A model generated the notes under the pieces. The model worked only from the letters and a program-made list of their open reading frames with translations, ran no database searches and had not been told where the DNA came from. DNA of 43,982 bases, from the NCBI GenBank assembly GCA_902806435.1, contig CADCWO010000174.1, positions 1 through 43,982 on the forward strand. The letters are read 5' to 3'. The stretch's first letter is position 1. Each line of letters begins with the position of its first letter. Below are positions 1 through 43,982 of the stretch, piece by piece. The translations under genes were made by a program, and so were the position numbers. This stretch comes from an uncultured Synechococcales cyanobacterium (GTDB lineage Bacteria; Cyanobacteriota; Cyanobacteriia; Thermosynechococcales; Thermosynechococcaceae).

Positions 1-332
1 ACCAGCAACAAGCCGCCAAAGGCACTCAGCAAGATGCTAGCCGAAACTTGCTGGATGAAAAAAACCCCTAGTTGGGCTGTAACGACCGCTGGAAGCCCCA
101 GCCTGAGGACGCGCTGATAGCTTAAACTACCCCTACGCCAGTTGTGCCAACTTCCAGAGGCGGCGATCATACACTTGGCAAAGGTAGTGGTTGCGACCGA
201 TTGCAAAGGTGCAATCCCTGCACTAACCATTAGCGGTACAAGCAGTACACCCCCACTAATCCCTGAGGCTCCGGCGACCGCACCAGCTATGAAGCCGCTT
301 AAACCAAGAGATATCCCGTATAAAGGGTGCAT
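1..332 (-). CDS. TauE/SafE family sulfite/anion exporter, N-terminal part (runs off the window)
   Basis: About 110 residues are visible, from an ATG at 332 to the window edge, so the 3' end is missing. The N-terminus is hydrophobic and Gly/Ala-rich with the family signature GAVAGASGISGGVLLVPLM (residues about 16-34), followed by a short basic loop (HNWRRG) and another membrane segment. TauE/SafE (DUF81) proteins are membrane permeases for sulfite, sulfoacetate or other small anions. The start lies 29 bases after the stop of cysA on the same strand, which suggests co-transcription and a sulfur-related role; the substrate is inferred only from that context. The family call is firm. Confidence 0.85.
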   Translation of the reverse strand, partial: MHPLYGISLGLSGFIAGAVAGASGISGGVLLVPLMVSAGIAPLQSVATTTFAKCMIAASGSWHNWRRGSLSYQRVLRLGLPAVVTAQLGVFFIQQVSASILLSAFGGLLL

Positions 333-361
333 GAGAATAACCTTGGTAAATGAAAAACAGC

Positions 362-1369
362 TTAAGCTGCGTTCGCAAAAGCTTTTGCTTTTCGCGGTTT
401 AACATACACTAGCTGCTGCGATTGAAGTTGTAACTCGTCAAGCTCTTCCCGCGTCAGATAGGCAGTTACCTCCTGTCCATCCTTCAGCCGCAACTCGACT
501 TCGATTTCCCAACCTAGATGCACAATCCGGTTGATTCTGGCTGAAACAGAGGTTAGATCAGGCTGGGTATAGATCAAAATGTCATGGGGACGCAGAAAAA
601 CCTGAGAACTGGGGGATTCAAAAGAGGAGCGAAAAATGCCAGCACTACTGGATAACACATTTACAGGACCGACAAAACTCATGACAAACGGGGTCGCTGG
701 ATTATCATAAATCTCTGCTGGCGGGCCAACTTGTTCAATCCGGCCTTTGTTGACTACTACAATTTCGTCGGCCAGTTCCATTGCTTCTTCTTGGTCGTGG
801 GTAACAAAGACCGTTGTGACATCAATCTGCTCATGGAGATGTCGTAGCGAAGCCCGCAGTTCTTTGCGAACTTTGGCATCGAGGGCCCCAAAAGGCTCAT
901 CTAGTAGCAACACTTGAGGATTGACTGCTAGGGTTCTGGCTAAGGCAACCCGTTGCCGCTGTCCGCCAGAAAGCTGGGAAGGGTAGCGATCGGCCCAGCC
1001 TTTTAATTGGACTAGCTCAACCATCTCCTCTACCCGCTGCTTAATCCTGGTCTTGGGAACTTTACGCAGCTCTAACCCAAAGGCAATATTCTGGCGCACG
1101 GTCAGGTGCTTAAATAACGCATAGTGCTGAAAGACAAAGCCAATGCCGCGATCGCGCACTTCTTGCCGGGTTCTGTCTTTTCCATTGAGCCAAATTCTGC
1201 CGCTATCTGGGGTTTCTAATCCAGCAATTAGCCGCAATAAGGTTGATTTGCCAGACCCGGAAGGTCCCAATAAGGCGACGAGGGAACCACTTTTTACTTC
1301 TAGATCAACCTGATCAATGGCTCAAAAGGAACCAAACTGTTTCGAGACGTTTTCAATTAAAATTCCCAC
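362..1369 (-). CDS. cysA: Sulfate/thiosulfate ABC transporter ATPase CysA, frame interrupted by TGA at codon 16
   Basis: ATPase of a sulfate/thiosulfate importer, about 335 residues, the usual CysA length. Visible are Walker A (GPSGSGKST), the Q-loop (FVFQHYALF), signature LSGGQRQR, Walker B LLLDEP, the H-loop ([10 protein letters not shown]) and a C-terminal TOBE-like region. The GTG start at 1369 is favoured by a perfect AGGAGG at 1377-1382, seven bases upstream, and by the family-like N-terminus [14 protein letters not shown]. Codon 16 (1322-1324) is TGA where relatives as I recall them have Arg, consistent with one C-to-T change from CGA. The frame is otherwise open. Translation restarting at TTG 1270 would lose the first beta strands but keep Walker A. 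Either a pseudogene or a base-call error. No cysT, cysW or binding-protein gene is adjacent. Confidence 0.88.
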
Positions 1370-1376
1370 AAAAGAT

Positions 1377-1382
1377 CCTCCT
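1377..1382 (-). promoter_or_regulatory. Shine-Dalgarno AGGAGG of cysA
   Basis: A perfect AGGAGG on the minus strand sits seven bases before the GTG at 1369. It decides the cysA start and shows that the in-frame TGA at 1322-1324 lies inside the coding frame rather than upstream of it. Confidence 0.75.
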
Positions 1383-1643
1383 AAAATCACCCTTGAGCAA
1401 CCGGCAATGTACAGCAAGTTGAGTCAAACTATAGTTCAAGATACTACGGTTTGTCTATCGAGATTAAGTAATTGATATTAATATTCTTCTTGCACTTGAA
1501 TGTGCCCCAAGGTGTGAAGATTTAGCTAGGCTGCTCTATTAACTTTGGACTGTTAAACCAAGGCAGTGGGTAGGGGATGCTGTTTTTTTGCTCTAGAATC
1601 AGGACCAAGATTGAAGGCAAGTCGCTCACAAAGGTCATACTGC

Positions 1644-2012
1644 ATGTCTTACCTTGTACCGCTTCTACTGATTGGGTTGACTGCTGGCATTGCCGGCGGC
1701 CTGTTTGGAATTGGGGGAGGCGCGATCATGGTCCCAGCAATGGTACTGCTTTTAGGGCTAGATCAAAAGTTTGCTACCGGTACCTCTATCGCTGCTCAGA
1801 TTCTACCGATTGGTGTTTTAGGGGCGCTGGTCTACTATCGCAACAATAATCTCAACATTAAATACGCGCTCATCATTGCCCTGGGTTTAGTCGTTGGCAA
1901 CTTTATCGGGGCCCTCTTCGCCAATCAGCCCTTCATCAGCAGTGAGATTGTGAAGAAGCTCTATGGCATCTTTCTTTTAGTAATCGGCTTGCGGTATTTG
2001 CTATTTCGATAG
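1644..2012 (+). CDS. Half-size TauE/SafE family membrane protein
   Basis: A 122-residue hydrophobic protein with the TauE/SafE half-domain signature GIAGGLFGIGGGAIMVPAMV near the N-terminus and about four membrane segments. Full-length family members are usually about 250 residues with two such halves, so this is a single half that would have to dimerise. The ATG at 1644 is chosen because the signature normally begins about 12 residues in; the frame is open further upstream but that extension has no membrane-protein character. It is divergent from cysA, with about 270 bases between. Probably an anion (sulfite-type) permease subunit; substrate unknown. Confidence 0.82.
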   Translation: MSYLVPLLLIGLTAGIAGGLFGIGGGAIMVPAMVLLLGLDQKFATGTSIAAQILPIGVLGALVYYRNNNLNIKYALIIALGLVVGNFIGALFANQPFISSEIVKKLYGIFLLVIGLRYLLFR

Positions 2013-2176
2013 CCCAACCAGCGATTCTGGCTCATTACGTTTGACGAGGGACGCTGTTTGAAAATCGGGTTGTAAGTTGCCTTCAGATGCTGGTACAACG
2101 TTCTCACTGCTGCCAGCCGTTGGGTGCCATGAGCGGACACAATAGAATGAATAGAACGTTGCTTCCCTTAGGCTCC

Positions 2177-2539
2177 ATGACCTCTGCTAAACGCCAGCAA
2201 TCTGCTCAGAATAGAGTTGCCTATTCTGAATTTGGTACCAGGCCAACTAACAATGAAAGCTTAGAAGCCTTGTCCCGGCCAGAGTTACCTCCTGCTCAAC
2301 AAAACTTGCGAGTCCAAACTTCTCGCAAAGGTCGCAAGGGTAAAACGGTAACGATCATCACCGGATTTCAAAATAAACCAGCATCCCTAACCGAACTTGT
2401 CAAGAAACTGAAAGCCCAGTGTGGAGCGGGTGGCACGGTGAAAGAAAATGAGATTGAAATTCAAGGGGATCACCGCCAAAAGCTAATCGAAGCTCTCACC
2501 CAGTTAGGATACAAGTTGAAAGCTAGTGGTGGCTCTTAG
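2177..2539 (+). CDS. SUI1/YciH family translation factor
   Basis: A 120-residue protein. The C-terminal 75 residues form an eIF1/SUI1 domain: basic RKGRKGKTVTIITGF, then LVKKLKAQCGAGGTVKENEI and a final QKLIEALTQLGYKLK. The N-terminal 45 residues are polar and probably disordered. Bacterial YciH proteins are homologues of eIF1 and are thought to influence start-codon selection at the ribosome. The ATG at 2177 is preferred to the longer open frame because the added sequence is not conserved in character. The last three bases overlap convergently with the stop of the NIL-ferredoxin gene. Confidence 0.88.
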   Translation: MTSAKRQQSAQNRVAYSEFGTRPTNNESLEALSRPELPPAQQNLRVQTSRKGRKGKTVTIITGFQNKPASLTELVKKLKAQCGAGGTVKENEIEIQGDHRQKLIEALTQLGYKLKASGGS

Positions 2540-2940
2540 AAGTTGGTTGAAATTGCCTCCACCGGGCAAGTCGAGACGCACTGCTCACAGACAACACAGC
2601 GGGAGCGGTTAAATTGTAGGTGAAAGCTCTGCGGGTCAAGCGTTAGGGCCTCCGTCGGACAAACTCCGGTACACAAACCGCAGTCAACACAAATATTTTC
2701 ATCAATTAAGATTTCGCGACTGGTTAGAATCACTTCGATTTCTTGCGATCGCATCCAGTCCATTGCGGCATCGAGTTGATCAATATCTCCAGATAGTTCT
2801 ACAACCAGTTTTCCTACCTGGTTGGGGGCAACCTGCGCCCGGATAATATTTGCTGCCACATTAAAATCTTTTGCCAAACGATAGGTGACTGGCATTTGAA
2901 CGGTTCGTTGCGGAAAGACTAACGTGACCCGCTTTTTCAC
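2536..2940 (-). CDS. NIL domain and 2x[4Fe-4S] ferredoxin protein
   Basis: A 134-residue protein. Residues 1-75 match a NIL domain (VTLVFPQRTVQMPVTYRLAK onward), a small ligand-binding fold known from methionine-import ATPases. Residues 80-134 carry two [4Fe-4S] motifs, CVDCGLCTGVCP and CVVCEQCVSTCP, typical of bacterial 8Fe ferredoxins. Proteins of this architecture are common in cyanobacteria; in other bacteria NIL-ferredoxins are associated with sulfur assimilation and homocysteine synthesis, which would suit the neighbouring sulfur genes, but that role is inferred here. The start is GTG at 2940. Confidence 0.88.
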   Translation of the reverse strand: MKKRVTLVFPQRTVQMPVTYRLAKDFNVAANIIRAQVAPNQVGKLVVELSGDIDQLDAAMDWMRSQEIEVILTSREILIDENICVDCGLCTGVCPTEALTLDPQSFHLQFNRSRCVVCEQCVSTCPVEAISTNF

Positions 2941-2990
2941 AGTGTAATTAGAAGTTGTGGGCTGCTAAGGCCATCATAGCTGTCTGGAGA

Positions 2991-4349
2991 TTAGGCTGTG
3001 GTTGAGGATTCATTAACCCCTCCCTTGGGGCTCGGCATCACCAGCACTTTATCTACCCGGTGTCCATCCATAGCAGTTATCTGGAAGCAAAGTTTATCCC
3101 AATCAAAACGCTCGTTCACAATCGGAATATGGCCCAGTTGTGTCAAGACAAAACCACCCACCGTCTGGTACTCCACTCCTTCCCCTTCCGGTAGATGCCG
3201 GATGCTTAGGAGGTCCTTGAACTCCTCAATCGCTAACATACCGTCTAATAACCAAGAACCATCCTCGCAGTGTAATGCCTGGGGTTCTGTTGGTTCATTG
3301 CCCGTGTGAATATCGCCAACAATCGCTTCCAAAATATCATTGAGACTGACTAACCCTTGCATGACACCATATTCGTCTATGACGACTGCCAGGTAACTCC
3401 CCGATTTGCGAAATAAATCGAGGGTATTTAGCGCCCGCATACTTTCTGGAACGTACAAGGGATGGGTCAAAAGGGCAGCTAAATCAATGGGTGACCTTGC
3501 CAAACGGGCGGCTAAAAATTCTTTGGCTCCGATTAAACCCAAGGGATGATCAATACTGCCCTCACAGACTAAAAAGCGAGAATAGACGCTACTTGTAATC
3601 TTTTCCTCAAGCTTGTTGAGCGGCTCACTAATGTCAAGCCAGGTAATCTCTCGCCGGGGCGTCATGAAGGCACTAACCCGCTGTTCCCCGACTCGAAACA
3701 CTCGCTCTACCACATCTTCTTCAACGTCTCCGAGAAGACCAGCTTTATGACTGGCTGAAACTAACAGTCTCAGCTCTTCAGGAGAATGAATAAATTCCTC
3801 GCTTGTGCCTGTTTGTAGGCCGAGCAGAACAAGGACGAAGTTACCTAAACTATTCAGAAAAACAATAGCCGGACGAAATATTGCCAGGTAAAGTTCTAGC
3901 GGCTTAACTGAAAATAAAGCAGTTTCCTCTGGCCGCTGTAAAGCCAAACTTTTTGGTGCCAACTCCCCTAGGACGATATGTAAGGCTGTGATGATCGTAA
4001 ATGCAATCACCACCGCTAGAGTATTGGAACCAAGGGTTGCTAAATTTTCAGGTAGGAAGTGGAAAGCAGGCTCAATCACGGCCGCAACCGCTGGTTCTCC
4101 TAGCCAGCCAAGCGCAAGAGAAGCCATTGTGATGCCAAGCTGGGTAGCTGCTAAATAGGTGTCTAGGCTGTTGACGGCGCGTTGCAGTGTCTTCGCCTGA
4201 GGGTGGCCTTCTTCTATTAGTTGGCCGATTCGGCTGCGGCGCATAGAAACTAAAGAAAATTCAGCAGCAACGAAGAAGCCATTCGCCAGAACTAAGACCA
4301 TCACTGCTATCAGCTTGCCGGCTATTAGCAAGCCAGATGAACCATCCAT
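2991..4349 (-). CDS. Hemolysin-family CorC/HlyC-type membrane protein (DUF21-CBS-CorC_C)
   Basis: A 452-residue protein. Residues 1-190 form a DUF21/CNNM transmembrane domain (several helices, with GFFVAAEFSLVSMRRSRI near the start). A pair of CBS domains covers about 200-335 (FMTPRREITWLD and YGVMQGLVSLNDILEAIVGD), and the last 90 residues form a CorC_HlyC domain ending in LCFQITAMDGHRVDKVLV. Family members are implicated in Mg2+/Co2+ efflux or homeostasis. The 'hemolysin' label is historical. The gene stands alone, divergent from the aconitase across about 230 bases. The GTAN8TAC box in that region could in principle serve either gene. Confidence 0.92.
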   Translation of the reverse strand: MDGSSGLLIAGKLIAVMVLVLANGFFVAAEFSLVSMRRSRIGQLIEEGHPQAKTLQRAVNSLDTYLAATQLGITMASLALGWLGEPAVAAVIEPAFHFLPENLATLGSNTLAVVIAFTIITALHIVLGELAPKSLALQRPEETALFSVKPLELYLAIFRPAIVFLNSLGNFVLVLLGLQTGTSEEFIHSPEELRLLVSASHKAGLLGDVEEDVVERVFRVGEQRVSAFMTPRREITWLDISEPLNKLEEKITSSVYSRFLVCEGSIDHPLGLIGAKEFLAARLARSPIDLAALLTHPLYVPESMRALNTLDLFRKSGSYLAVVIDEYGVMQGLVSLNDILEAIVGDIHTGNEPTEPQALHCEDGSWLLDGMLAIEEFKDLLSIRHLPEGEGVEYQTVGGFVLTQLGHIPIVNERFDWDKLCFQITAMDGHRVDKVLVMPSPKGGVNESSTTA

Positions 4350-4456
4350 AAATTGGCCTTGAAATATAAGAGGCTGTGAAGCTACTGATCTTGATCTGGG
4401 CTCGTGAAGATACTTTACTCTGATTTATTTAAGTCAATTCTATATCCGCAGACCAG

Positions 4457-4470
4457 GTAACAGTGACTAC
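4457..4470 (+). promoter_or_regulatory. NtcA-like box GTAACAGTGACTAC upstream of the aconitase-like gene
   Basis: An exact GTA-N8-TAC palindrome, the known binding consensus of the cyanobacterial nitrogen regulator NtcA. On the plus strand a weak -10 candidate TAGAAG follows at 4491 (gap 20, typical 22-23). On the minus strand TTAAAT lies 24 bases away towards the CorC-like gene. One such match per about 4 kb is expected by chance, so the support is positional and metabolic. Confidence 0.45.
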
Positions 4471-4582
4471 TGACATGCCTACACTCACGTTAGAAGCTTT
4501 GAGACTAAATAAGGTAAATACTTTTATTTGTAAGGATTGAGACTGAAATCCCATGTAGGCCAACTCTTAAATGGAGGCAGAA

Positions 4583-6601
4583 ATGTCCCACGCGAGGTCC
4601 ATCATGGCAATGAACGTTACCCAAAAGCTGATCAAGTCTCACTTGGTTTCCGGGTCAATGCTTCCGGGTACAGAAATTGGGCTCAAAATTGACCAATCGC
4701 TTACCCAGGACGCCACGGGGACTATGGTAATGCTGGAACTAGAAGCGATGGGTCTTGAGCGGGTAAAAACTGAGCTTTCCGCCCAGTATGTTGATCACAA
4801 CCTGCTGCAAACCGATTATAAGAATGCCGATGACCATTTGTTTCTGCGTTCCGCCTGCCAGCGTTTCGGCATCTGGTACAGCCGACCCGGTAATGGTGTT
4901 AGCCATCCCGTGCACATGGAACGGTTTGGTGTTCCTGGCAAAACACTGATTGGATCAGACAGTCATACTCCCGCTTCAGGCGCTCTTGGTATGTTGGCTT
5001 TCGGGGCTGGTGGGATTGATGTGGCAATGGCGATGGCTGGTGAACCAATGTTTCTCAAGATGCAAAAAGTCTTAGGCGTTAAGCTTACCGGCAAATTACC
5101 CGACTGGGTAAGTGCTAAAGATGCCGTCCTCGAAATGCTGCGACGCTATGACGTCAAAGGTTGCCGGGGCATGATTATTGAGTACTACGGGCCAGGGCTT
5201 GAATACCTAAGCGCCATGGATCGGCATGTGATTGCCAACATGGGTACTGAGCTGGGAGCAACCACCACCGTTTTCCCGTCGGACCAGGAGGTGAAGCGTT
5301 TTCTTACGGCTCAAGGTCGTGGTGAGGATTGGGTTGAGTTAGTCCCCGATCAAGGGGCTGGATATGATCTGGATGACGAAATCAACCTTTCTGAGTTAGT
5401 TCCCCTGATTGCTTGCCCCAGCAGTCCAGGCAATGTAGTGACGGTCAGAGAAGTTCAAGGGCGACCCATTAATCAGGTTGTGATTGGCTCATCGGCTAAC
5501 CCCGGCTTGCGAGATTTCTGGATTGTCAGTCAGATTGTCAAAGGGCGTGTCACCCATGACCGGGTCTCTTTTGACGTTAATCCAACTTCCCGTCAAATCG
5601 TTGAAACTTTAGCGGTGATAGATAATGCTTTTCTAAATCTGATCCAGGCAGGGGCACGTTTTCACCAAGCAGGTTGTATGGGTTGTATCGGTATGGGGCA
5701 GGCTCCGGCCTCTGATCAGATCTCGCTGCGAACGGTGCCGCGTAACTTTCCTGGGCGCTCCGGCAATGCCGATGATCAAGTGTATTTGTGCAGCCCTGAA
5801 ACTGGCGCTGCCTCAGCGTTGACGGGAGAAATTACTGACCCCCGCGATCTAGAAAAAATTTACGGCATGACTTACCCTAAGTTCGTGCCGCCAGCAAAAG
5901 AGCTGATCAACACTGAAATGCTCGTACCACCGCCAGAGCATGGCAGTCATGTTCAGTTGGAAAAAGGTCCAAATATTATGTCATTTCCGCAATTTGGGGC
6001 ATTGCCGGATCGGGCTTCTGTTCCTGTAGTGCTGAAAGTGGGTGACAACATATCCACGGATGAAATTCTACCAGCCGGAGCGCGGGTTCTCCCTTATCGA
6101 AGTAATATTCCAGGAATTAGCGAGTTTGTTTTTTCTGTAGTTGATGAAAGCTTCTCCCAGAAAGCAAAAGCAGCCCAAGAAGAATTTGGTGGTCACGTTG
6201 TCGTTGCTGGCAACAACTACGCCCAGGGTTCGAGCCGGGAGCATGCGGCGATCGCACCCAAATATTTAGGTCAGGTGGCCGTACTCGCCAAATCCTATGC
6301 TCGGATCGGTTGGCAAAATCTGGTTAACTTCGGCATCATGCCCCTAGAATTTGTTAACCCTGAAGATTACGACACGATTCAGCAAGGAGATGAACTGGAA
6401 ATGGTTGGATTACGTGACGCATTGACGGAAGGGCATCCTATTTCAGTCAAAAATAAAACACAGGGTCTGATATATGCAATGACGCACAGCGTCAGCCCTC
6501 GTCAAGTCAAAATTCTGCTCAACGGTGGGCTGATCAATGAATTTAAACAAAACTTGAATCTTAAGCAAGACTTAGGCCTTGAGGCAAGCTCCAAGAAATA
6601 A
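4583..6601 (+). CDS. Aconitate hydratase, short 'Aquifex-type' aconitase family
   Basis: A 672-residue protein with aconitase domains in order: alpha/beta core (residues 5-400; SDSHTPASGALGMLAFGAGG at about 130), then the swivel domain (495-665; GDNISTDEILPAGARVLPYR, YAQGSSREHAA, IGWQNLVNFG). It is far shorter than AcnA (about 890) and differs from AcnB in domain order, fitting the putative short aconitase family. The CxxC pair of the [4Fe-4S] site is present (GCMGCIGMG, C365 and C368), but the position of the first cluster cysteine (IGSCTNS in other aconitases) reads IGSSANPG, with Ser304. The ATG at 4583 has GGAGG six bases upstream; the ATG at 4571 has none. The citrate/isocitrate role is inferred from the family. 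Confidence 0.88.
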   Translation: MSHARSIMAMNVTQKLIKSHLVSGSMLPGTEIGLKIDQSLTQDATGTMVMLELEAMGLERVKTELSAQYVDHNLLQTDYKNADDHLFLRSACQRFGIWYSRPGNGVSHPVHMERFGVPGKTLIGSDSHTPASGALGMLAFGAGGIDVAMAMAGEPMFLKMQKVLGVKLTGKLPDWVSAKDAVLEMLRRYDVKGCRGMIIEYYGPGLEYLSAMDRHVIANMGTELGATTTVFPSDQEVKRFLTAQGRGEDWVELVPDQGAGYDLDDEINLSELVPLIACPSSPGNVVTVREVQGRPINQVVIGSSANPGLRDFWIVSQIVKGRVTHDRVSFDVNPTSRQIVETLAVIDNAFLNLIQAGARFHQAGCMGCIGMGQAPASDQISLRTVPRNFPGRSGNADDQVYLCSPETGAASALTGEITDPRDLEKIYGMTYPKFVPPAKELINTEMLVPPPEHGSHVQLEKGPNIMSFPQFGALPDRASVPVVLKVGDNISTDEILPAGARVLPYRSNIPGISEFVFSVVDESFSQKAKAAQEEFGGHVVVAGNNYAQGSSREHAAIAPKYLGQVAVLAKSYARIGWQNLVNFGIMPLEFVNPEDYDTIQQGDELEMVGLRDALTEGHPISVKNKTQGLIYAMTHSVSPRQVKILLNGGLINEFKQNLNLKQDLGLEASSKK

Positions 6602-6612
6602 TACTGGTGTAT

Positions 6613-7413
6613 CTACCCAATCCGCACCTTGCCTCGTTCAACATAAGCTAGGAAAACATCCAGTCCGTTGTAGCCGCCATTCACTCGTCTACGTACTTCC
6701 TGCCAGTCATTGGCATGGGCTGTTAGATCAATCTCATGGTCGTAGAAGTAGCTGGCTAGAATCTGAGCTGATATTTCAGGGTCTAGAGCCAAATCTGGGT
6801 TGCCCTCTAAATTCACACCTAACTGCTGGCCATACTTGCGGTAGTTAGCGCGTCCAGTCACCTGGATGAACCCGCGTCCATGATAGCGAGCGCCATCACC
6901 AGCGTGAGTATTACCTAAGTCTTCACGCCCCTCGTACATCTGTGTGAAATAGGTAGAGCCACCATACTCTTGAATCGTCCGAAAGCCACCAGTTTCAACT
7001 CGAATCGTTGCTAGGGCCGCAATTAAGGTCAGCTTATCTAGGATGCCCTTGTCATGGAGAGCTTGAAGTACTCCTGGCAGATAAGTTTTAGCATCCCCTA
7101 GGGAACATTGAAGAATGGCCGCGACTGTGTCAGGGCTAACCATCTCCCGTAGCCGGTCAAAACCCGGAATTACCTTGCACTGGATCAGCTCTTTCGCTAC
7201 TTTAGGGGTCACTTGGGTCTCAGACCAGCCAAAAGCCTTACAGAAACGAGTGATTCCGCTCTGCGTTACAGGACCATAAAGTCCATCAGGTTTACCGATT
7301 GGTATTCCTAAGTCACGCAGCCGGATCTGAATCTGGCGCGTTAGCCCAGCATCTTGGGCAACTTCTGTATAAGTCAGGGGTTTGCCACTGGTGCAGATAT
7401 CTTGCAGTCTCAT
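6613..7413 (-). CDS. GH19-like chitinase/endolysin-type glycoside hydrolase with N-terminal peptidoglycan-binding-like region
   Basis: A 266-residue protein. Residues 15-70 look like a PG_binding_1 repeat (IQIRLRDLGIPIGKPDGLYG, then GITRFCKAF). Residues 85-260 resemble the GH19/lysozyme-like fold: LIAALATIRVETGGFRTIQE with a candidate catalytic Glu, GDGARYHGRGFIQVTGRANY and a C-terminal RRRVNGGYNG. Such enzymes cleave chitin or peptidoglycan; with the binding repeat, a cell-wall or endolysin role is likelier. No signal peptide is visible. The gene converges on the aconitase gene with only 11 bases between the stops, and no other phage-like gene is nearby. Confidence 0.8.
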   Translation of the reverse strand: MRLQDICTSGKPLTYTEVAQDAGLTRQIQIRLRDLGIPIGKPDGLYGPVTQSGITRFCKAFGWSETQVTPKVAKELIQCKVIPGFDRLREMVSPDTVAAILQCSLGDAKTYLPGVLQALHDKGILDKLTLIAALATIRVETGGFRTIQEYGGSTYFTQMYEGREDLGNTHAGDGARYHGRGFIQVTGRANYRKYGQQLGVNLEGNPDLALDPEISAQILASYFYDHEIDLTAHANDWQEVRRRVNGGYNGLDVFLAYVERGKVRIG

Positions 7414-7677
7414 GACTCACTATGGTATTGGAGTTTGCTTGCCCCAACGCTAACCAACGACCTGTGGATTTGTCAATGCGACAAATAAATTTCAATGAAA
7501 GCGAAAGGTTGTGCGATCGCATCTAGGCCGAAGGTGATGATCAAGAAATAGCAACAGCTAATTAGCTTTCCCTGCTTAAGCATCTGTATCTCTTGGAAGA
7601 TTTGCGGTCTTAACTCCTATGAAAGACTACAAGAATAAACATAGTCTTCACGCTGAACCTACTGCTAGGAGGACGTT

Positions 7678-8028
7678 ATGGGTATTGATGATTTGTTTAG
7701 AGGGTTACGCGGTGACCGGGATAACCAGTCAGGAGATAGAGACCGGGAGGAGGACCGCAGGTATAGAGACCGAGAGTATAGGTACCGGGACGAGGGCCGA
7801 GAGTCCAAGCACCGGGATGATGAGGACCGGGAATATCGGTACCGGGATGAGGAGCGGGAGTCCAAGCACCGGGATGATGAGGACCGGGAATATCGGTACC
7901 GGGACGAGGAGCGACGCTATAGAAGCGACGATGATGACGATGACGATGAAGGGCGGCGTTATAGAGATCACGAGGATGAGCATCGTCGGCACAGGAACCA
8001 TGATGACGATGATGATGACGATGATTGA
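7678..8028 (+). CDS. Highly charged Arg/Asp/Glu/Tyr-rich repeat protein, function unknown
   Basis: A 116-residue protein with perfect SD AGGAGG (7666-7671) seven bases... upstream of the ATG, so it is very probably translated. The N-terminus MGIDDLFRGLRGD looks like a short amphipathic helix. The remainder is almost entirely R, D, E, Y, H and K: two near-identical tandem copies of the 19-residue unit ESKHRDDEDREYRYRDEER and two Asp runs (DDDDDDD) near the C-terminus. There is no hydrophobic core, so it should be intrinsically disordered; metal or nucleic-acid binding is conceivable but not shown. Long frames in the other two phases and on the opposite strand are by-products of the repeat. Confidence 0.75.
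   Translation: MGIDDLFRGLRGDRDNQSGDRDREEDRRYRDREYRYRDEGRESKHRDDEDREYRYRDEERESKHRDDEDREYRYRDEERRYRSDDDDDDDEGRRYRDHEDEHRRHRNHDDDDDDDD
7801..7914 (+). repeat. Two tandem copies of a 57-bp coding repeat
   Basis: Units 7801-7857 and 7858-7914 differ at only a few bases (for example GGGATGAGG against GGGACGAGG). A partial third copy precedes them (from about 7771). The period is a multiple of three, so copy-number change keeps the frame. Confidence 0.85.
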
Positions 8029-8178
8029 CCTTTCATCGGAAGGCTATAGGCAGAAAGTAGTCAAGTAGTTCAGGTGCCGCGTAGGTCTCTTTTAATTCGT
8101 TAGGCTAGAGGTTGGCTTATTACTCTTAACTGTCTATGTACCACATAGACAAGGGTCGTCGTTGCGCAGGAGGTACTG

Positions 8179-9159
8179 ATGCCACTAGGGATGCTGGTCG
8201 AGGGGAAATGGGTAAACGAAGAGAAAGATCGAGACGCCCAAGGAAAGTTCAATCGCACCCCGACAACATTTCGCCGCTGGATTACAGCAGATGGCTCCAG
8301 TGGTTTTCCAGCGGAGCGCGATCGCTATCATCTTTACATTTGCTGGGCCTGTCCTTGGGCGCAGCGAACAGCGATTATGCGGCAACTGAAGGGGCTGGAG
8401 GATGTAATTAGCCTGTCAGTCGTTGATCCGGAAATTGAGCAAGATGGCTGGGTTTTCTCTGAAGCAGCAGGCTGCATTCCCGATACTGTCAATCATGCCC
8501 GTTACCTACGAGACATCTACATCAAAGCCGACCCGCACTACACTGGCAAGGTGACTGTTCCTGTACTATGGGACAAGAAAACCGCCACCATCGTCAATAA
8601 TGAGTCCCGCGATATTATTCGCATGTTTGATACCGAGTTTAGTGCTTATGCCAAGTCGGATGTAGACTTTTTTCCCCCTGAGTTGAGAGATACGATTGAG
8701 CAAACAATTGAGGCGATTTACAACCCGATCAACAACGGAGTTTATCGCTCTGGGTTTGCCACCACTCAGCATGCTTATGAAGAAGCGGTGACGGAATTAT
8801 TCCAAGCACTAGATCATTGGGAAGCCGTACTTTCCCAGCAACGTTATCTTTGTGGCGATCGCGTTACGGAAGCAGATTGGTGTATATTTACTACTTTGTT
8901 GCGTTTTGACCCGGTTTACTATGGGCACTTTAAGTGCAACCTGAGCCGGATTGTCGATTACCCAAACCTGTGGAACTACCTAAAGGACCTTTACCAGCAA
9001 CCGGGTGTCAGGCAAACCTGCAACCTGGATCATATCAAGCGGCACTACTACAAAAGCCACACCAACATTAATCCAACCCGGATTGTGCCTAAAGGTCCTC
9101 TAATCGATTTTGAATCTCCCCATGATCGCGACCGCCTAAGGAGCTTAGTTGTCACCTAG
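8179..9159 (+). CDS. Glutathione S-transferase, Xi class (glutathionyl-hydroquinone reductase, YqjG/ECM4 type)
   Basis: A 326-residue protein, typical of the family. The thioredoxin-fold N-terminal domain has the motif CWACPWAQR (C55, C58); in characterised members the Cys of CPWA attacks glutathionyl-hydroquinones. The NNESRDIIRMFD segment marks the GSH-binding region, and the all-helical C-terminal domain contains RYLCGDRVTEADWCIFTTLL. The ATG at 8179 follows AGGAGGT with good spacing. The cytosolic enzyme reduces glutathionyl-quinones and helps in oxidative stress. The stop overlaps the start of rsmB by 11 bases, so the two are translationally coupled. Confidence 0.9.
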   Translation: MPLGMLVEGKWVNEEKDRDAQGKFNRTPTTFRRWITADGSSGFPAERDRYHLYICWACPWAQRTAIMRQLKGLEDVISLSVVDPEIEQDGWVFSEAAGCIPDTVNHARYLRDIYIKADPHYTGKVTVPVLWDKKTATIVNNESRDIIRMFDTEFSAYAKSDVDFFPPELRDTIEQTIEAIYNPINNGVYRSGFATTQHAYEEAVTELFQALDHWEAVLSQQRYLCGDRVTEADWCIFTTLLRFDPVYYGHFKCNLSRIVDYPNLWNYLKDLYQQPGVRQTCNLDHIKRHYYKSHTNINPTRIVPKGPLIDFESPHDRDRLRSLVVT

Positions 9160-10516
9160 GCTAGACGTTAATCACGCTTTAAATTCCCGTCAACTGGCAT
9201 TTTTAGCTCTCCGCTCCGTGCATTGGGGAGCATTTGCGGACGTAGCTTTAGATCGGGTCCTGCGGGGTGTAGAGTTAAGCCCTCCAGATCGCCGCTTGCT
9301 TACGGAGCTAGTGTACGGCAGTGTGCGGCGGCAGCGCTCTCTCGATGCCCTGGTCAGCCAGCTTAGCAAAAAACGTGTAGAGCAGCAGCCACCTGAGCTA
9401 CGCAGCATTTTACACTTGGGCCTGTATCAACTGCGTTACCTCAACCAGATTCCTGCTGCTGCTGCTGTCAATACTACGGTGGAATTAGCGAAGCAGAATG
9501 GGTTTAAGGGACTGAGCGGCTTTGTCAATGGGTTGCTGCGGCAGTATATCCGGCTGGCTGAATCGCAAGACCCCCTACATCTACCGGAGAACCCAGTTGA
9601 ACGCTTGGGAGTATTGCACAGCTATCCTGACTGGATCGTCACGGTGTGGCTAGAGCAGCTTGGCTTGGCAGAAACCGAACAACTCTGTATTTGGCTCAAT
9701 CAACCCCCTACCCTCGATCTGCGGGTGAACCCGCTGCGATCATCTGTGGAAACAGTCCAGTTAGCCCTAGAAGCAGCAGGCGTAGCTGTCCAGCCACTAC
9801 CTCATCTGACGCAGGGTTTGCGGCTGATGCAAGCTGGGCCCATCCCTAGCTTGCCCGGTTTTGCGGAAGGTTGGTGGACGGTGCAAGATAGTAGCGCTCA
9901 ACTGGTGAGCCATCTGCTAGCCCCGCAACCAGGGGAGGTTGTGATTGATGCCTGTGCAGCGCCCGGTGGTAAAACAACCCACCTGGCAGAACTAATGCGG
10001 GATCAGGGTACGGTGTGGGCCTGCGATCGCGCTGCCTCACGCTTGAGGAAATTGAAGGAGAATGCCAAGCGCCTCAACCTGCACGCCATTCAAACCTGTG
10101 TTGGGGATAGCCGCGATCTACCCCAATTCATCGGCCAGGGCGATCGCGTTTTACTAGATGCTCCTTGCTCTGGCCTCGGTACCCTGCAGCGCCATGCCGA
10201 TGCTCGTTGGCGTCAAACTCCAAAAACGGTTAAGGAACTTGTAATCTTACAACGTCAGCTACTCCAGCAAACGGCTGCTTACGTAAAACCGGGTGGCGTT
10301 TTGGTCTATGCTACCTGCACCCTGCACCCAGCTGAGAACGAGGCCGTGATTCAGCAGTTTTTGACCCATCAATCCGGCTGGCAAGTTGTTCCCCTAGCTC
10401 CCAGCTCCCCAGCAGCAGCGTTCTCAACACCGGAAGGTTGGATCAAGGTCTGGCCCCATCGACACGCAATGGATGGCTTCTTTATGGTCCGCTTAAGCCG
10501 CACCAGGGCTGGTTAA
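9149..10516 (+). CDS. rsmB: 16S rRNA (cytosine-967-C5)-methyltransferase RsmB
   Basis: A 455-residue protein. The N-terminal NusB-like RNA-binding domain covers residues 10-145 (RRLLTELVYGSVRRQRSLD), and the SAM-dependent Fmu/NOL1 domain covers the rest. SAM motif I is DACAAPGGKTTHLAEL (from D267); motif IV is DAPCSG (C340) and motif VI ATCTLHPAENE (C390), the two conserved cysteines of m5C RNA methyltransferases. The start is TTG at 9149, supported by AAGGAG at 9138-9143 and by the overlap with the upstream GST gene. It converges on the CPBP gene with a 4-base overlap. Confidence 0.93.
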   Translation: MSPRLDVNHALNSRQLAFLALRSVHWGAFADVALDRVLRGVELSPPDRRLLTELVYGSVRRQRSLDALVSQLSKKRVEQQPPELRSILHLGLYQLRYLNQIPAAAAVNTTVELAKQNGFKGLSGFVNGLLRQYIRLAESQDPLHLPENPVERLGVLHSYPDWIVTVWLEQLGLAETEQLCIWLNQPPTLDLRVNPLRSSVETVQLALEAAGVAVQPLPHLTQGLRLMQAGPIPSLPGFAEGWWTVQDSSAQLVSHLLAPQPGEVVIDACAAPGGKTTHLAELMRDQGTVWACDRAASRLRKLKENAKRLNLHAIQTCVGDSRDLPQFIGQGDRVLLDAPCSGLGTLQRHADARWRQTPKTVKELVILQRQLLQQTAAYVKPGGVLVYATCTLHPAENEAVIQQFLTHQSGWQVVPLAPSSPAAAFSTPEGWIKVWPHRHAMDGFFMVRLSRTRAG

Positions 10517-11325
10517 AACAAAGCTTTTAATCTCCGCAAACCCAAGGTCATACTCACTAAAAAGAGCAGGCCCATAAAGCCCGCTAGCGGATTGTGATTA
10601 ATTCCGGTTAGCCAGCTAGGAACTTGCTGGGAATAATTTACTAAATTGCCAACATTAACAATGTAGTATCCCCAAACCAAACCTCCATGCAGGCCAATGG
10701 GCAAACCCAAACGACCCTGGCATAGCCGCTTTGCCTGCACTAGCATCGAACCTAGTAGCAACAGCCCGAGAAACTGAGGCCAGCTTTGCCGGATCACCTC
10801 CCAGGGCTTGATGAAGTGCAAAAGGGCAAACACAGTACTACAAACCCAGAGAGAAACTTGGGGTCGATAATCCCGCTCTAGTTCATCCAGCAACCACCCC
10901 CGAAAGACTAGCTCTTCCGCCAAGCCAATCCCTAAGGCTACAGCTAAGCCTTCCAAGATCACCTTAGATAATTCCAGTGTCACTGACTGCCAAACTAACC
11001 AGCCTAAGCTGGCCTCTAGGATAAACAAGCCAAAAATACACAGCAAGCTAAAGGTCAAACCTAGCAGTAGCTCCTGCTTGCCTCGCAGGCCATAGTAATG
11101 TAACGGTTGTGGCTGCTGGTAAACATTTTGCCCCCAAAACCGCAGCAAGAACACAAATATGGCATACAGCAGCAGTATCGTGGCAATGCTGACGGTATTA
11201 GTAGTACCCCACCACCAATAGACCGGTCCGGCGATAGGTAGCCACAACCCCAGCAAAATGAGGATAAAAATTCCTAGTCTTATTGGAGCTGGGAAGCCGG
11301 CAACATTACGTAGGTTTAACCGCAA
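10513..11325 (-). CDS. CPBP family intramembrane glutamic metalloprotease
   Basis: A 270-residue polytopic membrane protein with about seven or eight helices. The CPBP/Abi (Rce1-like) motifs are present: EELVFRGWLLDELE (motif 1, paired Glu and Arg), FALLHF with the motif-2 His, and a later His in LPIGLHGGLVWGY. The family contains CAAX-type proteases and bacteriocin-immunity-like proteins; the substrate here is unknown. The start is uncertain: TTG at 11325 follows an in-frame stop 15 bases upstream, with no ATG nearby and only a weak SD. No partner gene is evident; it overlaps the convergent rsmB end by four bases. Confidence 0.87.
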   Translation of the reverse strand: MRLNLRNVAGFPAPIRLGIFILILLGLWLPIAGPVYWWWGTTNTVSIATILLLYAIFVFLLRFWGQNVYQQPQPLHYYGLRGKQELLLGLTFSLLCIFGLFILEASLGWLVWQSVTLELSKVILEGLAVALGIGLAEELVFRGWLLDELERDYRPQVSLWVCSTVFALLHFIKPWEVIRQSWPQFLGLLLLGSMLVQAKRLCQGRLGLPIGLHGGLVWGYYIVNVGNLVNYSQQVPSWLTGINHNPLAGFMGLLFLVSMTLGLRRLKALF

Positions 11326-11369
11326 CTCACATCTAGTTCAGTAAGGACATCCTGAGCAGCTTGGCCCCT

Positions 11370-11660
11370 TTATTCATCAGGCTCAATAGTACTGGTTAAA
11401 CCGTGCAATTTCAGGGTTTCGCAGTAAAATTCCGCGTGCTCCTGGGCACAGGTGATCACTAGGGCAACTCCACTGCTGTGGGCTTCCATCATGATGTTGA
11501 CTGCTTGTGGTTGCGTCAGGCTAGAAACTGTTTTCATTAGTGTTTGCACGACGTGTTCCATTGAGTTGAAATCATCGTTATGTAACAACACACGGTAACG
11601 GGGGGCAATCTTACGGGCTGTGGAACGTTTTTCAATAGTCTCGACAGATCCTATCGGCAC
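11370..11660 (-). CDS. clpS: ATP-dependent Clp protease adaptor ClpS
   Basis: About 96 residues. The N-degron-binding core is intact: YRVLLHNDDFNSMEHVV, LTQPQAVNIMMEAHSSG and ITCAQEHAEFYCETLK, ending in STIEPDE as in other cyanobacterial ClpS proteins. ClpS delivers N-end-rule substrates to ClpC/ClpA in the cytosol. The start is not certain. GTG at 11660 has GAGGG four bases upstream and adds only four residues before the usual SVETIEK beginning; TTG at 11684 gives 104 residues but no SD. It is monocistronic and divergent from the cupin gene. Confidence 0.93.
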   Translation of the reverse strand: MPIGSVETIEKRSTARKIAPRYRVLLHNDDFNSMEHVVQTLMKTVSSLTQPQAVNIMMEAHSSGVALVITCAQEHAEFYCETLKLHGLTSTIEPDE

Positions 11661-11760
11661 AATACCCTCACGGAAACGCTTCAAAAGTTTTCTGTTACAT
11701 GTCGATCACGAGGGTTGCAAAAGCAATTAGAAAAAGATTCCAGTCTTTCTATAAGCCACA

Positions 11761-11797
11761 AATCTCTATCTAAAACCTATCAAGAGATTAGATAGAG
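11761..11797. promoter_or_regulatory. Overlapping inverted repeats between clpS and the cupin gene
   Basis: CTCTATCTAA (11764-11773) pairs with TTAGATAGAG (11788-11797), 10 bp perfect. AATCTCT (11761-11767) pairs with AGAGATT (11783-11789), 7 bp. The two share bases and exclude each other. No T-run follows on either strand, so a plain terminator is unlikely. It lies about 100 bases from clpS and 150 from the cupin start. Confidence 0.4.
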
Positions 11798-11949
11798 CCA
11801 ATGTTTTGGCGGTTGTGAAGCAACCCATTACTTTTTATAACATTCATTTCTTGGTTCGATCACCCGTTGCCACTCCTAAATTTTGCCCTTGCTGAGGGAA
11901 GCCATTTAGGGGGAATATTTCTACAACTCTAACCTTACAATTGATATTT

Positions 11950-12324
11950 ATGCTGGTGCAAAAGCTGAATGCCTGTCCAGAATTCATAGCGGGAGATCAT
12001 ACGGTCTTAAGAGAGCTGCTACATCCGGATAAGCAACCTTTGGAACTTCGCTATAGCCTAGCTCATGCAACGCTCCCTGTCGGTAAAGCTTCAACTCGGC
12101 ACTCCTTAAAGACGGCTGAAGTCTATTACATCCTTAACGGTATAGGAGAAATGCACATCCAGGAGGAAGTTCAAATCCTTAAATCGGGTGACGCAGTATA
12201 TATTCCTCCCAATGCCGTGCAGTTTATCCGCAATTGTGGCAGTGAGCCTTTGATGTTTATCTGTATCGTTGATCCAGCTTGGCGGCAGGAGGCTGAGACT
12301 GTCTATGACTCAGCCCCTAGCTAG
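11950..12324 (+). CDS. Small cupin-domain protein
   Basis: A 124-residue single cupin barrel. Motif 1 is partly kept (TRHSLKTAEVYYILNGIG, with one His and the Glu), and motif 2 reads GDAVYIPPNAVQFIRN, where the usual metal-binding His is Gln. Metal binding may therefore be weak or altered. Similar small cupins act as sugar-phosphate isomerase-like or sensor domains; no function can be assigned. ATG 11950 is chosen over TTG 11941, and neither has a convincing SD. Divergent from clpS. Confidence 0.83.
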   Translation: MLVQKLNACPEFIAGDHTVLRELLHPDKQPLELRYSLAHATLPVGKASTRHSLKTAEVYYILNGIGEMHIQEEVQILKSGDAVYIPPNAVQFIRNCGSEPLMFICIVDPAWRQEAETVYDSAPS

Positions 12325-12350
12325 CCTCATCCGAGGATAGCTTTGTTCCG

Positions 12351-13136
12351 TTAGCTGAACTTAACTGGCTCAGTTGTTGCATTGCAATGACCATCAATGA
12401 CTTGCTGGCATTCGAGGACAGAGACCCGTTGCTGCATCGCCGTAACTAGAGCTTCGTAAGCACTCCAATTCTCCTGTAGCAGACTGCGGGCCCGTAGCGC
12501 CGCAGCATGCTCTTTTTGTTGATAATTCTGCTGCAGTTGGGTCCATAGCTGCTTGAGTTTACGGCGATCGCCAGCTCCCCCCTCAAATGTTCCGTAGACT
12601 AAAGTCTCAGCTACCACACCTGCCATCCAAACCGTACAGTAACGCTCTACTAACTGCGCCGACTGATTACCCTCCAGTTCGCTACAGTCGAAAGTCACAC
12701 CCCCTTGGCCTGCTTGCCTATGCTTAAATGCTTCCCAGGCACTCAGCGTATAGGCAGTGATCGGAATATTTAACAGGTGAGCCGTTAGGAAATGTCCTGC
12801 TTCATGATGGAGAATTCGGGCTTGGTAGTGAGGAGAGCGCTGGGCTACCCAATCTAGTAGTAAGGTCAGGCCTTGTCCCTGAAAACCTGCTGCATCCACC
12901 GTTAGAAATCCGAGGGTACCTAAGGTCACAAAGGTTGGTACTAAGGGAGATAGGTGAAAAAAAGGTCCTAACACGATGGAGCAGGTAACACCAAAGATCA
13001 AGACTGCTAGGGAGTTGAGCGCGACTGGTGACATGAAGTGCAAAAGATACTTATGTTCTAATCTAGCGGCTGGCGTGTCCTTTAGCGTGTTAAGGCTAAT
13101 CAACCAGGTATCTTCATGGGCTGGACTGAGTGTCAT
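12351..13136 (-). CDS. Membrane-anchored M41/FtsH-like zinc metalloprotease lacking the AAA domain
   Basis: A 261-residue protein. Two membrane segments lie at about 38-60 and 66-84. HEAGH at 111-115 is the HExxH zinc motif, followed by LLNIPITAYTLSAWEAF and GGAGDRRKLKQLW, which may supply the third ligand as in the FtsH protease domain. There is no Walker A or B, so it is not a full FtsH; such proteins are known in cyanobacteria and plastids as M41-like ATP-independent proteases, function poorly known. ATG 13136 is used; it overlaps the 3' end of the upstream gene by 23 bases, implying coupled translation. Confidence 0.82.
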   Translation of the reverse strand: MTLSPAHEDTWLISLNTLKDTPAARLEHKYLLHFMSPVALNSLAVLIFGVTCSIVLGPFFHLSPLVPTFVTLGTLGFLTVDAAGFQGQGLTLLLDWVAQRSPHYQARILHHEAGHFLTAHLLNIPITAYTLSAWEAFKHRQAGQGGVTFDCSELEGNQSAQLVERYCTVWMAGVVAETLVYGTFEGGAGDRRKLKQLWTQLQQNYQQKEHAAALRARSLLQENWSAYEALVTAMQQRVSVLECQQVIDGHCNATTEPVKFS

Positions 13137-15249
13137 TTTGATCGAGACCAGGCTCCTCAACCGGCGGATTCACTTCCAGATTAAGGCTCGGTTCTCCAGT
13201 AGCGTCAATCTCTTCGTTGGTCGCTGGTTCTTCGACCGGAGTTTCCTCTAAGCTGGGGCTTTCGGGATCACTAGGCAGAGGTGTAGTTTCTTCAGTAAGG
13301 GTTTCAGCCGCAGCACGCTGACGCCAGATCGCATCGCGTTCTGCGGTCCAATCAGCGATCGCACGCTGCGCTTCGTCATAAAGAAAACGCTCTGGACCAA
13401 TCTGAGTCGCGGTGGCAATCGCTGCCGTCAAACTACCTTGACGGGCCAGTTCCGTGGCTTGATCAAGGATAGGTTGATCTTCTGGCCGCTGGATTTGGGC
13501 TACCCACTCATCAATTGCTGCTTGTGCCTCTACATAGAGCGGGCGGTCGGTTGTAATTTGTTGAGCCATTTCTACAGCTTTTACTAACTGACCTTGCTGG
13601 GCAAAGGCCTTGGCACGCTCAAGCAGCGGTTTGTCTTGAACCAGCTGGTATTGACGTGACCACTCCGCGATTAAAGTTTGGGCTTCGACTCGTAAAGCTC
13701 GACCTAGGGTTATTTGGCTGGCTTGGGCGATTGCCGTTTGCAGGCTCTCAACTGTTCCGTCTAAAGCAAGCTGGAGAGCCTGCGCCAAATAACGCCCATC
13801 TTCCAGCTTTTCTAATTGCTGTTGCCACTGGGCAATCAGGGTTTGGGCTTGCTGGCGTTGAGGTTGTTCTCCCTGAATCATGTTCGCCTGCTCAATCGCC
13901 AGCTTGTAGCTAAAATCCTGGCCCAAACTAGCAAACCAGTTCGCTAGTTGTAGTTGTGTTAAGTTCTGCACTTGCTGCTCCCAGAAGACAGTTTTAACTT
14001 TTGCCTGCTGGTACAAGGGGCGCTCCGGTTGAATTTGCTGGGTAAGTGCCCAAGCTCCCATGTAAGCCCAAACATTGTTTTGCTGCTCTAGAGCCCGCGC
14101 CTGAGTGAAATTCACGACATCCTGTGCTTCTGGATAAACCGACGCACTGGTCGGAATATTTTCTGCTACTGACATTGCCGCTTCAAACTGATCGAACTCC
14201 AGACGTTCGCTGGCAATACCGAGTAAAAGCTTGCTCCAGCTTTCTAGCTCTGCTTTAGCTTTGTCCGCAACATAACTGTCCTTGGCTACTTTACTGACAA
14301 GCGTTAGGGCCTGTGCCAGATCCTCTGGGTTCTGAGTTTGCGCTAAATCTTGAGCTTGCCGCAGCTGTTTCCAAGCTAGCCTTTCAGTTGCCAGCTGAGC
14401 ATTCAGAACCTTAATCTGCTTACGCCAGTAGTCGTTATCTAGTTGAACAAGCAGCTTTAGTTGTTCTGTAGCTTCTTCCCATCGCTGGGTTTTAAGAGCT
14501 GTTTGGGTTTTATCGGTGATCGCGCTTCCCTGCTGCCAATCTGTTTCCCAAGCTTCAATTGTAGCTTGAGCCTCTGAGTAAGCAGGAGTGTTACTTGGAA
14601 CTACACGCGCAATCGTGATCGCTGCTTTTAGTTGCCCTTGGTCTTGCTTCTGTCTGGCAACTGAGAGAACGGCTTGAGACCATTCATTTCGTAGATGGCT
14701 CGCTTGAGGTGCCAAAGGGTGATCTTGAGGCCATTGACTAACTGTCTTTAGAGCAATAAGAAGCTGTTTGATATCCCCTTGGCGCACCGCTTGATCAGCA
14801 CAATATAATCGCTCTGAATCTGTTGCCAAAGGAGAAAGCCTCTGGCAATTCGGTAAAGGTGGCAATATAGTCAGCCAAAGTAGGGCACCAACCCCAGTAC
14901 TCCCTGAGACTAATAGTGCCACCAACCAGGGGTGCTTAAGAACGTTTCTACCAATTGGACGTTGACTTCTCAGTTGAGACAAGTCATCCGATGGCGGTAC
15001 GCTGGAACTCGATGAATCAGCTTCTACCAAGCTTGACTCAGGGGAAACCCCCGAGCTGTTTACCGCATTGCTATCTGTAACACCTGCAATGACTGCTGGA
15101 GAATCTTCGCCAGACTCATAGGAGGCTGCTGACTGGAGTTTTCCAGGAGGCAGCGAAATGGTTGATGTCAGCGGATAGCTACGCAGCCACGTTAAGATGC
15201 GCGGCAGAATCAGATTGAAACGGATTGAACTCTTCTGCTCACCATTCAT
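13114..15249 (-). CDS. Large single-span protein with periplasmic-type helical repeats, function unknown
   Basis: About 711 residues. A polar, Ser-rich N-terminal segment of about 105 residues is followed by one membrane segment at about 108-130 and then about 480 residues of degenerate 35-45-residue helical repeats. Repeats often read like PLYVEAQAAIDEWVAQI, with DRPLYQQA, GQLVKAVEMAQQI and EAQTLIAEW variants, resembling TPR-like repeats. The last 60 residues are acidic and Pro/Glu-rich. I do not recognise a named family. ATG 15249 is used; GTG 15258 is equally possible. The repeats suggest a protein-binding scaffold on one side of the membrane; the overlapping protease is a candidate partner. 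Confidence 0.75.
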   Translation of the reverse strand: MNGEQKSSIRFNLILPRILTWLRSYPLTSTISLPPGKLQSAASYESGEDSPAVIAGVTDSNAVNSSGVSPESSLVEADSSSSSVPPSDDLSQLRSQRPIGRNVLKHPWLVALLVSGSTGVGALLWLTILPPLPNCQRLSPLATDSERLYCADQAVRQGDIKQLLIALKTVSQWPQDHPLAPQASHLRNEWSQAVLSVARQKQDQGQLKAAITIARVVPSNTPAYSEAQATIEAWETDWQQGSAITDKTQTALKTQRWEEATEQLKLLVQLDNDYWRKQIKVLNAQLATERLAWKQLRQAQDLAQTQNPEDLAQALTLVSKVAKDSYVADKAKAELESWSKLLLGIASERLEFDQFEAAMSVAENIPTSASVYPEAQDVVNFTQARALEQQNNVWAYMGAWALTQQIQPERPLYQQAKVKTVFWEQQVQNLTQLQLANWFASLGQDFSYKLAIEQANMIQGEQPQRQQAQTLIAQWQQQLEKLEDGRYLAQALQLALDGTVESLQTAIAQASQITLGRALRVEAQTLIAEWSRQYQLVQDKPLLERAKAFAQQGQLVKAVEMAQQITTDRPLYVEAQAAIDEWVAQIQRPEDQPILDQATELARQGSLTAAIATATQIGPERFLYDEAQRAIADWTAERDAIWRQRAAAETLTEETTPLPSDPESPSLEETPVEEPATNEEIDATGEPSLNLEVNPPVEEPGLDQNDTQSSP

Positions 15250-15342
15250 CCTGCCCACACACCTTAACTCTGAATAGAAGGAGTTACTTGATGATTACTT
15301 AGGAGATCCGAATCTATGCAGTTCTTGGTCTTATCTTGATGA

Positions 15343-15359
15343 TTCTCGGAAACCGAGAA
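15343..15359 (-). terminator. Possible terminator hairpin after rplT
   Basis: TTCTCGG/CCGAGAA form a 7-bp stem with a three-base loop, 11 bases beyond the rplT stop on the minus strand. No clean T-run follows, so termination would be weak. Confidence 0.35.
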
Positions 15360-15370
15360 AAGTGTCAAGG

Positions 15371-15730
15371 TCACTTTTGGGTGACTTGTCCGGCTACTTC
15401 AATAACTTTAGTGAAGCTGTCAGGATCAAGAACAGCAAGTTGAGCTAAGCTCTTGCGATTAAGCTCCACGTTGGCCTTTTTGAGATTGCCCATCAGTCGA
15501 CTGTAGCTCATGCCATGCTCATGGGCAGCAGCATTAATCCGGGTAATCCAAAGGCGACGAAAATCCCGCTTGCGTTTACGGCGATCGCGGTAGGCGTTCC
15601 GTAGAGCCTTCATCACCTGTTGATTAGCAATCCTAAACAACCGGGAATGGCTGCCCCGAAACCCTTTGGCTAGTTTTAATATTTTTTTGCGGCGTTTGCG
15701 AGCAACGTTACCGCGTTTTACGCGTGTCAT
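15371..15730 (-). CDS. rplT: 50S ribosomal protein L20
   Basis: A 119-residue basic protein that matches L20 throughout: [20 protein letters not shown], then [20 protein letters not shown] and [21 protein letters not shown]20 binds 23S rRNA early in large-subunit assembly. The ATG at 15730 gives the expected length. It follows rpmI by 21 bases, the usual order; infC is not adjacent here. Confidence 0.98.
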
Positions 15731-15751
15731 TCTTTTATCTTCCTTGAGAGC

Positions 15752-15949
15752 TTACAGATAGGGCAGCATTAAGCGAACATTTTCAGCGTCACGGTCATCC
15801 ACAACAGCCATCGTTGAAAGCTGGCGTTTGCGACTTGTTGTTTTATGCTCTAAGAGGTGATTCTTAAAAGCTTTCCGACGCATTAACTTACCACTGCCGC
15901 TGCGCCTGAAACGTTTAGCAGCAGAGCGCCGAGTTTTTAGTTTTGGCAT
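15752..15949 (-). CDS. rpmI: 50S ribosomal protein L35
   Basis: A 65-residue very basic protein with the L35 sequence [20 protein letters not shown] and C-terminal [14 protein letters not shown]. Typical length. First gene of the rpmI-rplT pair; the upstream terminator at about 16041-16084 insulates it from the HCP transcript. Confidence 0.98.
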
Positions 15950-16040
15950 GATTCTGAGTATCCATTCAGCACGAACGACGATCTTAATACTACCCGGTCT
16001 AGAATTGCAATTGCTTCAATTACCATTCAGCACAGCTCCT

Positions 16041-16084
16041 ATGCAAAAAACCTTGGAAACCGCGATCGTCTAGCTTCCAAGGTT
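16041..16084 (-). terminator. Rho-independent terminator downstream of the second HCP gene
   Basis: A perfect 10-bp inverted repeat AACCTTGGAA (16049-16058) and TTCCAAGGTT (16075-16084) with a 16-base loop. On the minus strand the 3' arm runs straight into a T-run (GGTTTTTTGC). It ends transcription coming from the HCP genes before rpmI. Confidence 0.75.
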
Positions 16085-16194
16085 CTAACAATTGCAAGAT
16101 ACAGAAGTAACGTCTAGAAAATAGCGAGCTCAAGAAGTTACATATTCAGAGAGACTACAACTAATGCAACTGGTAGCTGAGATGGTCGCTAGGA

Positions 16195-16650
16195 CTACTG
16201 AGCACCCATTTCCATAACTGCGCTCTTCATGAAGTTAATCCGCTGCTCGAAGTCCAGTTGCTTGATCGAATTAGCAAAGTCTTGGGTATTAGAAGGCAGT
16301 TCGTAGTCGGAGGGCACTTGAATGATTGTGCCTTCATCCATACCTTGAGCTAAGCGCAGCCACAAATCGAGCTTGGCACTGGAACTTAAAGACTTGTAGG
16401 AGTGGCTAACCTCATTATCTGTCCGACCAATAATGTCACGCTGGGCTTGAAGTTGTTGCTCTGGAGACATCTCCCGGACTTGATCGTATAGTGCTCCTGC
16501 CGTTGCCTGGGCAGCAGTAGAATTTGCTGGATTAAGTTGCTCTTTGAGATCAAGATAGCCAAACCAAAGTAAAGCAAGTTGAGTATCAACGTCGAAGCTT
16601 TGGAACTTTTCTAAGGACTCTTTGGTTGTATTATCTGCAGCGTAGGTCAT
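16195..16650 (-). CDS. Helical carotenoid protein (OCP N-terminal-domain-like), copy 2
   Basis: A 151-residue protein matching only the all-helical N-terminal carotenoid-binding domain of orange carotenoid protein: FQSFDVDTQLALLWFGYLDL, then MSPEQQLQAQRDIIGRTDN, DLWLRLAQGMDEGTI and a terminal VMEMGA. The aromatic residues of the WFxYL segment correspond to carotenoid contacts in OCP. HCPs bind ketocarotenoids and, depending on clade, quench singlet oxygen or phycobilisome excitation. The C-terminal sensor domain of OCP is absent and no such gene is nearby. It lies 111 bases after its paralogue; a strong terminator follows. Confidence 0.87.
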   Translation of the reverse strand: MTYAADNTTKESLEKFQSFDVDTQLALLWFGYLDLKEQLNPANSTAAQATAGALYDQVREMSPEQQLQAQRDIIGRTDNEVSHSYKSLSSSAKLDLWLRLAQGMDEGTIIQVPSDYELPSNTQDFANSIKQLDFEQRINFMKSAVMEMGAQ

Positions 16651-16761
16651 AAAATTTTCTCCATAAGTAGTAGTTTGGTTTGCTCAAGTACCTAGCAAGA
16701 TGACTTAAGCGCCTGCTAGAGCTTGATAGTTGCCGTGTTGGTCACAGCAGTTACGTAAGTC

Positions 16762-17247
16762 TTAAACTTCAGCGCCTGCTTTAGGCTCAGCACCCATAGG
16801 TCCAACAATGTCTCGGAATAAGGTCATCTGCTGATCAAATTCCAACCCCTTAATCTGGTTTAGGAGATCTTGGGATTCAGAGGAAAGCTGATAATCAGAA
16901 GGCATTGGGATGATTGTGCCTTGGTTCATACCTTGGGCAAGTAAATACCAAAACAGTAACTTAGTCGTGTCACTCAGAGAACCGTACTCCCGGGTAGTCT
17001 GAGTGTCTTTGCGCTCTACGAGATCGCGCTGAACCTGTAGTTGCTCCTCATGGGACATTTCTTTGACTTGATTAAATAGACCTTCGGCAATTGCATCAGA
17101 GGTCGTACTTGCACCCGGAGCTGCTTGGGTAATTGAGCCCCCCATTTCCTTATAAACAAACCAAAATAAGGCTAGTTGTTCATCAACACCGAGGCTTTGA
17201 AAAGCTTGAGTCGGTTTGTTGATTGTTTCATCATTAACAAAAGTCAT
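16762..17247 (-). CDS. Helical carotenoid protein (OCP N-terminal-domain-like), copy 1
   Basis: A 161-residue paralogue of the next gene, closer to OCP in the first helix bundle (VDEQLALFWFVYKEMGGSIT with APGAST, then LFWYLLAQGMNQGTIIPMPS and FRDIVGPMGAEP). Compared with its neighbour it has WFxYKEMG and keeps LFWYLL, so the two copies probably differ in carotenoid environment. Cytosolic, possibly phycobilisome-associated. It appears to begin the HCP transcript after the small acidic gene. A GTAN8TAC match lies at 17311-17324 but without a convincing -10. Confidence 0.87.
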   Translation of the reverse strand: MTFVNDETINKPTQAFQSLGVDEQLALFWFVYKEMGGSITQAAPGASTTSDAIAEGLFNQVKEMSHEEQLQVQRDLVERKDTQTTREYGSLSDTTKLLFWYLLAQGMNQGTIIPMPSDYQLSSESQDLLNQIKGLEFDQQMTLFRDIVGPMGAEPKAGAEV

Positions 17248-17361
17248 AGTGACTCCATACGTACAAACTTTTCAAAACTTAACAAAGAGATTAATTAAGT
17301 AAAACCTACCGTAGACAGAACTACTAAACACTCCAACGACAGATGCAGAGGAACATAAGCA

Positions 17362-17694
17362 TCAATGGTTTTCTTTCTCGTGCGGTTCTACTTCTGTAGG
17401 GGGAGTAATGTTTCCCCTAGCATTCTCTGTGGGTGTAGATGCTGTGTCACCAGCGACTGCTTCGCTCGTCGGATTTACTTGATCTTGGCTTACATCTAGA
17501 TCAGTTGGAGGTACTGTAGCTGCAGGTGTTTGGGTTGTGTCGCTCAGCTTAGACTTGAGATCATTTACTATGTCCCTTTCCGCTGCCAGTAGCTCTTCTT
17601 CCAGCAAAGCCTCAGAAATCGGTTCTTCTGAGTTCGGTTGATCAGTCACATTTCTGTGATGGAACTCAAAGTTTTTACTCGCTTCATCACTCAT
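17362..17694 (-). CDS. Small acidic Pro/Thr/Glu-rich protein of unknown function
   Basis: A 110-residue protein from the ATG at 17694 (the frame stays open upstream, but that segment lacks the same composition). A short helical Glu/Leu-rich part (EALLEEELLAAERDIVNDLK) is followed by a low-complexity tail rich in T, P, E, N and Q. There is no signal peptide or membrane segment. It lies 114 bases before the first HCP gene on the same strand and is divergent from the DJ-1 fusion. I do not recognise it; its position only suggests stress-linked expression. Confidence 0.55.
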   Translation of the reverse strand: MSDEASKNFEFHHRNVTDQPNSEEPISEALLEEELLAAERDIVNDLKSKLSDTTQTPAATVPPTDLDVSQDQVNPTSEAVAGDTASTPTENARGNITPPTEVEPHEKENH

Positions 17695-17969
17695 AATCGC
17701 CACTTTTATCCAGATGTCCACATAGTGCAGAATACCTGAAGATACAGTAGCCAGGTTATCCGCACTCACTAATCTACCCAATGAGCGAGGTCGTAGGAGC
17801 TTAGAGGACGTACGAATGAAGGAGGCAGAGTAAGGTCTTACAGGTAACCGCTGATAGCCATTTTTTCATGAGCTTTACAGTAACTATTTAATAACTTGTG
17901 ATACCTGTCGAACCTTCAAGTTAGGCCCATAAAATTAAATCGACTTAAAAATGCTAGAGAGGGACTGCT

Positions 17970-19070
17970 ATGGTTTCCGCTAACCAAGCAAATATAAAAC
18001 GAGTTGCCATCCTTGTTGAAAATGGTTTTGAAGATTCGGAATTTCAGGTACCCTACAAGGCTTTGAAGTTAACAACCGGGGTAGAGGTCGTCGTCCTTGG
18101 TTCACAAGCAAATGCAGAGTACAAGGGCAAGCAGGGCAAGGTTGTTATCAAGTCTAATGGAACAACGACGGAAACAGGACCAGAAACCTTTGATGCCGTT
18201 ATTGTTCCAGGTGGCATGGCTCCTGATATGATGCGCGTCAACCCCAACACGGTGCGTTTTGTGCAAGCAGCGATGTCACAAGGCAAAATTGTTGCCGCGG
18301 TTTGCCATGGACCGCAGGTGCTGATTAATGGTGACCTCCTACGGGGCAAAAAAGCAACAGGCTTTATTTCAATTCGCCAGGATATGGTCAATGCTGGTGC
18401 CAAATATATTGACGAACCGCTAGTGGTTGATGGTAATTTGATCACTTCGCGTCAGCCTGGCGATCTAGCAATTTTTACAACCGCAATCCTCAGTCGCCTT
18501 GGGTTAGGCGGCAAAAGTGCGGGCTTGCCGGATGAGAATGACCGCGAGGCACAGTGGTGGAAGCTTGCTGATGCCTGGGGTGGTTCTACAAAGAGCGAAA
18601 TTGTGGGTGCCCTTAACCAAGCTCTTGCCGGAGAGCGATATTCATGCAAAACCTTTGAACATGACGTAGAGAAAGCTTCTGACCCGCAACTGCGATCGCT
18701 TCTGCAAGAGATGATTCAGAATAAGCAGCGCCATATCCAGTTACTGGAAGATTATTTGGGCCTTCTGGGGGCAAGTGATTCTTTAAAGGCAAAAGCTGCT
18801 GATACCGTCGCCAAGATTAAGAGCCGGGTGGCCGGTAGCGACGATGCGTTTTTGATCCGGCAAACTCTGGAAGTGATTCAAAAAGGGGTTGTTGATACCT
18901 TCAAACTACAAACCCAATTAACTGATCCAGTAGCAACTGCAATATTCACTCGGATTGAAGAGGATTTAGCTCGGGATGAGCGGCGTGTAGCAGAGCTGTA
19001 CCGTGTTCACAGTGGCTCAGCAGAGATCCGCTCAGCTCAGCCAGTAATGGGCACTGTAACTGGTATGTGA
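17970..19070 (+). CDS. DJ-1/PfpI-domain protein fused to a ferritin-like helical domain
   Basis: A 366-residue protein. Residues 8-185 form a DJ-1/PfpI/ThiJ domain with an early Glu (ENGFEDSEF) and nucleophile C112 in AAVCHGPQVL. After a linker containing REAQWWKLADAWGG, residues 205-350 form a four-helix ferritin-like domain (ALAGERYSCKTFEHDVEKAS, MIQNKQRHIQLLEDYL, FKLQTQLTDPVATAIFTRIE) with Glu and EH positions that could bind metal. DJ-1-type domains act as glyoxalase, chaperone or protease-like stress proteins; the combined role is not known. The gene leads a unit with the SRPBCC protein and is divergent from the HCP cluster. A domain-level call only. Confidence 0.85.
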   Translation: MVSANQANIKRVAILVENGFEDSEFQVPYKALKLTTGVEVVVLGSQANAEYKGKQGKVVIKSNGTTTETGPETFDAVIVPGGMAPDMMRVNPNTVRFVQAAMSQGKIVAAVCHGPQVLINGDLLRGKKATGFISIRQDMVNAGAKYIDEPLVVDGNLITSRQPGDLAIFTTAILSRLGLGGKSAGLPDENDREAQWWKLADAWGGSTKSEIVGALNQALAGERYSCKTFEHDVEKASDPQLRSLLQEMIQNKQRHIQLLEDYLGLLGASDSLKAKAADTVAKIKSRVAGSDDAFLIRQTLEVIQKGVVDTFKLQTQLTDPVATAIFTRIEEDLARDERRVAELYRVHSGSAEIRSAQPVMGTVTGM

Positions 19071-19102
19071 GGGGCTGCAACTTATTACAAGGAGATAGAG
19101 GA

Positions 19103-19837
19103 ATGGAACCACAACCAAGATCGAGACCGGAGGATGAAAACGCTATCACTACTGCTCTAAACTCTGCCCTAGAGCCATCAACAGAAGGGGGAGTGACTAA
19201 AGCTGAGCGCTGGGGGTCGCTGTTAGGAGGTGGGGCTCTGGTTCTCTCTGGTCTTAGACAACGCTCGCTACGAGGGGCTTTGTTAGCGATCGCTGGGGGT
19301 GGTCTGCTTTACCGTGGAGCAACTGCACAAAAGGGTATTCAAGAAGAGATAGGTATGAGCAAAAGCATTAAGGTTGAGAAAACGGTCACGATTAACAAAC
19401 CGGCAGCTGAGCTTTATCAGTTTTGGCATAACTTTGAAAACTTACCCCGGTTTATGAAGCATCTGCAGTCAGTGACGGTGATTGATGCTAAGCGTTCACA
19501 CTGGGAAGCAAAGGCGCCTTTGGGCGCAACCGTAGCTTGGGATGCGGAGATCATCGATGAGCAAGAAAACCACTTGATTGCCTGGGCCTCTGTCGAAGGA
19601 GCAGACGTGGACAACTCTGGTTTTATCCGCTTTCAACCTGCCTCTGGTAATCGAGGCACAGAAGTTAAAGTTGTTTTGGAATACGATTTACCCGGTGGGG
19701 TGGTCGCCTCTACCCTTGCTAAGCTATTTGGCGAAGAGCCAGAACAGCAGATTGGAGATGATTTACGTCGATTCAAAATGCTGATGGAAGCGGGTGAGAT
19801 TGCGACAACAGAAGGTCAGCCATCTGGTCGCAAGTAG
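19103..19837 (+). CDS. SRPBCC-domain protein with N-terminal hydrophobic segment (YgaP/DUF2892-like)
   Basis: A 244-residue protein. Residues 40-80 contain small hydrophobic stretches (GGGALVLSGL and LRGALLAIAGGGLLYRGATA) like the DUF2892/YgaP membrane segment. Residues 95-230 form an SRPBCC/COQ10-like lipid- or hydrophobe-binding fold (VTINKPAAELYQFWHNFENL, PRFMKHLQSVTV, LFGEEPEQQIGDDLRRFK). Membrane-associated binding of a lipid-like ligand is plausible; no ligand is known. ATG 19103 has AAGGAG at 19089-19094. It starts 32 bases after the DJ-1 fusion stop, so one operon. Confidence 0.82.
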   Translation: MEPQPRSRPEDENAITTALNSALEPSTEGGVTKAERWGSLLGGGALVLSGLRQRSLRGALLAIAGGGLLYRGATAQKGIQEEIGMSKSIKVEKTVTINKPAAELYQFWHNFENLPRFMKHLQSVTVIDAKRSHWEAKAPLGATVAWDAEIIDEQENHLIAWASVEGADVDNSGFIRFQPASGNRGTEVKVVLEYDLPGGVVASTLAKLFGEEPEQQIGDDLRRFKMLMEAGEIATTEGQPSGRK

Positions 19838-19844
19838 CTAGATC

Positions 19845-20510
19845 TTAGGGCTTAGTTTGTACGCCGACTTGCTGGCACATCTCCAACACTGGGCAGGTAG
19901 CACAACGAGGTGAATGCCCTGTACAGATGTGTTTGCCAAAGGGCACCAGCAAGCGGTTGATCTCTACCCAGTAGGTTTGGGGTAACTTTGCTTCTAGAGC
20001 AACCAGGGTTTTTTCCGGTGTGCGAGCGTGTATGTAACCCCAGCGATTCGTTACCCGGTGGACGTGGATGTCGACACCGATGCGTGGCTGGTTGCAGGCA
20101 ATACCCAATACCAAGTTGGCACATTTAGGCCCAACACCGGGAAGTGAAAGGAGTACTTCAGCGTTACAGGGCAAGGTACCTGCATAGCTGTTAACTAAAC
20201 GGCAGGCGATCGTTTGAATCTGACGAGCTTTGGGTTCAGGGAAGGTACAGGCTTTAATCAACTCGTTGATCGTCCCTGGTGTGAGGCTGCTGATCGCTAC
20301 AGCTGTTCGAGCCTCGTTAAATAGCCGGTGAGCCACAGGAATGGTTATCTCATCGCGGGTGCGGATAGAAATTATACAGGCAATGAGTACCTCAAAAGGC
20401 GAGCAGTAACCCTGATCGACTAGCTCAAATAAAGCTGCCTTCGGGAATGGCTGTACTGCATTCTGAAGGTGCTGTATTGCTAGCTCAATATCGAAAGGCT
20501 GTTTACTCAT
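19845..20510 (-). CDS. nth: Endonuclease III family DNA glycosylase/AP lyase
   Basis: A 221-residue HhH-GPD protein. LPGVGPKCANLVLG carries the hairpin-helix-hairpin with the catalytic Lys129, and VDIHVHRVTNRWG gives Asp147, the same 18-residue spacing as in E. coli Nth. The [4Fe-4S] loop CTGHSPRCATCPVLEMC (C-x6-C-x2-C-x5-C) is intact. It removes oxidised pyrimidines and nicks the AP site. ATG 20510 is preferred to the preceding GTG 20513, with AAAGGTG upstream. It lies 43 bases after the PP2C gene and may be co-transcribed. Confidence 0.92.
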   Translation of the reverse strand: MSKQPFDIELAIQHLQNAVQPFPKAALFELVDQGYCSPFEVLIACIISIRTRDEITIPVAHRLFNEARTAVAISSLTPGTINELIKACTFPEPKARQIQTIACRLVNSYAGTLPCNAEVLLSLPGVGPKCANLVLGIACNQPRIGVDIHVHRVTNRWGYIHARTPEKTLVALEAKLPQTYWVEINRLLVPFGKHICTGHSPRCATCPVLEMCQQVGVQTKP

Positions 20511-20553
20511 CACCTTTACTCAACTTGGCTTGCCAAAAATTTACCTGCAAGAC

Positions 20554-21297
20554 CTAGATTTTCTGTGGGCTGAGCTTATCAATGGTAACAATGACAACGG
20601 TAATATTATCATGACCACCTTTGTCGTTAGCTGCTTTTACCAACGCTGCTGCTGCCTTTTCTCCTAGTTGGCTGGATTGGAGATATCCAGCAATTAAAGC
20701 ATCAGGTAATTCTTCTGTGAGGCCATCACTACAAAGAAGTAAGCGATCCCCTGGTTGTACCTCTAAGCGTTGGATCTCGATGTGCTCTAGGTCTTCCCGA
20801 CCTAAACACTGGGCTAGCATATGCCGCCAGGGATGAATTCGTGACTGCTCTTGAGTCAGTTTGCCATCTTTAACCGCTTGCGCAACCCAGGTATGATCCT
20901 GCGTAAGTTGCTGTAGCTGTTGACCTTGTAGTCGATAAAGCCGGGAATCACCAACATGAGCGCACCAAACCTGTTCTGCTCGAAAGATAACAGCAACAAC
21001 TGTCGTCCCCATATCTGAGCGTTCTGGGTGGTCATGCTGGTCCTGTAATATGACTTCATTGGCTTTTCGAAATGCAGCTTCCAATAGAACTTGAGAAGCT
21101 AGCGAAGATTGCCAATTTTTATCTAAATAAGTTTGAATAGCTTGAGTGGCCGCTTGGCTAGCTTCTTGACCACCAGCATGCCCGCCCATGCCATCAGCTA
21201 CGATAAAAAAACGACCAGCGTGGTCAATATGATAAGAGTCTTGGTTAACCGAGCGGCGAAGGCCCTGATCCGATAGGCCTGTAAAAGAACGTTCCAT
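20554..21297 (-). CDS. PP2C-family Ser/Thr protein phosphatase (Stp1-type)
   Basis: A 247-residue protein with the PP2C metal-binding motifs: SVNQDSYHID, FFIVADGMGGHAGG, MGTTVVAVIF, HVGDSRLYRL, LLLCSDGLTE and GGHDNITVVIV. It is a cytosolic, Mn2+/Mg2+-dependent phosphatase of bacterial Stp/PrpC type that reverses Hanks-type kinases. It starts 19 bases after the ABC1 kinase stop on the same strand, so phosphorylation partners may include products of this cluster or the Ser/Thr kinase at about 24 kb. ATG 21297 is chosen; a TTG two codons earlier is possible. Confidence 0.93.
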   Translation of the reverse strand: MERSFTGLSDQGLRRSVNQDSYHIDHAGRFFIVADGMGGHAGGQEASQAATQAIQTYLDKNWQSSLASQVLLEAAFRKANEVILQDQHDHPERSDMGTTVVAVIFRAEQVWCAHVGDSRLYRLQGQQLQQLTQDHTWVAQAVKDGKLTQEQSRIHPWRHMLAQCLGREDLEHIEIQRLEVQPGDRLLLCSDGLTEELPDALIAGYLQSSQLGEKAAAALVKAANDKGGHDNITVVIVTIDKLSPQKI

Positions 21298-21316
21298 ATT
21301 CAAGTTTTTTGACGCA

Positions 21317-23032
21317 TCAATTCATGCGCTCATACCGATCAAGACGAATCAGCAGCCGTATCAGACTAAATGCGGGAACCACAGCAACCAGAGCAGCAAT
21401 CACAGCCAACCAAAGATAACCTTGGACAAACAAAATGGTTGCTGATAAGACAAAAGTACCTGCGAGCACTGCAAAGTTGGTTCCGATCTGGGCGTTGCTA
21501 ATCCGGCGCAGGATTCGCTCAGTCTCAATAGAACGGACCCGCATTCGTAGATCACCTTGTTCTAGCTGGTCTAGTGTCCGCTCAATTCGGCGTGGTAGGC
21601 CGAAAGCAGTTCCTCCTACTTGGGCTGCTTGACGGCCGAGTTCACCTAGAATGCTACTATTTTCCTGGTTTGTGGAATTTCCGTTAGCCATAAGTTCTGT
21701 TGCAAAAGGCTTTGCAACCTCCATAAAGTTAAAGTCTGGATCCAGCCCTTTACCAACACCCTCTAACGTAGAGAAAGCCCGCATCACAAACGTAAAGGTT
21801 GCTGGAAAGCGGAAAGGCTGATTGTAGCTAATCTCATAGAGATCATCAGTGATCTGAGCCACTGACTGGTTTTCAAACGGCTGGTCCATAAAATGATCCA
21901 GCATGTACTGAATTGAGCGGCGCACTGGTCCCATATCTTCAACCGGCGCCAGTGCCCCCAGTTCAACTAAGGAATTTACGACTTGTTCTGCGTCTTTCTG
22001 GGCAATCCCCAAAAAAGTTTGAAGGAGCTTCTGACGGGTAACAGGTTGAACCTGACCCATCATGCCAAAGTCATAGAAAATTAATGCTCCTGTGGGGCTG
22101 ACGGCGATATTGCCGGGGTGCGGATCGGCGTGGAAGAAACCGTCATCCAGCAGTTGATGCAAATAAGCTTTTGCCCCTAAACGAGCCAACTCTTTGCGAT
22201 CCAGCCCTGCGGCTTCTAGGGCTTCATAGTGGCTGATCTTGATACCCGGAGCATACTCTAGGGTCAAAACCCGGGGAGAAGCATAGCGCCAATAAACCCG
22301 AGGCGTATGCACCCAATCCTGGCCCCGGAAGTTGCGCCGGAAAGTATCCGCGTTTCGCCCTTCATTCAGGTAGTCAATTTCTTCATAGAGGACGCGACAG
22401 CACTCCTCATAAATCCCGATCCAGTCGCGGCCCCGGCCCCACTCAGGGTGGCTTTGAAAGTAGCGAGTAATTCCTTTAAGAATATCCAGGTCAATCTCGA
22501 ACAGCTTTTTGAGAGCAGGCCGCTGTACCTTAACAACGACTGACTCCCCACTGTGTAATTGAGCTCTATGCACTTGGCCTAAGCTTGCCGCTGCCAAGGG
22601 AATTGGGTCAAAACTCCGAAAAAGCTTCGGAACTTTTTGGCCAAAATCTTGTTCAATAATTGTCTCTATCTTGTCGTAGCTGAAGGCAGGTACTTTGTCC
22701 TGTAGTTTAGCCAGCTCTTCAACGTACTCAGTCGGGAATAAATCTGCACGGGTAGAAAAAAATTGTCCCACCTTGATAAAGGTAGGCCCTAAATTGAGTA
22801 AAGTTTCTCGAACCCAAACTGCTTGGGCTCGACGCCTAGCAGATTTTTTGGCGTCAGTTACCTTCCCTCGATAGGTCCACGCTTGCTTGTTGAGCCAACT
22901 TGATGATACAAAGCCTAAAACAAAGGTCCAAATATCTAAAAAACGCCGGTGGTGAGAATAGTTTTCACGACTCCAGCGATAAGCTTTTTGCGTTCGTTTT
23001 GGCAAAACTGAGTCGTTAGAGAGAACAGACAC
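21317..23032 (-). CDS. ABC1/AarF (UbiB-like) family atypical kinase, copy 1
   Basis: A 571-residue protein with the ABC1 hallmarks in order: TFIKVGQFFSTRADL (KxGQ), AAASLGQVHRA (Ala-rich loop), VVVKVQRP (ATP-binding Lys), EEIDYLNEGRNA, FFHADPHPGNI, YDFGMMGQ, and a C-terminal hydrophobic hairpin (about 525-565). Family members are ATP-using regulators of quinone or lipid metabolism; plant relatives (ABC1K) sit on thylakoids or plastoglobules. The start is GTG at 23032, without a clear SD. It shares a strand and short gaps with the DUF6825-like gene and PP2C. Confidence 0.93.
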   Translation of the reverse strand: MSVLSNDSVLPKRTQKAYRWSRENYSHHRRFLDIWTFVLGFVSSSWLNKQAWTYRGKVTDAKKSARRRAQAVWVRETLLNLGPTFIKVGQFFSTRADLFPTEYVEELAKLQDKVPAFSYDKIETIIEQDFGQKVPKLFRSFDPIPLAAASLGQVHRAQLHSGESVVVKVQRPALKKLFEIDLDILKGITRYFQSHPEWGRGRDWIGIYEECCRVLYEEIDYLNEGRNADTFRRNFRGQDWVHTPRVYWRYASPRVLTLEYAPGIKISHYEALEAAGLDRKELARLGAKAYLHQLLDDGFFHADPHPGNIAVSPTGALIFYDFGMMGQVQPVTRQKLLQTFLGIAQKDAEQVVNSLVELGALAPVEDMGPVRRSIQYMLDHFMDQPFENQSVAQITDDLYEISYNQPFRFPATFTFVMRAFSTLEGVGKGLDPDFNFMEVAKPFATELMANGNSTNQENSSILGELGRQAAQVGGTAFGLPRRIERTLDQLEQGDLRMRVRSIETERILRRISNAQIGTNFAVLAGTFVLSATILFVQGYLWLAVIAALVAVVPAFSLIRLLIRLDRYERMN

Positions 23033-23105
23033 GCGCGTTCCTAAATCAGGTTTTGAGTTTGGATATTATTGCTTAATTATCGCCTAAATCGGCAACAGCA
23101 GGGGC

Positions 23106-23432
23106 TTAAGCAGAATGACTACGGTAGTTCTGGAGCCCAGAACGCAATTGAGCAATTTCAGCTCTCAGCTGATCGATGTCAGCTTGTAAGTCCGTTGGTT
23201 GTGAGTCTGAAGGGGCTGTAACAGTCGAAGCTTGCCCTTGTGTTGCCACAGCCTCAGCCCGGTTTGCCCGCTCAATAATTTGTTCTGTGAATTCTCTTAG
23301 ATGCTCTCGCTGTTCGGCATCAAACTTGCCAAGTTCACTCATTGCATTGGTCAGCGATGCTTCAAGTTGCTCATAGAGCACTTCAGCAGTAGCTCTACCT
23401 AGAAAAAACGCATGAACTAAAGGATCACTCAT
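23106..23432 (-). CDS. Small conserved-looking cyanobacterial protein (DUF6825-like)
   Basis: A 108-residue helical protein: LVHAFFLGRATAEVLYEQLE at the N-terminus, an Ala/Gln/Thr-rich linker and a C-terminal coiled coil (LQADIDQLRAEIAQLRSGLQ). No catalytic motif. I recall this type as a conserved cyanobacterial family found beside ABC1 kinases, with the DUF number from memory. It lies 73 bases upstream of the ABC1 gene, so it probably heads that operon. Confidence 0.65.
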   Translation of the reverse strand: MSDPLVHAFFLGRATAEVLYEQLEASLTNAMSELGKFDAEQREHLREFTEQIIERANRAEAVATQGQASTVTAPSDSQPTDLQADIDQLRAEIAQLRSGLQNYRSHSA

Positions 23433-23541
23433 AGAACTAAAACCTTTACAGCACCCGCAAAAATTATAACTTGCTTAAATTCACTCCTGCTTGAAAAAGG
23501 ACTTTCCGGGCTTGTTAGTAACTCATTAATGTTGCGCCTAG

Positions 23542-25158
23542 TTATGGGAAAGCCGGGTCAGAGCTTGGCGTAGATGTTGGAGCTGGCAAGGATAAATCAG
23601 GAGATGCGGCCGGAGGCTCTGGGTCGGGTTCAATTGAGGGGGCTGGGGATGAAGAGGGAGGAGCCGGAGCAACGCTAGCACTGGGAGGCAAATTTGGCTG
23701 TGGTGTATATAGCTCCGGTTCTGGTTGCGTAGGCAGAAGCTCAGCTGGTGTTTGGTCTTCGATTGGGGGAATCGTTTCAGGGGCAGGCTCTGTAGGCAAT
23801 GGCTCTTCCACAGGGGGCGTTGCAGGTGCTTCATCTACGGGGGGGACAACCGTTGATGTTTCCGCTGGGGCTGGCACTACCTCTATTGAGGGCGAGGGAA
23901 TGTTTACAGTCGCAGGGCTTTCACCATTGCGACTACGAAGGGCTAGGCCAAAGCCGATGCCAATAATAGCAGCTACTACCACGGCAGTGGTCAGCAAAAC
24001 TGGGAGGGGGAGTCGAAATCCGGATTGTCTAGCTGGTCCTTGGTAGTAAGTCGCCGGCCTTAGGGTGACTGCATGGTTGAGAGTACCAGGTCCTGACCTA
24101 TTCGACTGGGCTGAGGGGTTTTTTCCTTTGGGTAGGCTGGCGTTTGGCAGTGGGCGATCGCGTCCAGGTGGTGAGACAACCTCTGTCCGCTGCGTAATAT
24201 TAGGAGAGCCAACTGGCAGCTCGGCGGAAATAGCTGCTCTACTATCCGGTGACGGCTCCGATTGACGAGATTGCCACACTGGCAAGGTGGCGCTGGTCAA
24301 CGTTGCTGCGGTAGGGTCAGGACTGGAGGAATGGTGATTGAACCCTACTGGTCCAGCCAGTAGAGCTAGCCACTCTTTAACGGTTTGCGGTCGCTGGCTA
24401 GCTTCTAGGGCCATGCCCTTGAGGATTGCCTGCTCAACGGTCGGACTTAGATCTGGTTGAGTTTTTCGGAGGTCCCGCAAAGGAATGCGATCGCGAAGGA
24501 TAGACGCGATCGGCGGTTGGCCAGCCAGCAGAGCATAGAGAGTTGCTGCCAATGCATAAATGTCGGTTGCTGGCGCCCATTTGGGCTGCGGCAGGTACTG
24601 CTCTATCGGGGCATAGCCGGCCGACAGTAAGCCGGTATTGGTTTGGGTAACCCCAGCAGTAAACTCCCGAGCAATTCCAAAATCAATTAACACAACTGAT
24701 TCCGTACCTTGGCGTAGAATCGCGTTTTGGGGTTTTACATCCCGGTGCAGTAGACCATTGGCGTGGATCAGGGTCAGAGCGGCTCCCAGCTGACGAATGT
24801 AATGAATCGCTTGGGATTCTTTTAAGGGACGTTGACTACTGATTTCTGCTAGGGTTGGACCAGGTACGTAGTCCATCACAATGAAAGGCAGACCGGATTC
24901 CTCAAAGAAGTCGCTCACCCGTACGATGTTAGAATGTTGGAACCGGGCTAGCCGGCGCGCCTCATGAATAAACCGCTGCTGGAACTGGCTAAAGTCTGGG
25001 CGCCGACGAAGCTCTTCATTCAGGGTCTTAATGACAACAGCATGATTTAGGTAAATATGGGTTGCTTTGTAGGTGGTGCCAAACCCACCCTGGCTCAAAG
25101 CTGCATCAAGAACATATTTACCATTCTGCAAGGTGACGCCGACTGTCAGTTTCATCAT
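23542..25158 (-). CDS. Transmembrane Hanks-type Ser/Thr protein kinase
   Basis: A 538-residue protein. The kinase domain covers 10-275: Gly-rich loop QGGFGTTY, catalytic Lys44 in [21 protein letters not shown] and a P+1 region [12 protein letters not shown] basic, Pro-rich linker precedes one membrane segment (about 383-407, [20 protein letters not shown]), then a 130-residue Pro/Glu/Ser tail that lies outside. The tail has no sensor fold such as PASTA and may probe the wall. Initiation is at the first of two ATGs. The Stp-like phosphatase at 20.5-21.3 kb is a plausible counterpart. Confidence 0.93.
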
Positions 25159-25187
25159 AGCGCTGGTGATGCCCCCGTTTAGCTTAT

Positions 25188-25219
25188 GCTAACGCGTTAG
25201 CTAAGTGCAATTACTTAGC
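25188..25219. promoter_or_regulatory. Overlapping palindromes upstream of the Ser/Thr kinase gene
   Basis: A perfect 14-base palindrome GCTAACGCGTTAGC (25188-25201) runs into a hairpin GCTAAGT-loop-ACTTAGC (25200-25219). They lie 30-61 bases before the kinase ATG. Operator, or attenuator of readthrough from the ribD unit; no T-run on the minus strand. Confidence 0.4.
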
Positions 25220-25241
25220 ACGTTTTGGGGCTCTTGTTAAC

Positions 25242-25853
25242 TTATTGTGGCGGTGACAGCATTGGTGAAGTGCCTTGCCCTGGGGCTGGTAAGAGGGGCG
25301 CAGTTGGAATAGCTTGGCTTTTTGTCAGTGTGACCGCAACTAAGGTATAGCCTAGGTAAGCGGGCAGAAGAATAGTCAGCAAAAGGGCGATTCCTCCGAC
25401 CCAGGTTGTGGGGTTGATTGTCGAGCCGTATTGACAGCGATAGGGGTCAATCTTCAGGGTTTCCGGCCGGATCAACTCCCGCAGGGCCATAGGCCGTTTA
25501 AACCGTAACCGCCGCTCGTCAAGTTTTTCGAGCAAGATCCAGCCCGCTTTCGCTTCTTCTTCGCAGACCTGCTGCAGCGTCTCGCGATTACGAAATAAGT
25601 TGCGGTTGGCACGCAGGATTTTGAATTCCCACCCCAGTTGCCGGGGCTCCTTACGAGGTTCAGCCTGCAAAGTAGTTTGAGTGGTTGCAGGTTCTGGTGA
25701 AATGCTTTCTTTAGATTCGTACTGAGTCAAGACCTCTTCTTCCTCTTGCTGTCTCTCTAAGCCACGCTGTTGCCAGCTTACCCATTCAGTTGCTGTGATT
25801 ACCAAGAGCCCTAAACTACCCGTCAGGAGACTTAATACAATGATTTCTGGCAT
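25242..25853 (-). CDS. Two-span membrane protein of unknown function
   Basis: A 203-residue protein. A membrane segment covers residues 2-22 (IIVLSLLTGSLGLLVITATE), followed by a long polar, Glu-rich cytoplasmic loop (residues 30-135) containing EFKILRANRNLFRNRETLQQ and AGWILLEKLDERRLRFKRP, a second membrane segment at about 153-180, and a Pro-rich end. The loop segment resembles DUF4177-like small domains. ATG 25853 starts four bases after the ribD stop, so translation is coupled to ribD. Function not recognised. Confidence 0.7.
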   Translation of the reverse strand: MPEIIVLSLLTGSLGLLVITATEWVSWQQRGLERQQEEEEVLTQYESKESISPEPATTQTTLQAEPRKEPRQLGWEFKILRANRNLFRNRETLQQVCEEEAKAGWILLEKLDERRLRFKRPMALRELIRPETLKIDPYRCQYGSTINPTTWVGGIALLLTILLPAYLGYTLVAVTLTKSQAIPTAPLLPAPGQGTSPMLSPPQ

Positions 25854-25857
25854 GGCC

Positions 25858-27057
25858 TCATAGCGTCCTGTTCCAGCCTTGGGGTAAATATCCCTCAATC
25901 AAGCAGTCTTCTCCGATGGCATGCCACTGGACCCGCTCTAAGCTCAAGGCCTTTGTCATTGTCGTTAATCCTAACTCGCCAACGGGAGAAGGAGCAGTAA
26001 TCCCACCAACAATTTTTGGAGCAATAAAGGCCATCACCTTTTGAACAGCTCCTTGGGCGATCGCTGGGGCGGCCAGAGTACCACCGCACTCCCACAGCAC
26101 TGATAGGCACCCCCGCTCGTACAGGTAGCTCATGGCAGCGTCGGGAGTTAATGCCTCGAAGGTCACGACTTCCACGCCTTGTTGGCGTAAATACTGCTGG
26201 AACTGCAGGTTGACGCCAGCTTCTGTGAGAACTACGGTTGGGGCTATGGCTGTTTCCCAGAGATGAGTAGTGGTGGAAAAGTTCAGAGATCGACTCATTA
26301 CAACTCTTAGAGGGTTGTCGGTTGAAGTTCCAGCTTGGAAATCACGATGCGTGGTCAGGAGAGGATTGTCATGGCGAACAGTGTTACCACCCACAATCAC
26401 AGCATCACAGGCTGCCCGGAGCTGATGCACCGTATCTCGTGCGGTTTGAGCCGTAACCCAGGCACTATGACCCATTGATGTTGCAATTTTGCCATCTAAG
26501 GTCATGGCATACTTCAGAGTCCCAAACGGGCGATGATAGCGGACTCGGTGCGTAAAGGCTTCATTCAATACTTGACAGGCTGTTTCTTCAACACCGACGA
26601 TCACCTCAATCCCAGCTGAACGAAGGTGGGCAACTCCTCCCCCAGCTACCCTTGGGTCAGGATCAATCATGCCAACCACAACCTGTGAGATTCCAGATTT
26701 AATGATCGCTTCTGCACAGGGAGGTGTTCGCCCGTAGTGATTGCAAGGTTCGAGGTTAACATAGAGAGTCGCACCCCTAGCTCTTACCCCCGCAGCTTGG
26801 AGGGCAAAAACTTCTGCGTGAGGTTGACCTGCACCTGGATGGAAGCCTTCACCGACGATCTGGCCCTGTTGCACAACTACGCAACCAACAACGGGATTTG
26901 GGGCTGTCTTGCCTAGGGCACGGCGTGCCAATAGGAGACACCGCTGCATCATGACCTGGTGGTGTTCACTATCTGTAGAGTTTGTGTCAGTAGTGGGTGA
27001 GAGTGAGTCGAATGTTCCTCCTGGGCTAGGGTCATTCTCCCTGGCAAGATATTCCAT
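25858..27057 (-). CDS. ribD: Bifunctional riboflavin biosynthesis deaminase/reductase RibD
   Basis: A 399-residue protein. An N-terminal extension of about 30 residues precedes the CMP/dCMP-type deaminase domain with zinc ligands in PHAEVFAL and EPCNHYGRTPPCAEA, then the RibD reductase domain (TLKYAMTLDGKIATSMGHSA, DAVIVGGNTVRHDNPLLTT, WECGGTLAAPAI, FIAPKIVGG). It converts the GTP-derived pyrimidine to 5-amino-6-ribitylamino-uracil phosphate. ATG 27057 is used; the core could begin later at MMQRCLLLARRA. First gene of a pair with the downstream membrane protein. Confidence 0.95.
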   Translation of the reverse strand: MEYLARENDPSPGGTFDSLSPTTDTNSTDSEHHQVMMQRCLLLARRALGKTAPNPVVGCVVVQQGQIVGEGFHPGAGQPHAEVFALQAAGVRARGATLYVNLEPCNHYGRTPPCAEAIIKSGISQVVVGMIDPDPRVAGGGVAHLRSAGIEVIVGVEETACQVLNEAFTHRVRYHRPFGTLKYAMTLDGKIATSMGHSAWVTAQTARDTVHQLRAACDAVIVGGNTVRHDNPLLTTHRDFQAGTSTDNPLRVVMSRSLNFSTTTHLWETAIAPTVVLTEAGVNLQFQQYLRQQGVEVVTFEALTPDAAMSYLYERGCLSVLWECGGTLAAPAIAQGAVQKVMAFIAPKIVGGITAPSPVGELGLTTMTKALSLERVQWHAIGEDCLIEGYLPQGWNRTL

Positions 27058-27253
27058 AGACTTTGCAAGTATTTGACTTACCCTTCAGTTTATCGAGGTT
27101 GCCAAGCGCAGTTCTCTTCTGGGATGCTAGAGATAACCCTGGCAAACAATTTAGATCACCTGCATAATTAAAGCCACAGAGAACCAGTTGTCTCTTGGCA
27201 ATCAACCTTAGCAGCAAAACAATGAGAGCAATATCAACAATTGCTATGGGTCT

Positions 27254-27691
27254 ATGAACGTTGGATTGTTGCGCAAACTTCCCTGGCTGTCTCTGGTATT
27301 ACTTTGGATTGGCTATTCAGTACTGGGATGGCACCTATCCACAGCTCCACATTCTTTGGTCTGGACCATTTTTTCGCTTCTGGTAGCAGCATCTTTAGCC
27401 ATAGCCTTGATTTGGGAAGCTCCCTTACTGGGTGCTTTAGTGCGAATGGGCCCGCGTAGCGTAATTTTGGTCTTTATTTTCAGTACAATTGCCTGTTTAG
27501 TAGCTACTTTGCCCTCACTGTTTACCTTAATCGCAGTGGTAGTTGCCGCACAGTTTTTAGTAAGAGTTGAAATGCTATCGGCGGGATTTCAGAACAAACA
27601 CATACTTTGGGCGCTAACCCTCACCACCATATTGGGATTAGTGCCGGGTTGGATAGTTGGTTTCGAGCAGGGTTTACCTACCTTCAGGTAG
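27254..27691 (+). CDS. Small polytopic membrane protein, function unknown
   Basis: A 145-residue protein with about four membrane segments (LPWLSLVLLWIGYSVLGWHL, VWTIFSLLVAASLAIALIWE, VILVFIFSTIACLVATLPSL, ALTLTTILGLVPGWIVGF). The ATG at 27254 is the only good start. It is the sole plus-strand gene between ribD and the second ABC1 kinase and shows no motif. Many cyanobacteria have similar small hydrophobic proteins, but I assign no function. Confidence 0.72.
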   Translation: MNVGLLRKLPWLSLVLLWIGYSVLGWHLSTAPHSLVWTIFSLLVAASLAIALIWEAPLLGALVRMGPRSVILVFIFSTIACLVATLPSLFTLIAVVVAAQFLVRVEMLSAGFQNKHILWALTLTTILGLVPGWIVGFEQGLPTFR

Positions 27692-27936
27692 TGTTCTAGA
27701 CCTGTTAACGAAATGAGGAGGGGATGCTCTAAATAGGTGGAAGGGGTTAAACTGCTCGACCAAAGTTATAGATGAACAGGCCCCAAAGAACTGGTCTTTC
27801 TAGGCCAAGTTTTCTGCCTTGATACTAGGATTGGTCTGTTAGGGCAATTTATATACAGCGCAACCAATGATCAGTAAATTACTTGTAGTAGTATTTATAC
27901 TTAGTTCTAGCGAATTTAAGAAAAGATAAAATCAGG

Positions 27937-29868
27937 GTGAGGTCTAAAGTTACTTTCTCGATCGCATCAGCCAGTGTGGCGCAAGATATTGAGTGGTTTG
28001 TAAATTGGCAGCCCTTAACTCGGTTAATTGTTCAATCCTTTAAGTTTGACGAGGCTAACAAAGCCGTGAATGAAAACTTCAGTGTTTCTCCTACGTTGTC
28101 TCCCCAGTCTGGGGAGCTCACTACAGGTGAAGCCCCTTTTTTACTTGAGCACTTGCGATGCTACGACCCAAGTGTGATTGGTCGCTATTATCGTCGTCGC
28201 CCTTGGCGAGCATTCTGGCGGGTCTTAGTCATTACCTGGCAAATTGGTCAATTTTTCCTAGGTCTTAAGTGGGATGAGTGGATAGGGCAGGCCCAAAAGC
28301 GGCGATCGCTACGGGCAATCCAATTGCGTCAGCTGTTAACACGCTTAGGCCCCACCTTCATCAAAATTGGTCAAGCGTTGTCCACCCGTCCAGATCTAGT
28401 GCGTAAAGACTTTCTTAACGAGTTGGTTTTTCTGCAAGACCAGCTACCGCCCTTCCCGACACCGACTGCTTTTGCCACCATCCACTCAGAGTTGGGAAAA
28501 CCCGTTGATCAAGTTTTTGCTGAAATTTCACCTGAACCGATCGCTGCGGCGAGTTTAGGCCAAGTTTACCGGGGCCGCCTGTTCGACGGCACAGAAGTAG
28601 CCATCAAGGTGCAACGACCGAATCTGGTTTCAATTTTGGCCTTAGATCTATACCTAATTCGTTGGATCGCTTCCTGGATCGGTCCCTGGTTACCGCTCAA
28701 CTTAGGCCACGACCTCACTTTGATTGTGGACGAGTTTGGCTGCAAGCTGTTTGAAGAAATTGACTACCTCCATGAAGGGCGCAATGCTGAGAAGTTTGCC
28801 CACAATTTTCAAGATGATCCGCAGATTAAAGTTCCAGCGATCTACTGGCAGTTTTGTAGTCAACACGTTCTCACACTAGAGTGGATCAATGGTTACAAGC
28901 TAACGAGTACCCAGTGCATTATTCAATCAGATATTGCAACGGATGAGTTGATCCGGGTGGGGGTTAGTGCTGGCCTGCGTCAGTTGTTAGAGTTTGGCTT
29001 TTTCCATGCTGATCCCCATCCGGGTAACTTGTTTGCCCTTCTAGATGGTCGGGTTGCCTATATTGACTTTGGCATGATGGACCAGCTTGATGAAACGACC
29101 AAAGAGACGCTGGTAGATGCCCTGGTGCACCTGATTAACCGTGACTACACAGACCTGGCTCAAGACTTTGCCAAGCTTGGTTTTCTCGCCCCAAACGCTG
29201 ACATTCAACCGATTATCCCTGCTTTGGAAACTGTACTCGGCGATATTATTGGGGCGAGCGTCGGCAACTTTAACTTCAAAACCATCACAGACCGCTTTTC
29301 GGAGCTGATGTATGACTATCCCTTCCGAGTGCCAGCAAAATTTGCCTTGATCATCCGCTCTTTGATCACCCAAGAGGGGGTGGCACTTTGCCTCAATCCC
29401 AACTTTAAGATTGTGGAGGTTGCTTATCCCTATATTGCCGGCCGTCTTCTTACAGGTGAGTCGCCAGAACTGCGGCGACGGCTGCTTGAGGTTCTGTTCA
29501 AAGATGGTAAGTTCCAGTGGCAGCGCTTGGAGAACCTGATTGCAATCGCCCGCTCCGATCAAAGTTTCAACCTAGTGCCGACTGCCCAACTAGGACTGCA
29601 ATACTTGCTATCGGAAGAAGGAAAATCGTTGCGCCGGCAACTAGTACTGGCGTTGACTGAAGATGATCGGCTCCATACAGAAGAAGTTCAACGCCTGTGG
29701 AACTTGATTAAGGAGGATCTAAAGCCTGCTGAACTGCTAGGTGTGGCCTGGTCTGCTTTAACAGAATTTTCTGAGAGTGCAGTGGCAGCTTGGCCGCCGC
29801 TAGCTGCGCTAACCCAGTTTCGGGAGCACTCCTCAGATTCTAGACCGGAGAAAGTGGCGAAAGTTTGA
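27937..29868 (+). CDS. ABC1/AarF (UbiB-like) family atypical kinase, copy 2
   Basis: A 643-residue protein. ABC1 motifs: TFIKIGQALSTRPDLV, AAASLGQVYRG, VAIKVQRP, FEEIDYLHEGRNAEKF, FFHADPHPGNL, YIDFGMMDQL. It differs from copy 1 by a 70-residue N-terminal extension ahead of CYDPSVIGRYYRRRPW, where relatives usually start, and by a 140-residue C-terminal helical extension without the hydrophobic hairpin. The start, GTG 27937, is therefore uncertain; a TTG at about residue 72 is an alternative. Role: quinone/lipid-related regulation by analogy only. Confidence 0.9.
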   Translation: MRSKVTFSIASASVAQDIEWFVNWQPLTRLIVQSFKFDEANKAVNENFSVSPTLSPQSGELTTGEAPFLLEHLRCYDPSVIGRYYRRRPWRAFWRVLVITWQIGQFFLGLKWDEWIGQAQKRRSLRAIQLRQLLTRLGPTFIKIGQALSTRPDLVRKDFLNELVFLQDQLPPFPTPTAFATIHSELGKPVDQVFAEISPEPIAAASLGQVYRGRLFDGTEVAIKVQRPNLVSILALDLYLIRWIASWIGPWLPLNLGHDLTLIVDEFGCKLFEEIDYLHEGRNAEKFAHNFQDDPQIKVPAIYWQFCSQHVLTLEWINGYKLTSTQCIIQSDIATDELIRVGVSAGLRQLLEFGFFHADPHPGNLFALLDGRVAYIDFGMMDQLDETTKETLVDALVHLINRDYTDLAQDFAKLGFLAPNADIQPIIPALETVLGDIIGASVGNFNFKTITDRFSELMYDYPFRVPAKFALIIRSLITQEGVALCLNPNFKIVEVAYPYIAGRLLTGESPELRRRLLEVLFKDGKFQWQRLENLIAIARSDQSFNLVPTAQLGLQYLLSEEGKSLRRQLVLALTEDDRLHTEEVQRLWNLIKEDLKPAELLGVAWSALTEFSESAVAAWPPLAALTQFREHSSDSRPEKVAKV

Positions 29869-30063
29869 TATTGGGTCTAGATGGTGATTCCATATACAAG
29901 TGGCTAAATCCTGTTAAAATTCAGGCTCATACCACTTCACAGCCTGTCATAGCGCAAGCATCAGGATGCTCCCAACCGGCTTTCGGTATCAGGCTAAGCG
30001 GTTGAGCACCTATTTGACCTCTACGCTTGAGTACCAAGTCAGAACCTATTGAGGAATTTGCCA

Positions 30064-30441
30064 GTGTATATTCTAGAACCACCCTATTTTCTCCTTGTTG
30101 CAGGCTTAGTGGCAGCGATCGCATCCGGTGTTGCCTTTCAGGTCACCTTGAAGCAGTTAGTCCATGAGTGGTATAGGACACACTCGACAAGGGCGTTGAG
30201 CAATCTCAAGGGAACCCAATTGCTTATCCCCTTCCTTGGTATCTCTGGGGGCGTTTGCATCTTTCTAGGCTCTGGTCTGGCCATTTTTGGCTTTGCTAAC
30301 TGGCTGGGTTATGGCCTGTCTGTTGTCTTAACTGTCGTCACAAGCCTATTGATCTGGTTCCAGCTCGGTCGATTACTCGCGGTGCTAGAAAAAGGCGGCT
30401 CTGAGGCTCTTGATTTAGATTTCCTCAGAGCTAAAGAATAA
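30064..30441 (+). CDS. Small membrane protein, function unknown
   Basis: A 125-residue protein with membrane segments at about 7-25, 50-75 and 77-100 (PPYFLLVAGLVAAIASGVAF, LLIPFLGISGGVCIFLGSGL) and a polar C-terminus ending in LDLDFLRAKE. GTG 30064 is chosen because GAGGAA ends seven bases before it; TTG 30049 or 30058 would add a few residues. It converges on aroE with 64 bases between. No motif recognised. Confidence 0.7.
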   Translation: MYILEPPYFLLVAGLVAAIASGVAFQVTLKQLVHEWYRTHSTRALSNLKGTQLLIPFLGISGGVCIFLGSGLAIFGFANWLGYGLSVVLTVVTSLLIWFQLGRLLAVLEKGGSEALDLDFLRAKE

Positions 30442-30505
30442 ACCAGCTCTACCCATTCAGCCTGGCTGGCTTCTGCTGGGTGATCTCTTTCTCGTGCCTG
30501 ATGGG

Positions 30506-31426
30506 TCAAGATGCAAGGTATTCTTGTGCTGCTTGGCGCATCACATCCATGGGGGCAGGTTGGTTTAACCAGATCTCCAGTGCTGCTGCACCCTGTTGCA
30601 CCAACATCTCCAGGCCATTGATTGTGGTTAATCCCCTAGCTCGGCCCTGTTTCAGTAAGTAGGTAGGGCTAGGGGTATAAATCAGGTCATAGACGATTGC
30701 TTGAGTGGGAAGTTGCTCAACATCATGACCACTGAGGGGAGACTGGTTAACCTGAGGATGCATGCCAACCGGGGTGGTGTTGACCAGTAGATCTGCTTGC
30801 GGTAGCAATGCAGGCAGATCTGTCCAGGTATGGATGTGCAGGTTTTTGAGGAAGGCTGTTCCCGGCCCTGCGGTTCTACTGGAGATGCCACTAAGGGCCG
30901 GGTTCCAACTCTGTTGAAAGTACTTTAGCTTTTGGAGATCGCGCCCTACCACCCGAATCGCCTTGCAGCCTAACTGGGCACAGCCAGCAATCACGGCTCT
31001 AGCAGCACCGCCACTACCCAGGACGAGGGCAGTTGTTTGCTGCCAATCCCGCTGCCCTTGCAGGGGGGCCAGGAAACCCTGAACATCAGTGTTAGTGCCA
31101 CTCCATCCCTGCTCTGTGCGCCAGACGGTATTCACTGCACCCACCGCTTGGGCGATCGCGGAAACTTGATCGAGCAGGGGCAGAATCGCTTGCTTGTGGG
31201 GAATCGTGACATTAAATCCGCGCAGACCAATAGCTGCAAAGCCAGCCAGCGCAGTTGCTAGATCTGCTGGCCCGACTGACAATGCGACGTAGATATAGTC
31301 AAGTCTTTGCCCAACATTACGGCTAAGACTTGTCAGAGCAGCATTATGCATTATGGGGGAAAGGGAATGCTCGACTGGGTAGCCAATAACACCCAGTAGT
31401 TTGGTTGTGCCTGTAATCACTCCCAT
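30506..31426 (-). CDS. aroE: Shikimate dehydrogenase (NADP+)
   Basis: A 306-residue protein. The substrate site SLSPIMHNAAL, catalytic Lys in NVTIPHK, Asp in NTDVQGF and nucleotide motif GSGGAARA are all present, followed by NTTPVGMHP, the late YDLIYTP and GLEMLVQQGA. It reduces 3-dehydroshikimate in aromatic amino-acid synthesis. It is slightly longer than most family members (about 275-290), with an extra stretch around residues 180-195 (SSRTAGPGTAF). The ATG at 31426 lies 23 bases after the glnB stop, so co-transcription with glnB is likely. Confidence 0.95.
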   Translation of the reverse strand: MGVITGTTKLLGVIGYPVEHSLSPIMHNAALTSLSRNVGQRLDYIYVALSVGPADLATALAGFAAIGLRGFNVTIPHKQAILPLLDQVSAIAQAVGAVNTVWRTEQGWSGTNTDVQGFLAPLQGQRDWQQTTALVLGSGGAARAVIAGCAQLGCKAIRVVGRDLQKLKYFQQSWNPALSGISSRTAGPGTAFLKNLHIHTWTDLPALLPQADLLVNTTPVGMHPQVNQSPLSGHDVEQLPTQAIVYDLIYTPSPTYLLKQGRARGLTTINGLEMLVQQGAAALEIWLNQPAPMDVMRQAAQEYLAS

Positions 31427-31449
31427 GCAGTACCCTGCTTTTGTTGCGG

Positions 31450-32203
<754 letters not shown>

Positions 32204-34810
32204 ATGCTTGAATCTTACCGTCATCATGTTGCAGAGCGAACTAAACTGGGTATCCCTGCCTTGCCACTTAATGCCCAGCAAACAGCTGAACTGTGCGAGT
32301 TACTCAAGCATCCCTCTGAAGAGGCAGAAGATTTACTTGCCTTACTGCGTGAGCGGGTTCCCCCAGGGGTTGATGAAGCGGCCTACGTGAAGGCTGCCTT
32401 CTTAAGTGCGATTGCCCAAGGGGAAGCACAGAGCCCCTTAATTGCTCCTCAGGCAGCGGTGGAACTCTTAGGGACAATGATTGGTGGCTATAATGTGCAA
32501 TCACTTGTGGAGCTGTTGAGCCATCCAGAGGCAGCCTTAGCCAGTAGCGCCGCCGCAGCCCTAGGTAAGACACTACTAGTCTTTGACGCTTTTAACGATA
32601 TTTGGGCGTTAGCGGAAACGAATCCCTATGCCAAACAAGTTGTGGATGCTTGGGCAGTAGCAGAGTGGTTCACAACTCGGCCTACCCTGGCCGAGGCAAT
32701 TCAGGTCACGGTTTTCAAAGTTCCTGGCGAAACGAACACCGATGATCTTTCCCCAGCCTCTCATGCTTCTACCAGGCCAGATATCCCCCTGCACGCATTG
32801 GCGATGTTGGAGTCCCGAATGCCCGGGGCGATGGTGGAGCTAGCTGCCTTGAAGCAAAAAGGGTATCCCGTAGCCTACGTGGGAGATGTGGTAGGTACAG
32901 GGTCATCTCGTAAGTCAGCAATCAACTCTTTGCTGTGGCATATCGGCCAAGACATTCCTTGTGTGCCGAATAAACGGACGGGGGGATACATTCTGGGAGG
33001 AGCGATCGCTCCTATCTTCTTCAATACCGCGGAAGACTCTGGTGCACTGCCAATCCAATGTGACGTCACCCGTATGGAAACCGGAATGGTGATCACAATC
33101 CACCCTTACAAGGGTGAAATCACCGATGAATCCGGTGCTGTGATTTCCACGTTTACTCTCCAGCCCAACACAATCGCGGATGAAGTTCGCGCTGGAGGTC
33201 GCATTCCTTTAATTATTGGTCGAGGCCTAACGGATAAGATCCGTACTGCTTTAGGAGCAGAAACCAGCCTGGTATTTATCCGGCCTCAATCTCCTGTTGA
33301 TAGCGGTAAAGGCTTCACCCTAGCTCAAAAGATGGTCGGTAAAGCTTGTGGTTTACCAGGCATCAGGCCGGGGACAGCCTGCGAACCGCTAATGACCACG
33401 GTTGGCTCCCAAGATACTACTGGGCCGATGACCCGTGATGAACTGAAGGAATTGGCTTGTCTAGGCTTCAATGCCGACTTAGTGTTGCAAAGCTTCTGCC
33501 ACACTGCCGCCTATCCTAAACCGGTTGACATTCAAACCCACCAGGAGCTACCAGACTTCTTCTCTCAACGAGGTGGAGTTGCCCTGCGCCCAGGAGATGG
33601 CATCATCCATTCCTGGTTAAACCGGATGCTGCTACCGGACACCGTAGGGACAGGAGGTGATTCTCATACGCGCTTTCCGTTAGGAATTTCTTTCCCGGCC
33701 GGCTCTGGGTTGGTGGCCTTTGCCGCTGCTTTAGGTGTGATGCCTTTAGATATGCCGGAATCCGTTTTAGTCCGGTTTAAAGGGCAGATGCAGCCGGGGA
33801 TCACCCTGCGCGACTTGGTGAATGCGATTCCTTACGTTGCTATCCAGCAGGGACTATTGACCGTTGAGAAGGAAAACAAAAAAAACGTCTTCTCTGGGCG
33901 GATCATGGAAATTGAAGGCTTACCAGACTTGAAAATTGAGCAGGCGTTTGAACTCACAGATGCGACTGCCGAGCGCTCCTGCGCTGGCTGCACAATTAAG
34001 CTAAGTTCAGAAACGGTGGCTGAGTACCTGCGCTCCAATGTTGCTTTGTTGAAAAATATGGCAGCGCGGGGCTACCAGGATGCCAGAACTATTCTGCGGC
34101 GGGCAGCCCAGATGGAACAGTGGCTGGCAAACCCCGTACTGATGGAAGCTGATGCCGATGCGGAGTACGTGGAAGTGATCGAGATTGACCTGAACCAAAT
34201 CACAGAGCCAATCGTTGCCGCTCCCAATGACCCAGACAACATCAAGCTCTTGTCTGAGGTGGCCCATGACCCGATTGATGAAGTGTTCATTGGTTCCTGT
34301 ATGACCAACATCGGGCATTACCGGGCAACAGCTGAGGTTCTAACAGGTGAACCCCCAGTGGAGGTGCGCCTGTGGATTTGCCCGCCAACCCGGATGGACG
34401 AACAGCAATTGCGTTCAGAGGGGGTTTACAATGCTTTTGCTGCTGCCGGAGCCAGAACAGAGCTCCCTGGTTGTAGCCTCTGTATGGGTAACCAAGCGCG
34501 TGTCGCAGATAACACCACCGTTTTCTCGACTTCTACCCGCAACTTCAATAACCGGATGGGTAAAGGGGCTCAGGTTTACCTAGGTTCCGCAGAGCTAGCA
34601 GCAGCCTGTGCAATGCTGGGTCGGATTCCAACCGTTGCCGAGTATCGAGAGATTGTGGCTCAAAAGATTGCTCCTCTTTCGGGTGACATCTATCGCTATC
34701 TCAACTTTGACCAAATTGCTGGCTTTGAAGACGAAGGCCGGGTGATTTCTCTGGAGGAAATGCCAAGAATTGAGGATATTTTAGGAATGCCTACGGGGGT
34801 CGGCCGTTAA
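32204..34810 (+). CDS. acnB: Bifunctional aconitate hydratase 2 / 2-methylisocitrate dehydratase (AcnB)
   Basis: An 868-residue protein, the usual AcnB length and domain order: HEAT-like N-terminus (1-150, [16 protein letters not shown]), swivel domain (about 165-375, [19 protein letters not shown] and [15 protein letters not shown]), then the core. All three [4Fe-4S] ligands are present, C699 in [12 protein letters not shown] and C757/C760 in [11 protein letters not shown]. It is the main TCA aconitase in cyanobacteria. ATG 32204 is used because MLESYRHHV is the family start; the TTG at 32162 is too far upstream. It is divergent from glnB. Confidence 0.96.
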
Positions 34811-34875
34811 GCTCCCAAAAAATTCATGAATTTCTTCTTAAAGGTTTTACAAGAATAAATCACAATTATTTCATC

Positions 34876-34942
34876 TTGAGCCAAAAGTTCTGGCTCAAAG
34901 AGAAGTTCGGCTAATCAGAGGTAGAAGTGCCTGCTCTACCTC
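34876..34942. terminator. Two hairpins between convergent acnB and the RTX/HAF gene
   Basis: TTGAGCCA (34876-34883) pairs with TGGCTCAA (34891-34898) around a 7-base loop. GAGGTAGA (34918-34925) pairs with TCTACCTC (34935-34942) around a 9-base loop. Both are perfect 8-bp stems between two converging genes, so each probably terminates or stabilises one transcript; neither has a T-run. Confidence 0.45.
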
Positions 34943-34966
34943 CCCGGCCTCAACCTGTGAAATTCG

Positions 34967-36820
34967 CTAAATAGGTGTGGCTAGAAAAGCGTGGGTTTGA
35001 CCATCAATCGTGCCTGTGCCAACTATCTGCCCCAGGTCATTGATGGCATTGGCAGATTCCAGAGCCCACCCAGAGTTAGCCGGAATCAGGCTATTAAGAT
35101 TTTGCCTTGTTCCACCCTCATATAAAAAGGGACGATTAATATCATCCGCGATTCTTGAATAGCCAACGACCTGACCTAAATTATTTATGTCATTGGCAGA
35201 ACTCTCACCGACTAGCGGATCAAGGTCTTGGATAGTCCCGTCTTCATCCCACAAGACGGCAGTCGTCTCACCATCATAGGAACCGCCAACAACCTGGCCT
35301 AGGTCATTAATGCCCTCAGAATAGGTGTAGTCCTGATTGGTCAACCCAGCTAACTTCGTCGCCCCGCCATTCTTGTTCCAACGGTATGCCTGAGCGCCAT
35401 ACTGGTCACTCGAGCTTCCAGTCACCTGGCCAGAGTTGTTGATATCCCTCACATTGTCGTACTTGTAGTCGCTGCTCGGAAAATCAATGGTGGTGAAACC
35501 TGTATTTTTGTCCCAAAGAAACGAGCTAGCTGGAAACTCATAAACCTGCTGGCCAGACTCGTCAAAATAGATAGTTGATGAATTGCCTACCACTTGACCT
35601 TGATCATTAATTCCTTCACCGGCGGTATCAAAGGCAGCAGGGTTTTCGCCGTCAGGTACACCCAGGCTCTTCATACCTGCTTTCTTACTCCACAGGAAAG
35701 CGCGATTGCGCCCGCTTGAGGTTTCTGCCACACCCGTGACCTGACCAGCATTGTTGATCGCAGTAGCTTGACTGAAGCCACCTCCAAGGGTACCGAGATC
35801 TTCCTTTCCCATGCTCTTTTCCCAGATAAAAGCGTGAGAACTATAGCTATCCTCCTCACCAGGTTTTGCTACGGAGCCAACCACCTGGCCAGCGTTGTTG
35901 ATGTCTGTCACAGACCCATACTCACCAACCCTACCGATGTCAGTGATGGCATAGCGATCAAAGGGATCGTTGTCCACGATTTCCAAGGTGGCTGTCTTTT
36001 GCTCCCCGATCGCGGTCCCACTGCTGGGGGCAGCTAAGCTTAACTGGATCGTCTCTGGTCCCTCAACCAATCGGTCATCAATCAGAGGAATCTGGATGGT
36101 TTGTTCTACTTCCCCTTCGGCAAACTTAACGCTCACTGGCTTTTGCCGGTAATCGGCTAGCGTTGCACTGCCCTCTGACAGAGTGATCTTGGCGCTGGCA
36201 GTACTATCACTGCGACCGCTGCGAGTCACAGTGACGGCGGCAATTGGGGTGTCATCTTCGCGCACACTAAAATTGGCAGCGCTAAATTCCAAGGTACCGG
36301 CAGTCAGAAAGTTGGCCTTGGTGATGGTGCTGCGCTTAATGCCTGGCAAAATTGCCAAGAACTGTCCAGTCAGCTTGTCCGTGATAATGGTGTCAGCAAC
36401 ATGGTTTCCCTTGCCTTGAGCAACCTTTAAGTCACTCAGGTTGATCCCCTTTGCTAACTCCAGCCAGTCTTCGCTGTTAAAGTCTGTGATGACATCTGCT
36501 GTAGCTAAGGTAGTGTTGCTAATGCTACTTGAGAGCACAAAGCGATCGCTCTCCCTGCCGCCTGTGAGGATATCCCGTCCACTACCTCCTAAAAGCCTGT
36601 CTCTACCATCACCGCCTTTCAAGCTGTCAGCGCCAGCCTTACCTTTAAGTTGATCGTTGCCTGTGCCACCTTTTAAGCGGTCATTGCCGCTACCGCCTTG
36701 CAATCGGTCACTGCCTTGATTGCCGTAGAGTTGGTCATCACCATCCCCGCCTAAAATATAATCATTGCCACTACCCCCTCTGAGTGTGTCATTGCCAGCA
36801 GTGCCTTCAATCGTTGCCAT
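34967..36820 (-). CDS. RTX/Calx-beta/HAF-repeat secreted protein
   Basis: A 617-residue protein. Residues 1-95 hold about nine RTX calcium-binding nonapeptides (GGSGNDYILGGDGDDQLYGN and similar), then VITDFNSEDWLELAKGINLS, typical of RTX C-terminal caps. Residues 178-288 form a Calx-beta domain (DDTPIAAVTVTRSG, PETIQLSLAAP, EIVDNDPF). Residues 292-617 carry seven HAF extracellular repeats, with motifs such as DINNAGQVVGS, AINNAGQVTGV, GINDQGQVVGN and AINDLGQIVGT. There is no N-terminal signal peptide; such proteins leave through type I secretion, though here the RTX block is N-terminal instead of C-terminal. Role probably surface or adhesive. Confidence 0.88.
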   Translation of the reverse strand: MATIEGTAGNDTLRGGSGNDYILGGDGDDQLYGNQGSDRLQGGSGNDRLKGGTGNDQLKGKAGADSLKGGDGRDRLLGGSGRDILTGGRESDRFVLSSSISNTTLATADVITDFNSEDWLELAKGINLSDLKVAQGKGNHVADTIITDKLTGQFLAILPGIKRSTITKANFLTAGTLEFSAANFSVREDDTPIAAVTVTRSGRSDSTASAKITLSEGSATLADYRQKPVSVKFAEGEVEQTIQIPLIDDRLVEGPETIQLSLAAPSSGTAIGEQKTATLEIVDNDPFDRYAITDIGRVGEYGSVTDINNAGQVVGSVAKPGEEDSYSSHAFIWEKSMGKEDLGTLGGGFSQATAINNAGQVTGVAETSSGRNRAFLWSKKAGMKSLGVPDGENPAAFDTAGEGINDQGQVVGNSSTIYFDESGQQVYEFPASSFLWDKNTGFTTIDFPSSDYKYDNVRDINNSGQVTGSSSDQYGAQAYRWNKNGGATKLAGLTNQDYTYSEGINDLGQVVGGSYDGETTAVLWDEDGTIQDLDPLVGESSANDINNLGQVVGYSRIADDINRPFLYEGGTRQNLNSLIPANSGWALESANAINDLGQIVGTGTIDGQTHAFLATPI

Positions 36821-37364
36821 AACTTTAATTCCTTATCGTGTTTACTCTTTAACCGTTTTCCAAATAGGGAGAACGTGAAAAGAGGCCACACTTCGGCCTG
36901 CTGTTCCCCCCGAAACATCATCCATATGAGAAGCCTCAAGTTTTATCGCTTACCCAGGCTTTTGTCTTTGAGTGAGTTGAAGCTATTCCTGTAGGATTTG
37001 ACTACAGAAACTCAAGCCAGATACTCAATTCCCTCAACAAGAGAGATTGCTGTATTAACTGATTTTTTAGAGCTATGTGGGCTAGACAGCCTTAAAGCTA
37101 ACACTCGCAAACCCTTGCCTAAGTTAATGTTTCATAAAGTTTGCATCCAACTTTCAGGATTAGCGATCGCTATAGGACGGCAATCATCAGCTTTAAGCGC
37201 TGCAAGAGCGATCGCAGCTAGGAGGCTTTACCAAACTACGATAGAAGCCAAGCTATTTCGCATGGTCCATTTTCTTCTATAAAAGCACCAGTCTTTAAAG
37301 AATCCTCAAAGGTTGCTTGCTCAAAAAATTCGTCATACAAGTCACTAGATGAGCTGAAAAGGAC
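36821..37364. other. Gap of about 540 bases upstream of the RTX/HAF gene
   Basis: Non-coding as far as I can see. It contains two HIP1 octamers (about 37165 and 37209) and an open frame from TTG 36998 to 37282 without a ribosome-binding site or recognisable domain. It must hold the RTX/HAF promoter, which I cannot place. Confidence 0.5.
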
Positions 37365-37686
37365 ATGGCTATTAGTGCAGGAGTCATGGATACAACTTTC
37401 GAGAAAATTGATGAATCTTTTAAGCAATGGGAAGGAAAGTTTCCTCACGTGACGAGACTTTCTCCATCCAAGCAAAGCGCGGCAGCTCTTTCTTTCCAGT
37501 TCCCTAGCGGTTGCCAAAACTGTTTGGTTGGCCACCAACCTACAAAGACAAACTGTAGAAGTTCCACTATTGGTAGCGGGATCGCCCCAAGCCCTATTGA
37601 TAGTCCAGAGGTTAGATGTAGGCTCTGGCAACCAGAGCGAACATAGTACAAGACCACCATCAATACATCGCACCTATGGAAACTGA
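37365..37686 (+). pseudogene. Small gene split by a frameshift
   Basis: Frame 1 reads from ATG 37365 or 37386 (VMDTTFEKIDESFKQWEGKF, then LSPSKQSAAALSFQ). From about 37500 the coding-like sequence continues one base out of phase (SLAVAKTVWLATNLQRQTVE, then VPLLVAGSPQALLIVQRLDV) to TGA 37684-37686. Removing one T near 37491-37501 gives a continuous protein of about 100-107 residues. The restored end overlaps the ATG of the next gene by 11 bases, the arrangement of a coupled operon. Either a genuine decayed gene or a single-base sequence error. Family not recognised. Confidence 0.5.
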
Positions 37687-37852
37687 ATCAACACATTCCA
37701 AAAATATTGAGCATTCCTCTAAGCAGCCTGAAAGTAAGCAGGAGCTTAATCAAAAAACCTCTTCGCAGTTTCTGATCAGCATTGCACTAGGGGTTCTAAC
37801 ACTGATCGCTATTGTTGCCTTTGGCTATTTCAAACTTCTTCGTGTTCAGTAA
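37676..37852 (+). CDS. Small single-span membrane protein (58 residues)
   Basis: A 58-residue protein. A polar N-terminus rich in S, K, E and Q (METESTHSKNIEHSSKQPES) is followed by one clear membrane segment (residues 34-53, SQFLISIALGVLTLIAIVAF), then a short basic end YFKLLRVQ. The ATG at 37676 overlaps the end of the frameshifted upstream gene, and a good hairpin terminator follows the stop by 12 bases; both support a real gene despite its size and the absence of an SD. Function unknown. Confidence 0.6.
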   Translation: METESTHSKNIEHSSKQPESKQELNQKTSSQFLISIALGVLTLIAIVAFGYFKLLRVQ

Positions 37853-37864
37853 TGCCACTTACAA

Positions 37865-37898
37865 GGACTCCTTCTAGGTGAGGAGGAGTCTCGCTTTT
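37865..37898 (+). terminator. Rho-independent terminator after the 58-residue membrane protein gene
   Basis: GACTCCT (37866-37872) pairs with AGGAGTC (37884-37890), and pairs on inwards through TCT/AGG (one wobble) to a 5-base loop, about 10-11 bp in all. CGCTTTT follows on the plus strand. Confidence 0.6.
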
Positions 37899-38530
37899 GG
37901 CTAAAATTGAAGGATTCACTTAGTTGCACAACCAGCGTTTTATCCGGTAGCCACTGAAGGTCAAATGCTCATATTATGCATGCACAAAGATGATACCGCC
38001 TTCATTAAATTGATAGCGGCAGTTCTATGAGATTTGGGTTTCCAGTTCTCATGGGTCAACCCAGCTCACTTTGAGGTCCCGCCATCCTCGCTCAAAAGTA
38101 ATCTTGGCCGCTGTACTAGTCACTCGATCCTCTAACGATCTGGCCAGAGTTGTTATCAGTAATAATCGTTTCACCCCCCGCTGAGTAGCGGTAGTGACAA
38201 CCATGCTAACCCCATAGCAAGTCATTATCCTTCAACCGCAGTCGGGTATCTTCTCTAAACGTCCTTCTTGGGGTGTTGTTACGATCTGTACCAACTCTGG
38301 TTAGCATAAAGCCTTCTCTATTTGGGCTTCGATTTTGAGCCGGGTCTCATAGCTTAGTTAGACATTCTTCTAAGGCCTTTTTAGATTGGTGAGTTGCGAG
38401 TTCTAAAAATTTCCCTTAAACAGGTGAGGGCAAATGCTCTTACTTGAATCTAGACCTGAGAAGGATAGCTCTATTCAAGAAGAAGAAACCAGTTTACCTA
38501 GCCAGTACTTACTGCTCACCTTATGATTCG
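37899..38530. other. Gap of about 630 bases holding decayed DNA
   Basis: No intact gene. The middle (38054-38205) is a remnant of HAF-repeat coding sequence on the minus strand, listed separately. The same frame stays partly open to about 38305 with non-HAF residues. The rest shows nothing I can name. Confidence 0.55.
38054..38205 (-). pseudogene. Decayed fragment of a HAF-repeat protein
   Basis: Over about 100 bases, 38054-38154 aligns almost without gaps to 35338-35439 inside the RTX/HAF gene (shared GGTCAACCCAGCT, CCCGCCAT, GTCACTCGA and CTGGCCAGAGTTGTT). Translated on the minus strand it gives YRYSAGGETIITDNNSGQ and IVRGSSD, then stop codons where the intact gene has open frame. About two thirds of bases agree by eye. 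It is a relic of a second HAF-repeat gene or of a duplicated segment. Confidence 0.65.
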
Positions 38531-39655
38531 TTAGGATTTCAGCGCAACTGGTGTGCCGTTGGCTGCCAAGTCTGCTCCTGCGGTGAGGGCTAAGAGTACT
38601 GACTCTGTTTGGGCACCAACCCGGTCCCAGTTATAGTGGTCCAGAACAGCCTGGCGTGCTTGGCCAGCAAGCCGCTGGTAAAGATCCCGTTGTTGCTTCA
38701 GTTGCAGTAGTCGTTGAACTAATCCCTCAATATCGCCAACCGCAACTGGCAAGCCAAAGCTACCTGCTAGCCGGTGTAGTTCTGGAAAATCTGTGTAGAC
38801 AATTGGCAAGCCGGATGCTGCATAGTCGAATAGCTTTAGAGGTGAGAAGAAAAAACCGTACTCAGACCAACTCAACTCATGATACAGGCACAGCCCGACA
38901 TCTGCTGAGGCAAATAACCGGGGGACTTCTAAGTAGGGAACAGGCGGGTAAAAATGCAGGTTGCTGGGAATCTGGTCCGCCGCTAAATCTGGGGGCTCGC
39001 CTACCACAGCAAAGCCAATTTCTGGGTCTAAGGATTGCAAGCGTTCAGCACATGCCAGGACAAGCTGAAAGTCATGCCAGGGATACTGAGTTGAGCCTGC
39101 CCAAAGAACCCGAAACTGCTTTTCCAGCCCCGGAAAAACAGTTGGATCACGCAGGTCGGGATAGAACAAACTTGGGTCTGAGCCGTTGGGGACATGAACC
39201 GCCTGGTTAATCCCCAAGTCGTGGGCATAGCGCATGAGGGGTTCCGAGACGCACAAAGCAGCACTTGCCTGGTGGGCACTTAACTTACGTCCGGGAGCAC
39301 CGAGGCGATCGCGCCAGCGCTTTTTACCTTGCAGCACCGCTAGCTCATCAAGGGTGGCGTTGATCTCCCAAACAATTGGCTTTTCAGATTTATATAGCCC
39401 AGGCAGCATTGGTGCTATTTCCCAGCCCACGCGCCCATCAATTCGAACATAGAGTAGTTCAGCTTCGCGCATCAGTTCTGCTAGGCCGCCCACAGAGCGT
39501 GGTAAGCGCTTATGGAACTGCGAACCTTGCTCAGGTGCCAGTGCTAGCAGTTGATGACCTTGGGAGGCTAGGTACTGTGACACCTGATAGGTGTGAACTG
39601 AACCACCCCCTCTTGGAGGAGTCGTATTGACTTTATGTAAAAATCCGATCTTCAC
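38531..39655 (-). CDS. Glycosyltransferase family 4-type protein
   Basis: A 374-residue GT-B glycosyltransferase. The N-terminal half begins KIGFLHKVNTTPPRGGGSVH (Gly-rich acceptor loop). The C-terminal half has VPNGSDPSLFYPD, FRVLWAGSTQYPWHDF and the nucleotide-sugar signature region FFFSPLKLFDYAASGLPIVY. It transfers a sugar to the growing polysaccharide or its lipid carrier; the sugar is unknown. GTG 39655 is chosen for GGGAG nine bases upstream and because most relatives start at this KIGFL strand; it overlaps the ligase gene by 23 bases. Last gene of the operon. Confidence 0.9.
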   Translation of the reverse strand: MKIGFLHKVNTTPPRGGGSVHTYQVSQYLASQGHQLLALAPEQGSQFHKRLPRSVGGLAELMREAELLYVRIDGRVGWEIAPMLPGLYKSEKPIVWEINATLDELAVLQGKKRWRDRLGAPGRKLSAHQASAALCVSEPLMRYAHDLGINQAVHVPNGSDPSLFYPDLRDPTVFPGLEKQFRVLWAGSTQYPWHDFQLVLACAERLQSLDPEIGFAVVGEPPDLAADQIPSNLHFYPPVPYLEVPRLFASADVGLCLYHELSWSEYGFFFSPLKLFDYAASGLPIVYTDFPELHRLAGSFGLPVAVGDIEGLVQRLLQLKQQRDLYQRLAGQARQAVLDHYNWDRVGAQTESVLLALTAGADLAANGTPVALKS

Positions 39656-41051
39656 CAGTTGCTTCTCCCGAAAGTGACTTGTTGTGCCCATGGGATCTAG
39701 GACTGCCGCTCTGGAAGGCCAGTTCTTGCCAAGAGCTAGAAACACGGGACTGCTGGAGCTCAGCTAAAGCACTGCCCAACCAGATGAAATAAAACCAGAG
39801 GGATGCCGCCATCCAGCTGAGGGGAGTTGCCGCGCAGAGCAGGTACAGAGCAACTAGGCTGGCAAAGGCCCGTGCTGCCATCGCGTTACCGCGAAGTGCT
39901 GGAGTATAAAAGGCCCCCAGCGTCGATAGAAGTGCTCCCAAGAAGACGATGAAGCCAACCACACCATGCAAATATAAGACCGAGGCATAGGTTGAGAATG
40001 AACCAAGCTTAATGTCGTAGGTGTACCAGCGCACTGAACCGCGAATAATTCCCCACCCCATCCAGGGCGATTCCTGCCAGGCTTCCAGGGTTTTACGCAC
40101 GACCAGCTCTCGGTCTCCAGAGGATGCTGCCCGCGCTTTAGTAAAAATAGTCAGTGGCTGCTGCACCAGCTCAGCGGGGGTGAGACGGAACCAACTACTG
40201 AGGCCAGCGATCGCGGCGGTTCCCCATAGCAAAATCTGCCGCGAGAGGTTGCTGCGGAAAGCTGCCATCACTAAAAGTGCTAGGGGTAAGCAGACCCAAG
40301 CTGAACGACTAAAACTCAACAGTAGCGCTAAGCCGGAGCCTGCAAGGGCTAGGCGGCGTAAGGAACGGTTTTTCTCCCCCAGACAGATCAACATGCTGCA
40401 CACGGCACAGGCACCAAGGATCGGCGGGTCAGCAGTATAGAGAGCAGTTCGGGGCAGGGGGATGCCAAAAAAAGACTGAATATCAGCGAAAGAAACACGT
40501 AAGCTGAGGCGATCGCCAGGAATCAGAGCAGCTAGCAACGGCGTATAACCCTTGATACCCAGGAACAGCAGCACCAGCACCGCTGCAATACTGAGCAAGT
40601 AACCCGCCGCCATCCAGGCAACTGCCCGCGTAATCGTCTGGACTCGTAGGCCAATCCAACAAGGCAAGCTGAGGCAGGCAAAAATCAGGAAGTAACTCTT
40701 GAGAAAGGTGACGGTCTGCGCCGCAACGTTTGACACACTAATGCCGACGTCACTGAGACCAATTGCACCCGTTATGAACATCACACAGGCCATCAGGAAC
40801 CAAGCCCAAGCACAGGTCGGTAGTGGTGCTCTCAGCAGTTTATCCAGTCTGAGGCTAGTAGCTAGTAAACCAACTAGCAGCAGCGGGTAGAGCAAAACCT
40901 GAATACCCAATAGCCACCAAACGGGTGTGAGCACGGCAGTCCAAAAAATGATCTGCTCAGCAGAAGAGCGGGTTGTCAGTGGCAAGTTGTTGGAAGGGTA
41001 ATGATCTACGACCGGCCGCAGGCCATTGCCGGAGGAGGGAATAGGATGCAC
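39633..41051 (-). CDS. O-antigen ligase/polymerase-like membrane protein (Wzy/WaaL superfamily)
   Basis: A 472-residue protein with about 11-12 membrane segments and a large loop between the later ones (about residues 290-345), where GDRELVVRKTLEAWQESPWM and GWGIIRGSVRWYTYD occur, the usual Wzy_C position. It joins polysaccharide repeat units or ligates them to a carrier. GTG 41051 is used, six bases after the acyltransferase stop. The strongly hydrophilic C-terminal 40 residues are probably cytoplasmic. Confidence 0.85.
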   Translation of the reverse strand: MHPIPSSGNGLRPVVDHYPSNNLPLTTRSSAEQIIFWTAVLTPVWWLLGIQVLLYPLLLVGLLATSLRLDKLLRAPLPTCAWAWFLMACVMFITGAIGLSDVGISVSNVAAQTVTFLKSYFLIFACLSLPCWIGLRVQTITRAVAWMAAGYLLSIAAVLVLLFLGIKGYTPLLAALIPGDRLSLRVSFADIQSFFGIPLPRTALYTADPPILGACAVCSMLICLGEKNRSLRRLALAGSGLALLLSFSRSAWVCLPLALLVMAAFRSNLSRQILLWGTAAIAGLSSWFRLTPAELVQQPLTIFTKARAASSGDRELVVRKTLEAWQESPWMGWGIIRGSVRWYTYDIKLGSFSTYASVLYLHGVVGFIVFLGALLSTLGAFYTPALRGNAMAARAFASLVALYLLCAATPLSWMAASLWFYFIWLGSALAELQQSRVSSSWQELAFQSGSPRSHGHNKSLSGEATGEDRIFT

Positions 41052-41057
41052 CGTTTT

Positions 41058-41666
41058 CTACTGGTAAAAATGCTTAACCACTTGCTGAGGATCACCAATC
41101 ACAACCACCCCAGGGGGCACAGATTTGCGAACAACTGCTCCTAGGCCAACTACACTATCAGGGCCAATTCGCACACCTTTCATCACGGTTGCCCGCGCTC
41201 CTACCCAGACATTCCGCTCCAGAATAATCGGAGCAGCCACTTTAGCCCCAGGACTACAGTGGCGCAGGTGCGGTTCCAGATTGTGATAGTCAGTATCGAC
41301 AATGTAGCAATCGGAAATTAAACAGTCATCCCCAATCGTCACCGACTTTTGACAGCCAATCCAAGGACCATTCAGTAGGGCATTACAGCCGATCACCACC
41401 TCGCCAGAACCAGAGATTCGGACGCGCTTAGCAAGGCGAGTGCCGCTGCCAATTACCACCTTGACGCCACCCCGGATATTCAGAGAGCCTTTGATCATTA
41501 CCCCTGGAGCCAGGGATACATTCGGGTAACGCAGGCCGTAGAACAGGCGCTTGCTCTCAAAATAAAACTTTGTTAAGGCTTTGAGGAGCGGATGCTTGAC
41601 TTGGGCCACTGGCTCAACTGGAGCGCTAGGATTTGGAGTGGCAGCTATAGGTAATGGTTGGGTCAT
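41058..41666 (-). CDS. Left-handed beta-helix (hexapeptide-repeat) acyltransferase
   Basis: A 202-residue protein. After a 45-residue variable N-terminus, repeated hexads (VVIGSGTRLAKRVRISGSGE, VTIGDDCLISDCYIVDTDYH) lead to a loop with the catalytic-type His (DTDYHNLEPHLRH), then WVGARATVMKGVRIGPDSVV and the typical VPPGVVVIGDPQQVV end. It O- or N-acetylates a sugar of the exopolysaccharide. The ATG overlaps the Wzc-like stop as ATGA, so the two are translationally coupled. Confidence 0.9.
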   Translation of the reverse strand: MTQPLPIAATPNPSAPVEPVAQVKHPLLKALTKFYFESKRLFYGLRYPNVSLAPGVMIKGSLNIRGGVKVVIGSGTRLAKRVRISGSGEVVIGCNALLNGPWIGCQKSVTIGDDCLISDCYIVDTDYHNLEPHLRHCSPGAKVAAPIILERNVWVGARATVMKGVRIGPDSVVGLGAVVRKSVPPGVVVIGDPQQVVKHFYQ

Positions 41667-43681
41667 ACATTCACCGGCGAACCTTCGCGCTGGTAGTGGT
41701 AAGTGTCTGCTTTCATATCGACGCCATTAATCGCTAACGCGACAATCTCTGCCTTGTGCTGCGCCAGTTGCAGCAAACTTGCCTTAACGGAAGTGCGATC
41801 GCTGGTGCCCGGTCGTACTACAAACAGTACATTCTGGGTAGCAGAGATCATTAAGGCAGTTTCACTCGTGAGGCTAAGGGGCGCACTATCCACTAAAACG
41901 TAGTCGTAGCATCCCGCGGATTCGGCTGCTGCTAGATGTTGCTCAAAACGGCCCCGGGCCACCAAGTCCACGACTTTACCGCTTCTAGGAGCACTGGGTA
42001 GGGCATCCAAACCTGGCCGGATTGGCACGGGTTCCTGTCCAAGCGGTTGATCACAGCCTAGCCGGCGACTAAGTTCCGCCTGCCGAAAGTCACCGTCAAC
42101 GACCAGCACCCGGAACCCCAGATCCACTAGGGCTGATGCTAGCCCCAAAGTCACTGACGTCTTCCCCTCCCCAACCGTTGAACTGGTAATCAGCAAGCGA
42201 CGATTTGCTAGTGTCAACAAGCTAATTGCCGAACCTAGCCATTGGAAGGCCACTTCCATGTCTGCCCCTAAGCGCTTGAAACGTGGAATTTGTACCACCA
42301 CCGGAAACTCAACGTCTTGCAGGTCCTTAGCACTTAGCAGAGGATTGCGAGCTTCTAATAACAATGCCAGGGCGGCACTGCTAAATAGGGCTGCCAGGAT
42401 ACCCGCGATTGCGGTTAGCTTTACTTTTGAGGGAGCACGTCTAACGACTGCTGTATCCAGGGCTTGGACGTTGGGATAGACATCAAAGGCATTCACTTTA
42501 GCTTTCTGCACTTGCGCGACTAGACCTTTAAAGATCCCCTCGGCAATATCGTACTGTCGCTGTAATTCTGCTAGCCGAGCCTGACTAACTGGGATCGCTC
42601 CTAGGGAGCCACGCAGCTGACTAATCCGGCTAGCTAGTTGAGCAGCCTGGCTTTGTTGCATCTTGGCCTCACTCTCTGCCAGGATTAACCTTTGAATTAA
42701 AGCGACTCGGCCTTCTTTACCACTGCCGACGGTTGTATCTACGCCCTCTGTGTTGGCAGATCCCTGGGCAACGTACTGCTGCAAACGTTGCTGCAAGCTA
42801 TCTTGCTGTACTAGTAGCGCTTGAACTGACTCATGCTGATCCGTAAACCGAGCTTGATTCTCGACTAAAGCTGCTTCAACTTCTGAAAGCTTTTGACGCG
42901 TAAACTGGAAGTCCTCATTCTCACCCAATTGAAGAGACCGAATCGCCTGATCGGGTGTCATGTTCAGCCGGTTCGCCAAGGTTTGTGTCAACGTCTTGTT
43001 GGACGATGCTTGGGCTAAGGCCTGAGACTGGGCGTCGGTTAAGCTACCGAGCAAAGCAACTAGCTCCTTAGTTTGTTCTTCGCTGTTAACTAAGCCAGAA
43101 GCCTCTTGAAATGTTGCCAGATTGGTTTGCGCCTGACGCAGATTTCGGCGAGCCTGCTCCAGCTCCCTCTGGCCAAACTTCTCCCGCACAGCAGCATCGT
43201 CTTGGCGCAACTCATTCAGCCGCTGTTGATAAAGATTAGTCAAGCCAGTTGCGCGATCGCTTGCCAGTTCGGCGCTGGAACCAGATACTTCTAGCTCAAT
43301 AATTGTAGATTGCTCCTGGGGCGAAACTTGAAACAACTTTTTGTACTGGCCAAGATTGGCGTACTCAGCTTTCTCAGGATCGGAGATCCACAACCGCTTT
43401 ATCAGGTCATCGCTGGTCATGATCGATGCTTGAACATTTAAGGGATTGACCTGGGTTGAAAAGGTGGTTTCACCATTTTTGATTGAGCCGAGGGTACCCA
43501 AACTGGCATCAAGATTGCTGGTTGTACTTGGCAGAATTAGCTGGGTTTTCGCGGTCCACACACGAGGGACTGAGGCAATGGCAGCGATCGTAGCAACTAG
43601 CAAAGTAAGGTTCAGACCTATTAAGGGCTTCCAATGCCTCAGTACAATTGCAGATGCTTTGTTCATAAGTTGGGCAGTCAT
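41663..43681 (-). CDS. Polysaccharide co-polymerase/tyrosine autokinase (Wzc/BY-kinase type)
   Basis: A 672-residue protein. An N-terminal Wzz segment (membrane helix about 18-38, LIGLNLTLLVATIAAIASVP) is followed by a long coiled-coil periplasmic part (150-390), a second membrane helix (about 422-442) and a cytoplasmic BY-kinase ATPase: Walker A SSTVGEGKTSV, A' LVVDGDF and B YDYVLVDSAP. The C-terminal Tyr cluster is very short (TYHYQREG). It sets chain length and couples export to phosphorylation. The ATG at 43681 is used; M6 is a possible alternative. Its start codon lies inside one copy of the 82-bp direct repeat. Confidence 0.92.
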   Translation of the reverse strand: MTAQLMNKASAIVLRHWKPLIGLNLTLLVATIAAIASVPRVWTAKTQLILPSTTSNLDASLGTLGSIKNGETTFSTQVNPLNVQASIMTSDDLIKRLWISDPEKAEYANLGQYKKLFQVSPQEQSTIIELEVSGSSAELASDRATGLTNLYQQRLNELRQDDAAVREKFGQRELEQARRNLRQAQTNLATFQEASGLVNSEEQTKELVALLGSLTDAQSQALAQASSNKTLTQTLANRLNMTPDQAIRSLQLGENEDFQFTRQKLSEVEAALVENQARFTDQHESVQALLVQQDSLQQRLQQYVAQGSANTEGVDTTVGSGKEGRVALIQRLILAESEAKMQQSQAAQLASRISQLRGSLGAIPVSQARLAELQRQYDIAEGIFKGLVAQVQKAKVNAFDVYPNVQALDTAVVRRAPSKVKLTAIAGILAALFSSAALALLLEARNPLLSAKDLQDVEFPVVVQIPRFKRLGADMEVAFQWLGSAISLLTLANRRLLITSSTVGEGKTSVTLGLASALVDLGFRVLVVDGDFRQAELSRRLGCDQPLGQEPVPIRPGLDALPSAPRSGKVVDLVARGRFEQHLAAAESAGCYDYVLVDSAPLSLTSETALMISATQNVLFVVRPGTSDRTSVKASLLQLAQHKAEIVALAINGVDMKADTYHYQREGSPVNV

Positions 43682-43752
43682 TCATGGCTCATGCTTAATC
43701 TAACTTGATATTGAGTTTCAAGCTGGTAAAGTTTAGGTTATCCATGCTTATT
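43671..43752 (+). repeat. 82-bp direct repeat, copy 1 (covers the start of the Wzc-like gene)
   Basis: Identical over all 82 bases to 43897-43978. It includes the first codons of the Wzc-like gene (ATG and three more, minus strand) and the 71 bases upstream, so it carries its ribosome-binding region and possibly its promoter. Confidence 0.92.
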
Positions 43753-43896
43753 AAAAAGTGCTGGCTGGATTTCATTAAGTAGTCAAACCGCGATAGTAAT
43801 TCACGCTTTATTCAATTTCTAGCAAGTGATTTTTATTTTTTTTGGCTAAGTTACTGGAAACCTTGTCCTGACAGGGTTTACAACCCCTTATCTAGC
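43753..43896. other. 144-base spacer between the 82-bp repeats
   Basis: AT-rich, no gene. A 9-bp imperfect hairpin (43858-43879, loop CCTG) lies near its right end; on neither strand does a T-run follow it. Confidence 0.6.
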
Positions 43897-43978
43897 TGGG
43901 CAGTCATTCATGGCTCATGCTTAATCTAACTTGATATTGAGTTTCAAGCTGGTAAAGTTTAGGTTATCCATGCTTATT
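43897..43978 (+). repeat. 82-bp direct repeat, copy 2
   Basis: Perfect copy of 43671-43752, 226 bases away. On the minus strand it has the same ATG (43907) but the frame (MTAQLDKGL) stops after nine codons, so it encodes only an aborted start of the Wzc-like protein. It ends four bases before the window edge. Confidence 0.92.
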
Positions 43979-43982
43979 CTAA

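Follow-up and report, generated by a model that had tools for sequence, protein, structure and literature searches.

Short direct duplications that arise spontaneously are known from the intergenic DNA of bacteria, and draft assemblies are known to contain contigs that end inside repeats. The locus described here shares features with both. It lies at the right end of the window, by which the whole stretch of DNA that was analysed is meant; its 43,982 bases constitute the entire contig C174 of a 278-contig draft genome of 4.79 Mb.

As in spontaneous intergenic duplications, two identical copies lie close together in apparently non-coding DNA and in one strain only. They are separated, however, by a unique spacer of 144 bases, so that the arrangement as seen is not a simple head-to-tail one, and the right boundary of the duplication falls almost at the contig end.

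As at draft contig ends that lie in repeats, copy 2 forms the tip of the contig, and 16 of the 78 contig tips sampled in this assembly begin, within 5 bases, in a sequence present more than once in the part of the genome that was sampled (identities of 80 to 100%). Contigs of this assembly thus often break at repeats. In contrast, the two copies here lie on one contig at a distance of 226 bases, and the repeat is followed by four further bases, whereas elsewhere the exactly matching tips stop within their repeats.

The repeat and its gene neighbourhood

Positions 43671-43752 and 43897-43978 were identical over 82 bases at an offset of 226. Both the perfect 82-bp repeat and the 226-bp period given in the preliminary description were therefore confirmed, as was the nearness to the contig end, the last base of the window being the last base of the contig. 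Leftward extension by three bases gave a match of 85 bases that includes one mismatch. On both sides the copies had different flanks, the right side of copy 2 consisting of four bases only.

Among 100 Markov-1 random sequences as long as the window, the length of the longest exact direct repeat had a mean of 14.8 and a maximum of 18 bases, while 200 random sequences modelled on the last 1500 bases yielded a mean of 10.0 and a maximum of 13. Compared with a random maximum of 18, the 82 exact bases exclude chance. Tandem Repeats Finder reported no array at the 82-base repeat; 1.4 periods of 226 bases are visible before the contig end. The GC content of the repeat copy was 0.366, similar to that of the spacer (Table 1), while that of the gene was 0.515.

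Among close exact repeats with a length of 40 bases or more, the window contained one other, of 47 bases, at 7801/7858 in repetitive coding sequence. This region (7768-7937) carries 57-base tandem repeats in a short arginine/aspartate-rich open frame, and they are held by the overlapping frames 7619-8068 and 7678-8028.

Judged from the protein families of its four genes (Table 1), the operon next to the repeat appears to be an ordinary polysaccharide cluster, and polysaccharide would be its product. Beside the cluster, positions 34967-36820 encode a protein of 617 residues, in which RTX calcium-binding repeats, a Calx-beta domain and a match to DUF3466 were recognised. An aconitase-like gene matching aconitase B models was observed at 32162-34810, and positions 4571-6601 hold what we take, by eye, to be a second aconitase-like gene on the contig.

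Table 1. Coordinates of the repeat, the contig tip and the polysaccharide cluster in the window.
Feature	Position	Strand	Basis or remark
Glycosyltransferase	38531..39745	-	family match
Wzy_C (O-antigen ligase/polymerase family) protein	39633..41051	-	family match
Hexapeptide-repeat acetyltransferase-like protein	41058..41666	-	family match
First cluster gene, chain-length-determinant/kinase-like protein	41663..43681	-	AAA_31; GNVR below its cut-off
Repeat copy 1, gene-proximal, 82 bases	43671..43752	-	sequence identity
Unique spacer between copies, 144 bases	43753..43896	-	GC 0.368
Nine-codon frame MTAQLDKGL*, starts in copy 2	43878..43907	-	translation
Repeat copy 2, gene-distal, ends 4 bases short of contig end	43897..43978	-	sequence identity
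Last four contig bases CTAA, sole evidence for right boundary of copy 2	43979..43982	.	2/4 positions differ from the bases after copy 1

Start codon of the first gene and comparison with relatives

From its mechanical start at 43681, inside copy 1, the first gene comprises 672 codons. This ATG within the repeat is in frame and directly follows an in-frame stop. In six homologues with identities of 37-62% (L125, L034, L035, L004, L036 and L038), a methionine was found 8-10 residues ahead of a conserved N-terminal motif, [RE][HY]W. In the window's protein, Met6 (43666-43664) lies 9 residues ahead of the motif and Met1 14 residues ahead. The distant homologue L039 has a methionine 8 residues ahead and L037 has none there, while the alignment of L131 to the first protein starts only at residue 29.

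Based on this comparison, which covered methionine (ATG) positions only, Met6 seems a likelier start than Met1. With a start at Met6, the repeat would end four bases upstream of the start codon, in the untranslated leader, and the whole repeat is probably untranslated. The statement that the repeat includes the start codon is doubtful and probably wrong: an in-frame ATG does lie inside it, but the homologues favour a start outside. The nine-codon frame reported for copy 2 does exist; given a Met6 start, it is probably incidental, an accident of copying that ATG.

The polysaccharide cluster of G048, a distant relative (contig C31), contains four genes in the same order as in the window. The order was matched by gene size and the evident similarity of the translations, with tblastn employed for the first gene and a genome search for the second. 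The first proteins of the two clusters are 62-63% identical. However, the 683-base gap upstream of the G048 cluster holds no direct repeat, and when the 82 bases were compared by blastn with the 1.5 kb preceding the G048 gene, only 10-base matches were returned, which is the chance level.

A search of 388 genomes of the class for close homologues of the second gene (E 1e-70) gave four besides the window's own, G048 among them. In the neighbourhoods of the remaining three, a first-gene homologue (E 1e-30) was present only in L131. Upstream of seven homologous first genes (up to 700 bases each), exact direct repeats did not exceed 10 bases.

In the readable genome the repeat sequence occurred at two places only, both in the window; some short contigs were read as N (four of 80 fetched end pieces), and copies there would escape detection. 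For the wider searches, the 82-base repeat with its surroundings served as a 343-base query. Neither the plasmid collection nor any of 28 other genomes of the order contained a DNA match, and the phage collection gave only a 29-base, chance-level match. Compared with 57 other relatives, the upstream region yielded one match, limited to coding sequence. The 58 genomes listed included no second one of the genus. A dispersed repeat or mobile element family was rejected on the basis of this lack of further copies beyond chance in the readable genome, the 28 genomes of the order, plasmids and phages. Nothing on this locus was found in the literature, which was available in part.

Contig ends and the origin of the duplication

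Contig ends of the same assembly were used as a control. In 78 contig ends (76 readable fetched pieces plus the two of the window) and in 20 interior stretches of 20 kb, we counted exact direct repeats of 40 or more bases lying within 600 bases. Such repeats were present at three of the 78 ends, compared with none in the 400 kb of interior sequence. Apart from the window's end, these were the start of contig C2, with a 276-base tandem repeat, and the end of contig C16, with a 39-base tandem array. Both repeats are genuine tandem arrays of biological origin, the former presumably resembling a signalling-domain array, as read by eye from its sequence.

Contigs of this assembly often break at repeats, and no special cause has to be invoked for a close repeat at the end of one. 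The preliminary description had named recent duplication, slippage and an artefact near the contig end as possible origins; the set was the right one, and within it the other contig ends somewhat favour a genuine local duplication.

The two ends (L021 and L073) of another contig, C10 (5746 bases), share a direct repeat of about 190 bases with few differences, 98 bases of it exact. This might reflect a circular molecule or a tandem duplication.

On balance, we consider it more likely than not that the window ends in a genuine local duplication on which the assembly broke, without special function. We infer that such a duplication exists in the DNA of the organism and that it arose by an ordinary error of replication or recombination. 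Just upstream of the operon's first gene, 82 bases of untranslated leader would have been directly duplicated in this strain alone, the copies standing 144 unique bases apart, and the repeat would stand at the contig end because the assembly broke there. The length of the repeat far beyond chance, its restriction to two places in the genome, the excess of close repeats at contig ends, the genuine arrays at the other two such ends and the frequent breaks of this assembly at repeats are consistent with this reading. Against it stand the last 86 bases of the contig, which alone carry copy 2, and the 47-base repeat at 7801/7858, which indicates that close repeats also occur away from contig ends.

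No continuing contig was found in the readable genome either, which likewise speaks against a genuine duplication. Searches with the repeat and with the last 14 bases matched only the window, and by synteny the G048 gene upstream of the operon (a 375-residue protein) was unmatched in the window's genome.

The main rival, which we regard as unlikely, is an assembly artefact, in which a chimeric read or faulty end-extension or scaffolding copied 82 bases to the tip of a contig from an organism with a single copy. The position of copy 2 at the very end of the contig and the missing continuation both fit this explanation. Furthermore, scaffold gaps of 10 N were observed in two of the 76 readable contig-end pieces and in none of the 400 kb of interior stretches. 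One of these gaps was flanked by an unmerged 15-base duplication. False duplications may thus arise in this assembly, which also counts against a genuine origin.

An artefact is, however, less easily reconciled with the genuine arrays at C2 and C16 and with the junction at 43896/43897, a clean join of unique spacer to repeat in a window that contains no N. Four other tips also agree with repeated sequence up to their final base: three are identical to another contig end from base 1 (over 94, 84 and 75 bases), and that of C16 is identical to its own array over 85 bases. Wrong tip bases thus seem uncommon in this assembly.

The same tips bear on a further explanation, which we judge improbable, namely a tandem array with a 226-base unit (the 82-base repeat plus the 144-base spacer) whose copies the assembler could not count, so that the contig stops after 1.4 units. 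An array of this kind would leave a contig ending much as observed, and C16 also ends inside one. To the right of copy 1, however, the sequence is AAAAAGTGCT, the four bases compared being AAAA, while copy 2 is followed by CTAA and then the contig end. As tip bases are usually sound, with the checkable ones elsewhere exact to the last base, the divergent CTAA favours a real boundary and would argue mildly against a simple 226-base tandem array.

Tests for function and significance

The proposal that doubled promoters could change operon output was not supported. In a scan with the sigma-70 consensus, which may miss other promoter types, two matches were obtained, one per copy, compared with 1.2 expected. 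Both were + strand matches and faced away from the operon; on the operon strand of the repeat no promoter-like site was found. With matches on the + strand only and a count at the chance level, promoter duplication was rejected.

No terminator-like site was found in a scan of the repeat region, and a comparison of 43000-43982 with Rfam yielded nothing at an E-value of 1 or below. Fold z-scores for the copy and the spacer on either strand ranged from -0.61 to 0.45, no better than shuffles. A structured RNA was rejected on both grounds.

In view of these results, it is very improbable that the repeat works as a doubled leader or promoter, or as a switch prone to recombination, and so alters operon output, even with the repeat directly upstream of the likely start codon and 82 identical bases, a length sufficient for recombination: the operon strand lacks a promoter-like site, neither Rfam nor folding points to a structured leader, and the seven homologous genes carry no such upstream repeat. 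Hardly any credence is given to the specific case in which recombination between the copies drops the 226-base unit, alters transcription or translation of the operon and gives rise to mixed populations.

As it stands, the repeat has little significance, and being located in the last bases of a contig, it should be checked against the reads before biological meaning is assigned to it. A real duplication could lose 226 bases through recombination between its copies, with the likely start codon left untouched. If the duplication is real and also affects the operon, it would represent one strain-level case of the duplication of a regulatory region before a polysaccharide cluster.
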